Shown: in pieces, positions 1 through 44,836 of the stretch
Position numbering within the stretch: position 1 is the first letter of the stretch
Layout of the letters: each line of letters opens with the position of its first letter
Source of the DNA: a virus
IMG/VR virus record: IMGVR_UViG_3300034175_000088
Span: 1 to 44,836 of that record
Reading direction: 5' to 3' (one strand)
Length of the DNA stretch: 44,836 nucleotides
Program-made: the position numbers and the translations under genes
Notes under the pieces: model-generated
What the model was told of the DNA's origin: nothing
What the model saw: only the letters and a program-made list of their open reading frames with translations
The model's database searches: none

Positions 1-392
1 GGCCCGGTCGCGAGGGCCCGCTGGCCGACCGGCTGAACGGCTTCGGCGTCGTGCTCCTGAGCTTCCTCTTCAGCCCCGCCCACCTCGCGCTCGACCGCAT
101 CCTCGCCCAGGACCTGGCCCAGTCGCCCGGCCTGGCGAGACGCTTCTTCGACGCCGGCCCCGGTCACTGCCGCGCCCGCGTCGCCGCGTTGCTCGCGGAG
201 GCGGCCAGGGTAGGGGAGATCGCGATCGACGACCCGCTGCTCGCGGCCGCCGACCTGTTCGCGCTGTGGCGCGGCTTTCTGGAGAAGGAGCTGGAATTCG
301 GCCTGATCGACGCGGTCGACGACCCGCTGATCACCGCGCGGGTCGAGCGCGGCACCCGTCAGTTCATGAAGATGGTGGCGCCAAGCAGCTGA
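1..392 (+). CDS. TetR/AcrR-family regulator, C-terminal part (host)
   Basis: This gene is cut by the window edge; the frame is open from base 3. About 130 residues are visible and the DNA-binding N-terminus is missing. The visible part is all-helical, with a stretch typical of the TetR_C ligand/dimer domain (FFDAGP, then RVAALLAEAARVGEIAIDDPLLAAADLFALWRG split over 40 residues). It ends just before the left attachment site, so it is the host gene flanking the insertion. The regulated target cannot be told from here. Moderate confidence in family; host origin is inferred from its position outside the att repeat. Confidence 0.7.
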   Translation, partial: PGREGPLADRLNGFGVVLLSFLFSPAHLALDRILAQDLAQSPGLARRFFDAGPGHCRARVAALLAEAARVGEIAIDDPLLAAADLFALWRGFLEKELEFGLIDAVDDPLITARVERGTRQFMKMVAPSS

Positions 393-397
393 TGGAC

Positions 398-448
398 GAT
401 GGTCGGGAAGAGAGGATTCGAACCTCCGGCCCCTGCCTCCCGAAGGCA
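398..448. repeat. attL: attL core, 51-bp direct repeat
   Basis: This segment is identical to 44126-44176. It contains the 3' part of a tRNA-Pro gene (CCA end at 400-402, T-loop, variable region, anticodon arm) on the minus strand. After 448 the match to tRNA stops and phage sequence begins, so this is a non-functional tRNA remnant displaced by integration. The first mismatches with the right copy are at 397 and 449, which fixes the repeat limits. Confidence 0.95.
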
Positions 449-540
449 ATGTTTAGTAGGGTTTCCGCCGGTTTCAGCACCGATTGACCCCTCTTGAACC
501 CGGAACAGGAGGGGTACTCTTCGGGAACGTGTTGAAGTAA

Positions 541-558
541 CACCGGACCGGCACCGGA
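541..558 (+). repeat. Candidate left integrase arm-type sites
   Basis: The 18-mer CACCGGACCGGCACCGGA holds two CACCGGA copies 11 bp apart. It lies inside the prophage about 93 bp from the attL core. A 17-of-18 match occurs at 44081-44098, just inside attR. Repeats flanking both ends within the element and absent from the core are expected for arm sites bound by the integrase N-terminal domain. A related GCACCGAT occurs near 476. The assignment is inference from position and repetition. Confidence 0.45.
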
Positions 559-566
559 GACCGGAA

Positions 567-1289
567 ATGACGCACTACGTACCGCCCAGCCGCTGCGCGA
601 AGCGGCCATCATCGGCAGAGCCTCTCGCGCGAGCCGCGTCCTATCGCGGCTCGCTGAAAGACGCGTCGGAAACAGAGGCGGCAAGCCTGCTCCGTGAAGC
701 GTTGGCCTATTTCGGCCTCGACCGACCCGGCGCTCTACCGGCTTCCCCGCTCGGCACCCGGGGCGACCAGATCACTGATGTCGATGTCGACGTCCTTGCG
801 GTCATGCGGTGCGGGGTTGCCTATCTCGACGCCCTGGCGGGCAGGAAGGCTCAGGCCCAGGTCGGGCGATATCTGGACGCGGCCGCGCTCCTGAACCCTC
901 TTGCCGACAGCATCTTCGAAGCGCGCCGCACCGAGGTGATCGCCGCATCGGGGGCGGCGGCGGAACAGGCGACACGCGAGGCGGAAGAGGCCGCGCGAGT
1001 AAGCCGCGCCCGCGCCGAGCAGCTGGTCTACTTTATCGGTGGCGAAGACGGGCCTATCAAGATCGGGCTTGCCAAGGATCCCGAGAGGCGGCTGCGCGCT
1101 CTTCAGACCTCGCACCCGACGAGGCTGGAGGTCTTGGCGACCGCGAAGGGCGGGTTCTTCCTAGAGCGCAAGTATCACGCCCGGTTCGCGGCGGACCGGC
1201 TGGAGGGCGAGTGGTTTACCCGCTCGCGACCGGTTCGCTCAGAGATCGCGCGTTTGACGCGCGGAGCCGTTCCCTCGCCTCTGGCCTAA
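567..1289 (+). CDS. GIY-YIG nuclease family protein (T5orf172/Mug113-like)
   Basis: A 240-aa protein. The C-terminal third (about residues 150-225) has the GIY-YIG layout. YFIGGEDGPIKIGLA is the first strand pair, followed by DPERRLRALQ with the conserved Arg, then LERKYHARF and a GEWF motif. That is the T5orf172/Mug113 branch seen in phages and bacteria, whose members are presumed DNA endonucleases. The N-terminal 150 residues are mostly helical with an Ala/Glu-rich segment (about 115-145) and match nothing I recognise. It lies between attL and integrase and converges on it with stops overlapping at CTAA (1286-1289), so it is transcribed apart from the early operon. Function in the phage is unknown. 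Confidence 0.75.
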   Translation: MTHYVPPSRCAKRPSSAEPLARAASYRGSLKDASETEAASLLREALAYFGLDRPGALPASPLGTRGDQITDVDVDVLAVMRCGVAYLDALAGRKAQAQVGRYLDAAALLNPLADSIFEARRTEVIAASGAAAEQATREAEEAARVSRARAEQLVYFIGGEDGPIKIGLAKDPERRLRALQTSHPTRLEVLATAKGGFFLERKYHARFAADRLEGEWFTRSRPVRSEIARLTRGAVPSPLA

Positions 1290-2524
1290 CCCGTGACGCC
1301 AAACGCGCCGGGCGCGAGCTTCTCGACCTCGGCGATGATCGCGTCCGTCACCTCCAGCACCCGCCCGAGATAGCCCGCGTCGAACGCCGCGTAGGTGTCC
1401 GACGTCGTGGCGCGGCGGTGGCCGAGCATGATCTGCCCCTCCACCCAGTCGCGCTCGCCCAGGCGCTGGCGCCCGAGGTGGGCCATAGACCGGCGGATCA
1501 GCTTCATCCCGCCCTCGCCATCGCCGGGCAGGCCGAGCTCGGCCGACATCGATTGAAATGACTTCCGGACCGAGTCGACGCTGACGTAAAAGCCCTTGTT
1601 CGCGTCGAGCAGCGCGGCGACCCGGTGGCCGATCGGCACGATGGGCCGGTGCTTCTTCGTCTGCGGCCGGCCGCGCGGGTTCAGGTTCAGCGCGCGGGCG
1701 TTCGAGTGCCACTGGTCGCGCTCGCGCTCGGTCGAGACGTCGTGCGCGGCATCGGGCCGCGCCCAGGTCGCCACGCTGATCTGGAGGAAGCGGAGCAGCT
1801 GCTCGCGCTCGCGGCGGCGGCGCTTCATGATCGCGTCGCTCTCCCCACCAGGATCCACGCAGTAGCTGAACATGCGCGCCAACGTTTTCACGTCGGCGCG
1901 GTAGGCAGGGGTCCGGCTGACCTCCGACGGCGGCTTGGCGGTGAACGCGGCCGCGTAGAGCGTGTCCTTGCGCGCGTGGGCGAAGTTCACCGCGGCGGCG
2001 AGCTGGCGCACGCTGGCCTCGATCGTGCCGGGGGTGCGCTCGCGCTCGGTCCGCTCCTCGCCCTTCACAGTGACGATCGGCACTTCGGCCGCCCACTCCC
2101 GGAAGGCGTCTATCCAGTCGGCGTCGATGTCCTCGCATGCGGTCGCCAGCCGGTCCGTCTGCGCTAGGTACTCGGTGACGTGCGCCAGCCGCGGTCGGAT
2201 CGAGCCGATGCTCGACCTGCCTTCGCGCGCGACCAGGTAATCGGCGATCGCGGCGGTGACGAGATGGCGGGCGCCGGCGCGGAGCGGCTGTCCACAGGAC
2301 CCGCAGACGGCCTGCCCGCGCTCTTTGGTCAGGTAGAGCTTGTCGAGCTCGTCTTCCGCCTGTTGGACGTCCTCCGTGCCCGTGCTGCGCTGACGGTTAC
2401 GTCCCGAGCCCTCGTCGTACCAGACGATCTGTAGGAACGGGGTTCGAGGGCTTCCGTCTCGGCGTCGATCGTAGGCGAGCCGATACTTCCCGCGGGCGTA
2501 GAGCCCTTGATCCTCTTGGCGCAT
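1286..2524 (-). CDS. int: Tyrosine-type site-specific integrase
   Basis: A 412-aa tyrosine recombinase that would catalyse attP x attB exchange at tRNA-Pro. The N-terminus (1-65) resembles an arm-binding domain, and CGSCGQ at 74-79 is a possible zinc knuckle. Core-binding helices follow at about 90-195. Catalytic residues can be placed at Arg256 (TWARPDAAH), Lys290/291, Arg344 in KLIRR (a Lys stands where HxxR families have His), His369 (LGHR) and Tyr378 (TSDTY). The ATG is preceded by AGAGGA. It is the last gene of the leftward early operon, next to attL as expected. No separate excisionase was recognised. The reading frame is intact. Confidence 0.95.
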   Translation of the reverse strand: MRQEDQGLYARGKYRLAYDRRRDGSPRTPFLQIVWYDEGSGRNRQRSTGTEDVQQAEDELDKLYLTKERGQAVCGSCGQPLRAGARHLVTAAIADYLVAREGRSSIGSIRPRLAHVTEYLAQTDRLATACEDIDADWIDAFREWAAEVPIVTVKGEERTERERTPGTIEASVRQLAAAVNFAHARKDTLYAAAFTAKPPSEVSRTPAYRADVKTLARMFSYCVDPGGESDAIMKRRRREREQLLRFLQISVATWARPDAAHDVSTERERDQWHSNARALNLNPRGRPQTKKHRPIVPIGHRVAALLDANKGFYVSVDSVRKSFQSMSAELGLPGDGEGGMKLIRRSMAHLGRQRLGERDWVEGQIMLGHRRATTSDTYAAFDAGYLGRVLEVTDAIIAEVEKLAPGAFGVTG

Positions 2525-2676
2525 GCATTCCTCTGCTCTTCGGCGGCGAGCCTCTGGATCAGCTCACCCACGCCGTTGGCGTTCAACACGTCGAGCACGT
2601 CCGCTTCGATGCGGAGGCCCTTTCCCTTCTCCGTCTGGCGCGACCAGTGCCGCGCGACGTCGCCCATGCTCAACAT
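2329..2676 (-). CDS. Small protein overlapping integrase start
   Basis: The ATG at 2676 has a strong GAAGGA Shine-Dalgarno and lies 2 nt after the preceding stop. The first about 55 residues look coding: a helical segment LDVLNANGVGELIQRLAAEE. The last 65 residues are read in another frame of integrase (196-nt overlap) and are Ser/Arg/Thr-rich, so the downstream part may be incidental. Its place directly before int is where an excisionase often lies, but no winged-helix Xis signature is visible. Function unknown. Confidence 0.5.
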   Translation of the reverse strand: MLSMGDVARHWSRQTEKGKGLRIEADVLDVLNANGVGELIQRLAAEEQRNACAKRIKGSTPAGSIGSPTIDAETEALEPRSYRSSGTTRARDVTVSAARARRTSNRRKTSSTSST

Positions 2677-2678
2677 GG

Positions 2679-3020
2679 CTACGATTCCTTCTTCTGATTT
2701 GATGCGAGCGGCGGCTCCCCCCTCCTATGCGAAAGGTCGGGGGTGGGGGAGGCGAGCCACGTCTCAAACACCTCGATCACGGTAATAGGATCAAGGTGAT
2801 GCTTTGCCGCAATCGCGATGGCGCGCTGCTCGTCAGCAGGGCCGTCATCATAGCCCATCGCCAACAGAGCGGCACGGGCGGCTTCAAAGTCCCGTTCGTT
2901 AGGCTCGGAAATCCAGTCACAGTCGCCGCTGATCATGCTGTCCTGCGAGTAGACCTTCGCCATCGCCCGCGCGACGCGCTCCACCAGCCCGTCGACAGGC
3001 TCGGGGGTGTCGGGGGTCAT
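2679..3020 (-). CDS. Hypothetical phage protein
   Basis: A 113-aa acidic protein starting MTPDTPEPVDG. The ATG at 3020 is chosen because it makes a 4-bp ATGA overlap with the preceding gene, typical of this operon. The middle segment (RDFEAARAALLAMGYDD) is shared by many phage small proteins that begin with VERVARAMA, a recurrent but unassigned family. The C-terminus is a flexible charged tail. No catalytic motif is visible. Confidence 0.7.
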   Translation of the reverse strand: MTPDTPEPVDGLVERVARAMAKVYSQDSMISGDCDWISEPNERDFEAARAALLAMGYDDGPADEQRAIAIAAKHHLDPITVIEVFETWLASPTPDLSHRRGEPPLASNQKKES

Positions 3021-3205
3021 GGGCGGGGCCTCATGGGTCCGCGCAACAGCCACACTCGCTCGCCTTTATGAGCGGCCACGGCGTCGCCTGCGAACAACGC
3101 TCCAATCGCCACGATCAGCAGTCCGGCCTCTCGCCAGAATATCGCCCCGATCAGGCCTATCGCAATCATGCCAAGGCTGATTACGAACCACCGCCGCGCG
3201 CTCAC
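3017..3205 (-). CDS. Small two-helix membrane protein
   Basis: A 62-aa protein from a GTG start that overlaps the preceding stop as GTGA; the longer upstream frame lies inside the neighbouring gene. Two hydrophobic segments, about residues 6-22 (WFVISLGMIAIGLIGAIFW) and 26-40, are separated by a short charged turn. A basic C-terminal tail follows. Likely an inner-membrane protein of the early operon; possible roles (superinfection exclusion, holin-like) cannot be decided from sequence. Confidence 0.65.
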   Translation of the reverse strand: MSARRWFVISLGMIAIGLIGAIFWREAGLLIVAIGALFAGDAVAAHKGERVWLLRGPMRPRP

Positions 3206-3810
3206 GCCCCCTCTCCCTTGCCGGTAGCCGCGATGGCGGCTGCGCTCGGCTCCGATCCGGTGAGAGCGCGGATTGCGTTGCGCGCGGTATCGCAAAGGTC
3301 TGCCCAGATCGCGCGGTTTGGCTTCCAGTCGGGATCGTCCAGCGACTCGCGACATGCCTCAACGTACAGCCAGTCAGGGTGACACGCTTGGTCGTTGCCG
3401 CGCGTATCCCGTTCCCCTGCGATCGGATCGCTTGAAGGGGTGGCGAGGGCGCGGGTGATGGCATCTGCCAGAGGCACCGCGCGAGCGTCGCTCAACACGG
3501 TTAAGCGGGGTATCTCCGCCAGAACCACAGATCGTGTCGCGATGTGACCCCGCTTAGCCCGCAGCCGCTCCCCATCCACTGACCCCACCGGCGCGGGGGG
3601 CTCGGATGCGGCGCGGGTGTTCCAGGCGGCTAGAATATGCTCCCACTCCGCCATCATGCGCGAGCCAAGGAAGCACGTCTCAGCGTGCTCAACGATGAGG
3701 CCGAACGGCTTGTCAAACTCTCCCGTGTCCTCAACCCAGCGCGCTTCAGCTCCGCAGAACGGGCACGGCTTCAACGCCTCCGCATCCACGGCCATGCTGG
3801 GCTCACCCAT
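3202..3810 (-). CDS. Lar-like zinc-finger protein with C-terminal extension
   Basis: A 202-aa protein. The N-terminus (about 12-70) has the Lar/restriction-alleviation pattern: LKPCPFCG, a second Cys near CFLG, and the closing WNTRA motif. Lar proteins of lambdoid phages modulate type I restriction, and this small zinc domain is widespread in phages with unknown roles. The remaining 130 residues form a helical domain with DWLYVEACRESLDDPDWKPNRAIW, which I do not recognise. It overlaps the upstream gene by 8 bp. The zinc-domain call is good; anti-restriction activity is only inferred. Confidence 0.65.
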   Translation of the reverse strand: MGEPSMAVDAEALKPCPFCGAEARWVEDTGEFDKPFGLIVEHAETCFLGSRMMAEWEHILAAWNTRAASEPPAPVGSVDGERLRAKRGHIATRSVVLAEIPRLTVLSDARAVPLADAITRALATPSSDPIAGERDTRGNDQACHPDWLYVEACRESLDDPDWKPNRAIWADLCDTARNAIRALTGSEPSAAAIAATGKGEGA

Positions 3811-4132
3811 GGGTCGGTCCTTTCAGAGCGGCGATCACGATGTCGACCAGCTCGGCGGGCTTCACCGGCGTCATCTGAACGACCTTGCCGCCAGCATAGT
3901 ATCGGTCGGTGATCGCCTTTCGGGCGCGTAGGCGGGCCGCATCATCTGTCGAAAGCGCCTCCCGCTCGCTCGCCTCTCCCGCATCGGTCTTGGCGGCTAG
4001 GCGGTCGACGAAGGCAAGCATGGCGGCGACAGCGCGGCGGTATAGCTCGCGGTCCATGTGCGGCGCGTCGGTAAGATGCTCGGCCAGCACCTCGCGCGCC
4101 ACGTCCTCGCGGGAGATCGGTTGATTGGTCAT
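3803..4132 (-). CDS. Hypothetical phage protein
   Basis: A 109-aa protein, mainly helical and acidic, with two blocks: residues 5-50 (REDVAREVLAEHL ... YRRAVAAMLAFVDRLA) and a C-terminal strand/helix VVQMTPVKPAELVDIVIAAL. No motif is recognised. It has a 4-bp overlap with the gene before it and an 8-bp overlap with the Lar-like gene after it, so it is translated as part of the early leftward operon. Confidence 0.65.
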   Translation of the reverse strand: MTNQPISREDVAREVLAEHLTDAPHMDRELYRRAVAAMLAFVDRLAAKTDAGEASEREALSTDDAARLRARKAITDRYYAGGKVVQMTPVKPAELVDIVIAALKGPTHG

Positions 4133-4323
4133 GCGGGGTTCTCCGGTTTACGGGCGAGACGAACGGGGTATTTGCGGGTGCCCAGCGCCTCTTTCATGCG
4201 CGCGTGGGCGCGCTCGGCAATCTGGCGCAGGTCAGCGTCAAGCTTGCGCTCGGCGTCCGTCCGCAGATCGGCATGGCAGTACGGACACTTGCCGAGATAT
4301 GCGGCGTGGTTGCAGCCCGTCAT
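4129..4323 (-). CDS. Small zinc-knuckle protein
   Basis: A 64-aa protein with one CxxxH...CPYCH cluster at residues 4-16 (CNHAAYLGKCPYCH), which could bind one zinc ion. A basic helical tail follows. ATGA-type overlaps occur on both sides. Short phage zinc proteins of this kind are common and mostly uncharacterised; nucleic-acid or protein binding is plausible but not shown. Confidence 0.65.
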   Translation of the reverse strand: MTGCNHAAYLGKCPYCHADLRTDAERKLDADLRQIAERAHARMKEALGTRKYPVRLARKPENPA

Positions 4324-4976
4324 TGTGCGTCACCGGTCGGGGATGGGAGGGCCGCACGATCAAAGCGTTCGATTTCGGCCACGAGCAGGGCGGCGGCGCG
4401 CACAAGGTTGGTTCGCCGGTCTTTCGGCTTCCATTCCCAATCATGCGGCCAGACCTGCTGGGGCGTCTGCAAATGCGTGATCCAGAACGGCCCGTTGCCG
4501 CCGGTACCAGCGAGAGCATAACAAACAGCCGCGCGCGCCAGGGCGTTGTCCCGGTCGTGTCCGTCGTCGTGCTCTGGCGTCCAGCCCAGCTTCTCGCGCT
4601 GCCGGGTGCGTTCGGCGGCTACATCAGCGAACGCTTGATCCTCCACCGGACACGACTTGAGAACCTCACGCGCCGTACGCTTCGCAAACTCGGCAATCTG
4701 CCCGTAAGGATCATCACCGTTACGAAGCGGCTGATATTCAGCAATGCGTTGAAGCGCCGCCCGTGCGACCGATGAGTCACATGGATGGGACGCATCAGCG
4801 AGGCGTTGGCGAGCGATATGCTCAGCGGCCCGGCGGCGCATGTCCGCCAGATGCTCGGCTGTCTCGGCAAAAATCGCGGCCGCAGGAACGCACTGGGTCG
4901 CAAGGTCACGGTCAGCGTCGGTCACGGACACGTCATCGCTCCCTGCATTAGAGGAAGGGCTATCGGGGTGGGTCAT
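4320..4976 (-). CDS. Conserved phage protein with TPEHDDGHD / WEWKPKDRR motifs
   Basis: A 218-aa protein. The C-terminal 100 residues carry a pattern I know from many enterobacterial and alphaproteobacterial phages: AERTRQREKLGWTPEHDDGH, then LARAAVCYA, then WEWKPKDRRTNLVRAAALL with a final AEIERFDR. The function of that family is not known to me. Conserved acidic and His residues (EHDDxHD) could bind metal. The N-terminal half is helical and variable. It overlaps both neighbours by 4 bp. Confidence 0.75.
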   Translation of the reverse strand: MTHPDSPSSNAGSDDVSVTDADRDLATQCVPAAAIFAETAEHLADMRRRAAEHIARQRLADASHPCDSSVARAALQRIAEYQPLRNGDDPYGQIAEFAKRTAREVLKSCPVEDQAFADVAAERTRQREKLGWTPEHDDGHDRDNALARAAVCYALAGTGGNGPFWITHLQTPQQVWPHDWEWKPKDRRTNLVRAAALLVAEIERFDRAALPSPTGDAQ

Positions 4977-5272
4977 GCGCGAGTGTCCGCTTCATATTCC
5001 CGCAAAGCCGCATCGGCGATTGCGGCAAACGGACCCATCCTGATCTTCATGCCTTGGCTTTCGCCCAGCGCGCTATCTTCACGGACGATCCGGAACAGCG
5101 CGCTATAAAGACGGTCTGCGCCACGCATCCGCCGCGTGATGCTGTCGTGAGCGCGAGTTACAGCGGCGCTCATCGCATTTTCGTCGTTCTTCTTCCAAGC
5201 ATCCACGGCGGCGGCGGCGAAGTCATGGAGGGCGGTGAGAACGATCTGTTCAGGGGAGATTGCATTCTTCAT
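4973..5272 (-). CDS. Hypothetical helical phage protein
   Basis: A 99-aa protein. The ATG at 5272 (MKNAISPEQIV) is chosen over longer upstream starts because it gives the ATGA overlap with the stop of the preceding gene. The predicted fold is three to four helices, with a basic stretch SITRRMRGADRLYSALFRIV. No motif is recognised. Confidence 0.65.
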   Translation of the reverse strand: MKNAISPEQIVLTALHDFAAAAVDAWKKNDENAMSAAVTRAHDSITRRMRGADRLYSALFRIVREDSALGESQGMKIRMGPFAAIADAALREYEADTRA

Positions 5273-6150
5273 GCGGCCAGCCTTTCGGATTTGAAGCAGT
5301 TCACGCACATCGGCGCGAAGAAGTCGGGGGTTGCGAGGTCGCGCTCGCGCGGCGGGCGATCCTCCCAGCCCCACGGGTGGCGGTTGGAAATGCGGTGCTG
5401 CAATGCTTGGATGCGGTCGGCGGTGGCCGGACACACGCGCCGGATAATGCGAAGTTCGCCCTTGCTCGCGAACGCTCCGCACAGGCATTCACCGGACATA
5501 CCGAGTTCGATGGACATCGGGTTGCGGGGTATGCCTAGATCAGCGACGTACCGCTCCCGCCAGGACTGACCCGCCCAATAGAGATGGTTCACCCACATCT
5601 GCGCGCCCTTGAAGGTGATCTCGCGCCCGCCGTAGCCGCTGCGGCGCTGGCTATCGTCGTGGCAGATGCCGGTGAGCAGCATCACCTTGTCCGATCGCGC
5701 CGTCTTGCGCTGGCGCACGACCAACTCGACGCACCGCTCCTTCAGGCGACGATACATGAGGCTGTGCGATCCAGGTCCGGGGAAGCCGTGTTCGCCCACG
5801 ATCTCGTCGTAGTCCTGCCCGCAATCCTCCTTGGCGCGCACCTCGGTAAGCGGCCAGCCTTCGCGCTCGCACGTCTCACGGACGAAGATGCGGGCGCGCT
5901 TAATGCCGATGCCCGTGTTGATGTGCAGCACTTCGCACCCGGGCACGTTGTTCATCGCCCAGTGCGTTCCGGCTAGGCTTCCGTCCCCAGCGGAGAACAT
6001 GGCGAACTTTGCGACCGGGGCATGCGCCAGGGCAGCGGTGACGATCTGCTCCATCGACGGACGCTCGACGGGGAACATCTCGTGCTGAACCACGCCGTTC
6101 CCCACCTCCATCTCTGAGAGGTCTAGTACTTTGGGAGGGGCGGCCGTCAT
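5269..6150 (-). CDS. PAPS reductase-like (PP-loop) protein
   Basis: A 293-aa member of the adenosine nucleotide alpha-hydrolase superfamily. Family marks are a PP-loop-like FSAGDGSLA at 52-60, LHINTGIG at 75-82, the GICHDDSQRR segment (GxRxxES region) at 161-170, and ECLCGAFASKGE near 221-232. Extra cysteines at 240 and the C-terminal MCVNC could complete a metal cluster. The PP-loop reads SAGDGS rather than SGGxDS. Phage members of this family are often labelled phosphoadenosine phosphosulfate reductases although the real substrate is rarely known. A role in nucleic-acid modification is possible given the nearby C5 methyltransferase (inference). Confidence 0.8.
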   Translation of the reverse strand: MTAAPPKVLDLSEMEVGNGVVQHEMFPVERPSMEQIVTAALAHAPVAKFAMFSAGDGSLAGTHWAMNNVPGCEVLHINTGIGIKRARIFVRETCEREGWPLTEVRAKEDCGQDYDEIVGEHGFPGPGSHSLMYRRLKERCVELVVRQRKTARSDKVMLLTGICHDDSQRRSGYGGREITFKGAQMWVNHLYWAGQSWRERYVADLGIPRNPMSIELGMSGECLCGAFASKGELRIIRRVCPATADRIQALQHRISNRHPWGWEDRPPRERDLATPDFFAPMCVNCFKSERLAA

Positions 6151-6557
6151 CGGGCGTCGTCCTGCGTGGTCTGGGAGAGGAGGTGGGACGCGGTGCCGTC
6201 GTCGTCGCGTAAGGCGCGATCCACCATGTCCAGCGCGGCGTTGAATGCGGCGGAGTAGGCGGCGTCCATCGTCGGAACGGAGCGTCGTTTCAGGGCGACC
6301 CTCACCCGATCAAGGGCGCGTTCCGAGACCTGACGGTTCAGATACATCGCATCCCGCCTGGCGAACGCGTCGTCTCGCTGATACGCGAGCCACTCCATGC
6401 GGCCTTCCTGCTCGGCAAGCTTCGCCTCCGCAGCTTCCGCCCGTTTGGCGTTCATGCGAGCAAGGGCGTTGTTCGCCTTCGCCAGCGAATAGAGGCGCTC
6501 CATCTCACCCCCGGCATCAGCCGACGCGCCCGCATGGTGGCCCATCTCCCGGGTCAC
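6147..6557 (-). CDS. Coiled-coil hypothetical protein
   Basis: A 136-aa protein. Residues about 20-60 (LYSLAKANNALARMNAKRAE and on) form an Ala/Glu/Lys-rich helix with heptad character, likely a coiled coil. The C-terminal half is helical and ends in an acidic disordered tail. Overlaps both neighbours by 4 bp. Could be a scaffold or inhibitor-type early protein; nothing specific can be said. Confidence 0.65.
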   Translation of the reverse strand: MTREMGHHAGASADAGGEMERLYSLAKANNALARMNAKRAEAAEAKLAEQEGRMEWLAYQRDDAFARRDAMYLNRQVSERALDRVRVALKRRSVPTMDAAYSAAFNAALDMVDRALRDDDGTASHLLSQTTQDDAR

Positions 6558-6793
6558 GAGGGGTCTCCATTATCCGAGAGGCGGATTGCCCGACCGCTCT
6601 TCGCCATCACCATGAACGTCTGACCCGGATGCGCCTTTGCCATCATGTGGGCGGCGGAGTGTGCGGCTTGGTGGGTACGATGCACGACTTTGGGCGGTGT
6701 CTCCCCATCTGGCGACCAGACGACGAACGGCCCGACCTTCGGCTTGGGCTTGGCTGTCTCGCCCGCTCTATCGGGGTGGGCAACGCCGCTCAC
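6554..6793 (-). CDS. Hypothetical small phage protein
   Basis: A 79-aa basic protein with a compact central part (PFVVWSPDGETPPKVVHRTH, then AAHSAAHMMAKAHPGQTFMVM). The alternating strand-helix-strand pattern with AHxMAxxxPGxxFxVM resembles small phage proteins that start with a DUF-like beta-alpha-beta unit, but I cannot name a family. It has 4-bp overlaps on both sides. Confidence 0.6.
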   Translation of the reverse strand: MSGVAHPDRAGETAKPKPKVGPFVVWSPDGETPPKVVHRTHQAAHSAAHMMAKAHPGQTFMVMAKSGRAIRLSDNGDPS

Positions 6794-7230
6794 TTGCCGA
6801 ACCTCATCGACACGCCAGCCAGCTTCCCGCCCAGCTTGATCTCAGTGAAGCCAGGCTTATCCGCCTTCGCGGCTTCGTCACGGACCCGCTGCATTAGCGC
6901 GTATGTCCGGGGGCAGTCGGCACGATCGCGCGGACCAGGCACCGTCCCGCCGCATTCGTCGATCATGGATTGCGCCATCTCGTGCCAGCGCTTGGCGAAG
7001 GTGGGCCAGTAGCCGCCCGCGCCTGCCATCTCGGCCATGCGGGGCTTCCACTCCGGGATGCGGTCGAGCAGGCGCAGGCACCTTCCCAGGTCGGAAGGGT
7101 CGTGGGGCTCCGATGCACCCCAAGCTGACTCCCTCACGCCCGAGGACAGCCAGAGCATGATCGCTTTGCTCGACGAGCCGGTGTCCCCGCTGGCGAGCCA
7201 CTCTGCGATCCGAGGATCCATGCCGCTCAT
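6790..7230 (-). CDS. Conserved phage protein (SSKAI...RCLRLL family)
   Basis: A 146-aa protein. The pattern DTGSSSKAIMLWLSSG, then PHDPSDLGRCLRLLDRIPEW and a C-terminal short basic segment with a GGKLAG turn is found across many Proteobacterial phage early regions, in my recollection. Its function is unknown. The start ATG shares one base with the preceding stop (TGATG). Intact and typical length for the family. Confidence 0.7.
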   Translation of the reverse strand: MSGMDPRIAEWLASGDTGSSSKAIMLWLSSGVRESAWGASEPHDPSDLGRCLRLLDRIPEWKPRMAEMAGAGGYWPTFAKRWHEMAQSMIDECGGTVPGPRDRADCPRTYALMQRVRDEAAKADKPGFTEIKLGGKLAGVSMRFGK

Positions 7231-7448
7231 CAGCTCGCCTTCCGGTCATTGGCCGCGAAGGGGACGCGGCGATCGGCCTCGGCGTGGACCCGGCGCCAGC
7301 GGTCGGCCGGCAGCGGCGGGAGCGCGCTCGTCGGGACGCGGCCAAAGAGCGCGTCCGTGATGGCGTCAGACTTGCGCCAGATCTCCAGGACGATGACGGC
7401 GACGGCGAACACGCCGGCCGCAGCGATGACGAGCAATTGCCAGTTCAC
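7230..7448 (-). CDS. Single-pass membrane protein
   Basis: A 72-aa protein from a GTG start (MNWQLLV...) overlapping the previous stop as GTGA. One N-terminal transmembrane helix (residues 4-22, LLVIAAAGVFAVAVIVLEIW) is followed by a basic cytoplasmic tail with a proline-rich turn. Probably an inner-membrane early protein; role unknown. Confidence 0.65.
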   Translation of the reverse strand: MNWQLLVIAAAGVFAVAVIVLEIWRKSDAITDALFGRVPTSALPPLPADRWRRVHAEADRRVPFAANDRKAS

Positions 7449-7588
7449 GAGGGCGATCCTTCCGTAAGAGCAATGTTGGCGGTGGCCACGCGGCGGCCGA
7501 ACGGGCGCGCCGCGCGGGGCGGGGGCAGGGCGTCCCAGGGGTGAGGCGGCGCGGCGAGCATGCGCGCGAGCGGGGCAAGGCGGGCCAT
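7445..7588 (-). CDS. 47-aa microprotein after the methyltransferase
   Basis: This short ORF, MARLAPLARMLAAPPH onward, is exactly coupled to both neighbours. Its ATG shares one base with the methyltransferase stop (TGATG at 7586-7590), and its TGA overlaps the GTG start of the membrane protein (GTGA). It is Pro/Arg/Ala-rich, with no fold predicted by eye. The perfect coupling is the main evidence that it is translated. Confidence 0.5.
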   Translation of the reverse strand: MARLAPLARMLAAPPHPWDALPPPRAARPFGRRVATANIALTEGSPS

Positions 7589-8664
7589 CAAGCTGCGGCC
7601 TTCACAGCAGCCGCTCCGGTGTCGGCCGCAAGACGAGCCTCAAGAGTTCGCCACGCATAGCCTGCCACCAGTGGGACGACTCCGTTTCCACAGGCCCGGA
7701 GGCGGTCCACCCGATCGGCCACCCCATGAGCCACTCGACGAACAGCGGGTTCAAGGTGCGGCGCTCTGGCGATGATGTCGGGCCATCGGGCGTCGGAGGG
7801 GCCAGGGCAGAGGAGGGGGATACCCACCGACGGCGCACCTGCGTCGAGAGCGAATGCTCGCCCGCCTTCGGAGCGGGGTTCAGCTTTGGCCCCCGCTCGC
7901 TGTCGTGAACCAGCGGTGTGCGCCATTCCGATAAGGCGATCGCCTGCCCGGTCAGCAGCATCTCGTCCGAACGGTCGCCACCCCGAGTAAGGCGCGAACC
8001 CTCCGTCACCGCGACGGACGGCGTATCCCAGAGCCGGATCGCATCGTTCAGTGTGACGCCGGCATGGTGGCGGCTGTTCGGGTTGCTCCGACCGCTCGTC
8101 GCATTTCGAGCTCCATTGCTGTCGGTCACGCAGGCGGTCGGCCATGATGAACAGCCGCTCCCGCCCGTGAGCGAAGCCGAGTTCCTTCGCGCTGAACAGT
8201 CCGACCGCAATGCGGCAACCCAGTCGCTCCAATGCCGGGACGAAGTATGCGAGCTGTCCGTCCGCATTCCCCGGGACGTTCTCGCGGAAGAGACAACGAG
8301 CCCCGCTGCGGTCGAAAACGTCGACGACGCGGTCGGCGAGCCATCGCTCGTCGGCGTCCCCGAGTCCGCGTCCGGCGACGCTGTTCGGCTGGCAGGGATC
8401 TCCCGACACGACGCAATCCACAGCGCCACGCCATGCTCCAGGGTCGAAGGTGGCGAGGTCAGACCAGATAGGCGCCGGATGGAGCCACCCGTCTTCCATG
8501 CGCGCGACCAGGATGCTGGCAGCCGCGGCTTCCCTCTCCACGTAGCAGACGCTGCGAGCCTCTGGCTCGGCGAGTCTGACGCCGAGGTCGAGCCCTCCGA
8601 CGCCAGCGCAGAGGGACAGGAGACGCCAGGGACGTACAGCCACGTCACCACGCCTCCCGGCCAT
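7588..8664 (-). CDS. DNA C5-cytosine methyltransferase
   Basis: A 358-aa AdoMet-dependent enzyme that would methylate cytosine C5 in a target site not deducible here. Motif I is LLSLCAGVGGLDLG (15-28), motif IV is GDPCQPNSVAG with nucleophile Cys91, motif VI is RENV (127-130), motif VIII is RERLFIMA, and motif X is ACGNGVVPLVAG near the end. All core motifs are present, so it is probably active. No restriction enzyme is adjacent, so a solitary phage methylase that protects phage DNA is likely (inference). The ATG at 8664 lies in the end of the previous gene. A second frame is open through almost the whole gene (see 7602-8648). Confidence 0.9.
   Translation of the reverse strand: MAGRRGDVAVRPWRLLSLCAGVGGLDLGVRLAEPEARSVCYVEREAAAASILVARMEDGWLHPAPIWSDLATFDPGAWRGAVDCVVSGDPCQPNSVAGRGLGDADERWLADRVVDVFDRSGARCLFRENVPGNADGQLAYFVPALERLGCRIAVGLFSAKELGFAHGRERLFIMADRLRDRQQWSSKCDERSEQPEQPPPCRRHTERCDPALGYAVRRGDGGFAPYSGWRPFGRDAADRAGDRLIGMAHTAGSRQRAGAKAEPRSEGGRAFALDAGAPSVGIPLLCPGPSDARWPDIIARAPHLEPAVRRVAHGVADRVDRLRACGNGVVPLVAGYAWRTLEARLAADTGAAAVKAAA
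7602..8648 (-). CDS. Out-of-phase ORF within the methyltransferase gene
   Basis: The +1 frame of the methyltransferase gene is open for 348 codons from a GTG at 8648. That GTG forms a GTGA overlap with the upstream stop, the coupling used throughout this operon. The C-terminal part does not look random: SSWPTACVTDSNGARN, TLNDAIRLW, and LNPLFVEWLMGWPIGWT are phrases I associate with the C-termini of phage C5 methyltransferases, where the last precedes motif X. Either both frames are translated, or this is a conserved by-product of dual-frame sequence constraint. I recall similar predicted proteins in other phages but cannot check. Product function unknown. Confidence 0.45.
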   Translation of the reverse strand: MTWLYVPGVSCPSALASEGSTSASDSPSQRLAASATWRGKPRLPASWSRAWKTGGSIRRLSGLTSPPSTLEHGVALWIASCREIPASRTASPDADSGTPTSDGSPTASSTFSTAAGLVVSSARTSRGMRTDSSHTSSRHWSDWVAALRSDCSARRNSASLTGGSGCSSWPTACVTDSNGARNATSGRSNPNSRHHAGVTLNDAIRLWDTPSVAVTEGSRLTRGGDRSDEMLLTGQAIALSEWRTPLVHDSERGPKLNPAPKAGEHSLSTQVRRRWVSPSSALAPPTPDGPTSSPERRTLNPLFVEWLMGWPIGWTASGPVETESSHWWQAMRGELLRLVLRPTPERLL

Positions 8665-9232
8665 AGGCTGGCTTCACCGGATCGGTCGGAACCGACCCGT
8701 CCGGGTTGACCGTCAGGAACTGACCAGAGGGCGCGATGATCGCGAGCCGCCCGGCCCAGCTGCCGCGCTTGCACCTGCCCACGATCGGGCAGGCGTGGCG
8801 GCGCACGGGGCGCTTGTTGCCGATCGCGACGTAGAGCTCCCGCTCCGATATCTCCCGCTCGATGACAATCCGCTCGACTTGCCGCGCGCTCTTGCTCCTG
8901 CGGTCGAGCTCAAGGAGCTGCTCCACGGTGAACGGGCCGTCTGGCGCGGGCGCACCGTGCCAAGGGTCCAGCTTGGACGGGGTGATGATCCGCAGCGGCC
9001 CGCTGCTGGCCGAGGGCTTCTCAGCCGCGATGCGGTCGAACCCGGCCAAGGTACAGTACCACTTCTGGCGACGCGAGAGGCTGGGAGACCCCCGGAGCTG
9101 GACGAGCCCGCGGCGCTCCAGCGCGCGCAGGGTCGGATTGCCGAAGGTGTCCTCGTGGCCGCATCCGCGCGTCGCGGCAACGGCGTGCAACATGCCCAGC
9201 TGGCCGGAATTGAGATCGTCTGGCTTCTTCAC
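8645..9232 (-). CDS. Hypothetical protein, possible winged-helix N-terminus
   Basis: A 195-aa protein. Residues 8-75 have a winged-helix-like pattern (LHAVAATRG, TLRALERRGLVQLR, then a beta strand KWYCTLAGFDRIA), common in phage proteins that read PTLRALERRGLV. The second half is basic with VERIVIEREISERELYVAIGN and a Cys-His-containing stretch (RRHACPIVGRC). DNA binding is plausible. It overlaps both neighbours by 4 bp. Confidence 0.65.
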   Translation of the reverse strand: MKKPDDLNSGQLGMLHAVAATRGCGHEDTFGNPTLRALERRGLVQLRGSPSLSRRQKWYCTLAGFDRIAAEKPSASSGPLRIITPSKLDPWHGAPAPDGPFTVEQLLELDRRSKSARQVERIVIEREISERELYVAIGNKRPVRRHACPIVGRCKRGSWAGRLAIIAPSGQFLTVNPDGSVPTDPVKPAYGREAW

Positions 9233-9585
9233 AGCTCAGCGCCCCACAACGCGGTCGCGAGCGCCAGCTGGTCGATCCCATGCAGCGCGTTCCACGCGGC
9301 CGAGCCGATGACGTGGACCGCCTTCGGCCCAGTCCGGTGACAGCGAGGGCAGAGCGGCAGCACCAGCCGGTGATCCCGCGTCATTCGGGCGGACCCGTCG
9401 TAGATCACGTGATGCACCTCGACCGGCCAGGACGAGCAGGCGATGCAGGGCATGGCCGCGACGCGGGCGTGGTGGCGCTTGTGCGCGGCGGGCTTGGGCC
9501 TCGGGCGCGAGACGATGCGCGATCGCGGCAGCGTTGACGGTCCGCGCTTCAGCGGCGTCCGGCGCACCAGGGGCGAGCGGCGCAT
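9229..9585 (-). CDS. DUF968/Ref-like HNH protein
   Basis: A 118-aa protein with a basic N-terminus and a CIACSSWPVEVHHV motif, then RMTRDHRLVLPLCPRCHR and AVHVIGSAAWNALHGID. This matches the HNH-type DUF968 / recombination-enhancement (Ref) layout of P1 and lambdoid phages. In that family the Cys pairs bind zinc and the His cluster forms a His-Me finger nuclease site. A role in RecA-linked recombination or DNA nicking is the family inference. Intact; 4-bp overlap with the next gene. Confidence 0.75.
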   Translation of the reverse strand: MRRSPLVRRTPLKRGPSTLPRSRIVSRPRPKPAAHKRHHARVAAMPCIACSSWPVEVHHVIYDGSARMTRDHRLVLPLCPRCHRTGPKAVHVIGSAAWNALHGIDQLALATALWGAEL

Positions 9586-9588
9586 GCA

Positions 9589-9936
9589 TCAGTCGGCCAG
9601 TTCGGCTGCGGTCTTCGTGAGCGACTCGACGCCCTCGACCGGGCAACGCTCCGTCAGACGGATAGTCAGCGGACCGTCGCGACGATTGCCCTCGATCAGG
9701 CCGTGCACACCGACCCGCTCGCGCGTGGTCAGGTTCTTCCACTTCGCGACGATGTAGTCGCCGAACATGATCGGGGTCGGGTCGCCCGCGCTTCCGGGGG
9801 CGATGGAGAAGCCCGCGACGGCCAGGAACGTCTCAGCGCAGCGCAGCGCATGAAACGCCTCAGCGCCCGCGAAACGGACCTCGGGAAGAGGCGAGGGTGT
9901 GCTTGCGGCGGTCGCCACGGTGATCGTCTCCACCAC
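9589..9936 (-). CDS. First gene of the leftward early operon, unknown
   Basis: A 115-aa protein from a GTG at 9936; the frame is open further upstream but without ATG. Thr/Ala-rich at the N-terminus, then PEVRFAGAEAFHALRCAETFLA and a beta-rich part (MFGDYIVAKWKNLTTRERVGVHGLIEG). No family is recognised. It lies about 40 bp downstream of the predicted PL transcription start, so it should be the first leftward product after induction. Confidence 0.6.
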   Translation of the reverse strand: MVETITVATAASTPSPLPEVRFAGAEAFHALRCAETFLAVAGFSIAPGSAGDPTPIMFGDYIVAKWKNLTTRERVGVHGLIEGNRRDGPLTIRLTERCPVEGVESLTKTAAELAD

Positions 9937-9983
9937 CTCGACGCGGCCGGACAGGATGTCGCGGCAGGTCAGGCGGTGAGACG

Positions 9984-10025
9984 TAACTACAAAACCGCTG
10001 TACTCATGTCAACAGCACTTTTGTA
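9984..10025 (-). promoter_or_regulatory. PL promoter with two operators
   Basis: On the minus strand a perfect -35 TTGACA (10012-10007) is followed by a 17-bp spacer and TAGTTA (9989-9984). Two 15-bp dyads flank it: TACA-AAACCGC-TGTA (9988-10002) over the -10 side, and TACA-AAAGTGC-TGTT (10025-10011, minus strand) upstream of and touching the -35. Their centres are 23 bp apart. The same geometry recurs at PR. It would drive the early leftward operon and be shut by the repressor. Confidence 0.7.
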
Positions 10026-10027
10026 GT

Positions 10028-10438
10028 TCAGCCGTAGTCGACATCCTGATTGAAGTCGAAGTCCGGCTCTTCATGCCTGTCGGTATCCGGCTCGTCGTCG
10101 TTCGCGTGCTGGTCGGCCTGCGGCAGGATCGGCGCGCAGTTCAAGCCGACACGGGCGACCGCGCCCCACGGCGCTACGTCTTGGAAAACGGCTGCCAGTT
10201 CAGCTCCTGCGCGCATGCAGCTCTTCAGGAACACGGCCCGTTGCGAGGCCACATAGCCGATCTGAAATCCTCTCGCGCTGAACACCGCAATGGCGTGCTC
10301 GTCGAAAGGATTGTTCGGCTCTGGCTTGAACGCGAGCATCTCGCCCGGATCGCAGAAAGCAATCTCCGATCGCCGGTTGCCGCCGTTGTTGTTCAGGTGA
10401 TCCGCGCCGACAATGGCGACGCTAAGTTGGCGCTGCAC
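10028..10438 (-). CDS. HIRAN-domain protein
   Basis: A 136-aa protein. Residues 5-95 fit a HIRAN domain: SVAIVGADH, GEMLAFKPEPNNPFDEHAIAVFSARGFQIGYVASQRA. HIRAN domains bind damaged or 3'-ended DNA in SNF2-type helicases and occur as stand-alone phage proteins. The acidic tail (DDEPDTDRHEEPDFDF) is disordered. It starts 3 nt after the repressor stop, so it is co-transcribed with the repressor and probably made in the lysogen. Whether it helps maintenance, immunity or repair is unknown. Confidence 0.8.
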   Translation of the reverse strand: MQRQLSVAIVGADHLNNNGGNRRSEIAFCDPGEMLAFKPEPNNPFDEHAIAVFSARGFQIGYVASQRAVFLKSCMRAGAELAAVFQDVAPWGAVARVGLNCAPILPQADQHANDDEPDTDRHEEPDFDFNQDVDYG

Positions 10439-10441
10439 CGC

Positions 10442-11125
10442 CTACGTCCGTCGCACGACCAGAGCGACTTTGCCGATGATTCGCACGTCTTGGGGAAGGG
10501 CTAGCTCGGGCGGATAATCAGGATTTGCGGAGAGGATCATCAGCATGCGGTGCCCGTCGCGCATCACCGAGCGCACTCTCTTGATGTAGCCCGCCCCAGC
10601 ATACTCCAGGGCCCAAATCGTGTCGCCGGCTGCAAGGTCGCGGTCCGTCGTATCGATCAGCACGAGGTCGTGCTTCAGCAGCACCGGCTCCATGCTGTCC
10701 CCGAAACCTGTCGCGATGAACAGCTTGTCGGTCGGCGCTCGAGACATCGATTGGATGAAGCCGAGATTGAACGGGATCAGCTGGGCGTCGGCGTGCTCTT
10801 CAATTTCGGTGCCGTCCCCCATAGCCAAGCGTATGTCGAGCTGCTTCACATAGACTAGCTCGTCTCGTCGTTCGACGTGATTGCTCCGCGGAGCTTCACC
10901 CTCCTCGAACGCCATTCGGACGTAGCGGAGCCACTCCGGGATGCGCTTAGGACTGCCGGTCTCAAAGCCGGAGATGCTCTGTTGCGTTAGACGCATGTCG
11001 CTGCCCTCGCGCTGGGCAATAGCGCGCGCTTCGTCTGACAGCTTGATCGTGGACCAACCTCGACGTTTCCGCTCAGCGATCATCCACTCGCGAGCCTTGA
11101 TAGGGTCAGTCACCGATTCGCTCAT
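10442..11125 (-). CDS. cI: Phage repressor, XRE HTH plus S24 peptidase domain
   Basis: A 227-aa LexA/CI-type repressor; the ATG at 11125 (MSESVTDPIKA) is preferred to upstream starts lying in the operators. The HTH is at about 15-70 (GWSTIKLSDEARAIA, LTQQSISGFETGS). The S24 domain has GDSMEP with Ser144 and GYIKRV with Lys182, the Ser-Lys dyad used for self-cleavage. The normal Ala-Gly cleavage dipeptide is not obvious; the corresponding linker reads IRLAMGDG (98-105). It presumably binds the five TACA-N7-TGTW sites around PL and PR. One site lies just upstream of its own start, suggesting autoregulation. Confidence 0.9.
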   Translation of the reverse strand: MSESVTDPIKAREWMIAERKRRGWSTIKLSDEARAIAQREGSDMRLTQQSISGFETGSPKRIPEWLRYVRMAFEEGEAPRSNHVERRDELVYVKQLDIRLAMGDGTEIEEHADAQLIPFNLGFIQSMSRAPTDKLFIATGFGDSMEPVLLKHDLVLIDTTDRDLAAGDTIWALEYAGAGYIKRVRSVMRDGHRMLMILSANPDYPPELALPQDVRIIGKVALVVRRT

Positions 11126-11137
11126 AGGCGGTGAGCC

Positions 11138-11205
11138 TACAAAAAAGCGGTGACTATGCGGGCTACAAAATGCCTGTTGCACGACCTACAACAGTCCTGT
11201 AGGTT
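11138..11205 (+). promoter_or_regulatory. Operators and PR promoter between repressor and cro
   Basis: There are three dyads: TACA-AAAAAGC-GGTG (11138-11152), TACA-AAATGCC-TGTT (11164-11178) and TACA-ACAGTCC-TGTA (11187-11201), with centres 26 and 23 bp apart. PR is read as TTGCAC (11177-11182), 17 bp, TAGGTT (11200-11205). It has one operator touching the -35 and one over the -10, the mirror of PL. The predicted start is about 7 nt downstream, at or next to the cro ATG (11213), so the cro mRNA may be leaderless. Confidence 0.65.
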
Positions 11206-11212
11206 GCGCGGA

Positions 11213-11446
11213 ATGAAGCAGCACCCGCACCATAGCGCTCTGCGTGCCGCCGTAGCACGAGCGGAGAATAATCAGTCCCGCTTCGCTCGCGACGTGGGCA
11301 CGACCCAGCAACTCGTGTCCTACTGGCTGGCGAACGGGAAAGCGCTTCCTGCCGAGCTGGTGCTCGCGACCGAGCGGGCAGGGTACGGCGGCCGTCACGA
11401 GCTCCGGCCCGACCTATACCCGCTGGAAGAGGCGCAGGCGGCGTGA
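11213..11446 (+). CDS. cro: Cro-like (YdaS-type) HTH regulator
   Basis: A 77-aa protein from ATG 11213 (MKQHPHHSALR). The pattern LRAAVARAENNQSRFARDVG TTQQLVSYWL with NGKALPAELVLATERA is that of YdaS-like Cro proteins, which act as lytic regulators by blocking repressor synthesis. It is divergent from the repressor and downstream of PR. There is almost no 5' leader. Its stop overlaps the next start (GTGA). Confidence 0.85.
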   Translation: MKQHPHHSALRAAVARAENNQSRFARDVGTTQQLVSYWLANGKALPAELVLATERAGYGGRHELRPDLYPLEEAQAA

Positions 11447-11691
11447 TCACCTGCATCGACACCCCTGACGCCGGCAGCTGGCAGCGCGCGCTTGATCGCG
11501 GCTGCCTCGCCGGTCGGGTCTCCGACCACGGTTACCCCCATACGGCCGCTCTGCACGCGGGCACCGGCCGTATCCTCCCCGAGCTCACCGCAGCCCCCTT
11601 TGCCCCGCTCGGGGAGGTTCACCTTCAGGATGGTCGCGGTGCCGATCATGTCCATCCTGCTACCCCTGTCGAGGCGCGCCATCATGTCTGA
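11443..11691 (+). CDS. Small hypothetical protein after cro
   Basis: An 82-aa ORF from GTG 11443, coupled to cro by a GTGA overlap, ending 8 bp inside the next gene. It is rich in His, Gly and Ala, with a plausible start (MITCIDTPDAGSWQRAL), but the second half is compositionally weak and unlike known proteins. Coupling favours translation. It could also be only a spacer frame. Confidence 0.4.
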   Translation: MITCIDTPDAGSWQRALDRGCLAGRVSDHGYPHTAALHAGTGRILPELTAAPFAPLGEVHLQDGRGADHVHPATPVEARHHV

Positions 11692-12109
11692 TCACTCCGC
11701 GATGCAGCGGGAAGTCGCGGAACGGCAGGTTGCCATGTTCATGGCGTTCGTAGGCCGCGGCTGTTTTACCACGCGCGCGGCGCTCAGCGCGGCGTCGAAG
11801 ATCCCCGAGAGCACGCTGCGCGAGTGGGCGGCCGGCGCGGCGATGCCGCTGTCGGGCATCCTGACGCTTCGCCGTTTCCTGCCCGCCCAGGCCATCAACA
11901 TGGTGACCGAGCCGGGCGGGGTGCGGTTCAGCGACATCGAGGCGGCCGACGCGAACTGGGACGGAATCGCGGCAGGTGCTGCCGGGCTGACGTTCGAGAT
12001 CTGCGAGGCGCGGAAGGACGGTGTCTACGACCATGTCGAGCGGGCGCGGCTGCGCACCCGGGCGCGCGGTCTGATCGCCGAGCTGTCCGACGTCATCGGC
12101 GACGAGTGA
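11684..12109 (+). CDS. Phage regulatory HTH protein (CII-position)
   Basis: A 141-aa protein from ATG 11684 (MSDHSAMQREV). A helix-turn-helix-like segment at about 30-60 reads TTRAALSAASKIPESTLREWAAGAA, followed by a long helical domain (AADANWDGIAAGAAGLTFEI, RARLRTRARGLIAEL). Position directly after cro suggests a CII-like regulator. The C-terminal layout is the one I know from uncharacterised alphaproteobacterial prophage regulators. Activator or repressor cannot be decided. Confidence 0.65.
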   Translation: MSDHSAMQREVAERQVAMFMAFVGRGCFTTRAALSAASKIPESTLREWAAGAAMPLSGILTLRRFLPAQAINMVTEPGGVRFSDIEAADANWDGIAAGAAGLTFEICEARKDGVYDHVERARLRTRARGLIAELSDVIGDE

Positions 12110-12124
12110 AGAGGAGAGATCAAC

Positions 12125-12328
12125 ATGACCACGACCGTGACTTTGAAGACGCACGACTGGCCCGTCGATGTGACGACGACTGACAACTACGAAGCTGGAC
12201 GTCATCTGACGACGAAGGTCGAGACCGTCGAACCGCATACCGAACGGCAGTTCCACATCACTGACAGCCGGTCGATCATGTTCGCCGAGCTCCCGCTTCC
12301 GCCCCGGGCGGACACGGACACCGAGTAG
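12125..12328 (+). CDS. Small beta-rich conserved phage protein
   Basis: A 67-aa protein preceded by a strong GAGGAGAG Shine-Dalgarno. Almost wholly beta-strand by pattern (TTTVTLKTHDWPVDVTTTD, then ERQFHITDSRSIMFAEL). This TLKTHDWPV...RQFHITDSRSI pattern recurs in small prophage proteins downstream of cro, in my recollection; the function is not known. Confidence 0.65.
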   Translation: MTTTVTLKTHDWPVDVTTTDNYEAGRHLTTKVETVEPHTERQFHITDSRSIMFAELPLPPRADTDTE

Positions 12329-12375
12329 CCGCTAGCACGGCCGGGCGCGATCCCGGCTCAACTGAGGTCAGATCA

Positions 12376-12528
12376 ATGCAGGTAAGCGTAGCCGCGAAGC
12401 CTCGTGCTTTCGCGACAGGAAAGGTGCGTCCGGCGAAAGCCGTGATCATGGACGCGAGGGCGGTCGAGGTCCGCGGCCTGCTGGAGTGGAACGAGCGCGT
12501 GCGCTGGCTGGAGCGGGCTCGTGGCTGA
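12376..12528 (+). CDS. 50-aa hypothetical protein
   Basis: An ORF of 50 codons, starting MQVSVAAKPRAF and ending ECRGLLEWNE-like (EVRGLLEWNERVRWLERARG). A GAGGTCAG motif precedes the ATG, and the stop lies inside the next gene (8-bp overlap). The C-terminal amphipathic helix is the only structure seen. Supported by spacing and coupling rather than similarity. Confidence 0.45.
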   Translation: MQVSVAAKPRAFATGKVRPAKAVIMDARAVEVRGLLEWNERVRWLERARG

Positions 12529-12712
12529 TCCGGTCGACCAGGCGAACGACTTTACCGCGGCGTACACCGACCGCGCCATCCGCGCCGCGCGCCAGCCGGT
12601 GCCGGCCGGGGTGGCGGGCGAGTGCGCGGAGTGCGGTGACGAAAGCCTGCGGCTGATCGGCGGGCGCTGCGCGCCGTGTCGCGAACCGCGCAGGGCGGGG
12701 CTGGGCCGTTGA
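12521..12712 (+). CDS. TraR/DksA-like zinc-finger protein
   Basis: A 63-aa protein from GTG 12521. A helix (DFTAAYTDRAIRAARQ) is followed by CAECGDES and CAPCRE, a C4 zinc finger (CxxC-n-CxxC) as in TraR and phage DksA-like proteins, which bind the RNA polymerase secondary channel. It is shorter than TraR (about 70 aa) and lacks a clear DxxDxA tip. Polymerase binding is a family inference. It is coupled to both neighbours (overlap before, TTGA after). Confidence 0.6.
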   Translation: MADPVDQANDFTAAYTDRAIRAARQPVPAGVAGECAECGDESLRLIGGRCAPCREPRRAGLGR

Positions 12713-13323
12713 GCCGCCCGACCTGCGCAAACTGCCCGGCCACCCTGGGACGCGCCAACAAGTCCGGCCGCTGCCGCTCCTGCCTCGCGAAGCACCTCAA
12801 CGGCGACCCGGCGATCGCGGCGCGGCGGAAGGCAGCGATCCAGAAGCGTTTCGCTCGCCCCGAGGTCATGGCCGCGCACATCGCCCGGCTGGTCGAGCGG
12901 AATGCGAACCGCCCGCCCGAAGAGGTGGAGCAGCTGCGAGAGCACGGCCGGCGGAGAATGGCGGCGATCCGGTCCGACCCGGTCATCATGGCGAAGTGCG
13001 ACGCCGCGCGCGCCGCGCCCGACGTCCGCCAGAAGCAGGGTCAAGCGCTCTCCGACCGCATGCTCCCCTGGTGCCCCCGCGAGTGGCGGCCGCTGTACCG
13101 CGAACTGCGCAAGGTCGGAACGCCGGTCCCGGACGCCCGGCGCGCGGTAGAGGCGGAGATCGCGACGGTCGCAGCCCGCGCGCGCCGGGCCCGCGCGGTA
13201 CCGCTGACCCACGAGCAGCAGCTTGAGCGCGTCCGCAACGGCGCGCAGCTGGTCGCCAAGCCCGACCTGCGCCGCGCAGGCCCCGCCTACACTCTCGGCG
13301 GCGTCGCCCCGGAGGCGATGTGA
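12709..13323 (+). CDS. Zinc-finger/HTH-like hypothetical protein
   Basis: A 204-aa protein from TTG 12709, overlapping the previous stop as TTGA. CANCPATLGRANKSGRCRSC near the N-terminus is a CxxC...CxxC zinc ribbon. The centre is Arg/Ala-rich and helical. WCPREWRPLYRELRKVG at about 125 is a conserved alphaproteobacterial-phage motif, in my recollection. A nucleic-acid-binding regulator is plausible; no enzyme motif is seen. Confidence 0.6.
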   Translation: MSRPTCANCPATLGRANKSGRCRSCLAKHLNGDPAIAARRKAAIQKRFARPEVMAAHIARLVERNANRPPEEVEQLREHGRRRMAAIRSDPVIMAKCDAARAAPDVRQKQGQALSDRMLPWCPREWRPLYRELRKVGTPVPDARRAVEAEIATVAARARRARAVPLTHEQQLERVRNGAQLVAKPDLRRAGPAYTLGGVAPEAM

Positions 13324-13472
13324 CCGCCCGCCAGCAGAACAAGCTCGCCGACCACATGGCGGACGGCTGCCCGTCGCTGATCGAGGCCGCGCATCGGATG
13401 CGTTTACCGGTAGCGCAGGTCGAGGCGCTGTGGGCGACGATCAAGCGCGGGCTGGGGAGGCAGGCGCGATGA
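13320..13472 (+). CDS. 50-aa HTH-like microprotein
   Basis: This 50-codon ORF from GTG 13320 (GTGA overlap with the previous stop) ends in an ATGA overlap with the HNH gene. The sequence TARQQNKLADHMADG, then PSLIEAAHRMRLPVAQVEALWATI resembles a small homeodomain-like HTH of the kind phages use for response or packaging regulation. Both couplings are exact, which argues for real translation. Confidence 0.55.
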   Translation: MTARQQNKLADHMADGCPSLIEAAHRMRLPVAQVEALWATIKRGLGRQAR

Positions 13473-14026
13473 CGGCGGCGGCACGGCGCACCCCGCGCGA
13501 GCGGTCCGGGTTCCTGATCTGCCCGCGCGACAAGCGGGGCAGGGTGGTTGCTCTGGATCCGCTGCGGCGGTTCGCGGAGAAGTGCGAGTTCGAACCGACG
13601 AACGGCTGCGTCCTCTGGCGCGGCGGCACGACCTCGGGCGCGGGCAACACGGCCACCTACGGCGCTTTCTGGGCGGACGGTCGGCGCTGGTTCGCGCATC
13701 GCTGGGCGGCGGTTCACATCCACCGACTGGTGGTCGCGGGCGTCCAGGTCGGTCACTGCTGCCCATGCGGGCCGAACACGCTTTGCGTGCAGCACGTCGA
13801 GCCTCAGACGCAGGACGAGAACCTGGCCGAGCAGCGCGCGCGCCTGGGCGGCGCGTTCATGTCGCAATCGGCGGCCGACAGGCAATATTGGCTTTTCGTT
13901 GCGCTCGGGATCGAGCAGCGGCCCGAGCGCGTGGCGCCCGCCGGGGGCGATGTGCCGCTCCATGAGCCGCCCGTGTGGCTGCGGCCGTACCTGCCGGCGG
14001 CGGTAGGGGAGGAGTGCCCGTTTTGA
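13469..14026 (+). CDS. HNH endonuclease family protein
   Basis: A 185-aa protein from ATG 13469. The HNH core at about 47-120 follows the phage HNH_3 layout: GCVLWRGG, TYGAFWADGRRWFAHRWA, VQVGHCCPCGPNTLCVQHVEP, DENLAEQ. The first-strand DH is GH here (Gly95-His96), His109 and Asn118 are present, and four cysteines could hold a structural zinc. Likely a nicking or homing-type nuclease of the replication region. The reading frame is intact, unlike the second HNH at 16.6 kb. Confidence 0.8.
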   Translation: MTAAARRTPRERSGFLICPRDKRGRVVALDPLRRFAEKCEFEPTNGCVLWRGGTTSGAGNTATYGAFWADGRRWFAHRWAAVHIHRLVVAGVQVGHCCPCGPNTLCVQHVEPQTQDENLAEQRARLGGAFMSQSAADRQYWLFVALGIEQRPERVAPAGGDVPLHEPPVWLRPYLPAAVGEECPF

Positions 14027-14310
14027 CGCACCCGATCACGTGTTCCTCGAACGAGGAACAGCCCCGCAAGCCCTGCCCGGTCAGCCGAATGGTAGGGATG
14101 GAGCGCGCCGCCGAGCTGCTGGGCCGCGGCGGCCAGCGCGAGATCGCGACGGAGCTGGGCATAGAGCCGCGAACGCTGCGCTACAAGACGGCCGGGCGGT
14201 CGAGCATCGACGGCGTGGACCTGACGGTGGCGGCGGACCTTCTCGACGCACGCGCGGCGCAGATGACTGAGCACGCCCGCAAGCTTCGGCAAGAAGCGGG
14301 TGGGCGGTGA
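14023..14310 (+). CDS. Small HTH DNA-binding protein
   Basis: A 95-aa protein from TTG 14023, overlapping the HNH stop (TTGA). The HTH at about 35-65 reads AAELLGRGGQREIATELGIEPRTLRYKTAG, where the second helix (IEPRTLRYK) would read DNA. The N-terminal codons contain a 20-bp near-perfect palindrome (14041-14060), and a copy of its core occurs upstream of the late genes (16553-16568). That pairing suggests this protein, or another regulator, binds there (inference). Confidence 0.6.
   Translation: MTHPITCSSNEEQPRKPCPVSRMVGMERAAELLGRGGQREIATELGIEPRTLRYKTAGRSSIDGVDLTVAADLLDARAAQMTEHARKLRQEAGGR
14041..14060. repeat. Palindrome, copy 1
   Basis: TGTTCCTCG-AA-CGAGGAACA has perfect 9-bp arms. The 16-bp core TTCCTCG-NN-CGAGGAA plus CAG recurs at 16553-16571 with TT at the centre. 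It sits at the 5' end of a small HTH gene. As RNA it could fold an 8-bp stem with a GAAC loop, so either a DNA operator or an RNA element is possible. Confidence 0.55.
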
Positions 14311-15242
14311 TCACCCGTACACCCCTGACCCCGCCAGACGCGGACCTTCAGGACTTCCCGTTTATGCCGCTTCACGTTGCGCGGCTGCGCGATAGCGACC
14401 TCGCGGCCGAGGGTGACCCGGAGGGGTGCTGGTATGCCGTCCTGCTATGGGCGGCCGCCTGGCACCAGCTGCCGGCCGGGTCGCTGCCTGACAACGACGC
14501 GGTGCTCGCGCGGTTCTGCGGTCTAGGGCGCGACCTGCGCACCTTCCGGCGGCACAGGGGCGACGCACTGCGCGGCTTCGTGCTCTGCGACGACGGCCGC
14601 CTCTACCATCCGGTGATCGCGGAGCAGGTCGTAGCTGCCTGGACGAAGAAGCTCGAGCAGCGCTGGCGCACCGAATGCGCCCGGATCAAGAAGGCGAATC
14701 AGCGCAACGGGACCGAGATCGCGGCCCCAACGCTTGAGCAGTTCCTGTCGCTTCGCCGTCCCAATGCTGTCCCGGAGGTGTCCCCGGGGACCGCCCAAAA
14801 TGTCCCCGGGGACAATAGCTCCAAGAGAGAGGGACAGGGACAGGGACAGGGAGAAGATAGTTCCGAACCTGTCGGTTCGGGCGGCGAGCCGCCGCCGGAT
14901 CCCGAGAAGGTCATGTTCGACGCCGGTCTGGCGCTGCTCGCCAAGGCCGGGGTCACCGAACGGGCCGCCCGTCCGATGCTGGGCAAGTGGAAGCGCGACC
15001 ACGGCGCGGAGGCGGTGATCACCGCGCTCGGCAAGGCGCAGCGCGAAGGCGCGATCGACCCGAAATCATTCATCGAAGGGGCTATCCGAAATGGCCAACG
15101 ACCTCGCAGCTTCGCCGACCGGCCTTCCGCCTGGAGCGGAGGAAATCTCTCGGCTGGTGCGGAACCCTACTACCTGGACGAGGGCGCAAGCCCTGGAGCT
15201 GGCGGGGCCGGAGCCGCTGCTCGCGCTGTCGGCCGCGCGTGA
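14307..15242 (+). CDS. DUF1376 replication-initiation-like protein
   Basis: A 311-aa protein from GTG 14307 (GTGA overlap). The N-terminal DUF1376 domain has DFPFMPLHVARLRDSDLA, CWYAVLLWAAAWHQLPAGSLP and ARFCGL, with a winged-helix fold. Such YdaU-like proteins occupy the place of lambda O. A low-complexity linker with GQGQGQ (about 175-181) follows, then a helical C-terminal domain. The linker DNA holds palindromic iterons, as the lambda origin lies inside O. The last 150 bp overlap the next gene, an unusually long overlap here. Role: origin binding and replisome loading (inference). Confidence 0.8.
   Translation: MITRTPLTPPDADLQDFPFMPLHVARLRDSDLAAEGDPEGCWYAVLLWAAAWHQLPAGSLPDNDAVLARFCGLGRDLRTFRRHRGDALRGFVLCDDGRLYHPVIAEQVVAAWTKKLEQRWRTECARIKKANQRNGTEIAAPTLEQFLSLRRPNAVPEVSPGTAQNVPGDNSSKREGQGQGQGEDSSEPVGSGGEPPPDPEKVMFDAGLALLAKAGVTERAARPMLGKWKRDHGAEAVITALGKAQREGAIDPKSFIEGAIRNGQRPRSFADRPSAWSGGNLSAGAEPYYLDEGASPGAGGAGAAARAVGRA
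14768..14880. other. ori: Candidate replication origin (iterons) inside the DUF1376 gene
   Basis: Two identical 12-bp palindromes GTCCCCGGGGAC (14780-14791, 14802-14813) lie 22 bp apart and are preceded by a TGTCCCGG half copy (14768). They are followed by three tandem GGGACA units (14831-14848), which are the reverse complement of the same TGTCCC word. A 7-bp-stem hairpin CCGAACC-tgtc-GGTTCGG closes the block (14863-14880). Repeats of one word in both orientations within the initiator gene match the lambda arrangement. Origin function is inference. Confidence 0.5.
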
Positions 15243-15771
15243 CCACGTGCTCGGCGCGTTCGCAGCGATGCCGGACTCCCGAAGCCAGGACTTCGCCGAT
15301 TGGAAACGCGGCATGTCCGAGCGGCTCGGCGCGATCGGCGCGAAGGTCGCTCCGACCATGTCAACTGAGCAGGCCGCGAAGTGGCTCGACGCGGTGATCA
15401 CGGCGCTGTCAGACCTCCCGCCGCTGATCGCGCTTACCGCGGCGAAGCTGGCGCTGCACCGGCCGATGAACTTTCCGAACGAGGTTGACGGGGTGGTGCG
15501 CGAGATCGCGGCCGAGATCAGCATCCGGCGCACGTCGGCGGCCCAGGCGCTCGACCGCCTGATCGCCGACCTACGGCGCGCGGCCGAGCCGGCGCTGCCC
15601 GCGCCCGAGACCGACACCCCGCTGCCGCCCGAGCAGATCGAGGTGGTGAACAACTACCTGCGTCGGAGCGGCCTTCGCACGCGGTTCGCCGAGGACGGGT
15701 CAACCTTCATGGACGAGGCCGTGGCCGACGGCATCCGTTCCGACTATGTTCCAGAGCAGGAGGCAGCGTAA
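15091..15771 (+). CDS. Hypothetical protein after the replication gene (helicase-loader position)
   Basis: A 226-aa protein from ATG 15091 with an AAGGGG Shine-Dalgarno. It starts 152 bp inside the preceding frame. All-helical, with ALELAGPEPLLALSAARDH, a central helical region with PPLIALTAAKLALHRPMNFPNE, and an acidic linker before the C-terminus. The segment resembles uncharacterised phage proteins next to DUF1376 genes. The position suggests a lambda P-like loader, but no loader motif or ATPase is visible. Confidence 0.6.
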   Translation: MANDLAASPTGLPPGAEEISRLVRNPTTWTRAQALELAGPEPLLALSAARDHVLGAFAAMPDSRSQDFADWKRGMSERLGAIGAKVAPTMSTEQAAKWLDAVITALSDLPPLIALTAAKLALHRPMNFPNEVDGVVREIAAEISIRRTSAAQALDRLIADLRRAAEPALPAPETDTPLPPEQIEVVNNYLRRSGLRTRFAEDGSTFMDEAVADGIRSDYVPEQEAA

Positions 15772-15776
15772 GCGTT

Positions 15777-16427
15777 ATGAGGCGGGCAGATCAGCAGGGC
15801 AGGTGGTGCATCCTGCGGACCAGCGGGCCGCGCACGCTGGCGCTGGCGCGCTCGCTGGCGGCGGCGGGGTTCGAGGCCTGGACGCCCCAGCGCACGACCC
15901 GCCGCGTCCTGCGCAAGGGCAGGAAGGGTGAGCGGCGAGTCCAGGTGGACGCGCCTATCCTGCCCACCTTCGTATTCGCGCGGGCTGACCGGCTGTCCGA
16001 CTTGGCATTTGCAGCCGTCGACCCGAGTGGGTCGTATCCGCCGTTCTCCATCTTCCGGCATGGCGGTCGTGTCCCTCTGGTGGGCGGAGCAGAGGTGGCC
16101 GGCCTGCGGGAGGAGGAGAGCCGAGCCCAGGTAGCATGGCAGGCGCAGCAGGACGCTGAGACACGCGAGGAGGCGCAGCGCATCCGCATCGCCGCGCTGA
16201 ACACCGAGCGCGCGCGACGGAAGGCGATGCGCGCGGAGCGGCGCTCGTTCACACCAGGAGAGCGGGTGGACGTGGCCGAGATGCCCGCGCTCGCCGGGAT
16301 GAGTGGCGTGATCGTGCGCGGCGACGGGACGTCAGCCTTGGTTGCGTTCGGCGGCTCACTTGAGATGACGATCGAGGCTTGGCGTCTGCATCCGACTGAT
16401 GTACAGAGCAGGAACATCGCCGCCTAA
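15777..16427 (+). CDS. NusG-like transcription elongation/antitermination factor
   Basis: A 216-aa protein. The N-terminal NGN-type domain (about 7-100) has the NusG opening WCILRTSGPRTLALARSLAAAGFEAWTPQ and the ILPTFVFA strand. A charged helical linker (REEESRAQVAWQ and on) follows. The C-terminal KOW domain (about 158-205) reads FTPGERVDVAEMPALAGMSGVIVRGDG. NusG/RfaH-type proteins bind the RNA polymerase clamp and suppress pausing or termination. It is the last gene before the late operon and is followed at once by two adjacent stem-loops (16531-16568), so a late antiterminator is the likely job (inference). The linker is longer than in host NusG. Confidence 0.85.
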   Translation: MRRADQQGRWCILRTSGPRTLALARSLAAAGFEAWTPQRTTRRVLRKGRKGERRVQVDAPILPTFVFARADRLSDLAFAAVDPSGSYPPFSIFRHGGRVPLVGGAEVAGLREEESRAQVAWQAQQDAETREEAQRIRIAALNTERARRKAMRAERRSFTPGERVDVAEMPALAGMSGVIVRGDGTSALVAFGGSLEMTIEAWRLHPTDVQSRNIAA

Positions 16428-16530
16428 GCGGGCGCGGGGCTAGACGATCTGGAGCTTGTTGCTCTTGCGCTCCCTGACCACCTCGACCGATGCGCTCGGG
16501 CGACGGTGCTACGCAATGGACCTTCACAGA

Positions 16531-16571
16531 GTGAGCCGGAATAGCGGCTCACTTCCTCGTTCGAGGAACAG
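16531..16571 (+). promoter_or_regulatory. Twin stem-loops upstream of late genes
   Basis: The stem GTGAGCCG-gaatag-CGGCTCAC (16531-16552, perfect 8 bp) is followed without a gap by TTCCTCG-TT-CGAGGAA (16553-16568), then CAG. The second core is shared with 14043-14058. No T-run follows, so a simple intrinsic terminator is unlikely. Two consecutive hairpins before late genes recall put-type antitermination RNA of HK022, here downstream of a NusG-like gene. Alternatively the second palindrome is a DNA operator. Confidence 0.5.
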
Positions 16572-16582
16572 TAGGAGGCGGC

Positions 16583-16850
16583 ATGGGCAAGCTCAGGACG
16601 CTGCCTAGCCGCCTCGCTTCACTGCAGCCTAGGCTGACCCAGTTCGCAGCGGGCGAGCGCGGGCGGGCCCAAGCCAGTCCATGGCGCGACTGGTACAACA
16701 CGACGCGCTGGCGGCGGCTGAGGCTCCGCATCTTCGAGCGCGACGGACGAGAAGCTGTTCTGGGACGAGGAGAACCTCGAGACCCTGTGCGCCTCGCCTT
16801 GCCACGCGCAGCACAAGCAGCGCGCCGAGCAGCGGGGCGCGATCACGTAG
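16583..16850 (+). pseudogene. Decayed HNH endonuclease beside the terminase
   Basis: The first 53 codons (SPWRDWYNTTRWRRLRLRIFERDG) are the normal N-terminus of the phage HNH found next to TerS in HK97-like phages. After 16741 the correct ending appears in another frame: EKLFWDEENLETLCASPCHAQ, then a TAG at 16848-16850. The middle part, with the first zinc Cys pair and DHI(V)PH-type active-site strand, is missing. So an internal deletion with frameshift has removed the catalytic centre. The unshifted frame runs on to 17017 with unrelated, Arg/Pro-rich sequence. In HK97 this nuclease assists terminase; here it cannot. Confidence 0.8.
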
Positions 16851-16970
16851 GACCACCCCCCGCCCGAAAGTCCGAGGCGGGCCGGCCTTCTACACCGCAC
16901 CCGTCACACGCGCGGATAATTTCCCTCCTCAGTCGGCGGGGTGCGAACCTATCGCGGGAGGACCGCCCGC

Positions 16971-17525
16971 ATGAAGACCCCGAAAACATCTTCCGACTGG
17001 GATCGGATCGAGCTTGAATACTTGGCGGGCGACGTATCGGTCCGCGAAATAGCTGACCGGCATGAGATATCCGACACAGCTATTCGTAAGCGCGCCAAGC
17101 GCGAAGGCTGGGTCAGGGCGGTTCGCACCCCGCGAACCGTGCGAACCCAGGCCCCGCCACCGCGCGCCGCACCGCCGGAGCCCGTCCCTGTCCCCGAGGC
17201 GGCGGTCATCGCCGAGCGCGGGCGCGGGCTCGTTGCTCGCATGCTCGACGAGCTCGACGCGACGACGACCCACCAAGGCGAGCTGGAAGAGCTGATCGAG
17301 CTGGAGACAGCCGACGACCGGGAGGGCCGACGCCGCGAGGGCATGCTCGGCGCGATCAGCTTGGCCGGCCGGGCGAAGACGCTGAAAGAGCTGGCGACCG
17401 CGTTCAAGACGATCAACGAGGCCGCCGCGCCGCAGGGCAAGAAAGCGGCGCAGCAGGAGAAGGCGGACCAGATCGCCAACCGCTTCCGCGGCGTCGGGCC
17501 GCCGAAGCTCAAGTCCGTGAGCTAG
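16971..17525 (+). CDS. terS: Terminase small subunit
   Basis: A 184-aa protein from ATG 16971 with GGGAGG upstream. The N-terminal HTH is [34 protein letters not shown], the usual small-terminase DNA-binding fold that recognises pac/cos DNA. A Pro/Ala linker with [14 protein letters not shown] follows. The helical C-terminal half ([15 protein letters not shown] ... [16 protein letters not shown]) would form the oligomer and bind TerL. It is 1 nt from the TerL start. Confidence 0.85.
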
Positions 17526-17526
17526 G

Positions 17527-19224
17527 TTGCCGATCTGGTCGACGGCGTGCCCGGATTGGAAGGAGCGCATCCGAGGGCGCCGGTCGCTGATCCCGTTCGA
17601 CCCGCTGTTCCCCGATGTCGCCGAAGCCAAGATGGCGCTGTTCACGTCGCTTCGCCTGATGGACGTGACCGGTCAGCCAACGATCGGCGAGGCATGCGAC
17701 CGCTGGCTGCTCGACTTCGCCGCCACGGTGTTCGGGGCTTACGATCCCGAGCTCGGCGAGCAGCTGATCAAGGAGTTCCTGCTCCTCGTCTCGAAGAAGA
17801 ACACGAAGTCGACGATCGCCGCGGGATTGATGGTGACGGAGCTGGCGCTCGGCTGGCGGCATGAAGACGAGAACCTGATCCTGGCGCCGACCAAGGAGGT
17901 GGCGGACAACAGCTTCAAGCCCGCCGCGGCGATGATCCGCGCGGACGAGGAACTGGACGCGCTCCTGCACATCCAGGATCACATCAAGCTGATCACGCAG
18001 CGCTCGACCAAGGCGACCCTGAAGGTGGTCGCGGCCGACAGCGCGACGGTGTCGGGCAAGAAGGCCAGCCGGGTTCTGGTCGACGAGCTATGGCTTTTCG
18101 GCAAGGTCGCGACCGCCGACTCCATGTTGCAGGAGGCGACCGGCGGACAGGCGTCGCGGCCGGAGGGATACACCCTCTACCTAACGACCCAGTCGGACCA
18201 GCCGCCGCAGGGCGTCTTTAAGAGCAAGCTGCGCGAATACCGTAAGATCCGCGACGGCGAGGTCGTCGCGCCGACCAAGCTGCCGGTGCTGTACGAGTTC
18301 CCCGCCGAGATGATCGCCGCCGACGAGCACGTCGACCCGGCGAACTTCTATATTACCAACCCGAACCTGGGCCGCTCGGTTGGCCAGGCATGGCTCCAGA
18401 ATAAGTTTGACGAGGCGCAGCGCGCCGAAATGTCCGAGCGTCAGGTGTTCTACGCCAAGCACCTGAATATCGAGATGGGCGTCGGCCTCCTGCACGACGC
18501 CTGGGCGGGCGCGCTCTACTGGCAGCAGGCGGAGGCCGCCCCGGAGGTCTGGGACGGCACGCTTGAGCACTTCCTCGAGATAGTCGAGGTGGCGGTTGCC
18601 GGGATCGACGGCGGCGGGCTGGACGATCTTCTCGGGTTGACGCTCATCGGGCGGCACCGCGAGACGAAGCAGTGGCTGAGCTGGTCGCACGCTTGGGCCC
18701 AGCTCGACGTGTTCGAACGACGCAAAGACATAGTCAGCGCGCTCGACGGGTTCATCGCAGAGCGCACCGTGACCAAGTGCCTCGACCCGACCCAGGACCT
18801 CGTCGAGCTCGCCGACATCCTGGTGCGCGTGATGGACGCGGGGCTGTTCCCCGAAGAGTACGCGATCGGGCTCGACCCTGCCGGGATCGCGGCGATCGTC
18901 GACGAGCTGGCCGGGCGCGGGTTCACCGAAAAGCAGATGCTGGCGATCAGCCAGGGGTTTCGCCTTTCGAGCGCCGTGTGGGGCGCAGAGCGCAAGCTGA
19001 AAGACGGCACGCTGATCCATAGCGCCCAGGCGCTCATGACCTGGTGCGTCGGCAACGCAAAAGCCGAGCAGCGCGGCAACGCGGTGGTCATCACCAAGCA
19101 GATCGCGGGCAAGGCGAAGATCGACCCGCTCATCGCCCTGTTCAACGCCGTGATGCTGATGAGCCGCAACCCCGAGGCCCGGGGCCGGTCGGTGTACGAA
19201 ACGCGCGGCGTGCGCCGGGTCTGA
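17527..19224 (+). CDS. terL: Terminase large subunit
   Basis: A 565-aa packaging ATPase/nuclease of the HK97/YmfN type. The start is a TTG at 17527, 1 nt after the TerS stop. The Walker A-like motif is [13 protein letters not shown] (about 88-100), Walker B is [11 protein letters not shown], and a coupling TTQSD follows. The nuclease domain begins with [15 protein letters not shown], with Asp residues for metal. The C-terminal ETRGVRRV is typical. It cuts and pumps phage DNA into proheads with the portal. Full length and intact. Confidence 0.95.
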
Positions 19225-19235
19225 GAGGAGGGCGC

Positions 19236-20534
19236 ATGGCGCAATCGCCCGAGGATTACCGACGCGCGGCCGGCTACCGACGCTCCAGCGCGAACGGCGA
19301 GCGGATCGGTGGCGCGAGCGCGGTGCAGGCGTTCACCGCCATGGACATCGACAGCCCAGTGCTGCGCGAGTTCCTGGGCATGGGGCGGGCATCGGCCGCT
19401 GGCGTGACCGTTACCGAGAAGCTGGCGCTCCGAAACAGCGCCTTCTTCCGAGCCGTGAAGCTTATCTCGACGTCGATCGGCATGCTGCCGATGCACCTCC
19501 ATCGCCGCATGCCGGACGGAAGGACCGAGAAGGCGAAGGATCACCCGCTGTTTCGGGTGCTGCACAAGCGGCCGAACGGCTACCAGACCGCGCTGGAGTT
19601 CAAGGCGCACATGCAGCTGTGCGCGCTGCTCGACGGCAATGCCTACGCCCGCGTCGTCTGGGGTGTGAAGGGCGGCAAGCCCGCGGTGATCGCGCTCATG
19701 CCGTTCGCGCGGCACACGATCACGCCGGAGCTGACCGACGCTGGCGAGGTCCGGTTCAAGTACCAGCCCAAGGGCGGCGGGCCGCAGACACTGCTCGCAC
19801 GCGACGTGTTCCACTTTCGCCACCCGATCAGCGTGGACGGCCTGAAGGGCGTTTCTCTGCTCGACGTAGCCGTCGAGACGCTCGGTCTGGCCTCCGCCGC
19901 CCAGCGGGCCATCGCGAAGATGCTGGCCAAGGGCGTGATGGCCGGCGGCGCGCTCCAGTATCCGAAAGAGATGGGCGACAAGGCGTATGAGCGCCTGCGC
20001 GCCAGTATGAACGAGGACCATTCGGGCGCGGAGAACGCGGGCGAGTGGTTCATCCTGGAGGAGGGGGGCACCGCCCACCCATTCACGTCGGCGAAGGACA
20101 GCCAGACCGACGAGATGCGCAAGCGCGAGGTCGAGGAGGTCGGAAGGTTCACCGACGTGCCCCGCCCGCTGCTGATGATGGACGAGACGGCCTGGGGCAC
20201 CGGCATCGAGCAGCTCGGCCTGCTGTTCATCACCTACTGCCTGCTCGGCTGGTTCGTCGCCTGGGAACAGGCTGTCGAGCGCTCCTGCTTTACCGTCGCC
20301 GAGCAGGATGCCGACGAGCTCTACGTCAAGTTCAACGAGGGCGCGCTCCTGCGCGGCTCGCTGAAAGACCAGGCCGACTTCTACTCGAAGGCGCTCGGCA
20401 ACAACGGCGCATGGCTTGTGCCGAACGAGGTGCGCGAAGCTTTCGAGCGCAACCCGCGCGACGACGGAAACGACCTGCCCAAGCCCGCGGCGACGAAGCC
20501 TGCGCCCGCTCCGAAGGAACCAGTCGATGCCTGA
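19236..20534 (+). CDS. HK97-family portal protein
   Basis: A 432-aa protein from ATG 19236 with GAGGAGGG upstream. Portal marks include RNSAFFRAVKLISTSIGMLPMHLHRR, HPLFRVLHKRPNGYQTALEFK, FHFRHPISVDGLKGVSLL and VPRPLLMMDETAWGTGIEQL. The dodecameric ring at the capsid vertex takes DNA from TerL and joins the neck. The length is normal. The Pro/Lys-rich C-terminus overlaps the protease start by 8 bp. Confidence 0.95.
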   Translation: MAQSPEDYRRAAGYRRSSANGERIGGASAVQAFTAMDIDSPVLREFLGMGRASAAGVTVTEKLALRNSAFFRAVKLISTSIGMLPMHLHRRMPDGRTEKAKDHPLFRVLHKRPNGYQTALEFKAHMQLCALLDGNAYARVVWGVKGGKPAVIALMPFARHTITPELTDAGEVRFKYQPKGGGPQTLLARDVFHFRHPISVDGLKGVSLLDVAVETLGLASAAQRAIAKMLAKGVMAGGALQYPKEMGDKAYERLRASMNEDHSGAENAGEWFILEEGGTAHPFTSAKDSQTDEMRKREVEEVGRFTDVPRPLLMMDETAWGTGIEQLGLLFITYCLLGWFVAWEQAVERSCFTVAEQDADELYVKFNEGALLRGSLKDQADFYSKALGNNGAWLVPNEVREAFERNPRDDGNDLPKPAATKPAPAPKEPVDA

Positions 20535-21516
20535 CCAGCCCTCCGCGCCCGGCAAGCCCGGCGCCGTCCAGACTGTCGGCGGCCGTCCCGCGCCTGGTGC
20601 AAAGCCGAGTCCGTCCGCCCCCGCGACTCCGCGCGGCGTCGTCGGCAAGGTGCAGGCCCGCGAACGGCCGGGCGCGCTGCCCGTCCCTGCGGAACGATCC
20701 GTGTCCGCGCTGACCAAGCCGAGCGTGCTCGACAAGTGGGGAGCGGACGCGGCGGGCATCCGCGCGGTCGAAATCGGCGACAACGTCATCACGATGTTCG
20801 ATGTGATCGGCGAAGATTGGTGGACCGGCGGCGGCGTGACCGCAAAAAAGGTCGCCGCCCAGCTGCGCGCGATCGGTGATCGGCCCGTCGAGGTCCAGAT
20901 CAACTCGCCGGGCGGCGACATGTTCGAGGGGCTGGCGATCTACAACGTCCTGCGCGAGCACCCGCAGGCGATCACGGTCAAGGTAATGGGCATGGCGGCG
21001 TCGGCCGCGTCCATCATCGCCATGGCCGGCGACACGGTCGAGATCGGCGCGGCCTCGTTTCTGATGATCCACAAATGCTGGGTCACGGCGCAGGGCAACG
21101 AGGACGACATGCGGGAGGTCGCGGACTTCCTTGCGCCTTTCGACCGCGCGATGTCTGAGGTCTATGCCCAGCGAAGCGGCAAGACGGCTGCTGAGTGCGT
21201 CGCCTGGATGAAGGCTGAGACGTACATGTCGGGTGCCGACGCGATCGAGCGCGGCTTTGCCGATGCCCTGCTGGCGGCTGACCAGACGAAGCGCGACGAT
21301 GGCACGAAGGCCTCCGACCGCGAGCGCACCGCGGTCACCGCGCTTGAGCTGAAGCTGCTCGCGGGCGGCGACACCCGCGCCCAGGCGCGCGAACACATCT
21401 CCAAAATCAAGGGCAAGCCGGACGCTGCCCGCGAGCCCGCCGACAAGCCGGACGCTGTCGACGATCCCGAGCTGATCGGCGCCATGCAGGCGCTGCTCGA
21501 CGACTTCCGCAAATAG
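20527..21516 (+). CDS. ClpP-like prohead maturation protease
   Basis: A 329-aa protein from ATG 20527. After a Pro/Ala-rich disordered N-terminus (1-70), the S14 fold begins at about 75. INSPGGDMFEGLAIYNVLRE is the helix before the site, GMAASAASIIAMAG holds the catalytic Ser, and FLMIHKCW the His. The C-terminal part is charged and likely scaffold-like. It would process the capsid N-terminal delta domain during prohead maturation. Confidence 0.92.
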   Translation: MPDQPSAPGKPGAVQTVGGRPAPGAKPSPSAPATPRGVVGKVQARERPGALPVPAERSVSALTKPSVLDKWGADAAGIRAVEIGDNVITMFDVIGEDWWTGGGVTAKKVAAQLRAIGDRPVEVQINSPGGDMFEGLAIYNVLREHPQAITVKVMGMAASAASIIAMAGDTVEIGAASFLMIHKCWVTAQGNEDDMREVADFLAPFDRAMSEVYAQRSGKTAAECVAWMKAETYMSGADAIERGFADALLAADQTKRDDGTKASDRERTAVTALELKLLAGGDTRAQAREHISKIKGKPDAAREPADKPDAVDDPELIGAMQALLDDFRK

Positions 21517-21528
21517 AAAGGCACGACC

Positions 21529-22896
21529 ATGAAGATGATGAACCGCGCCGCGCTCGCCAGCGTGGCCACCGTGCTCGCGCACCCGTTCCGCGCGCTGCTC
21601 GCCCCGGCCAAGCCGGTGCTGACCCTCACCCCGCCCGTCGTGCCGGTCATGCCGCGCGCGATCACGGGCTCGCTCGTCCGCGCCGATGTGTCGGGCGACC
21701 CGAAGGCGATGATCGCTGCCCTTCAGGGCGCCCACAACGAGTTCAAGGCCACCATCGAGGCGAACCTGGGCGCCAAGGCCGACAGCGCTGAGGTGCAGGG
21801 CAAGCTCGACGCCATCAACGGCACGCTGAACACGCTGGAGGCGGCGCTGAATGCGGCCGCGCTGCAGGCGGCGGGAGCCCAGATGCACGGCGGGCGGGGC
21901 GCTCCGGTCGATCCCGAGTACACCGGGACGTTCGCTTCGTTCCTGCGCGGCGGCGGTCGCGAGGATGAAGCCAAGTTGGGCGCAGCTCAGAAGGCTGGCC
22001 CGCGGGCGGCGATGTCGGAGGGCGTTCCCGCCGACGGTGGCCTGCTGACCCCGGTCGAGTGGGATCGGACGATCTCCGGGCGGCTGAAGCTGATCACGCC
22101 GATGCGCCAGGAAGCGACGGTGATCTCGATCAGCAAGGCGGGCTTCACCAAGCTGTTCACCGATCGCGCGGTCGGCAGCGGCTGGGTAGGCGAGACGGCG
22201 TCGCGCCCCGCGACCGCCACGCCGACCTTCACGGCGCTGCCGTTCGGGCTCGGGCAGATCTACGCGAACGCTGCGGCATCGCAGGATGTGCTCGACGACG
22301 CCGAGATCGACCTGGAGAGCTGGCTCACCGGCGAGATTGAGACCGAGTTCTCGCGGCAGGAGGGTATCGCCTTCGTCGCTGGCGACGGCGTGAACAAGCC
22401 GTTCGGCTTGCTGAGCCACGTCGCCGGTCAGCCGCAGGCGGCGCGCCACCCCTGGGGTGCCATCGCGTCGCTCACGTCCGGTGCGGCGGCGGCGTTCACG
22501 ACCGACAAGGTCGTCGACACCATGTACGCTCTGCCGGCGATCTACACGCCGAACGCCAAGTTCTACACCAATCGGTCCTCGCTGGGCGCGATTCGGAAGC
22601 TGAAGGACGGGCAAGGCAACTACATCTGGCAGCCGACCTTCGTCGCGGGCCAGCCCTCGACCCTGGTCGGCTACCCGGTGGTCGACATGCCCGATATGCC
22701 GAACGCGACGGCGGGCCAGATCGCCATGCTCTTCGGCGACATGCGCGAGACCTACCTGGTCATCGACCGGATCGGCTTCCGCATCCTGCGCGATCCATAC
22801 ACAAATAAGCCATATATTTGCTTCTATTGCACTAAGCGTGTCGGCGGCGGCGTGAAGAACCCCGACGCGATGAAGGCTATTATCATCGGGGCATAG
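21529..22896 (+). CDS. HK97-fold major capsid protein
   Basis: A 455-aa capsid subunit. The N-terminal delta/scaffold region (1-about 160) contains a coiled coil (GAHNEFKATIEANLGAK). The HK97 core follows with PADGGLLTPVEWDRTI, GSGWVGETASRPAT, ASQDVLDDAEIDLESWL and the C-terminal TNKPYICFYCTKRVGGGVKNPDAM. The last 35 codons (from about 22793) switch to A/T-rich codons and carry two unusual Cys. This is right where an HNH homing-type gene follows. The protein otherwise looks intact. Confidence 0.95.
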   Translation: MKMMNRAALASVATVLAHPFRALLAPAKPVLTLTPPVVPVMPRAITGSLVRADVSGDPKAMIAALQGAHNEFKATIEANLGAKADSAEVQGKLDAINGTLNTLEAALNAAALQAAGAQMHGGRGAPVDPEYTGTFASFLRGGGREDEAKLGAAQKAGPRAAMSEGVPADGGLLTPVEWDRTISGRLKLITPMRQEATVISISKAGFTKLFTDRAVGSGWVGETASRPATATPTFTALPFGLGQIYANAAASQDVLDDAEIDLESWLTGEIETEFSRQEGIAFVAGDGVNKPFGLLSHVAGQPQAARHPWGAIASLTSGAAAAFTTDKVVDTMYALPAIYTPNAKFYTNRSSLGAIRKLKDGQGNYIWQPTFVAGQPSTLVGYPVVDMPDMPNATAGQIAMLFGDMRETYLVIDRIGFRILRDPYTNKPYICFYCTKRVGGGVKNPDAMKAIIIGA

Positions 22897-22909
22897 GCGT
22901 ACTATGCCG

Positions 22910-22941
22910 AAAGGGCGAGCTGTTGAAGCAGCTCGCCCTTT
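22910..22941 (+). terminator. Intrinsic terminator after the capsid gene
   Basis: A 13-bp perfect stem AAAGGGCGAGCTG / CAGCTCGCCCTTT surrounds a 6-nt loop and ends in TTTCT, 14 nt after the capsid stop. The U-tract is short, so read-through to the tail genes is expected. It would raise the capsid to tail-gene ratio. Confidence 0.75.
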
Positions 22942-22958
22942 CTAACCTCAACGCGAGT

Positions 22959-23519
22959 GTGCGCGCTTTGGCTGATTACATTCTATGCGCAGTCGATGAC
23001 TGCGGCAACGAGGTTCGCGCCCGAGGCTGGTGTCCTAGGCACTATAAGAGATGGCGAGATCACGGCTCACCAACGGGCGGAGGTCCTATGAGATCGCTGC
23101 CTCTGCGCGCGCCGTGCGCGTGCGAGGGTTGCACGAAGCCCGCTCGATCTCGTGGCTATTGCTACACTCATCTGCAGCAATGGCGATATCACGGCTTCTC
23201 TGAAGATCACCGACCTTCGGCAAAGCGCGAACCGACCAAGTCAATCGGCAAGGGCGGCTACATTGTCTGGCGAGAGCAAGGCCATCCAGCCGCCAATCGC
23301 CATGGTGCCGTTCTAGAGCACCGGGCGATCATGGCGGAGCAGCTTGGAAGGGCGTTGCTGCCTGGCGAGAACGTCCACCACATCAACGGTGACCGGCCCG
23401 ATAATCGGCCTGAAAATCTTGAACTCTGGGTGACCACGCAGCCCGCCGGGCAACGCCCAGCGGATTTGCTCGTCTGGGCTCATCAAATCATCGCCAGGTA
23501 TGGAGACAGGCCAGCATAG
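22959..23519 (+). CDS. HNH homing endonuclease-like protein
   Basis: Two zinc-finger-like repeats come first: CAVDDCGNEVRARGWCPRHYKRWRDHG and CACEGCTKPARSRGYCYTHLQQWRYHG, split by a short linker. An HNH domain then reads HRAIMAEQLGRALLPGENVHHINGDRPDNRPENLELW. This is the layout of mobile HNH genes inserted beside structural genes. The start is unsure: GTG 22959 is used, a TTG lies in the terminator loop (22923), and ATG 23088 has the best ribosome site (GGAGGT) but would lose the first finger. Base composition is lower in GC than its neighbours, indicating recent gain. Confidence 0.8.
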   Translation: MRALADYILCAVDDCGNEVRARGWCPRHYKRWRDHGSPTGGGPMRSLPLRAPCACEGCTKPARSRGYCYTHLQQWRYHGFSEDHRPSAKREPTKSIGKGGYIVWREQGHPAANRHGAVLEHRAIMAEQLGRALLPGENVHHINGDRPDNRPENLELWVTTQPAGQRPADLLVWAHQIIARYGDRPA

Positions 23520-23569
23520 GTCGACCTCCTGCTTGGCTTCCTGCCCATAGGGCTAAGCTGGAGACGACC

Positions 23570-24088
23570 ATGAACGATCTGCTGAAGCTCCTCGACGGCA
23601 ACGCCGAGGACGTGAAGACCGGCCTCGCCGGCAAGAGCCACGACGATCTGCTGAAGCTGCGCGAGGCCGAGCAGAACGGGAAAACCCGCAAGGGCGTGCT
23701 GGAGGCGCTCGACGCCGCCATTACCGAGGCCGACGCCGCGCGAGCGGGCGGTCGGGTGCAGGCGGAGCCGGCGGGCGACGGGAGCGGCGACGATGAGGAC
23801 GCGCGCGGCGTGGAGAGCGGCGCGCTTACCCGGTCGGGCACGGCAGGCGTCGGCATCGCGGCCGACCTCGACACCTCGGGCCCGGCCCAGATCGCGCCCG
23901 CCGACGAGTTCGACACCGCGGGCGCGCCGCAACAGATCGTGCCCGACGTCGATCCGACGCACCCTGCCGTCGACAACGATCCGCGCGCGGGCACGACCGA
24001 CCACATGAACCGCATCGACTTCAACGACCCGGTCAAGCCTGGCGTCGAGGTGGTTGAGGCGGCGCTCAAGGATCAGGCTCAGGCCTGA
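23570..24088 (+). CDS. Acidic hypothetical structural-region protein
   Basis: A 172-aa, Asp/Ala/Gly-rich protein. The N-terminal 50 residues (LLKLLDGNAEDVKTG, DDLLKLREAEQNGKTRKGVLEALDAAI) form helices like short phage head-associated domains. The rest is acidic, probably disordered, with a late folded-looking end (NRIDFNDPVKPGVEVVEAALKD). Position between capsid and connector suggests a head-related or chaperone role; not recognised. Confidence 0.6.
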   Translation: MNDLLKLLDGNAEDVKTGLAGKSHDDLLKLREAEQNGKTRKGVLEALDAAITEADAARAGGRVQAEPAGDGSGDDEDARGVESGALTRSGTAGVGIAADLDTSGPAQIAPADEFDTAGAPQQIVPDVDPTHPAVDNDPRAGTTDHMNRIDFNDPVKPGVEVVEAALKDQAQA

Positions 24089-24095
24089 CACCGGT

Positions 24096-24129
24096 ACGGG
24101 GCTGGCGTTCCCCCCTTCGCCGGCCCCGT
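24096..24129. terminator. Stem-loop between head genes
   Basis: ACGGGGCTGGCG and CGCCGGCCCCGT can pair over 12 bp with one G-T pair, around a C-rich 10-nt loop. No T-run follows. Could be a weak terminator or an mRNA-stabilising hairpin. Confidence 0.4.
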
Positions 24130-24155
24130 GCACCCTCCAGCGCGCGAGGTAGATC

Positions 24156-24677
24156 ATGACCCTGCCCGTCGATCTGGTGGACGCAAAGCGTCAGCTCCGG
24201 CTGGAGCCCGAAGACACGAGCCAGGACGCCGAGATCGGCGGCTTCGTCGCTGACGCGGCGTCCTGGGTCGAGAATTACACCGGCCATATTCTTGAGCCGC
24301 GCGACGTGTCGGAGCAGTTCGCCGGGTTCGGCCGCATGCGCTTGAAGGCGTGGCCGATCGCGCCGGACGCCGTGGTGACGCTGGCCTATGATGGGCCAGG
24401 CGTGGTCACCACCATCACCGGCGCGCGCCTGTCGGTCGCAAGCCGCCCGGCCGTCGTGCTGCCGCCCGTCAGCCTAGCGTGGCCGCGCCTCCTGACCGGC
24501 ACCGTCGTGACCGTCAGCGTTCGGGCCGGGTACAGCTCCCCGGCTCTGGTGCCGGGCAACCTGCGCCGGGCGATGCTGCTGCTGATCAGCGGCTATGATC
24601 AGGGCGGTGCGGACTTGGTCGCGGCCGAGACGACGGCACGGACGCTTTGCTCCGACTTCCGGATGCGCAGCCTGTGA
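24156..24677 (+). CDS. Head-tail connector (gp6-like)
   Basis: A 173-aa protein. The opening PVDLVDAKRQLRLEPEDTSQDAEIGGFVADAASWVENYTG is the standard gp6/DUF3168-neighbour adaptor start (helical bundle). The middle is beta-rich and the end is again helical (NLRRAMLLLISGYDQGG). It forms a ring below the portal. The C-terminus overlaps the next start (GTGA). Confidence 0.88.
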   Translation: MTLPVDLVDAKRQLRLEPEDTSQDAEIGGFVADAASWVENYTGHILEPRDVSEQFAGFGRMRLKAWPIAPDAVVTLAYDGPGVVTTITGARLSVASRPAVVLPPVSLAWPRLLTGTVVTVSVRAGYSSPALVPGNLRRAMLLLISGYDQGGADLVAAETTARTLCSDFRMRSL

Positions 24678-25015
24678 ACGCGCGCAAGTATGATCGCCGC
24701 ATTCAGATCGAGCGCCCGGCGCCCGACACGTCGTTCGCGGGCGCGGGTGCAGGCCAGTGGTCGTCGGTCGGCGGTGCCTGGGCGAACGTGCAGGACATGC
24801 TGCCCAGCCGGAGCGAGCGCCTCGCGAACGGCATTAACGTCTCGGCGCGACCGGCGCGCGTTCGCATGCGGTACCGCACTGATATCACCCCCGACATGCG
24901 GTTCGTCATGGGCGAGCGCATCATGCAGATCGTGGCGGGCCCGGCTGAGCTGGGGCGGCGCGAAGCGATCGAGTTCATGGTCGAGGATTACAGCACCTCC
25001 GGGAATGCAGCCTAA
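24674..25015 (+). CDS. Head closure / head-tail adaptor protein
   Basis: A 113-aa protein from GTG 24674 (GTGA overlap). The NARKYDRRIQIERP start, the GGAWANVQDMLPSR turn, and RMRYRTDITPDMRF followed by an IMQIVAGP strand fit the SPP1 gp16 / HK97 gp7-type stopper fold. It would gate DNA at the neck. Its stop TAA shares one base with the next ATG. Confidence 0.85.
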   Translation: MNARKYDRRIQIERPAPDTSFAGAGAGQWSSVGGAWANVQDMLPSRSERLANGINVSARPARVRMRYRTDITPDMRFVMGERIMQIVAGPAELGRREAIEFMVEDYSTSGNAA

Positions 25016-25551
25016 TGGCGACGGTGCGCGGGCGCTCCGACGTCAAGCGGTTCATGGCGGCCGCGCCGCCCGCATTAGAGAAGGTGCTACGCGGCGCGGG
25101 AAAGGCAGCCGCGACCGTCATCGCTGATGAAGCAAAGGTTCGAGCGCCGTCCGACGATGTGCGGAACGACATCGTCACCAAGTCGACGAGCGAGCCCGGG
25201 CAGATCGTGGTGCGGGTGACCGTAAAGCCGGGCTGGGGCCGCTCGGTCGGCATCTGGGCAGAATACGGCACTGCCCCGCACTTCATTACCGTCGACGAAA
25301 GCCAGCGCCGCGGGCGCGGCATCGGCCGGGTGAATACGCAGCTGCGTGAAGCGCAAGGCGACGCATCGCTCGTCATCGGCGGCCAGTTCGTCGGCAAGAC
25401 GGTGTTCCACCCTGGCGCGCGCGCGATACCCTTTATGCGACCGGCGCTGGACACCAAGGAGGCTGAAGCAGTCGCGGCGGCGCGAACCTATATTGCCGCC
25501 CGCGTCCGGCCTTCGGGTGTCGTCGGTGCCTCCAATGGTGACGACGCATGA
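25015..25551 (+). CDS. HK97 gp10-like tail-head protein
   Basis: A 178-aa protein of the HK97 gp10 family. KVLRGAGKAAATVIADEAKVRAPSD is the typical N-terminal helix, followed by IVVRVTVKPGW and IWAEYGTAPHFITV with GIGRVN-type turns. ARAIPFMRPALDTKEAEAV is a conserved end. It works at the neck/tail-terminator interface. A 4-bp overlap with the next gene follows. Confidence 0.88.
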   Translation: MATVRGRSDVKRFMAAAPPALEKVLRGAGKAAATVIADEAKVRAPSDDVRNDIVTKSTSEPGQIVVRVTVKPGWGRSVGIWAEYGTAPHFITVDESQRRGRGIGRVNTQLREAQGDASLVIGGQFVGKTVFHPGARAIPFMRPALDTKEAEAVAAARTYIAARVRPSGVVGASNGDDA

Positions 25552-25949
25552 GCGGGATCACTATCGTCGGTGAGCTGCTGCGCACCTATGAGCCGCTAAC
25601 CGCGGTCGTGCCGATCGAGAGCATCAAGGCGGGCAGACTTCCCGACGACGTGAAGCTGCCAGCCCTGCTGGTCCGCACCATCAGCTCGGTGGAGTGGCAG
25701 GCGCTCAGCCGTGGGGCGACCGTACCCACCACCGACCGGATTGCTGTTGCTGTACGCGCCGCGAGCTACCGCGAGCAGACAGCCGTCATCAAGCTGGTCC
25801 GTCTGGCCTGCGCCGGCCGCACCGGCACGATCGCTGACCTCAAGAACGTCGCCGTGCTGACCGCCGGGCTCGGCCCGGACGTGCCTGGTCCGGCCGACAG
25901 CTTCGAGCAGACGCTCGACTTTCGCGTGTCATTCGACGCGCCCGCTTAA
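25548..25949 (+). CDS. Tail completion/terminator protein
   Basis: A 133-aa protein at the gpU/DUF3168 position. GELLRTYEPLTAVVPIESIKAG is the N-terminal helix and LLVRTISSVEWQAL the first strand. Alternating strands follow and a SFEQTLDFRVSF end is as in phage tail terminators. It would cap the tail tube and join it to the connector. Confidence 0.8.
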   Translation: MSGITIVGELLRTYEPLTAVVPIESIKAGRLPDDVKLPALLVRTISSVEWQALSRGATVPTTDRIAVAVRAASYREQTAVIKLVRLACAGRTGTIADLKNVAVLTAGLGPDVPGPADSFEQTLDFRVSFDAPA

Positions 25950-25962
25950 CCAGGAGAACGTC

Positions 25963-26166
25963 ATGACCAAGGCCACCACCGCCGCGAACGCGAAGTCGCT
26001 CGTCGCCACCCGCCCTTTCAAGGACGCCGGCACCGGCCGCTCGTTCGAGGGCGGCAAGCCCGTCGAGGATCTCGATGAAGGCACGCTCGGCAACTATCGC
26101 GCCGCTGGCCTCGTCGGCGAGCCCGAGGACGCCAAGTCGGCCGACAAGCCGGGCGACGACGCCTGA
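25963..26166 (+). CDS. Small tail-region hypothetical
   Basis: A 67-aa protein with an AGGAGA ribosome site. The pattern KSLVATRPFKDAGTGRSFEGGKPVEDL, then YRAAGLVG is a short SH3-like fold seen in small phage structural proteins. The acidic tail (EPEDAKSADK) is disordered. Probably a minor head/tail protein; not assigned. Confidence 0.6.
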   Translation: MTKATTAANAKSLVATRPFKDAGTGRSFEGGKPVEDLDEGTLGNYRAAGLVGEPEDAKSADKPGDDA

Positions 26167-26233
26167 TCCCCTTTCCTGCCCACGACAGGACTGACCCGCC
26201 GGCGTCGCCGGCTCGCTGACTGGAGTATATGAT

Positions 26234-26686
26234 ATGGGTTCTATGACTGCGGCGGGTTCGAAACTCGCCATCTCCGCCGCCTCGCCCGCCACCCCTGACG
26301 TGACCGGCTATTCCGCGCTGACCTACACCTCGATCGGCCAGGTCGAGCAGCTCGGCGCGTTCGGCGCCACCACCGAAGTCGTCAACTTCCAGCCCCTCGA
26401 TGGCGTGCTTCAGAAGTACAAAGGGCCGAGTAATTCGGGCGCGATCCAGCCGTCGCTGGCCCACGACGACGAGGACGCTGGGCAGACGCTGCTCCGCACC
26501 GCGGCCGACGATAAGACGAGCAAGCTCTACAGCTTTCGCGTCACGCTCCCGAACGGCTCGCGCCGGTTCTTCCAGGGCCGGGTGTTCGGCTACCCCGAGA
26601 ACGTCGGCGCCGCGAACTCGATGGTGATGGCGAACCCGTCGATCGAGATCTCGACTGACGTGATTAAGGCCCCTGCTGCCGCCTGA
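26234..26686 (+). CDS. Major tail tube protein
   Basis: A 150-aa protein with the tail-tube pattern: TYTSIGQVEQLGAFGATTEVVNF, then LQKYKGPSNSGAIQPSL, and YSFRVTLPNGSRRFFQGRVFGYPENVG. A single compact beta-sandwich without an Ig-like addition. It polymerises on the tape measure. Large stem-loops lie before (26200 region) and after (26701-26756) it, as expected for a highly made structural protein. Confidence 0.85.
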   Translation: MGSMTAAGSKLAISAASPATPDVTGYSALTYTSIGQVEQLGAFGATTEVVNFQPLDGVLQKYKGPSNSGAIQPSLAHDDEDAGQTLLRTAADDKTSKLYSFRVTLPNGSRRFFQGRVFGYPENVGAANSMVMANPSIEISTDVIKAPAAA

Positions 26687-26700
26687 CCTCTCGTGATCCG

Positions 26701-26756
26701 GCGCCCGCGACGCCGGTCTACCCTATGCGCCGGCTCGGCTCCGCTGTCGCGGGCGC
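26701..26756. terminator. Large stem-loop after the tail tube gene
   Basis: The outer arms GCGCCCGCGAC (26701-26711) and GTCGCGGGCGC (26746-26756) pair perfectly over 11 bp. An inner GCCGG/CCGGC stem (26712-26716, 26730-26734) is stacked inside. No T-tract follows. Likely an mRNA-stabilising or attenuating structure that sets tube-protein excess. Confidence 0.5.
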
Positions 26757-26795
26757 GGGCTGGGTCCGGCGCACCATCCCCCGCGAGGATTAGAC

Positions 26796-27218
26796 ATGAA
26801 GATCAAGACGCTCGCCGTCGCCGCGACGGCATTCCTCCACCTGAAGGGTCCCAACGGCGAGTTCCTGTATGAGGACGGGAAGAAGGTCGGCATCGACCTT
26901 TTCAGCCCAGGCAGCCCCGAGTTCGCGCGCGTCGAGGAGCGCCAGACCGCGCGCGCCCTCAAGCGGTACCAGGACAACGACAACAAGATTTCGCACGTGC
27001 CGGTCGACCAGCGCCGGGCGGAGACCGCCGAGGATCTGGCGCTGCTCACGTCCGGCTTCCGCCACATCGAGCACGACGGCCCCGACGGAGCCCCGCTGGC
27101 GGGGAACGCGCTCTTCGTCGCCGTCTATTCCGATCCCGAGCTCGGCTGGATCAACGACCAGGTCGGGAAGATGCTCGGCGACTGGGGAAAGTTCTCGCCC
27201 GGCTCGGCGACGAGCTGA
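26796..27218 (+). CDS. Tail assembly chaperone (gpG-like)
   Basis: A 140-aa protein with a GAGG ribosome site region. It reads IKTLAVAATAFLHLKGPNGEFLYEDGKKVGIDLFSPGSPEF with helices after. The length, position between tube and tape measure, and a lambda-type slippery heptamer near its end (27185-27191) identify the gpG role. The zero-frame product ends 9 codons after the slip site. It would bind the tape measure before tube assembly. Confidence 0.85.
   Translation: MKIKTLAVAATAFLHLKGPNGEFLYEDGKKVGIDLFSPGSPEFARVEERQTARALKRYQDNDNKISHVPVDQRRAETAEDLALLTSGFRHIEHDGPDGAPLAGNALFVAVYSDPELGWINDQVGKMLGDWGKFSPGSATS
27185..27191 (+). promoter_or_regulatory. -1 frameshift slippery site GGGAAAG
   Basis: In the zero frame this reads G-GGA-AAG, an X-XXY-YYZ heptamer and the same sequence used for the lambda G/GT shift. 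After a -1 slip to GGG-AAA the frame is open to 27649, encoding the T-like extension. No separate ribosome site is evident for that frame near its beginning. Confidence 0.85.
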
Positions 27219-27649
27219 GGCTGTTTGTCCGGCAACTGGCGTGGCTGAACGCCACGCCGAAGCCGGACCCTCAGTCGAAGCGAGCCGAGCTGGCGGAGAA
27301 GGCTCCGCAGTTCTCCCGTCTGGAGCAGATGAAGCGCGACAAGATCGCGCCCGACATGCCGCGAAATCCCGCGCCGCACATCATTGACCGCTTGGTTGAG
27401 ATGGGGCTGACCGAGTCTGCGGGGATGGGCGCAGCGCCCCTAAGCTGGCGCGAGATCATGGCGTGGCAGGAGGGCACCGGGGTCCGACTGATGCCATGGG
27501 AGGCCCGGCTGATCAGGTCGCTTTCGGTCGCCTACCTTGCCGAAAGCCGCGCGGCCGAAAGTGAGAATTGCGCTCCTCCATGGTGGGCCGGGGTCACGCA
27601 ACGGCAGATTGAAACGGAGCAGGCCCGTCTGGAAGCGGTGCTTGGCTAA
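27188..27649 (+). CDS. T-like extension of tail assembly chaperone (made by frameshift)
   Basis: This is the -1 frame portion, about 153 residues, fused to the gpG-like protein. It reads VLARLGDELRLFVRQLAWL, then FSRLEQMKRDKIAPDM and a Trp-rich WREIMAWQEGTGVRL, the WxEIxAWxxxTG signature of GT chaperone ends. ATG 27329 in this frame is not a likely start. The GT fusion would hold the tape measure and recruit tube protein. Its stop overlaps the opposing moron's stop (CTAA). Confidence 0.8.
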   Translation, partial: KVLARLGDELRLFVRQLAWLNATPKPDPQSKRAELAEKAPQFSRLEQMKRDKIAPDMPRNPAPHIIDRLVEMGLTESAGMGAAPLSWREIMAWQEGTGVRLMPWEARLIRSLSVAYLAESRAAESENCAPPWWAGVTQRQIETEQARLEAVLG

Positions 27650-27984
27650 TCCTGCGCCTGTTCAGGGCGGACGCGGCCCCAAACATCCATCTTTGGTGGG
27701 GGCGGAACGGACGAGCCGCAGTGTTTGCACTTTGAGGCTTCGCTTCGGATCGGTTCGGCGCAATATGGGCAGTTCCGTAGCTCGCCAGACTGAAAGCCAG
27801 CCCGCAGCTGGCGGCTTTCATCCTTCGGCTTAACCGCGATGATGATCAGGGCGAACGGACCGAACAAAAAGCCGAGCAGCAACCACGCGACGACCGAATG
27901 ACCTTTGCTGCCAGCAATCGCAGCTGCCGTGCCGCCAAAAAGCAGCCAGATTACAAAGAATACTTCCACGAGCGCCCCCTCCAA
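27646..27984 (-). CDS. Moron: membrane protein with zinc ribbon
   Basis: A 112-aa protein on the strand opposite the whole tail operon. Two N-terminal membrane helices (VFFVIWLLFGGTAAAIAG, VVAWLLLGFLFGPFALIIIAV) are followed by a linker and a zinc ribbon CPYCAEPIRSEASKCKHCG. This superinfection-exclusion/host-type layout (PMP-like membrane segment plus ribbon) often marks lysogenic-conversion genes. Insertion between chaperone and tape measure with an own promoter (unseen by eye) makes it a typical moron. Function unknown. Confidence 0.75.
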   Translation of the reverse strand: MEGALVEVFFVIWLLFGGTAAAIAGSKGHSVVAWLLLGFLFGPFALIIIAVKPKDESRQLRAGFQSGELRNCPYCAEPIRSEASKCKHCGSSVPPPPKMDVWGRVRPEQAQD

Positions 27985-28146
27985 GCGGGCGAGACAGTAG
28001 CCCTGAGTGGATCAAAGTCCAACCCGTTTGGGAGGGGCGGTGCCGACGGGAGCGGTTGAAAGCACCGAGGCCGAGGCAGCGATCACAATCTGAAGCATCA
28101 CATGGCGGCTTTCACCGGAGCCGTCCAACAAACAAGGGGGCGACGC

Positions 28147-31100
28147 ATGGATGACGGCACGCCCGCCCTTGAGGTTGGCTTTCGCATTGACACCGGGGGC
28201 TCATTCTCAGCGCTGGATCAACTCGCGTCGAAGATGGACACCACGGAAGTGTCCGTTCTCGCCGACGCCAAGCGGATCGAGCAGGCGACCGGCGGAATGG
28301 TCAAAATGGCTAGCGGCACGGCGCAGATCGTGTCGTTCGGCAACGCCGCCACCCGGGAGATGCAGTCTGTCGCAGTCGCGACCGGTAGGGCCGAGAAGTC
28401 CGGCGAGGCCATGGTTCGTCAGCTTCAGCGCCAAGTGGAAACCTTCGGCAAGACCTCGGCCGAGATCCGGCAGATGCGCGCGGAGCTGCGGGCGACCGAG
28501 GCGGAGCAGCGCGGGCTTACCGAGCTTGCTGGCCGTCTGCGCGCAACTGCCGCGGAGATGGACCGCCTCGAAACATCGAGCGGCAAGCTGGCCGGAACGG
28601 CGGGCAAGAACGCCCTCGCGCTTCGGCAGGTCGCGGTCCAGATGCCGGACGTCGTGCAAGGACTGCTGAGTGGCCAGCCACCGATGCAGGTTCTCATCCA
28701 GCAGGGTGGTCAGCTCACCCAAATGGCGACCGCCTCCGGCATCGGCCTACGCGGCATGGCATCGGCCGTCGGCGCGCTTCTGCTGCCGTTCACGCCTCTC
28801 CTGGCCGTTCTCGGCGCGGCCGCGGGCGGCTTCGCGCTGCTCACCCGCTGGATCAACCAGGGCGTCACGAACAATCAGCTGACGCGCGATCTGGGCGATA
28901 TCACTGGCGGTGCCGACGCAACCAAGCAGGAGCTCTACAAGCTTCGCGAGGAGACCGTCAGCTTTGGCGACACTGCGAAAGCCGTGTTCAGCGTCGTCGG
29001 CAAGGACGTGGCCAGCGTTTTCGTTGGCGACATGAAGGGAATGGCGAAAGACGTTAAGTCGACGCTCGACGACCTAGCCTCGTATGGCAGGAAGACACTG
29101 GCCGGGCTTTATGCGGGCCTCGCGGGGACCAAGGCGTATCTCGGCGAGATCGAGAAGGGCGGCGTCGTCGGGCTCGCCAAGATGGCGATCGGCCAGGGTG
29201 ACCCGAAGCTCCTGGAGAAAACCTACGGCGCCGCATACGACGTGGCCGACAAGTATTTGACCAAGCTGGGCGGCCGCATCAGAAAGGCGGCAGTCGAAAA
29301 CACCCGAGAGCGCCTGGCTGAGAAAGTCGGGTACAATCCGATCCCGAAGGCAACGGCTCCGAAGGTGGACCGCACGGCCGAGCGCCTTGCGCGCGAGAAC
29401 GAGGCGATCGAGGCCCAGATCCGCAACACGTATCTGCTGGCCGAAGCATACGGCGCAAGCGGCGCGGCGGCGCTGGTCGCCGAAGCGCGGGTGAAAGCCG
29501 AGAGCGCTGCAATCCGCGGTCGCGGCGACGTCGAACTCTTCGTGAACCGTCAGATCCGGCTCGCGATCGCCGAGCGGGTCCGCGACGCGTCCAAGTCGGC
29601 CGCTGTCATGCGCGAGCAGGCCGATGTACAGACCGAGATCAACGGCATGGTCGCGGCTAGCAATGTCCCAGCCGAGCGCGCGGCCGAGCTGCTTCAGCGG
29701 CGGATGGCCGAGCTTCCGCTGCTCCACGCGATCGAGGCAGCGCAGCAGCGCGGGCTCGCGGAGGAAGTCGGGAAGGCCACTCGGGCACTGGAGGCGCAGC
29801 GCAGCGCGCAGAAGGATGCAGACGCGGCGGCTATGGGCGCTCGGTTCGTTGCGGCGGACTCGGCTGCGGACCGTAGGCTGGCGGAGCTTCGGGAGGAGCT
29901 GCGGCTGGTTGGCGCTACCGACGAGGCGCGGACGCGCGCGCTGGCGACCGTTCGCGCCACTGCTGAGGCGCAGGTACAGTTCAGGGACGCTCCGGCGAAC
30001 CAGCAACTCTACATCGACAAGCAAGTCGAGATTGCAGTCGTGACCGAACGTGTCGCCGCAGCCACCCGCGAGTGGAACGACGCGCTGTTCTTCAACGCTG
30101 ACAGATGGGATCTGATCGCGCGCAACGTCCAGAGCGCCGCAAGCGGCATCGCCGAGGCGTTCGGAAGCGTCGGCCGTGCGGTCGGTGACATGGCCTCAAT
30201 CTACGCCAATTTTATTGCCGACCGCGCGCGCGCGCAGGCGGAGCACGATGCGGCTATCGTGAGGGCAGGAAACAGCGAGCGCCTGATTGCCCAAGAGAAC
30301 GCTCGCTTCGCGCTGCGATCGTCCGGCGTTCAAATCCAGGCCTACGGCGACATGGTGTCGGCGGCGAAGGGCTTCTTCAAAGAAGGATCGACCGGCTACA
30401 AGGCGATGGCCGCAGCTGAGAAGGTCTACCGCGTTGCGCAGTTCGCTATGTCTATCCAGGCGATGGTGCAGAACGCGGCCGAGACATTGGGGTTCGTGAC
30501 TACGAGCGCCGCCCGCGCGACCGCCGCGGGCGCAGAGGGCGTCGCCACACAGGCGAAGCTGCCGTTTCCCGCGAACATCGCCGCTATGGCTGCGACGGCA
30601 GCAGCACTGGCCGCTGCTGGGATTGCCGTGTTTAGCGGCGGCGGGGCTGGTCGGGTGTCGCCCGTAACAAATACCGGTGCTGGCACAGTGCTGGGCGACC
30701 CGGACGGGAAGTCGGACAGCCTCAAGCGCTCCATCGACGCGCTGAAGGAGGTCGACACGCTGATGCTGTCCACCTCGCGCGGCATGGCGGCGTCCCTCCG
30801 CTCGATCGACAACCAGGTCGGCGGCTTCGCGGCGCTGGTAGTGCGCGCAGGCGACGTGAACGCATCGGCGGGTGTCGACACGGGCTTCAAGGCCAATGTG
30901 GTCGGGTCGGTCCTGGGCTCGATCCCGGTCATCGGCGGGCTGCTCAAAGGCCTGTTCGGCACGTCAACCAAGGTGATTGGCGGCGGGCTGTATGGCGGCG
31001 CGCAGTCGCTCGGCTCCATCCTCGACGGCGGCTTCGACGCGGCGACCTACTCGGACGTCGAGAAGAAGAAAAAGCTGTTCGGGATCACCACCAGCACGAA

Positions 31101-32514
31101 GTTCCGGACCGAGTACGGCGACGCGGACCCGACGCTGGAGAACCAGTTCACGCTCGTCCTCCGCAGCTTCAACGAGGCGATCGTCGCTGCGGCCGGGCCG
31201 CTCGGCGTGGCGACTGGCGACATCGAGGGGCTGCTGCGCGGCTTCGTGGTCGACATCGGCAAGATCGACCTGAAAGGTCTCACCGGCGCCGAGATCCAGG
31301 AGAAGCTGAGCGCCGTGTTCGGCGCGGCGGCCGATAACATGGCGACCGCCGCATTCCCCGGGTTCGAGCGGTTTCAGAAGGTGGGCGAGGGCATGTTCGA
31401 GACGCTGGTGCGTATCTCGTCCACCGTCGAGGCCGTGACCTCGTCGCTCGATTTGCTGGGTGCCGGCACGCGAACGCTGGGCATCGATGCGAAGATCGGG
31501 CTGGCCGATCAGTTCGACAGCGTCGGCGATCTGACCAGCGCGGTCGAAGGCTACTTCCAGACCTTCTACACCGAGGCGGAGCAGGCTGCGGCGAAGACGG
31601 CGCAGTTCGGCAAGGTATTCGAGAGCCTGGGCCTTTCCATGCCCGGTACGCTCGCCGGGTTTCGCCAGCTGGTGGAGGCGCAGGACCTGACCAGCGCGGC
31701 CGGGCAGGCGACCTATGCCACCTTGCTCCAGCTCGCCCCGGCGTTTGCCGACCTGAAAACGGCGATGGACGGCGCGAAGAGCGCGGCGGACGTGATGGCC
31801 GAGCGCCGGGACCTGGAGCGCCGTCTGCTGGAGTTGAACGGCGACACGGCCGCGATCCGCGCGCTCGATCTCGCCAAGCTCGACGCGAGCAACCGTGGGC
31901 TCCAGCAGCAGATCTACGCCGTGCAGGACGCCCAGGAGGCTGCGCGCGCGGCCGACGAGCTGCGCAAGGCGTGGGCGTCGGTGGGCGACGGCATCATGGA
32001 CGAGGTGAAGCGCATCCGGGGCCTGTCCGGCGCGGAGCAGGGCGGCGGGTTCGCGGTCCTCATGGGCCAGTTCAACGCGGCAAACGCGGCGGCACGCGGC
32101 GGCGATCAGGATGCGGCCAAGAGCCTGCCCGGCATCAGCCAGGCGCTGCTGAACGCGGCGGCGCTCGTCGCGACCAGCCGCCAAGAACTTGATCGGGTTC
32201 AGGCGGAGACGGCCGCGAGCCTGGAGGCCACCTACGGCGCGATCAGCGGGCTGTCCGGCGCGAAGGCGACGAGCGCCATGGATACGCTGACGGCGGCGGC
32301 GAGCGCGTCCCGGGCGGCGACCACCCCAAACGCGGCGAACGACAGCATGGCGGCCGAGATCCGGTCTCTTCGGGAGGAGGTCGCGGCCATGCGGGCGGAG
32401 AACAACGCGGGCCATGCAGAGAACGCCAGCGCCAACAAGCGATCGGCCGCCGTGCTGGAGATCGTATCCGGCGCGACGGGTGGTGATGCCTTCAACGTGT
32501 CCTACGCCGCGTGA
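28147..32514 (+). CDS. Tape measure protein
   Basis: A 1455-aa protein from ATG 28147, preceded by AAGGGGG. It begins LEVGFRIDTGGSFSALDQLASKMD and is mainly long coiled-coil helices. Hydrophobic stretches lie near residues 205-235 (LLLPFTPLLAVLGAAAGGFAL) and 805-830 and 925-950, as in membrane-penetrating tape measures. Ala-rich C-terminal helices close the protein. It sets tail length and enters the host envelope with DNA. The next gene starts in a GTGA overlap. Confidence 0.95.
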   Translation: MDDGTPALEVGFRIDTGGSFSALDQLASKMDTTEVSVLADAKRIEQATGGMVKMASGTAQIVSFGNAATREMQSVAVATGRAEKSGEAMVRQLQRQVETFGKTSAEIRQMRAELRATEAEQRGLTELAGRLRATAAEMDRLETSSGKLAGTAGKNALALRQVAVQMPDVVQGLLSGQPPMQVLIQQGGQLTQMATASGIGLRGMASAVGALLLPFTPLLAVLGAAAGGFALLTRWINQGVTNNQLTRDLGDITGGADATKQELYKLREETVSFGDTAKAVFSVVGKDVASVFVGDMKGMAKDVKSTLDDLASYGRKTLAGLYAGLAGTKAYLGEIEKGGVVGLAKMAIGQGDPKLLEKTYGAAYDVADKYLTKLGGRIRKAAVENTRERLAEKVGYNPIPKATAPKVDRTAERLARENEAIEAQIRNTYLLAEAYGASGAAALVAEARVKAESAAIRGRGDVELFVNRQIRLAIAERVRDASKSAAVMREQADVQTEINGMVAASNVPAERAAELLQRRMAELPLLHAIEAAQQRGLAEEVGKATRALEAQRSAQKDADAAAMGARFVAADSAADRRLAELREELRLVGATDEARTRALATVRATAEAQVQFRDAPANQQLYIDKQVEIAVVTERVAAATREWNDALFFNADRWDLIARNVQSAASGIAEAFGSVGRAVGDMASIYANFIADRARAQAEHDAAIVRAGNSERLIAQENARFALRSSGVQIQAYGDMVSAAKGFFKEGSTGYKAMAAAEKVYRVAQFAMSIQAMVQNAAETLGFVTTSAARATAAGAEGVATQAKLPFPANIAAMAATAAALAAAGIAVFSGGGAGRVSPVTNTGAGTVLGDPDGKSDSLKRSIDALKEVDTLMLSTSRGMAASLRSIDNQVGGFAALVVRAGDVNASAGVDTGFKANVVGSVLGSIPVIGGLLKGLFGTSTKVIGGGLYGGAQSLGSILDGGFDAATYSDVEKKKKLFGITTSTKFRTEYGDADPTLENQFTLVLRSFNEAIVAAAGPLGVATGDIEGLLRGFVVDIGKIDLKGLTGAEIQEKLSAVFGAAADNMATAAFPGFERFQKVGEGMFETLVRISSTVEAVTSSLDLLGAGTRTLGIDAKIGLADQFDSVGDLTSAVEGYFQTFYTEAEQAAAKTAQFGKVFESLGLSMPGTLAGFRQLVEAQDLTSAAGQATYATLLQLAPAFADLKTAMDGAKSAADVMAERRDLERRLLELNGDTAAIRALDLAKLDASNRGLQQQIYAVQDAQEAARAADELRKAWASVGDGIMDEVKRIRGLSGAEQGGGFAVLMGQFNAANAAARGGDQDAAKSLPGISQALLNAAALVATSRQELDRVQAETAASLEATYGAISGLSGAKATSAMDTLTAAASASRAATTPNAANDSMAAEIRSLREEVAAMRAENNAGHAENASANKRSAAVLEIVSGATGGDAFNVSYAA

Positions 32515-35500
32515 AGGTCGTGACCAACGGTGGCGAGGTGATCGACCTCGGCACCACCGAGACCATCCCTACCATCGGCATCACGGACTATAGTCGCCGC
32601 GTCACCGACGACTTTGGGGTGACCACGGTCGTGAAGCGCGGGTTCGCGCGTCGGCTGTCGGTCCGGCTGGCGGTGCCGTTCGATGCGGCGGACGCGTTGC
32701 AGCGCCGCCTCGCCGAGCTTCGAGCATCACCCGCGCTCTGGGTGGCAGACGATCGGTTCGACTGGCTGTCCGCGCGCGGCTTCTACAAGGACTTCGCGCT
32801 CGATCTGGCGACGCCGCCGCTCAGCCTCTGCACGCTGACCGTGGAGGGCTTGGCCGAGACGGAGACGGTCGCCGATCCCGGCGGGGACCCGGCGGCCGGC
32901 GGGCAGGCCTCCACGCTTCAGCTGCTCCGGCCCACGGTCATCACGGCCGCCCAGCTGACGGCGACCAACGTTCCCGAGACCGACCATCCCGAGTGGGCGA
33001 GCTCTACATCCTACCCTCTGGGCGCCCGGGTCATCAAAGCCTCGACGCACCGCATCTACGAGAGCGTCGCCGCAGCCAACGTCGGCAACGACCCGGCGGG
33101 CACCTCGGGCAAGTGGCTGGACCTGGGGCCTACCAACCGCTGGGCGATGTTCGACGAAGCGCTCGGAACGACAACGACCGCGGCGGACATTATCACCGTC
33201 ACGCTTCAGGCTGGCATTGTCGACGGCGTCGCGCTCTTAGACGTCGTCGGCACGAGCGTCCGGGTTCAGGCAAACGCCTATGATCGCACGCAGGCCGTAA
33301 GCGCAGGCGCGGTCGTGTTCCTCGATATGCCCGAAGGTAGCGCGCCGGTTCACGTCACCGTCTCGGGAAGCGGCCCCGTCTCGGTCGGGACGCTGATCGT
33401 TGGCCGCCGGGTCGCGCTCGGCGTGACCGAAGCAGCGCCGACCGCCGGCATCACCGACTACAGCCGCAAGGAGATCGACGACTTCGGCGAGGTAAGCGTC
33501 GTGGAGCGGGCGTGGTCCAAGCGGATGACGGTGCGTGCGCTGATCAGGACAGACGTGCTCGACGTGGTGGCCAACCGCATCGCGGCCGTGCGTGCGCGGC
33601 CATGCCTTTGGATCGGGCAGGCGGGCCTGGATAGCCTGACCGTGTACGGATTCTTTAAGGAGTTCTCGATCGAAGTCGGGGAGAGCGTCAGCAAGCTGTC
33701 GCTGTCGATCGAAGGTTTGAGCAAGGCCGCGCCGGTCGGCGGTCCCCTGACCGGACCACGAGGCGAGAAAGGCGATAAGGGCGACCCGGGCGAGAATGCG
33801 CCGCTCGTCTTGGTGCAGTGGTCGGTCGACGGCGTGTCGGGCTGGCATACCGACTACCAGGACGGCGACAAGTTTCAGCGGCAGTCCGTCGATGGCGGCG
33901 CGAGCTACGGGCCCGCTGTCCGCGTCGTCGGCGAGGCCGCGACCAGCGGCATGGACGGCGTCTCGCCATCGATCATCTTCCGCCGTTCGGCTACGGTGCC
34001 GGCGACCCCTGCCCAGGATACCGGCAACCCGCCCCCGGGCTGGTTCGATGGACCGCCCGGGGGCACGGATTTCCTCTGGCAGTCCACCAGCCGCTTCCGT
34101 GGAGGAACCCAGCTTCAGGGCTGGAGCACGCCGGTGCGCATCAGCGGCCGAGATGGCGTGGACGGGGTCGACGGCCTTCCCGGCGTCGACGGCTCAGACG
34201 GGGTGACCTGGTTCACCTATTTTGCCTACGCCAACAGTCCGGACGGCACTCTCGACTTTACCACCGGCCAGCCCGGCACACGCGCCTATGTCGGCTTCGG
34301 CACCGGCACGTCGCCGTCCGAGCCGCAGGTCGCCTCCGCCTATAGCTGGTCGGCGTACAAAGGGTCGCCATTCGGCATCACGACGCGGGGGTCTGTGGTG
34401 GTGGCCGGTGACACGGTCGCGAAGCTTCCCACCGGTGCGGCAGCTTGGGACAGCGACGCATACTCGACAGTCGGCTTCCGCGGCGGCTGCCAGGTCGGGT
34501 TCCGAGCGGCTTCGACTGGGTCGAACTTCATGGCCGGCTTGAACGGTGACCCTGCCGGCGACGTTGGCTTCGCCTCGCTGGATCACGCTTGGTACTGCCT
34601 CGCGGACGGCACGTGCAGGATCTTCGAGGCGGGCCAGCAGGTCGCAAATGCTGGCACCTACTTCACCGACACCGACTTCCAGATCGTCTACAAGGGCCAG
34701 ACCGTACGCTATCTGAAGAACGGGTTCGAGATACGATCCGTTGCCGCTCAGCCGGATAAGCTGTTCTTCTTCGACAGCAGCTTCCTCTTCGCGGGAGCCA
34801 AGCTTACCAACCTGACCTTCGCGGCGGCCGGCGCGGACGGGCGGGATGGGACGGACGGGCTGGACGGCAGCGACGGCCTGAACGGCGCCGCGGGCGCGAA
34901 CGGCCAGACCAGCTATGTCCACTTCGCCTTTGCGAACTCGCCGGACGGCACCGTAGACTTTACGACCGGGGCAGCTAGCGGGCGCTACTATATCGGCACC
35001 TATACCGACTTCACGCCAGCCGACAGCGCCAACCCGACCAGCTACGTGTGGTCCCTGTTCCGGGGTGCCGACGGCACGAACGGCATCGACGGCGGCGACG
35101 GTAAGAGCGTCCATATCGCATACGCCGATAGCGCCAACGGAACGGTCAATTTCCACCTCAGCGACGGTGCCGGGCGAAGGTATATCGGCACCTATACCGA
35201 CACGACTCTGGCCGACAGCACCAACCCTGCCGCTTATACCTGGTCGTTGATCAAGGGCGCGGATGGTAACGACGGCTCGCCCGGTAATGATGGCCAGGAC
35301 GGCGTCACGGAAGCGATCGCGTTCATTCGCGCAAGCACCCAGCCGGCAACGCCAATCAGTGCCGCAAATCCGCCTCCCGGCTGGAGTGCCGCCGATCCGA
35401 GCGGCGTCGGCCTCCTCTGGCTGACCAAGGCGTCCTACCGGGCCGGGATCCAGCTAACCCCGTGGGGCACTCCTCAGCGCGTCACGGGCGACCAAGGCGC

Positions 35501-35855
35501 GCCCGGCATTTCGGCTCCGCAGCCGGTCGAGTTCGTCGGCAACGGCGCTGATCTCGCCCCCGTGCTCGTGCAACCGGGACAGACGATCACAGCGGTCTGC
35601 CGACTTCGGGCATTCGCGAGTAGTGCTGGAGAGGCGTCGCTCCAAGTGACCGCGCAGCCGGACGGCGGAGGCGCGGTGGTGATCGGCTCGCAGACGAAAT
35701 CCGCCGGCGCGAGCGAAGTGGTTGTGCTCACCGCGACTGGAACCTGGACGAATACGGGAGGGGTCGAGCGGTTGGCCTATGTCAGCGCGGTCCTGTTCGG
35801 GGGCGCTAACCCGACCGCCCAGGACGGTAATTCCAACTACCTGAGGGTGACCTGA
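32511..35855 (+). CDS. Tail tip/fibre protein with duplicated domain and collagen repeats
   Basis: A 1114-aa protein from GTG 32511. A domain of about 110 residues occurs twice: IGITDYSRRVTDDFGVTTVV near 20 and AGITDYSRKEIDDFGEVSVV near 315, each ending with FYKDF/FFKEF and SL..EGL. The rest alternates collagen-like Gly-X-Y runs (GPRGEKGDKGDPGE near 416; GRDGTDGLDGSDGLNGAAG near 780) with small repeated modules carrying NSPDGT and SYVWSLF. It would link the tail tip to fibres and bind host surface. Trimeric collagen helices are a family inference. Confidence 0.8.
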   Translation: MKVVTNGGEVIDLGTTETIPTIGITDYSRRVTDDFGVTTVVKRGFARRLSVRLAVPFDAADALQRRLAELRASPALWVADDRFDWLSARGFYKDFALDLATPPLSLCTLTVEGLAETETVADPGGDPAAGGQASTLQLLRPTVITAAQLTATNVPETDHPEWASSTSYPLGARVIKASTHRIYESVAAANVGNDPAGTSGKWLDLGPTNRWAMFDEALGTTTTAADIITVTLQAGIVDGVALLDVVGTSVRVQANAYDRTQAVSAGAVVFLDMPEGSAPVHVTVSGSGPVSVGTLIVGRRVALGVTEAAPTAGITDYSRKEIDDFGEVSVVERAWSKRMTVRALIRTDVLDVVANRIAAVRARPCLWIGQAGLDSLTVYGFFKEFSIEVGESVSKLSLSIEGLSKAAPVGGPLTGPRGEKGDKGDPGENAPLVLVQWSVDGVSGWHTDYQDGDKFQRQSVDGGASYGPAVRVVGEAATSGMDGVSPSIIFRRSATVPATPAQDTGNPPPGWFDGPPGGTDFLWQSTSRFRGGTQLQGWSTPVRISGRDGVDGVDGLPGVDGSDGVTWFTYFAYANSPDGTLDFTTGQPGTRAYVGFGTGTSPSEPQVASAYSWSAYKGSPFGITTRGSVVVAGDTVAKLPTGAAAWDSDAYSTVGFRGGCQVGFRAASTGSNFMAGLNGDPAGDVGFASLDHAWYCLADGTCRIFEAGQQVANAGTYFTDTDFQIVYKGQTVRYLKNGFEIRSVAAQPDKLFFFDSSFLFAGAKLTNLTFAAAGADGRDGTDGLDGSDGLNGAAGANGQTSYVHFAFANSPDGTVDFTTGAASGRYYIGTYTDFTPADSANPTSYVWSLFRGADGTNGIDGGDGKSVHIAYADSANGTVNFHLSDGAGRRYIGTYTDTTLADSTNPAAYTWSLIKGADGNDGSPGNDGQDGVTEAIAFIRASTQPATPISAANPPPGWSAADPSGVGLLWLTKASYRAGIQLTPWGTPQRVTGDQGAPGISAPQPVEFVGNGADLAPVLVQPGQTITAVCRLRAFASSAGEASLQVTAQPDGGGAVVIGSQTKSAGASEVVVLTATGTWTNTGGVERLAYVSAVLFGGANPTAQDGNSNYLRVT

Positions 35856-36436
35856 TGGCCTGGCTCGTTATCGACGCCGAATCCCACGACGTCGTGTCGG
35901 GTCCACACGACCTTGAGCCGAAGCCGGCCGCGGGCCGATACACGACGCTCGTGATGGCCGGCTTTCCCGATACACGGGCGTGGTCAGCGCCGATGCGTGG
36001 ATTCGTCGCCGTTGACGACGAGGCCGCTCTAATCCGGAAAGTCAAAGCCGACGCCTCGTCGCGCAAGATGAAGGTGCTGACCACCGGCACGGCGAAGTCT
36101 AAGATCTACGCGGCCAAGCAGGCGGAGGTCACCGCCTTCTATGCGGCCGGCGGCGCGACTCAGTCCGTGTCGGCGGCGCTGGCGATGATCAACAACATGA
36201 GCGCGCTCGAACGCGACCGCAGATACCGATATGCGCTCGTATCGGCCAAGCTCCGCGGCGAGACGACAATCCAGAAAGCGATCGAGCGGTTCAACGCCGG
36301 CGCGCTCTTCTCGGATAAGGAGGTCGCCCGGATCGAGGCGATTGAGGAGCTTGGCTGCGAGCGCATCCGCGCGGCCACGACCGCCGCCGCCAAGCGCGCT
36401 GCGTTCGCCGCGATCAACTGGAACTGGGCGGGCTGA
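35855..36436 (+). CDS. Hypothetical tail-region protein
   Basis: A 193-aa protein; its ATG shares one base with the previous stop. The N-terminal part is beta-rich (WLVIDAESHDVVSGPHDLE, GRYTTLVMAGFPDTRAW). The rest is helical with KSKIYAAKQAEVTAFYAAGG, as in phage proteins downstream of tail fibres that carry a DUF4376-like or chaperone segment. A fibre-assembly role is possible; not certain. Confidence 0.55.
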   Translation: MAWLVIDAESHDVVSGPHDLEPKPAAGRYTTLVMAGFPDTRAWSAPMRGFVAVDDEAALIRKVKADASSRKMKVLTTGTAKSKIYAAKQAEVTAFYAAGGATQSVSAALAMINNMSALERDRRYRYALVSAKLRGETTIQKAIERFNAGALFSDKEVARIEAIEELGCERIRAATTAAAKRAAFAAINWNWAG

Positions 36437-36485
36437 CCGCCCGCGAACGGAGTGCCCTCAGCATGAACACCCAAGGTGCCGCGCG

Positions 36486-37040
36486 GTGAGCGCGGCCAGC
36501 CCCGCCGCGCGCGCTCTCGGCGCTACGCCCGAACAGGTGATCGCCAACATGGGGTCGGTCGCGGCACCGTCTTTCGATGGACAAGGCTGGCTCGTCGCGC
36601 TCAACCTGGGCTGGATGACGGCCGGCTTTTGCCTTTGCCTCATGCTCACAGCCAAGATGGTCCGGGATATCTGGCGGTGTCGGGCGTACGATCGGCTGCG
36701 CGAGGGAGCGCAGATCGCGCGTCTGATGATCCTGTGCTTCGCGACTGCGGGCGTCCTTCGGTTCGGCGGTGAGGCGTTCGCCTTATGGGGCTGGGACCCG
36801 CGCGACCCGGCTATGACGGTGGCGGCCGCACACACGAAGCGGCTGCTCGATCCTATTTCCGCGCCGCTCGCGTTCCTCGGGTTCGGTGTATGGGTGCTGG
36901 CCGAGCCGAGCTTCATCGCGCAGCTGCGGCTTCGACCTCCTCCGGTCAACATGTGGCGCACGCTATCGCGCCTTCGCCGCCCCGCGCTTGTCACCGCCCT
37001 TTGCTTTGCCGTCGCGATCGGCGTGGTGACGACGCGGTGA
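36486..37040 (+). CDS. Polytopic membrane protein
   Basis: A 184-aa protein from GTG 36486. Four hydrophobic helices are predicted by eye: WLVALNLGWMTAGFCLCLML, LMILCFATAGVLRFGG, ISAPLAFLGFGVWVLA and LVTALCFAVAIGVV. An 8-codon ORF (36463-36489, MNTQGAAR) ends in a GTGA overlap with the start and may couple translation. Its place directly before the holin-like gene and endolysin suggests a lysis-module role. Confidence 0.65.
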   Translation: MSAASPAARALGATPEQVIANMGSVAAPSFDGQGWLVALNLGWMTAGFCLCLMLTAKMVRDIWRCRAYDRLREGAQIARLMILCFATAGVLRFGGEAFALWGWDPRDPAMTVAAAHTKRLLDPISAPLAFLGFGVWVLAEPSFIAQLRLRPPPVNMWRTLSRLRRPALVTALCFAVAIGVVTTR

Positions 37041-37504
37041 TTGACCGAGTGGTTGCGGGGGCCGCAAGCCTCGCACTCGCTGCGGTCACCGCCCGCGCCG
37101 CGCAGCCGATGATGCTGCACTTTTTCGGAATGCCCTTCGAGGTCCCGTCGATGCTGGCGGCGCTGTTCGGCTGTATCGTCACCCGCGTGATGGTCGGTCA
37201 GTCCGACAAGGTGTCGCGCTGGGGCGTGAGGCTGACCGTCGACGTGCTGACAATTGGTGTGACCTTCTTCCTGGTCGTCTCCGTCCAGCCGGTTCTGCTG
37301 ACCGCCTTGGTTCTTGGCATCACTGTCGCCGCGCTCGGCAAGGGCATCGTTCAGATCGCCGAGACCCGCGGCCGACGCCTGCTCGACGCGCTGCTGCCAG
37401 GTGGTCCCGACGATCATACGCCGCCCCCGCCGCGGGCCGATGCCGACAATGTGGAGGGCATCGGCCGAGCCCTGCGGCAATTGGACACGCCGCCCAACCC
37501 CTGA
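37037..37504 (+). CDS. Holin-like membrane protein
   Basis: A 155-aa protein from GTG 37037 (GTGA overlap). Three hydrophobic segments: VVAGAASLALAAVTA, FEVPSMLAALFGCIVT and VDVLTIGVTFFLVVSV plus LTALVLGITVAALG. A proline-rich, charged cytoplasmic tail follows (PDDHTPPPPRAD). It lies 19 bp before the GH19 endolysin. Topology and place fit a holin, which would time release of the lysin. Confidence 0.6.
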   Translation: MIDRVVAGAASLALAAVTARAAQPMMLHFFGMPFEVPSMLAALFGCIVTRVMVGQSDKVSRWGVRLTVDVLTIGVTFFLVVSVQPVLLTALVLGITVAALGKGIVQIAETRGRRLLDALLPGGPDDHTPPPPRADADNVEGIGRALRQLDTPPNP

Positions 37505-37523
37505 CCTTCGACACTGGAGAACG

Positions 37524-38108
37524 ATGATGATCGACGTTGCCAGGTTGCAGCGGCGGGTCGGCTGCGCGCCGGACGGTGTAAATGGCCCGACCACCATGAC
37601 GGCACTGTTCGCCAAGCTGGGGGCGAAACGGGACATTGCGGCCGAGCTCGGGCTCGCCGCAGCCGTCCACTTCGTCGGCGCCGGGTTGCTCGTGTCCGAG
37701 CTGCGCCTGGCGCACGTCCTTGCGCAGCTCGGACACGAGAGCGACGGCTTCAACGCCATGGAGGAGTATGCCTCCGGTCACGCCTATGAGGGCCGCGGGG
37801 ATCTCGGAAACACCCAGCCCGGGGACGGCAAGCGGTACAAGGGCAGGGGGCCGATCCAGGTAACCGGCCGGGACAACTATCGACGGTACGGGCGCAAGCT
37901 CGGCGTTGACCTCGAGCGCCGACCGGAGCTCGCGTCCGCACCCTCGATCGGGCTGATGGTGAGCTGTGCCTATTGGACCGACAGAGGATTGAACGCGCTC
38001 GCCGACCGCGACGATATTAAGGCGATCACGCGCAAGATCAACGGCGGCCTGAACGGCCTCGCCGATCGCGTCGACCGGCTGGCGGTCGCGAAGGCGCTGC
38101 TGGCCTGA
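37524..38108 (+). CDS. GH19 endolysin (chitinase-like muramidase)
   Basis: A 194-aa enzyme with GGAGAACG upstream. A short peptidoglycan-binding-like N-terminus (RLQRRVGCAPDGVNGPTTM) precedes the GH19 fold. Its marks are AQLGHESDGF with catalytic Glu72, EEYASGHAYEGRGDLGN (second acid Glu81), YKGRGPIQVTGRDNYRRYG, and CAYWTDRGLNALAD. No signal peptide, so holin-dependent release is expected. It would cut glycan strands of murein at lysis. Confidence 0.92.
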   Translation: MMIDVARLQRRVGCAPDGVNGPTTMTALFAKLGAKRDIAAELGLAAAVHFVGAGLLVSELRLAHVLAQLGHESDGFNAMEEYASGHAYEGRGDLGNTQPGDGKRYKGRGPIQVTGRDNYRRYGRKLGVDLERRPELASAPSIGLMVSCAYWTDRGLNALADRDDIKAITRKINGGLNGLADRVDRLAVAKALLA

Positions 38109-38266
38109 CCGGCCGGGCCGGACGCTCGTCTCGCGCCGCGGCCAACAGCCTCGCCCACGTTCTCCGAACCCATGCCGCCAGCTGCCCCATTACCGCTCCC
38201 TAGCGGGACCGTGGGCCCTAGCTGCTGAACCGACCCGACAGCCCCTGTTCAGCGAGGAGCCTACCC

Positions 38267-38506
38267 ATGCGCCTGATCCTGTCTCTCGCCCTTGCGGCGA
38301 GCCTGTCCGCCTGCGCGACGTCCGCGCCTCTCGACCTCTGCAAGAGCGCCGAACTGCGCCGCACAGTCTACCTCACCGCGGTCACGGCGGCAGACGCCTT
38401 CATCGCGTCCGGCCGCGCGGTGCCGCGCGAGCTGCTGCTCGGCCGCCAGGCGGCGGTGACCGCGCTGGCGCTGCTCGACGCCCGCTGCCCCGCCCCGCGC
38501 GCCTGA
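38267..38506 (+). CDS. Small lipoprotein (possible outer spanin-type)
   Basis: A 79-aa protein. A signal sequence MRLILSLALAASLSAC ends in an LSAC lipobox, giving a mature lipoprotein of about 64 residues with Cys at 32 and 74. It follows the endolysin, a place where Rz1-like outer spanins occur. But it lacks the proline-rich character of Rz1 and no partner i-spanin is seen, so the spanin role is tentative. Confidence 0.6.
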   Translation: MRLILSLALAASLSACATSAPLDLCKSAELRRTVYLTAVTAADAFIASGRAVPRELLLGRQAAVTALALLDARCPAPRA

Positions 38507-38543
38507 CCCGCAACCCGACCCCGACAACCGAACGGAGGCCACC

Positions 38544-38927
38544 ATGGCAATCGACACCATCAGTATGAACTCGCCCGGCCTCGATCGCTCGCTGGCGTTC
38601 CGCGACTCCCGCCTACCCGGCACGCTTCAGAGCGGCACGGCGTACACGCCCGAGCTGGCGGACATCGAAAAGGTGATCCGGTTCACCGGTGCGGTCGCGG
38701 CTGTGCTGACGGTGCCGAGCGATGACGCGTTGAGCTTCCCGATCGGGACGGTGCTGACCGTCGCGCGCGACGGGGCGGGCGCGGTCACGATCGCTGCGGC
38801 TGCGGGGGTGACGATCAACCGTGACGCGGGCACCACGGCGGCCATCGCGACGCAGTACAGCCTCGTGAACCTGCGGAAGACGGCCGCGAACACCTGGTCG
38901 CTGTTCGGCGCGCTGGTGGCGGCATGA
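38544..38927 (+). CDS. Beta-rich tail-associated protein
   Basis: A 127-aa protein with ACGGAGG upstream. Its middle reads VIRFTGAVAAVLTVPSDDALSFPIGTVLTVARDGAGAVTIAAAAGVTINRDAG and similar beta-strand turns typical of phage fibre needle or capping domains (split here over two phrases). It is coupled by ATGA to the SGNH-type spike gene. Probably an adaptor for that protein. Confidence 0.65.
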   Translation: MAIDTISMNSPGLDRSLAFRDSRLPGTLQSGTAYTPELADIEKVIRFTGAVAAVLTVPSDDALSFPIGTVLTVARDGAGAVTIAAAAGVTINRDAGTTAAIATQYSLVNLRKTAANTWSLFGALVAA

Positions 38928-40987
38928 GGGGCGTAGTCCGAACCGTTCGGGTGGGCCGGGCTAAGCCTCGGCCCTTCGCGATCGGCGGCACTCCGACCCC
39001 GACACCCACTCCCTTGCCGTCGCCCTCGCTTTCCCTCTCGTCAGCATTGGTCCAGCCCGAAGGGAATAGCGGCACGACTGCGTTCATCTGGACGCTCACG
39101 CTCAACCGCGATGGCTCGACCGCCGCGTATCCGTTCAACTGGGCCGTGACTGGCAGCGGCGCGAGCCCGGCGGACGCGGCCGACTTCGGCGGCGCCTTGC
39201 CGAGCGGGTCGGGCACTTTCGCCGCCGGTGAAACGAGCAAGAGCATCACGGTCCTGGCGAGCGGCGACACGGCGGTAGAGCCGACCGACAGCTTCACCCT
39301 GACGGTGACCGCGGCGGGACTGAACACGATCACCTCGACCGGCACGATCAGCAATGACGATGTGGCCGCGCCGTCGCCTATCGCGTTCGGCACTCCAATC
39401 ATTACGATTGGCCCGTCTATCCAGAACGTCGTCAACGTTCTGTCGCCGCGTGTTCATATGTCAGCGGCGTCGCTCGGTCATCTATACCCGACGCCAGGCA
39501 CCAACCAAGCCACCGGCGCCGCGAGCGCGCTGACGACCGGCACCGGTAGTACTGACAACTACTACGAGCACCCGCTGCGCATCGACATGGTGATGAAGCA
39601 ACTCGGCGACCCGGCCGCTCGCGGCAAGGTCTTGGTTCAGTACGACCCTGGCCCCAACGACGTGTTCAGCGCGGCGAACGTGGCGAACCTTGTGGCGGCG
39701 ATGGATCGCTGGATCGCGCGCGTCACCGGGGCGGGGCACATGATTATGCTGTCGCCTGTGCTGGAGGCCAATTCGTTCGTTACGGACTCCGTGCGCCAAG
39801 CAGCGCGGCAGGCGTTCAACGACACGATGGCAACCCGCCATGCTCCGGGGTCAGGCATCTTCTACTGTGGCTCGCGTCTAGCAGCGACGAACGGCCGGAT
39901 GGTGGTGGGCGATCTGTCGTACGACGGGCTGCACCCAAACTGGAAGGGCGGACAGATCATCGGCGCGGCGGACTGGGGTGACCTCGCGCCGTTCGCGGGT
40001 GCAGGTTCGCTCTGGACTGATGCCGCATCCTACGTGGCTCCGTTTGGTCAGGCATCGAACAGCAAGGGCGCGTTTGGTGGCAACACGGGTGTCGCAGGAA
40101 CTGGTGCCTCGGGCGAAGTGGCGGCCGGGTGGGAGGTGTACGCCTCAAGCAACGGTCAGGCTGGCGGGACGACCACCGGCGTAACCGCGACCTGCTCCAA
40201 GGGAGCGCCGGTTCAGCGGACGATCAACGGCCAGACGATCACGCTAAACCAGCAGATTATCCGCCTTACCGGCACGGCGACGGCGGCAGGGCAAGCCGTC
40301 CTCATCGGCCAGATCGTGAAGGGCCTGAACGCCGCGCAATATTTCAACGCTGGCGAGTTCGGCCAAGCCGCGTTCCTTTACGACGTGTACGGAGCGACGC
40401 CCGGCACGGCACCAGTGGGCATTGGCGGTATGGGCATCCAGTACGGATTGCTCGGCTCCGCGTTTAACAAGATCATCAACGCCAGCGCGAACACGCCTGG
40501 AGCGGCAATGTCCTACGGCAGCCGCACGGTACCGGCGCAATCGTTGAAGCTGAACGGAGCGCAGAACCTAGAGATCGCGGCCTCGTGGGCGAGCGGCGCG
40601 GTCGTGGACACGACCATCGTGGTCTATCAGGCGGTCGCAATGCAGGTCGAGCAGATGGCCTATGCCGCCCCGTTCAACCTCTCGACTGCGTTCCCGAATG
40701 GCGCGAACCCACTGACCCGTCGCCCGGCGTTGACCGGCTCGGTCGCGGTCGGTGGAACGGGCATCCTGAACCCGCCTGCCATGTCGGGCGGCGGGGTAGG
40801 GCTGTATGGCAACAGCCACATTCGCCGTGCCGACAACTCGACCATCGCTACCTACGCGCCGACCGCTAATCCGTTCACGCGCGTGTGGCAGGCGGGAGAC
40901 GCAGGCGTTGTGCGGATGACGGCTGAGACAGCCAACAGCTTCGGCTCGCTGGTAGTGGACGACGGTCCGACGGTAACGGTCGCGTGA
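38924..40987 (+). CDS. Tail spike with Calx-beta and SGNH-hydrolase-like domains
   Basis: A 687-aa protein. A Thr/Pro linker (about 23-35) leads to a Calx-beta domain (about 40-148: SLSSALVQPEGNSGTTAF, GTISNDD). An SGNH-like domain follows (158-350). Block I may be IGPSIQ with Ser165 (GPS in place of GDS), block III is GPND at 243-246, and block V is DGLHPN with Asp334 and His337. The C-terminal 330 residues are beta-rich, with GLYGNSHIRRADNST near the end. It may deacetylate host surface glycan on binding (inference). Confidence 0.7.
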   Translation: MRGVVRTVRVGRAKPRPFAIGGTPTPTPTPLPSPSLSLSSALVQPEGNSGTTAFIWTLTLNRDGSTAAYPFNWAVTGSGASPADAADFGGALPSGSGTFAAGETSKSITVLASGDTAVEPTDSFTLTVTAAGLNTITSTGTISNDDVAAPSPIAFGTPIITIGPSIQNVVNVLSPRVHMSAASLGHLYPTPGTNQATGAASALTTGTGSTDNYYEHPLRIDMVMKQLGDPAARGKVLVQYDPGPNDVFSAANVANLVAAMDRWIARVTGAGHMIMLSPVLEANSFVTDSVRQAARQAFNDTMATRHAPGSGIFYCGSRLAATNGRMVVGDLSYDGLHPNWKGGQIIGAADWGDLAPFAGAGSLWTDAASYVAPFGQASNSKGAFGGNTGVAGTGASGEVAAGWEVYASSNGQAGGTTTGVTATCSKGAPVQRTINGQTITLNQQIIRLTGTATAAGQAVLIGQIVKGLNAAQYFNAGEFGQAAFLYDVYGATPGTAPVGIGGMGIQYGLLGSAFNKIINASANTPGAAMSYGSRTVPAQSLKLNGAQNLEIAASWASGAVVDTTIVVYQAVAMQVEQMAYAAPFNLSTAFPNGANPLTRRPALTGSVAVGGTGILNPPAMSGGGVGLYGNSHIRRADNSTIATYAPTANPFTRVWQAGDAGVVRMTAETANSFGSLVVDDGPTVTVA

Positions 40988-41214
40988 TGACCGATGTGGC
41001 CCGTCACATGCCGATTAGGGTAACCTCGCACGGCGGGCAGTATCCGCGCTCGCCCAAATCAGCCCGACGCTCCCGGCAAAGGCCGCACGCGCCTGGCGGC
41101 GTTTTGAACAATCGAATAAGCCTCACCAGCCAGCTCGTTTCGCGTGTCGTCATCAACATCATGGGACGGATCATGCCGAAACCGCGACGAGTTGCAAGAC
41201 AGAGCCGCGCGTGA
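40987..41214 (+). CDS. Short basic ORF between spike genes
   Basis: A 75-codon ORF whose ATG shares a base with the previous stop and whose TGA overlaps the next GTG. Its sequence is Arg/Ser/Pro-rich with codons unlike its neighbours and no visible fold. It may only be a coupling spacer or a remnant of a lost gene. Confidence 0.3.
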   Translation: MTDVARHMPIRVTSHGGQYPRSPKSARRSRQRPHAPGGVLNNRISLTSQLVSRVVINIMGRIMPKPRRVARQSRA

Positions 41215-42269
41215 CCGTCGCCCCCAACTTCCGCCAGTCCGTCCTCGACATCCGTGACGCGGGGATCATCTGCGACGGCGTGAAGCGCGGCCAGTCGGCC
41301 GAGATCGCCCGCGTGTTTGAGCTGGCGCGCAAGCACCGGCTCCGGCTGACCGGCGGCGGCGCGCTCTATCTGGAGCAGACCCTCCCGGCGTCCGGCGTCG
41401 AATGCGACTTCGACCTGATGCCGATCGTGACAGTGCCGTTCGACCTGCTGTCGCTGAACAAGGCCACCAAGCCTCACGCGCGCCCGGCCTGGTTCGCCCC
41501 GGGCAAGCCGGGCATCATCACCGAGGCGGTATCCGGCAAGGGCGGCAAGCCTTACGTGCTCGGCGTCGTCGTGGACGCCGGCCGCGGCCCGGCCGGCGGC
41601 GACCTGTACCGGCTGACCCAGCGGTTCGTGGTCCACGGCGACGGCGATGCCGCCTTCGGTTACATGCCGACGACGATGCGGGTGCGAGTTCTGAACGACA
41701 AGAGCCCCGGTACTCAGGTCGTGGTCGGCGGCGGCTATGGCTTCGCTGGCATCGGCATCGTCGGCGACACCGAGAGCGGCCGGTTCCGAACCGACGCCGT
41801 CGGCGACGCGGTCGCGGCCTGGGTCGCGTCGGACGCGCGCGGCTCGCCTGACGGGATCTCGCTCGACATCAACGAGCGCGGCTGCATGGCGTCCTACTGG
41901 GAGAGCAACAACTTCGAGGGGTCGCCGACCGTCAGGATCTCGAACCAGTCCCGCGCTACGCCGAAGGAGGCAGACTGGGCGCGCTACTTGGTCCGCACCG
42001 GCAAGGTGACGCACCTCGAAATGGTGAACACGCGCGGCGGCAGCGGCCTGGGCCTGTTCGCGGGCAAGGACGACGGCTCACCTATCGACACGCTACGCTG
42101 GGATGCCGACTACAAGGAGGGCGGCTCGGGCACACTCTGCGACATCCACGCGCGGGTCCTGCGCGGCCGCGTCGAGATCGCGCGGTGGAAGGGTGAGTGC
42201 GGAGCGCGGGTGCGCGCGGACGACCGGGCAAGGTTCTCCGGCGCGGTAGACGGCCGCAGCGCGCTCTAG
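41211..42269 (+). CDS. Tail spike/fibre protein, beta-helix type start
   Basis: A 352-aa protein from GTG 41211. DIRDAGIICDGVKRGQSAEIARVFELARKHRLRLTGGG resembles the opening of pectate-lyase-type beta-helix spikes (split phrase: DAGIICDG then a helix and GGGALYLE). Later parts have stacked strand turns (VHGDGDAAFGYMPTTM, NERGCMASYWESNNFEG). It is the last structural gene. Likely a receptor-binding spike; catalytic residues not assigned. Confidence 0.6.
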   Translation: MTVAPNFRQSVLDIRDAGIICDGVKRGQSAEIARVFELARKHRLRLTGGGALYLEQTLPASGVECDFDLMPIVTVPFDLLSLNKATKPHARPAWFAPGKPGIITEAVSGKGGKPYVLGVVVDAGRGPAGGDLYRLTQRFVVHGDGDAAFGYMPTTMRVRVLNDKSPGTQVVVGGGYGFAGIGIVGDTESGRFRTDAVGDAVAAWVASDARGSPDGISLDINERGCMASYWESNNFEGSPTVRISNQSRATPKEADWARYLVRTGKVTHLEMVNTRGGSGLGLFAGKDDGSPIDTLRWDADYKEGGSGTLCDIHARVLRGRVEIARWKGECGARVRADDRARFSGAVDGRSAL

Positions 42270-42272
42270 GTC

Positions 42273-42716
42273 CTACGCCAAGCGGTGAGGTTCGCCGGAG
42301 TCTCGTCGCCGTAGCACACCGAGCATCACCTCGACGTGCCCGCGGTACGCCTCCCTCCACATGCCCGCATCTTCCCACGGCCAATCGGGCGTGCTGGCCA
42401 GCCAGATCGAGGCGGCAATCTCGTCCACTTCGTCGCCGTTGCTGACGGGCCGCCACGGGTCGCGCGCGCCGAGTTCGCGCTCGTCCATGCGCCAGTGCTG
42501 CGCGAGCGCCAGCCGCACGTCCTCGGGCAGCACCTTGGGTGAGCGCCGCTCGATGAACTGGTGCAGATACGCCGGGTTGCGGCCGATCGCCTCCGAAAGC
42601 GAGGCCAGGCTTTCGCCGCGAATGGCGGCTGTCGCCGCGACTTTGGCGCGCACCTCCTCGGGCCCGAGCGGAGCGGGGGTGGCGTAACACGACTTCGGCG
42701 CTTTCGACTGTTTCAC
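42273..42716 (-). CDS. XRE-type HTH regulator without peptidase domain
   Basis: A 147-aa protein; GTG 42716 is used as start, while an ATG at 42764 would collide with the divergent gene. The HTH is at about 28-65 (AAIRGESLASLSEAIGRNPAYLHQFIERRSPKVLPEDV), the pattern of short CI-like repressors. The C-terminal part (DEIAASIWLASTPDWPWEDAGMWREAYRGHVEVML) is conserved in appearance but not an S24 domain. It would control the divergent pair or a host gene from the lysogen. Confidence 0.65.
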   Translation of the reverse strand: MKQSKAPKSCYATPAPLGPEEVRAKVAATAAIRGESLASLSEAIGRNPAYLHQFIERRSPKVLPEDVRLALAQHWRMDERELGARDPWRPVSNGDEVDEIAASIWLASTPDWPWEDAGMWREAYRGHVEVMLGVLRRRDSGEPHRLA

Positions 42717-42762
42717 GATCCGACTCGCTTGCAACTTTGTTCCGGTTACGTTCCATAGCGGC

Positions 42763-43038
42763 ATGAACCGGCAAGCGCGAATCACGGTCGACGTTGCCGT
42801 CCAGGTCCTGCGGCGGGCTATGTCCGAAAGCGGAGTAGCCAAGCAGGACACCGCGCCTGTCCGTCTCGCGCTGCGCGTCCTCTGGCATCACTGCCCGGAG
42901 CGATGGCCGCTGGTGACGTTCTGGGAAGCGTCGGGCCAGGCCAACGAGATCGGGCGGGCTCAGGGCACCACGGCCGCATTCAACGGGATCGTGCGGCAGC
43001 TGCGGCGAGCGGGCGCTTACTCCGACACGCCGCCCTGA
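42763..43038 (+). CDS. Small hypothetical protein, divergent from HTH regulator
   Basis: A 91-aa protein, basic and helical: ITVDVAVQVLRRAMSESG, PVRLALRVLWHHCPERWPLVTFWEASGQAN and GTTAAFNGIVRQLRRAGAY. A shared promoter zone with the regulator at 42717-42762 contains GTTCC repeated 11 bp apart (GTTCCGGTTACGTTCC). The pair looks like a regulator and its controlled moron. Not recognised. Confidence 0.6.
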   Translation: MNRQARITVDVAVQVLRRAMSESGVAKQDTAPVRLALRVLWHHCPERWPLVTFWEASGQANEIGRAQGTTAAFNGIVRQLRRAGAYSDTPP

Positions 43039-43110
43039 GCGCACGCGCTCCAAGCTAAAGTTTCGAACACGTCCGCAGGTGCGTCGCGCTAGTGCGCGTC
43101 AGCCGAGCGG

Positions 43111-43136
43111 GGCTGCCGTGGTCCAACACGGCAGCC
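43111..43136. other. Perfect stem-loop before the adenine methylase gene
   Basis: GGCTGCCGTG-gtccaa-CACGGCAGCC has a 10-bp perfect stem and 6-nt loop, with no T-run after it. It lies in the 180-bp gap 43039-43218, which holds no gene I can support. It may be a weak terminator or RNA-level control of the methylase. Confidence 0.5.
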
Positions 43137-43218
43137 GGCGCGGGGGCGCGCCACGACCGGTCGGCAACGCCGGCCATCCCGCACCCGCTTTCGCGGGCGT
43201 GGACCTTGTGAGCGTCAA

Positions 43219-44036
43219 ATGATTGAAGACTCGAAAACGACAGCGGTTCGACCCGTAAGCCCGGTCGCGCCTTATCTCGGCGGCAAGCGCAACCTCGCCC
43301 GCCGTCTCTGCGCCCTGATCGAGGCCATCCCCCACGACAACTATGTCGAGCCGTTCGTCGGCATGGGCGGAGTGTTCCTGCGCCGATCAACCCGGCCGCG
43401 CGCTGAGGTGATCAACGATCTATCCCGCGACGTGACGACGCTGTTCCGCATCCTCCAGCGCCACCATCAGGCGTTCATGGACATGCTGAAATGGCAGATG
43501 ACCAGCCGAGCGGAGTTCGAACGCCTGGTCGCGGTCGACCCGGACACGCTGACCGACCTGGAGCGAGCGGCGCGGTTCCTGTACCTTCAGCGCCTGTCGT
43601 TCGGGGGTAAGATCAGCGGCCGCAACTTCGGCGTCGACCGGCGAACGCCGGCGCGCTTCGACGTGACGAAGCTCGCGCCGATGCTGGAGGATCTGCACGA
43701 CCGGCTCGCTGGCGTGAAGATCGAGCGGCTGCCCTATGCCGACCTGATACGGCGGTACGACGCGCCTGGCACGCTGTTCTACCTCGATCCGCCCTATTGG
43801 GGCTGCGAGGAGGACTACGGTCGGGGCACGTTCGCGCGCGCTGACTTCGACCTGCTGGCCGAGCAGCTGGCGGGCATTCAGGGCCGGTTCGTGCTGTCGA
43901 TAACGACACGCCCGGCGCGCGGGAGGTGTTCGGCCGGTTCCGCTTCGACGAGGTGGAGACGACCTGGACCATCGCGACGGCCACCGTGGGCGCGGGCCAG
44001 CGGGTCGGCGAGCTGATCGTTACCGGGCCGGGGTGA
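43219..44036 (+). pseudogene. DNA adenine (N6) methyltransferase, D12 class, frameshifted near the C-terminus
   Basis: A Dam-like enzyme: APYLGGKRNLARRL (motif near 17), EPFVGMGGVFL (AdoMet motif I), EVINDLS, and YLDPPYWG (DPPY at about 190-193). All catalytic motifs are in frame. After RFVLSI (about residue 227, base 43901) the frame gives an Arg/Ser-rich tail ending at 44016. In the +1-restored frame the expected end appears: NDTPGAREVFGRFRF, then VETTWTIATATVGAGQRVGELIVTGPG to TGA 44034-44036. One missing base in TCGAT-AACGAC (expected TCGATNAACGAC) explains it. It is either a true inactivating lesion or a sequence error. Confidence 0.8.
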
Positions 44037-44080
44037 TCATCGGGCTTCCGATGGCGGCAAACGATGTTCCACTTCGACCG

Positions 44081-44098
44081 CACCGGACTGGCACCGGA
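44081..44098 (+). repeat. Candidate right integrase arm-type sites
   Basis: CACCGGACTGGCACCGGA matches 541-558 at 17 of 18 positions and contains two CACCGGA copies. It lies 27 bp inside the attR core. An inverted GCACCGG occurs again between it and the core (44114-44120, read as CCGGTGC on this strand). Confidence 0.45.
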
Positions 44099-44125
44099 AT
44101 AAGGATCCGAAAACCGGTGCTAAGT

Positions 44126-44176
44126 GATGGTCGGGAAGAGAGGATTCGAACCTCCGGCCCCTGCCTCCCGAAGGCA
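44126..44176. repeat. attR: attR core, 51-bp direct repeat
   Basis: Identical to 398-448. It spans from just past the tRNA CCA end through the T arm and the anticodon arm. Phage-supplied sequence therefore restores the 3' two thirds of the functional tRNA-Pro gene at this end, while the 5' part (44177-44204) is host DNA. Confidence 0.95.
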
Positions 44177-44204
44177 GTGCTCTACCAGGCTGAGCTACTC
44201 CCCG
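44128..44204 (-). tRNA. tRNA-Pro (anticodon CGG)
   Basis: A 77-nt gene with encoded CCA (44130-44128). Acceptor CGGGGAG pairs with CTTCCCG (one G-T). The D arm has AGCTCAGCCTGGTAGAGC. The anticodon stem CTGCC/GGCAG encloses TTCGGGA with anticodon CGG at positions 34-36. The T loop is GTTCGAATC. All arms fold, so it is functional despite serving as the attachment site. Confidence 0.95.
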
Positions 44205-44282
44205 ACGGAGTCCGCCGGCCGACGTACCGGCCAGTGTGCTTGGAGGCGCGTCCATAGCCAGCGCCTCTTCTCCACGCAAGCG

Positions 44283-44836
44283 TCAACCGCGCGCGCCGAG
44301 CAGCGCCTCCACGCTCACGAACTTCTCACGCGGCGATCCCGCTCGCGCCGCGGCGACCTCCGCCCCGTCGATCCGCTGCCAGTCGCGGAAGGTGACCACT
44401 TCCACGCCGCGTGCCGTCAGCAGCTCGTCCAGCCCCGCGCGCCCGCGCTTGCCGCTGTCGGGCATGGTGTCGGCGGCGATCCGGTCGATGATGGCGAAGC
44501 CGTCGGGGCGGTTGGTGCCGATAGTGCCCGTCGGCCCTCGCCTGGCCCAGCCGACCGCGTACAGCCCCGGCGCGACCCGCCCCTCGTCGTTCGCGAACCG
44601 CCCGAGCTTCGCGTCATAGGGAACGCCGTCGATCGGCGGCGTGCGATAGCCGATGCAACTGACCACCAAATCGGCGGGCACGGCGTAGGTCTCGCCCGTC
44701 ATCACCACTCCGCCGTCCGGGTCCAAGCGGGTCCGCTCCACGATCACGCGCTCGGCGCGGCCCTCGCCTTCGATCCGGATCGGCGCCGCGAAGAAGTCGA
44801 AGACCAGACGAACCGGCTTGCCGCCATTCCGGGCAG
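44283..44836 (-). CDS. Ferredoxin-NADP reductase FprA-like, C-terminal part (host)
   Basis: The gene runs off the window; about 184 C-terminal residues are visible. KPVRLVFDFFAAPIRIEGEG, then ADLVVSCIGYRTPPIDGVPYD, and LYAVGWARRGPTGTIGTNRPDGFAIIDRI are the marks of adrenodoxin-reductase/FprA flavoenzymes, where GTNRxD contacts the FAD/NADP. It transfers electrons between NADPH and ferredoxin. It is host DNA beyond attR. The open frame continues to base 44836. Confidence 0.88.
   Translation of the reverse strand, partial: ARNGGKPVRLVFDFFAAPIRIEGEGRAERVIVERTRLDPDGGVVMTGETYAVPADLVVSCIGYRTPPIDGVPYDAKLGRFANDEGRVAPGLYAVGWARRGPTGTIGTNRPDGFAIIDRIAADTMPDSGKRGRAGLDELLTARGVEVVTFRDWQRIDGAEVAAARAGSPREKFVSVEALLGARG

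Follow-up and report, generated by a model that had tools for sequence, protein, structure and literature searches.

Two overlapping reading frames of a phage C5 cytosine methyltransferase gene as the probable subunits of a split enzyme

A C5 methyltransferase gene located in the window (the whole 44836 nt stretch of viral DNA analysed, IMG/VR record IMGVR_UViG_3300034175_000088) contains two overlapping coding frames, which probably specify the two subunits of a split C5 cytosine DNA methyltransferase (estimated probability roughly 0.8). The dual coding itself is strongly supported, and well over a hundred phages and prophages have kept the same arrangement. Open dual frames, constraint on both frames, a swap of the dominant frame along the gene, a partition of the motifs between the frames, nearly coincident starts, fused and tandem forms and a shuffling of modules were all computed directly.

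Layout of the two frames in the window

The two frames and their surroundings are as follows.

7588–8664, minus strand: frame 1 (alpha), large domain of a C5 methyltransferase, 358 aa, matching PF00145 (8e-15)
7602–8648, minus strand: frame 2 (beta), the +1 frame that overlaps frame 1, 348 aa when read from GTG 8648, open and conserved, matching phrog_1008 and phrog_27243
8641–8658, minus strand: shared start region with GGGAGG (8658–8653), the frame-2 GTG at 8648 (also a GTG at 8651) and the frame-1 GTG at 8643
8645–9232, minus strand: upstream gene, 195 aa, the TGA stop of which overlaps the frame-2 start

The original prediction, made from the sequence alone, had described a +1 frame open for 348 codons from GTG 8648 to 7602 and a GTGA overlap at its start, and both were confirmed. 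The frame ends with the stop at 7602, and GTG 8648 overlaps the TGA stop of the upstream gene (8647–8645) as GTGA (8648–8645), with the open reading frame itself reaching further upstream to GTG 8774. No PHROG match was found for the upstream gene. The protein read from frame 2 is made up of an N-terminal MTWLYVP, TRD-like (target-recognition) modules and motif IX.

In the window, a single GGGAGG precedes both the frame-2 GTG at 8648 and the frame-1 GTG at 8643. Frame 1 may start at ATG 8664 or at GTG 8643, the latter being more likely by analogy. A start codon for frame 1 was found no more than 8 nt from that of frame 2 in 133 of 136 homologous loci, and often lies 4 nt upstream of it (RTGAATG). 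As the starts are only a few bases apart, ribosomes could begin either frame. Frame-2 proteins open with a conserved MxWLYVP, and an in-frame stop is present no more than 10 codons upstream of the frame-2 start in 94 of the 136 loci. The +2 GTG that results from ATG TGG arises automatically, and does not count as independent evidence.

A gene for a phosphoadenosine phosphosulfate (PAPS) reductase-like protein (phrog_424; 5269–6150) was found near the methyltransferase gene in the window, and a PAPS reductase family gene is likewise located downstream of the methyltransferase in Acidovorax phages Alfacinha1 and Alfacinha3.

Both frames are open in homologous loci

When the window locus was taken alone, codon permutation at its 68% GC gave 1.3 expected stops in the +1 frame and P = 0.17, and an argument from this single sequence would thus be weak. 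IMG/VR was searched with frame 1 and frame 2 separately, and the removal of duplicates left 150 loci, among them four phage records (Yong-M2-251, Alfacinha1, Alfacinha3 and the tandem relative Stasia). The final counts were taken from HMM coverage, because landmarks based on patterns missed some loci.

Both frames were complete in 140 of the 150 loci, which are not fully independent and from part of which the profile HMMs were built, with frame 1 uninterrupted between motifs I and X and frame 2 uninterrupted between its N-terminus and motif IX, each as a single open reading frame, at an offset of +1. This agrees with the original proposal of overprinting or of a conserved dual-coding phage gene. 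The same intact double layout was found in 66 of the 71 loci recovered with the frame-1 query, a choice that is blind to frame 2. Stop codons scattered in the +1 frame of homologues, named with the original prediction as the finding that would speak against it, were looked for over the stretch from motif I to motif VIII (not trimmed at the start of the frame-2 open reading frame). This stretch carried no frame-2 stop in 147 of 149 loci, compared with 25 expected, the exceptions being Stasia and L151. The number of stops was 5 against 238 expected, four of them in Stasia, which is not nested, and one in L151.

In bacterial genomes, the frame-2 profile found 362 loci, and the best 80 of these were mostly alphaproteobacterial; the methyltransferase was present in the other frame at all of the best 80, and both frames were complete in 76 of them. 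Family members with 50–56% GC have the same open double frame. Two controls gave values close to expectation, with 1113 stops observed and 1104 expected in the +1 frame of terminase genes, and 172 observed and 171.5 expected in 46 non-nested methyltransferase relatives of the fused or tandem kind. Chance openness at high GC was ruled out by codon permutation together with these calibrated controls.

The loci that deviate (10 of 150) include Stasia, where the genes are in tandem, L151, where frame 2 is interrupted, and L008, L014 and L075, in which frames end early. In L063, L144 and L146, frame 1 stops early past motif VIII, a later separate open reading frame encodes the motif X part and frame 2 is intact, possibly representing either a three-piece enzyme or decay. 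Apparent indels in L016 and L102, due either to natural change or to an assembly error, swap the frames and join part of one product to part of the other.

The frame-1 protein

The core C5 cytosine DNA methyltransferase motifs I, IV (Pro-Cys), VI (ENV), VIII and X were all found in frame 1, at the places where the original prediction had put them.

8581–8622, minus strand: motif I (LLSLCAGVGGLDLG)
8371–8415, minus strand: motif IV, the PC motif with the catalytic Cys91 (GDPCQPNS)
8269–8292, minus strand: motif VI (ENV)
8140–8178, minus strand: motif VIII (GFAHGRERLFIMA), over the end of which the first TRD-like module of frame 2 begins
7672–7710, minus strand: motif X (VDRLRACGNGVVP; GNGVVP)

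Residues G88, P90, C91, Q92 and S95 of motif IV were invariant among 69 sequences, as were G326 and N327 of motif X. In the AlphaFold2 model of frame 1, pLDDT was above 90 over most of residues 11–90 and 111–180 and at residues 331–350, and was 75–97 in the motif X helices (residues 321–350). Residues 199–279, which occupy the place of the TRD, had values below 50 (32–44 across 201–280), and this segment is thus predicted to be disordered. Foldseek matched the model to M.HaeIII, M.HhaI and DNMT1. A structured TRD together with motif IX in the same chain was not found in frame 1. However, a LEPAxRRxADGxAxRVDRLR stretch of frame 1 is conserved, and its LEPAxRRxADG part may represent a degenerate motif IX belonging to frame 1 itself, in which case alpha might not need beta.

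The constrained frame changes along the gene

The normalised nonsynonymous/synonymous ratio was 0.11 for frame 1 and 1.16 for frame 2 in the N part, 1.49 and 0.16, respectively, in the middle, and 0.22 and 0.39 over the motif IX/X stretch. The constrained frame therefore swaps, being frame 1 over motifs I–VIII and frame 2 in the middle, with both frames constrained over motifs IX and X. As the off-frames of terminase, an ordinary gene, gave ratios of 3.5 and 5.4, constraint also acts on the subordinate frame in every region.

The positions of substitutions in 26 independent close pairs follow the same division, with 59% at frame-1 third positions over motifs I–VIII and 54% in the middle at frame-1 first positions, which are the third positions of frame 2. 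Substitution patterns explained by frame 1 alone, also named with the original prediction as speaking against it, were thus not found, as the middle third follows frame 2. When the synonymous codons of one frame were shuffled, the similarity of the other was abolished in 141/142 and 142/142 loci, and no comparable similarity excess was found in the terminase control. In the column-wise comparison, the +2 frame also exceeded its null in the N part; a rise of this kind is to be expected where the bases are determined by two frames together, and the column-wise test is therefore not decisive by itself. Overall, the family has two of the properties by which overlapping genes are recognised, namely openness of the second frame in homologues beyond the codon-permutation expectation and purifying selection in both frames. 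Shared ancestry was considered as the source of the frame-2 similarity and rejected, as the similarity persists at 35–45% frame-1 identity and is absent in terminase at up to 54%.

The frame-2 protein

Three TRD-like modules and motif IX were located in frame 2.

8031–8144, minus strand: TRD-like module 1 (WPTACVTDSNGARN...)
7926–8030, minus strand: TRD-like module 2 (WDTPSVAVTEGSRLTRGGDRSDE...)
7755–7925, minus strand: module 3 (WRTPLVHDSE...) and linker
7704–7754, minus strand: motif IX (LNPLFVEWLMGWPIGWT), aligned with Estave1, Stasia and Colucci using hhalign; the same DNA is read in frame 1 as HLEPAVRRVAHGVADRVDR

Motif IX of frame 2 (LNPLFVEWLMGWPIGWT; 7754–7704) overlies the frame-1 stretch HLEPAVRRVAHG...VDRLRACGNGVVP. 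The methylase-like phrases that had been seen near the C-terminus of frame 2 are present, and a search of PHROGs with the protein identified phrog_1008, annotated 'DNA methyltransferase' (6e-17), and phrog_27243 (2e-15). Two methylase-like endings had been predicted for the same DNA, and both were found; with motif X carried by frame 1 and the TRD and motif IX by frame 2, they appear to be complementary parts and not rivals.

Module 1 of the window shares 82–83% identity with modules of L103 and L100 and 54% with a module of Stasia gp75. Module 2 is 79% identical to module 4 of L009 and 65% identical over 20 residues to Colucci gp83, and the Estave1 module related to it matches the same group. 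The number of WxTP modules per frame 2 varies, three or four being common. Modules at least 75% identical were found in 137 pairs between loci with less than 50% frame-1 identity, and in 86 of the 137 the modules are at different positions in the array, a pattern that exchange of recognition cassettes would give. WxTP modules in loci between L007 and L166 share up to 94% identity where the catalytic domains are distant, and do so at differing places in the array. Each module may read a separate DNA site.

Modelled alone with AlphaFold2, frame 2 had a mean pLDDT of 57.6 and a single confident stretch, around motif IX, and a fold search with this low-confidence model found no structural match. 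The middle of frame 2 is accordingly described as TRD-like on the grounds of sequence kinship and position. The N-terminal half (MxWLYVP...) is conserved, resembles no known domain and occurs only in the nested form. Among PDB sequences, frame 2 had a weak match to the coat protein of MS2 (E 0.001, 27 residues), which had no Pfam or NCBIfam support and was judged to be due to chance.

Fused and tandem relatives and the origin of the nested form

In profile comparisons, frame 1 matched motifs I–VIII of Estave1 gp75, Stasia gp76 and Colucci gp82, and frame 2 matched Estave1 at motif IX, and Stasia gp75 and Colucci gp83 at the TRD and motif IX. These parts are in one protein in Estave1, and in Stasia and Colucci they are in two adjacent genes, the second in the +1 frame. 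The matches thus put the middle of frame 2 in the place that the TRD has in other methyltransferases. Gp75 of Mycobacterium phage Estave1 has the same order of parts, namely motifs I–VIII, TP-type modules, motif IX and motif X. However, fused enzymes of this type use one frame and form one protein, and the +1 frame over their catalytic part has stops at the chance level. Tandem-split methyltransferases of the mycobacteriophage type were also found in L353, L354, L356, L358 and L361–L367, where the TRD/IX/X part is always in the +1 frame relative to motifs I–VIII, and these loci stand next to fused close relatives, a pattern that may come from repeated splitting or from frameshifting.

In a tree of catalytic domains, with outgroups drawn from few queries and a midpoint root, 76 nested loci were separated from 46 fused or tandem ones by a branch with 100/100 support, which is compatible with a single origin of the nested form. 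It is likely that a fused enzyme was split by a frameshift past motif VIII and that each gene was then extended over the other. Beta would have acquired a new N-terminal half over the code for the catalytic part of alpha, and alpha a linker over the code for the TRD of beta. On balance, there appears to be a family of phage C5 methyltransferases with the catalytic and sequence-reading domains in two frames, in which the genes have grown into each other and the TRD cassettes of frame 2 have been shuffled. As frame 1 remains open where cassettes are shuffled in frame 2, specificity could change without parting the subunits.

Proposed enzyme and alternative explanations

In the split enzyme proposed here, alpha (frame 1) would be the large catalytic domain, with the SAM-binding and catalytic motifs I–VIII linked through an unstructured segment to a C-terminal motif X, and beta (frame 2) would supply the missing small domain, with at least one WxTP target-recognition module and motif IX. 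Both frames would be translated, alpha and beta would assemble as a heterodimer with methyltransferase activity, and the methylation may shield phage DNA from restriction.

It is unlikely that translation of both frames yields, instead of two subunits, an alpha that acts alone using a degenerate motif IX and a frame-2 product that is a separate factor, such as a regulator or an anti-restriction protein with a TRD-like tail. The conserved N-terminal half of frame 2 without resemblance to a known domain would fit a separate factor, as would the conservation of the frame-1 LEPAxRRxADGxAxRVDRLR stretch itself, but the TRD region of frame 1 is disordered and not conserved, and the modules found in frame 2 are, in Estave1, flanked by motifs VIII and IX within one chain. 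Programmed +1 frameshifting past motif VIII, from frame 1 into frame 2, would make one fused methyltransferase like Estave1 gp75, and is very unlikely. A shift at the junction of motif VIII and the TRD would yield the Estave1 domain order, and the second gene of the tandem-split relatives is also in the +1 frame. However, frameshifting leaves unexplained why frame 2 is open over motifs I–VIII (147/149) and frame 1 over the TRD (140/150), and it requires a second, backward shift to reach motif X in frame 1. Frame 2 also has its own conserved MxWLYVP start, and the junction has no common slippery heptamer; a simple consensus check of 126 loci found only codon-driven conservation there.

The reading that can be given hardly any weight is that of an ordinary methyltransferase gene in which the open +1 frame is a by-product of high GC and strong constraint on frame 1. 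This would suffice for the window locus by itself, but about 488 stops are expected from codon permutation over the open stretches of the loci, the terminase and fused methyltransferase controls are calibrated, selection in the middle third acts on frame 2 and the effect is still seen at 50–56% GC.

Annotation of the two frames

Frame 1 is the annotated frame in Synechococcus phage Yong-M2-251, and frame 2 in Alfacinha1 and Alfacinha3. Judged from the coordinates in an incomplete gene table, frame 2 alone is tentatively the annotated one on plasmids of Sphingomonas paeninsulae and Roseicitreum antarcticum. As annotation often keeps one frame and drops the other, the catalytic half or the specificity half may be missing from databases. 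The second product had originally been called undescribed, which was only partly right: phrog_1008 and phrog_27243 already hold frame-2 proteins, some phage records annotate frame 2, and a second polypeptide with motif IX alone has been described for M.EcoHK31I (PMC3404938). The phage family was not found described as dual-coding in the open-access literature searched.

A long same-strand overlap that covers nearly the whole of a gene pair and has parts of one known enzyme as both products is rare, and in the family of the window it is widespread and can be tested by comparison. If the two frames do encode subunits, the family would be a natural model of how one stretch of bases can code for two folded domains, and would provide naturally split C5 methyltransferases with interchangeable recognition cassettes.

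Comparison with described split enzymes

Working enzymes result from natural and artificial splits between motif VIII and the TRD (PMC3404938, PMC5944983), and C5 methyltransferases bisected there, where the cut parts the two domains, complement well (PMC5944983). In M.AquI, a natural split past motif VIII likewise leaves two polypeptides that form one C5 methyltransferase (PMC3404938, PMC5944983). The split is in the variable region and places motifs IX and X on the small polypeptide (PMC3404938), whereas motif X is kept on alpha in the window. A second polypeptide of this type, with both IX and X, is thus absent from the window and present in Stasia and Colucci, and the pairs gp76/gp75 of Stasia and gp82/gp83 of Colucci, with motif X on the second gene, appear AquI-like. 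The ShiLan insertion in an actinobacteriophage methylase gene also has a second product in another frame, but this is a homing HNH endonuclease in an inserted segment (PMC11855218), whereas the second frame in the window encodes parts of the methyltransferase.

The nearest precedent is M.EcoHK31I (YGGCCR; Lee, Kam and Shaw 1995), and by analogy the enzyme of the window would work like it. As far as the description in PMC3404938 goes, motifs I–VIII and X and the predicted TRD are on one polypeptide of M.EcoHK31I and motif IX is on the other; as IX falls between VIII and X, the coding regions would have to overlap, given the normal gene order. Frame 1 of the window similarly carries I–VIII and X, with motif IX on a second polypeptide (frame 2; 7754–7704). 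However, the TRD is on the larger polypeptide in that description, and the TRD-like modules of the window are in frame 2, its middle being selected in frame 2 and not in frame 1. The window was therefore likened to M.EcoHK31I by description, not by sequence, and was not classed as a member of its type. Frame 2 of the window also covers nearly the full length of the gene and has its start next to that of frame 1, a layout kept across phages and prophages. Relative to M.EcoHK31I as described, the complete overlap, the TRD in frame 2, the shuffled TRD cassettes and the conservation across a whole family are new.
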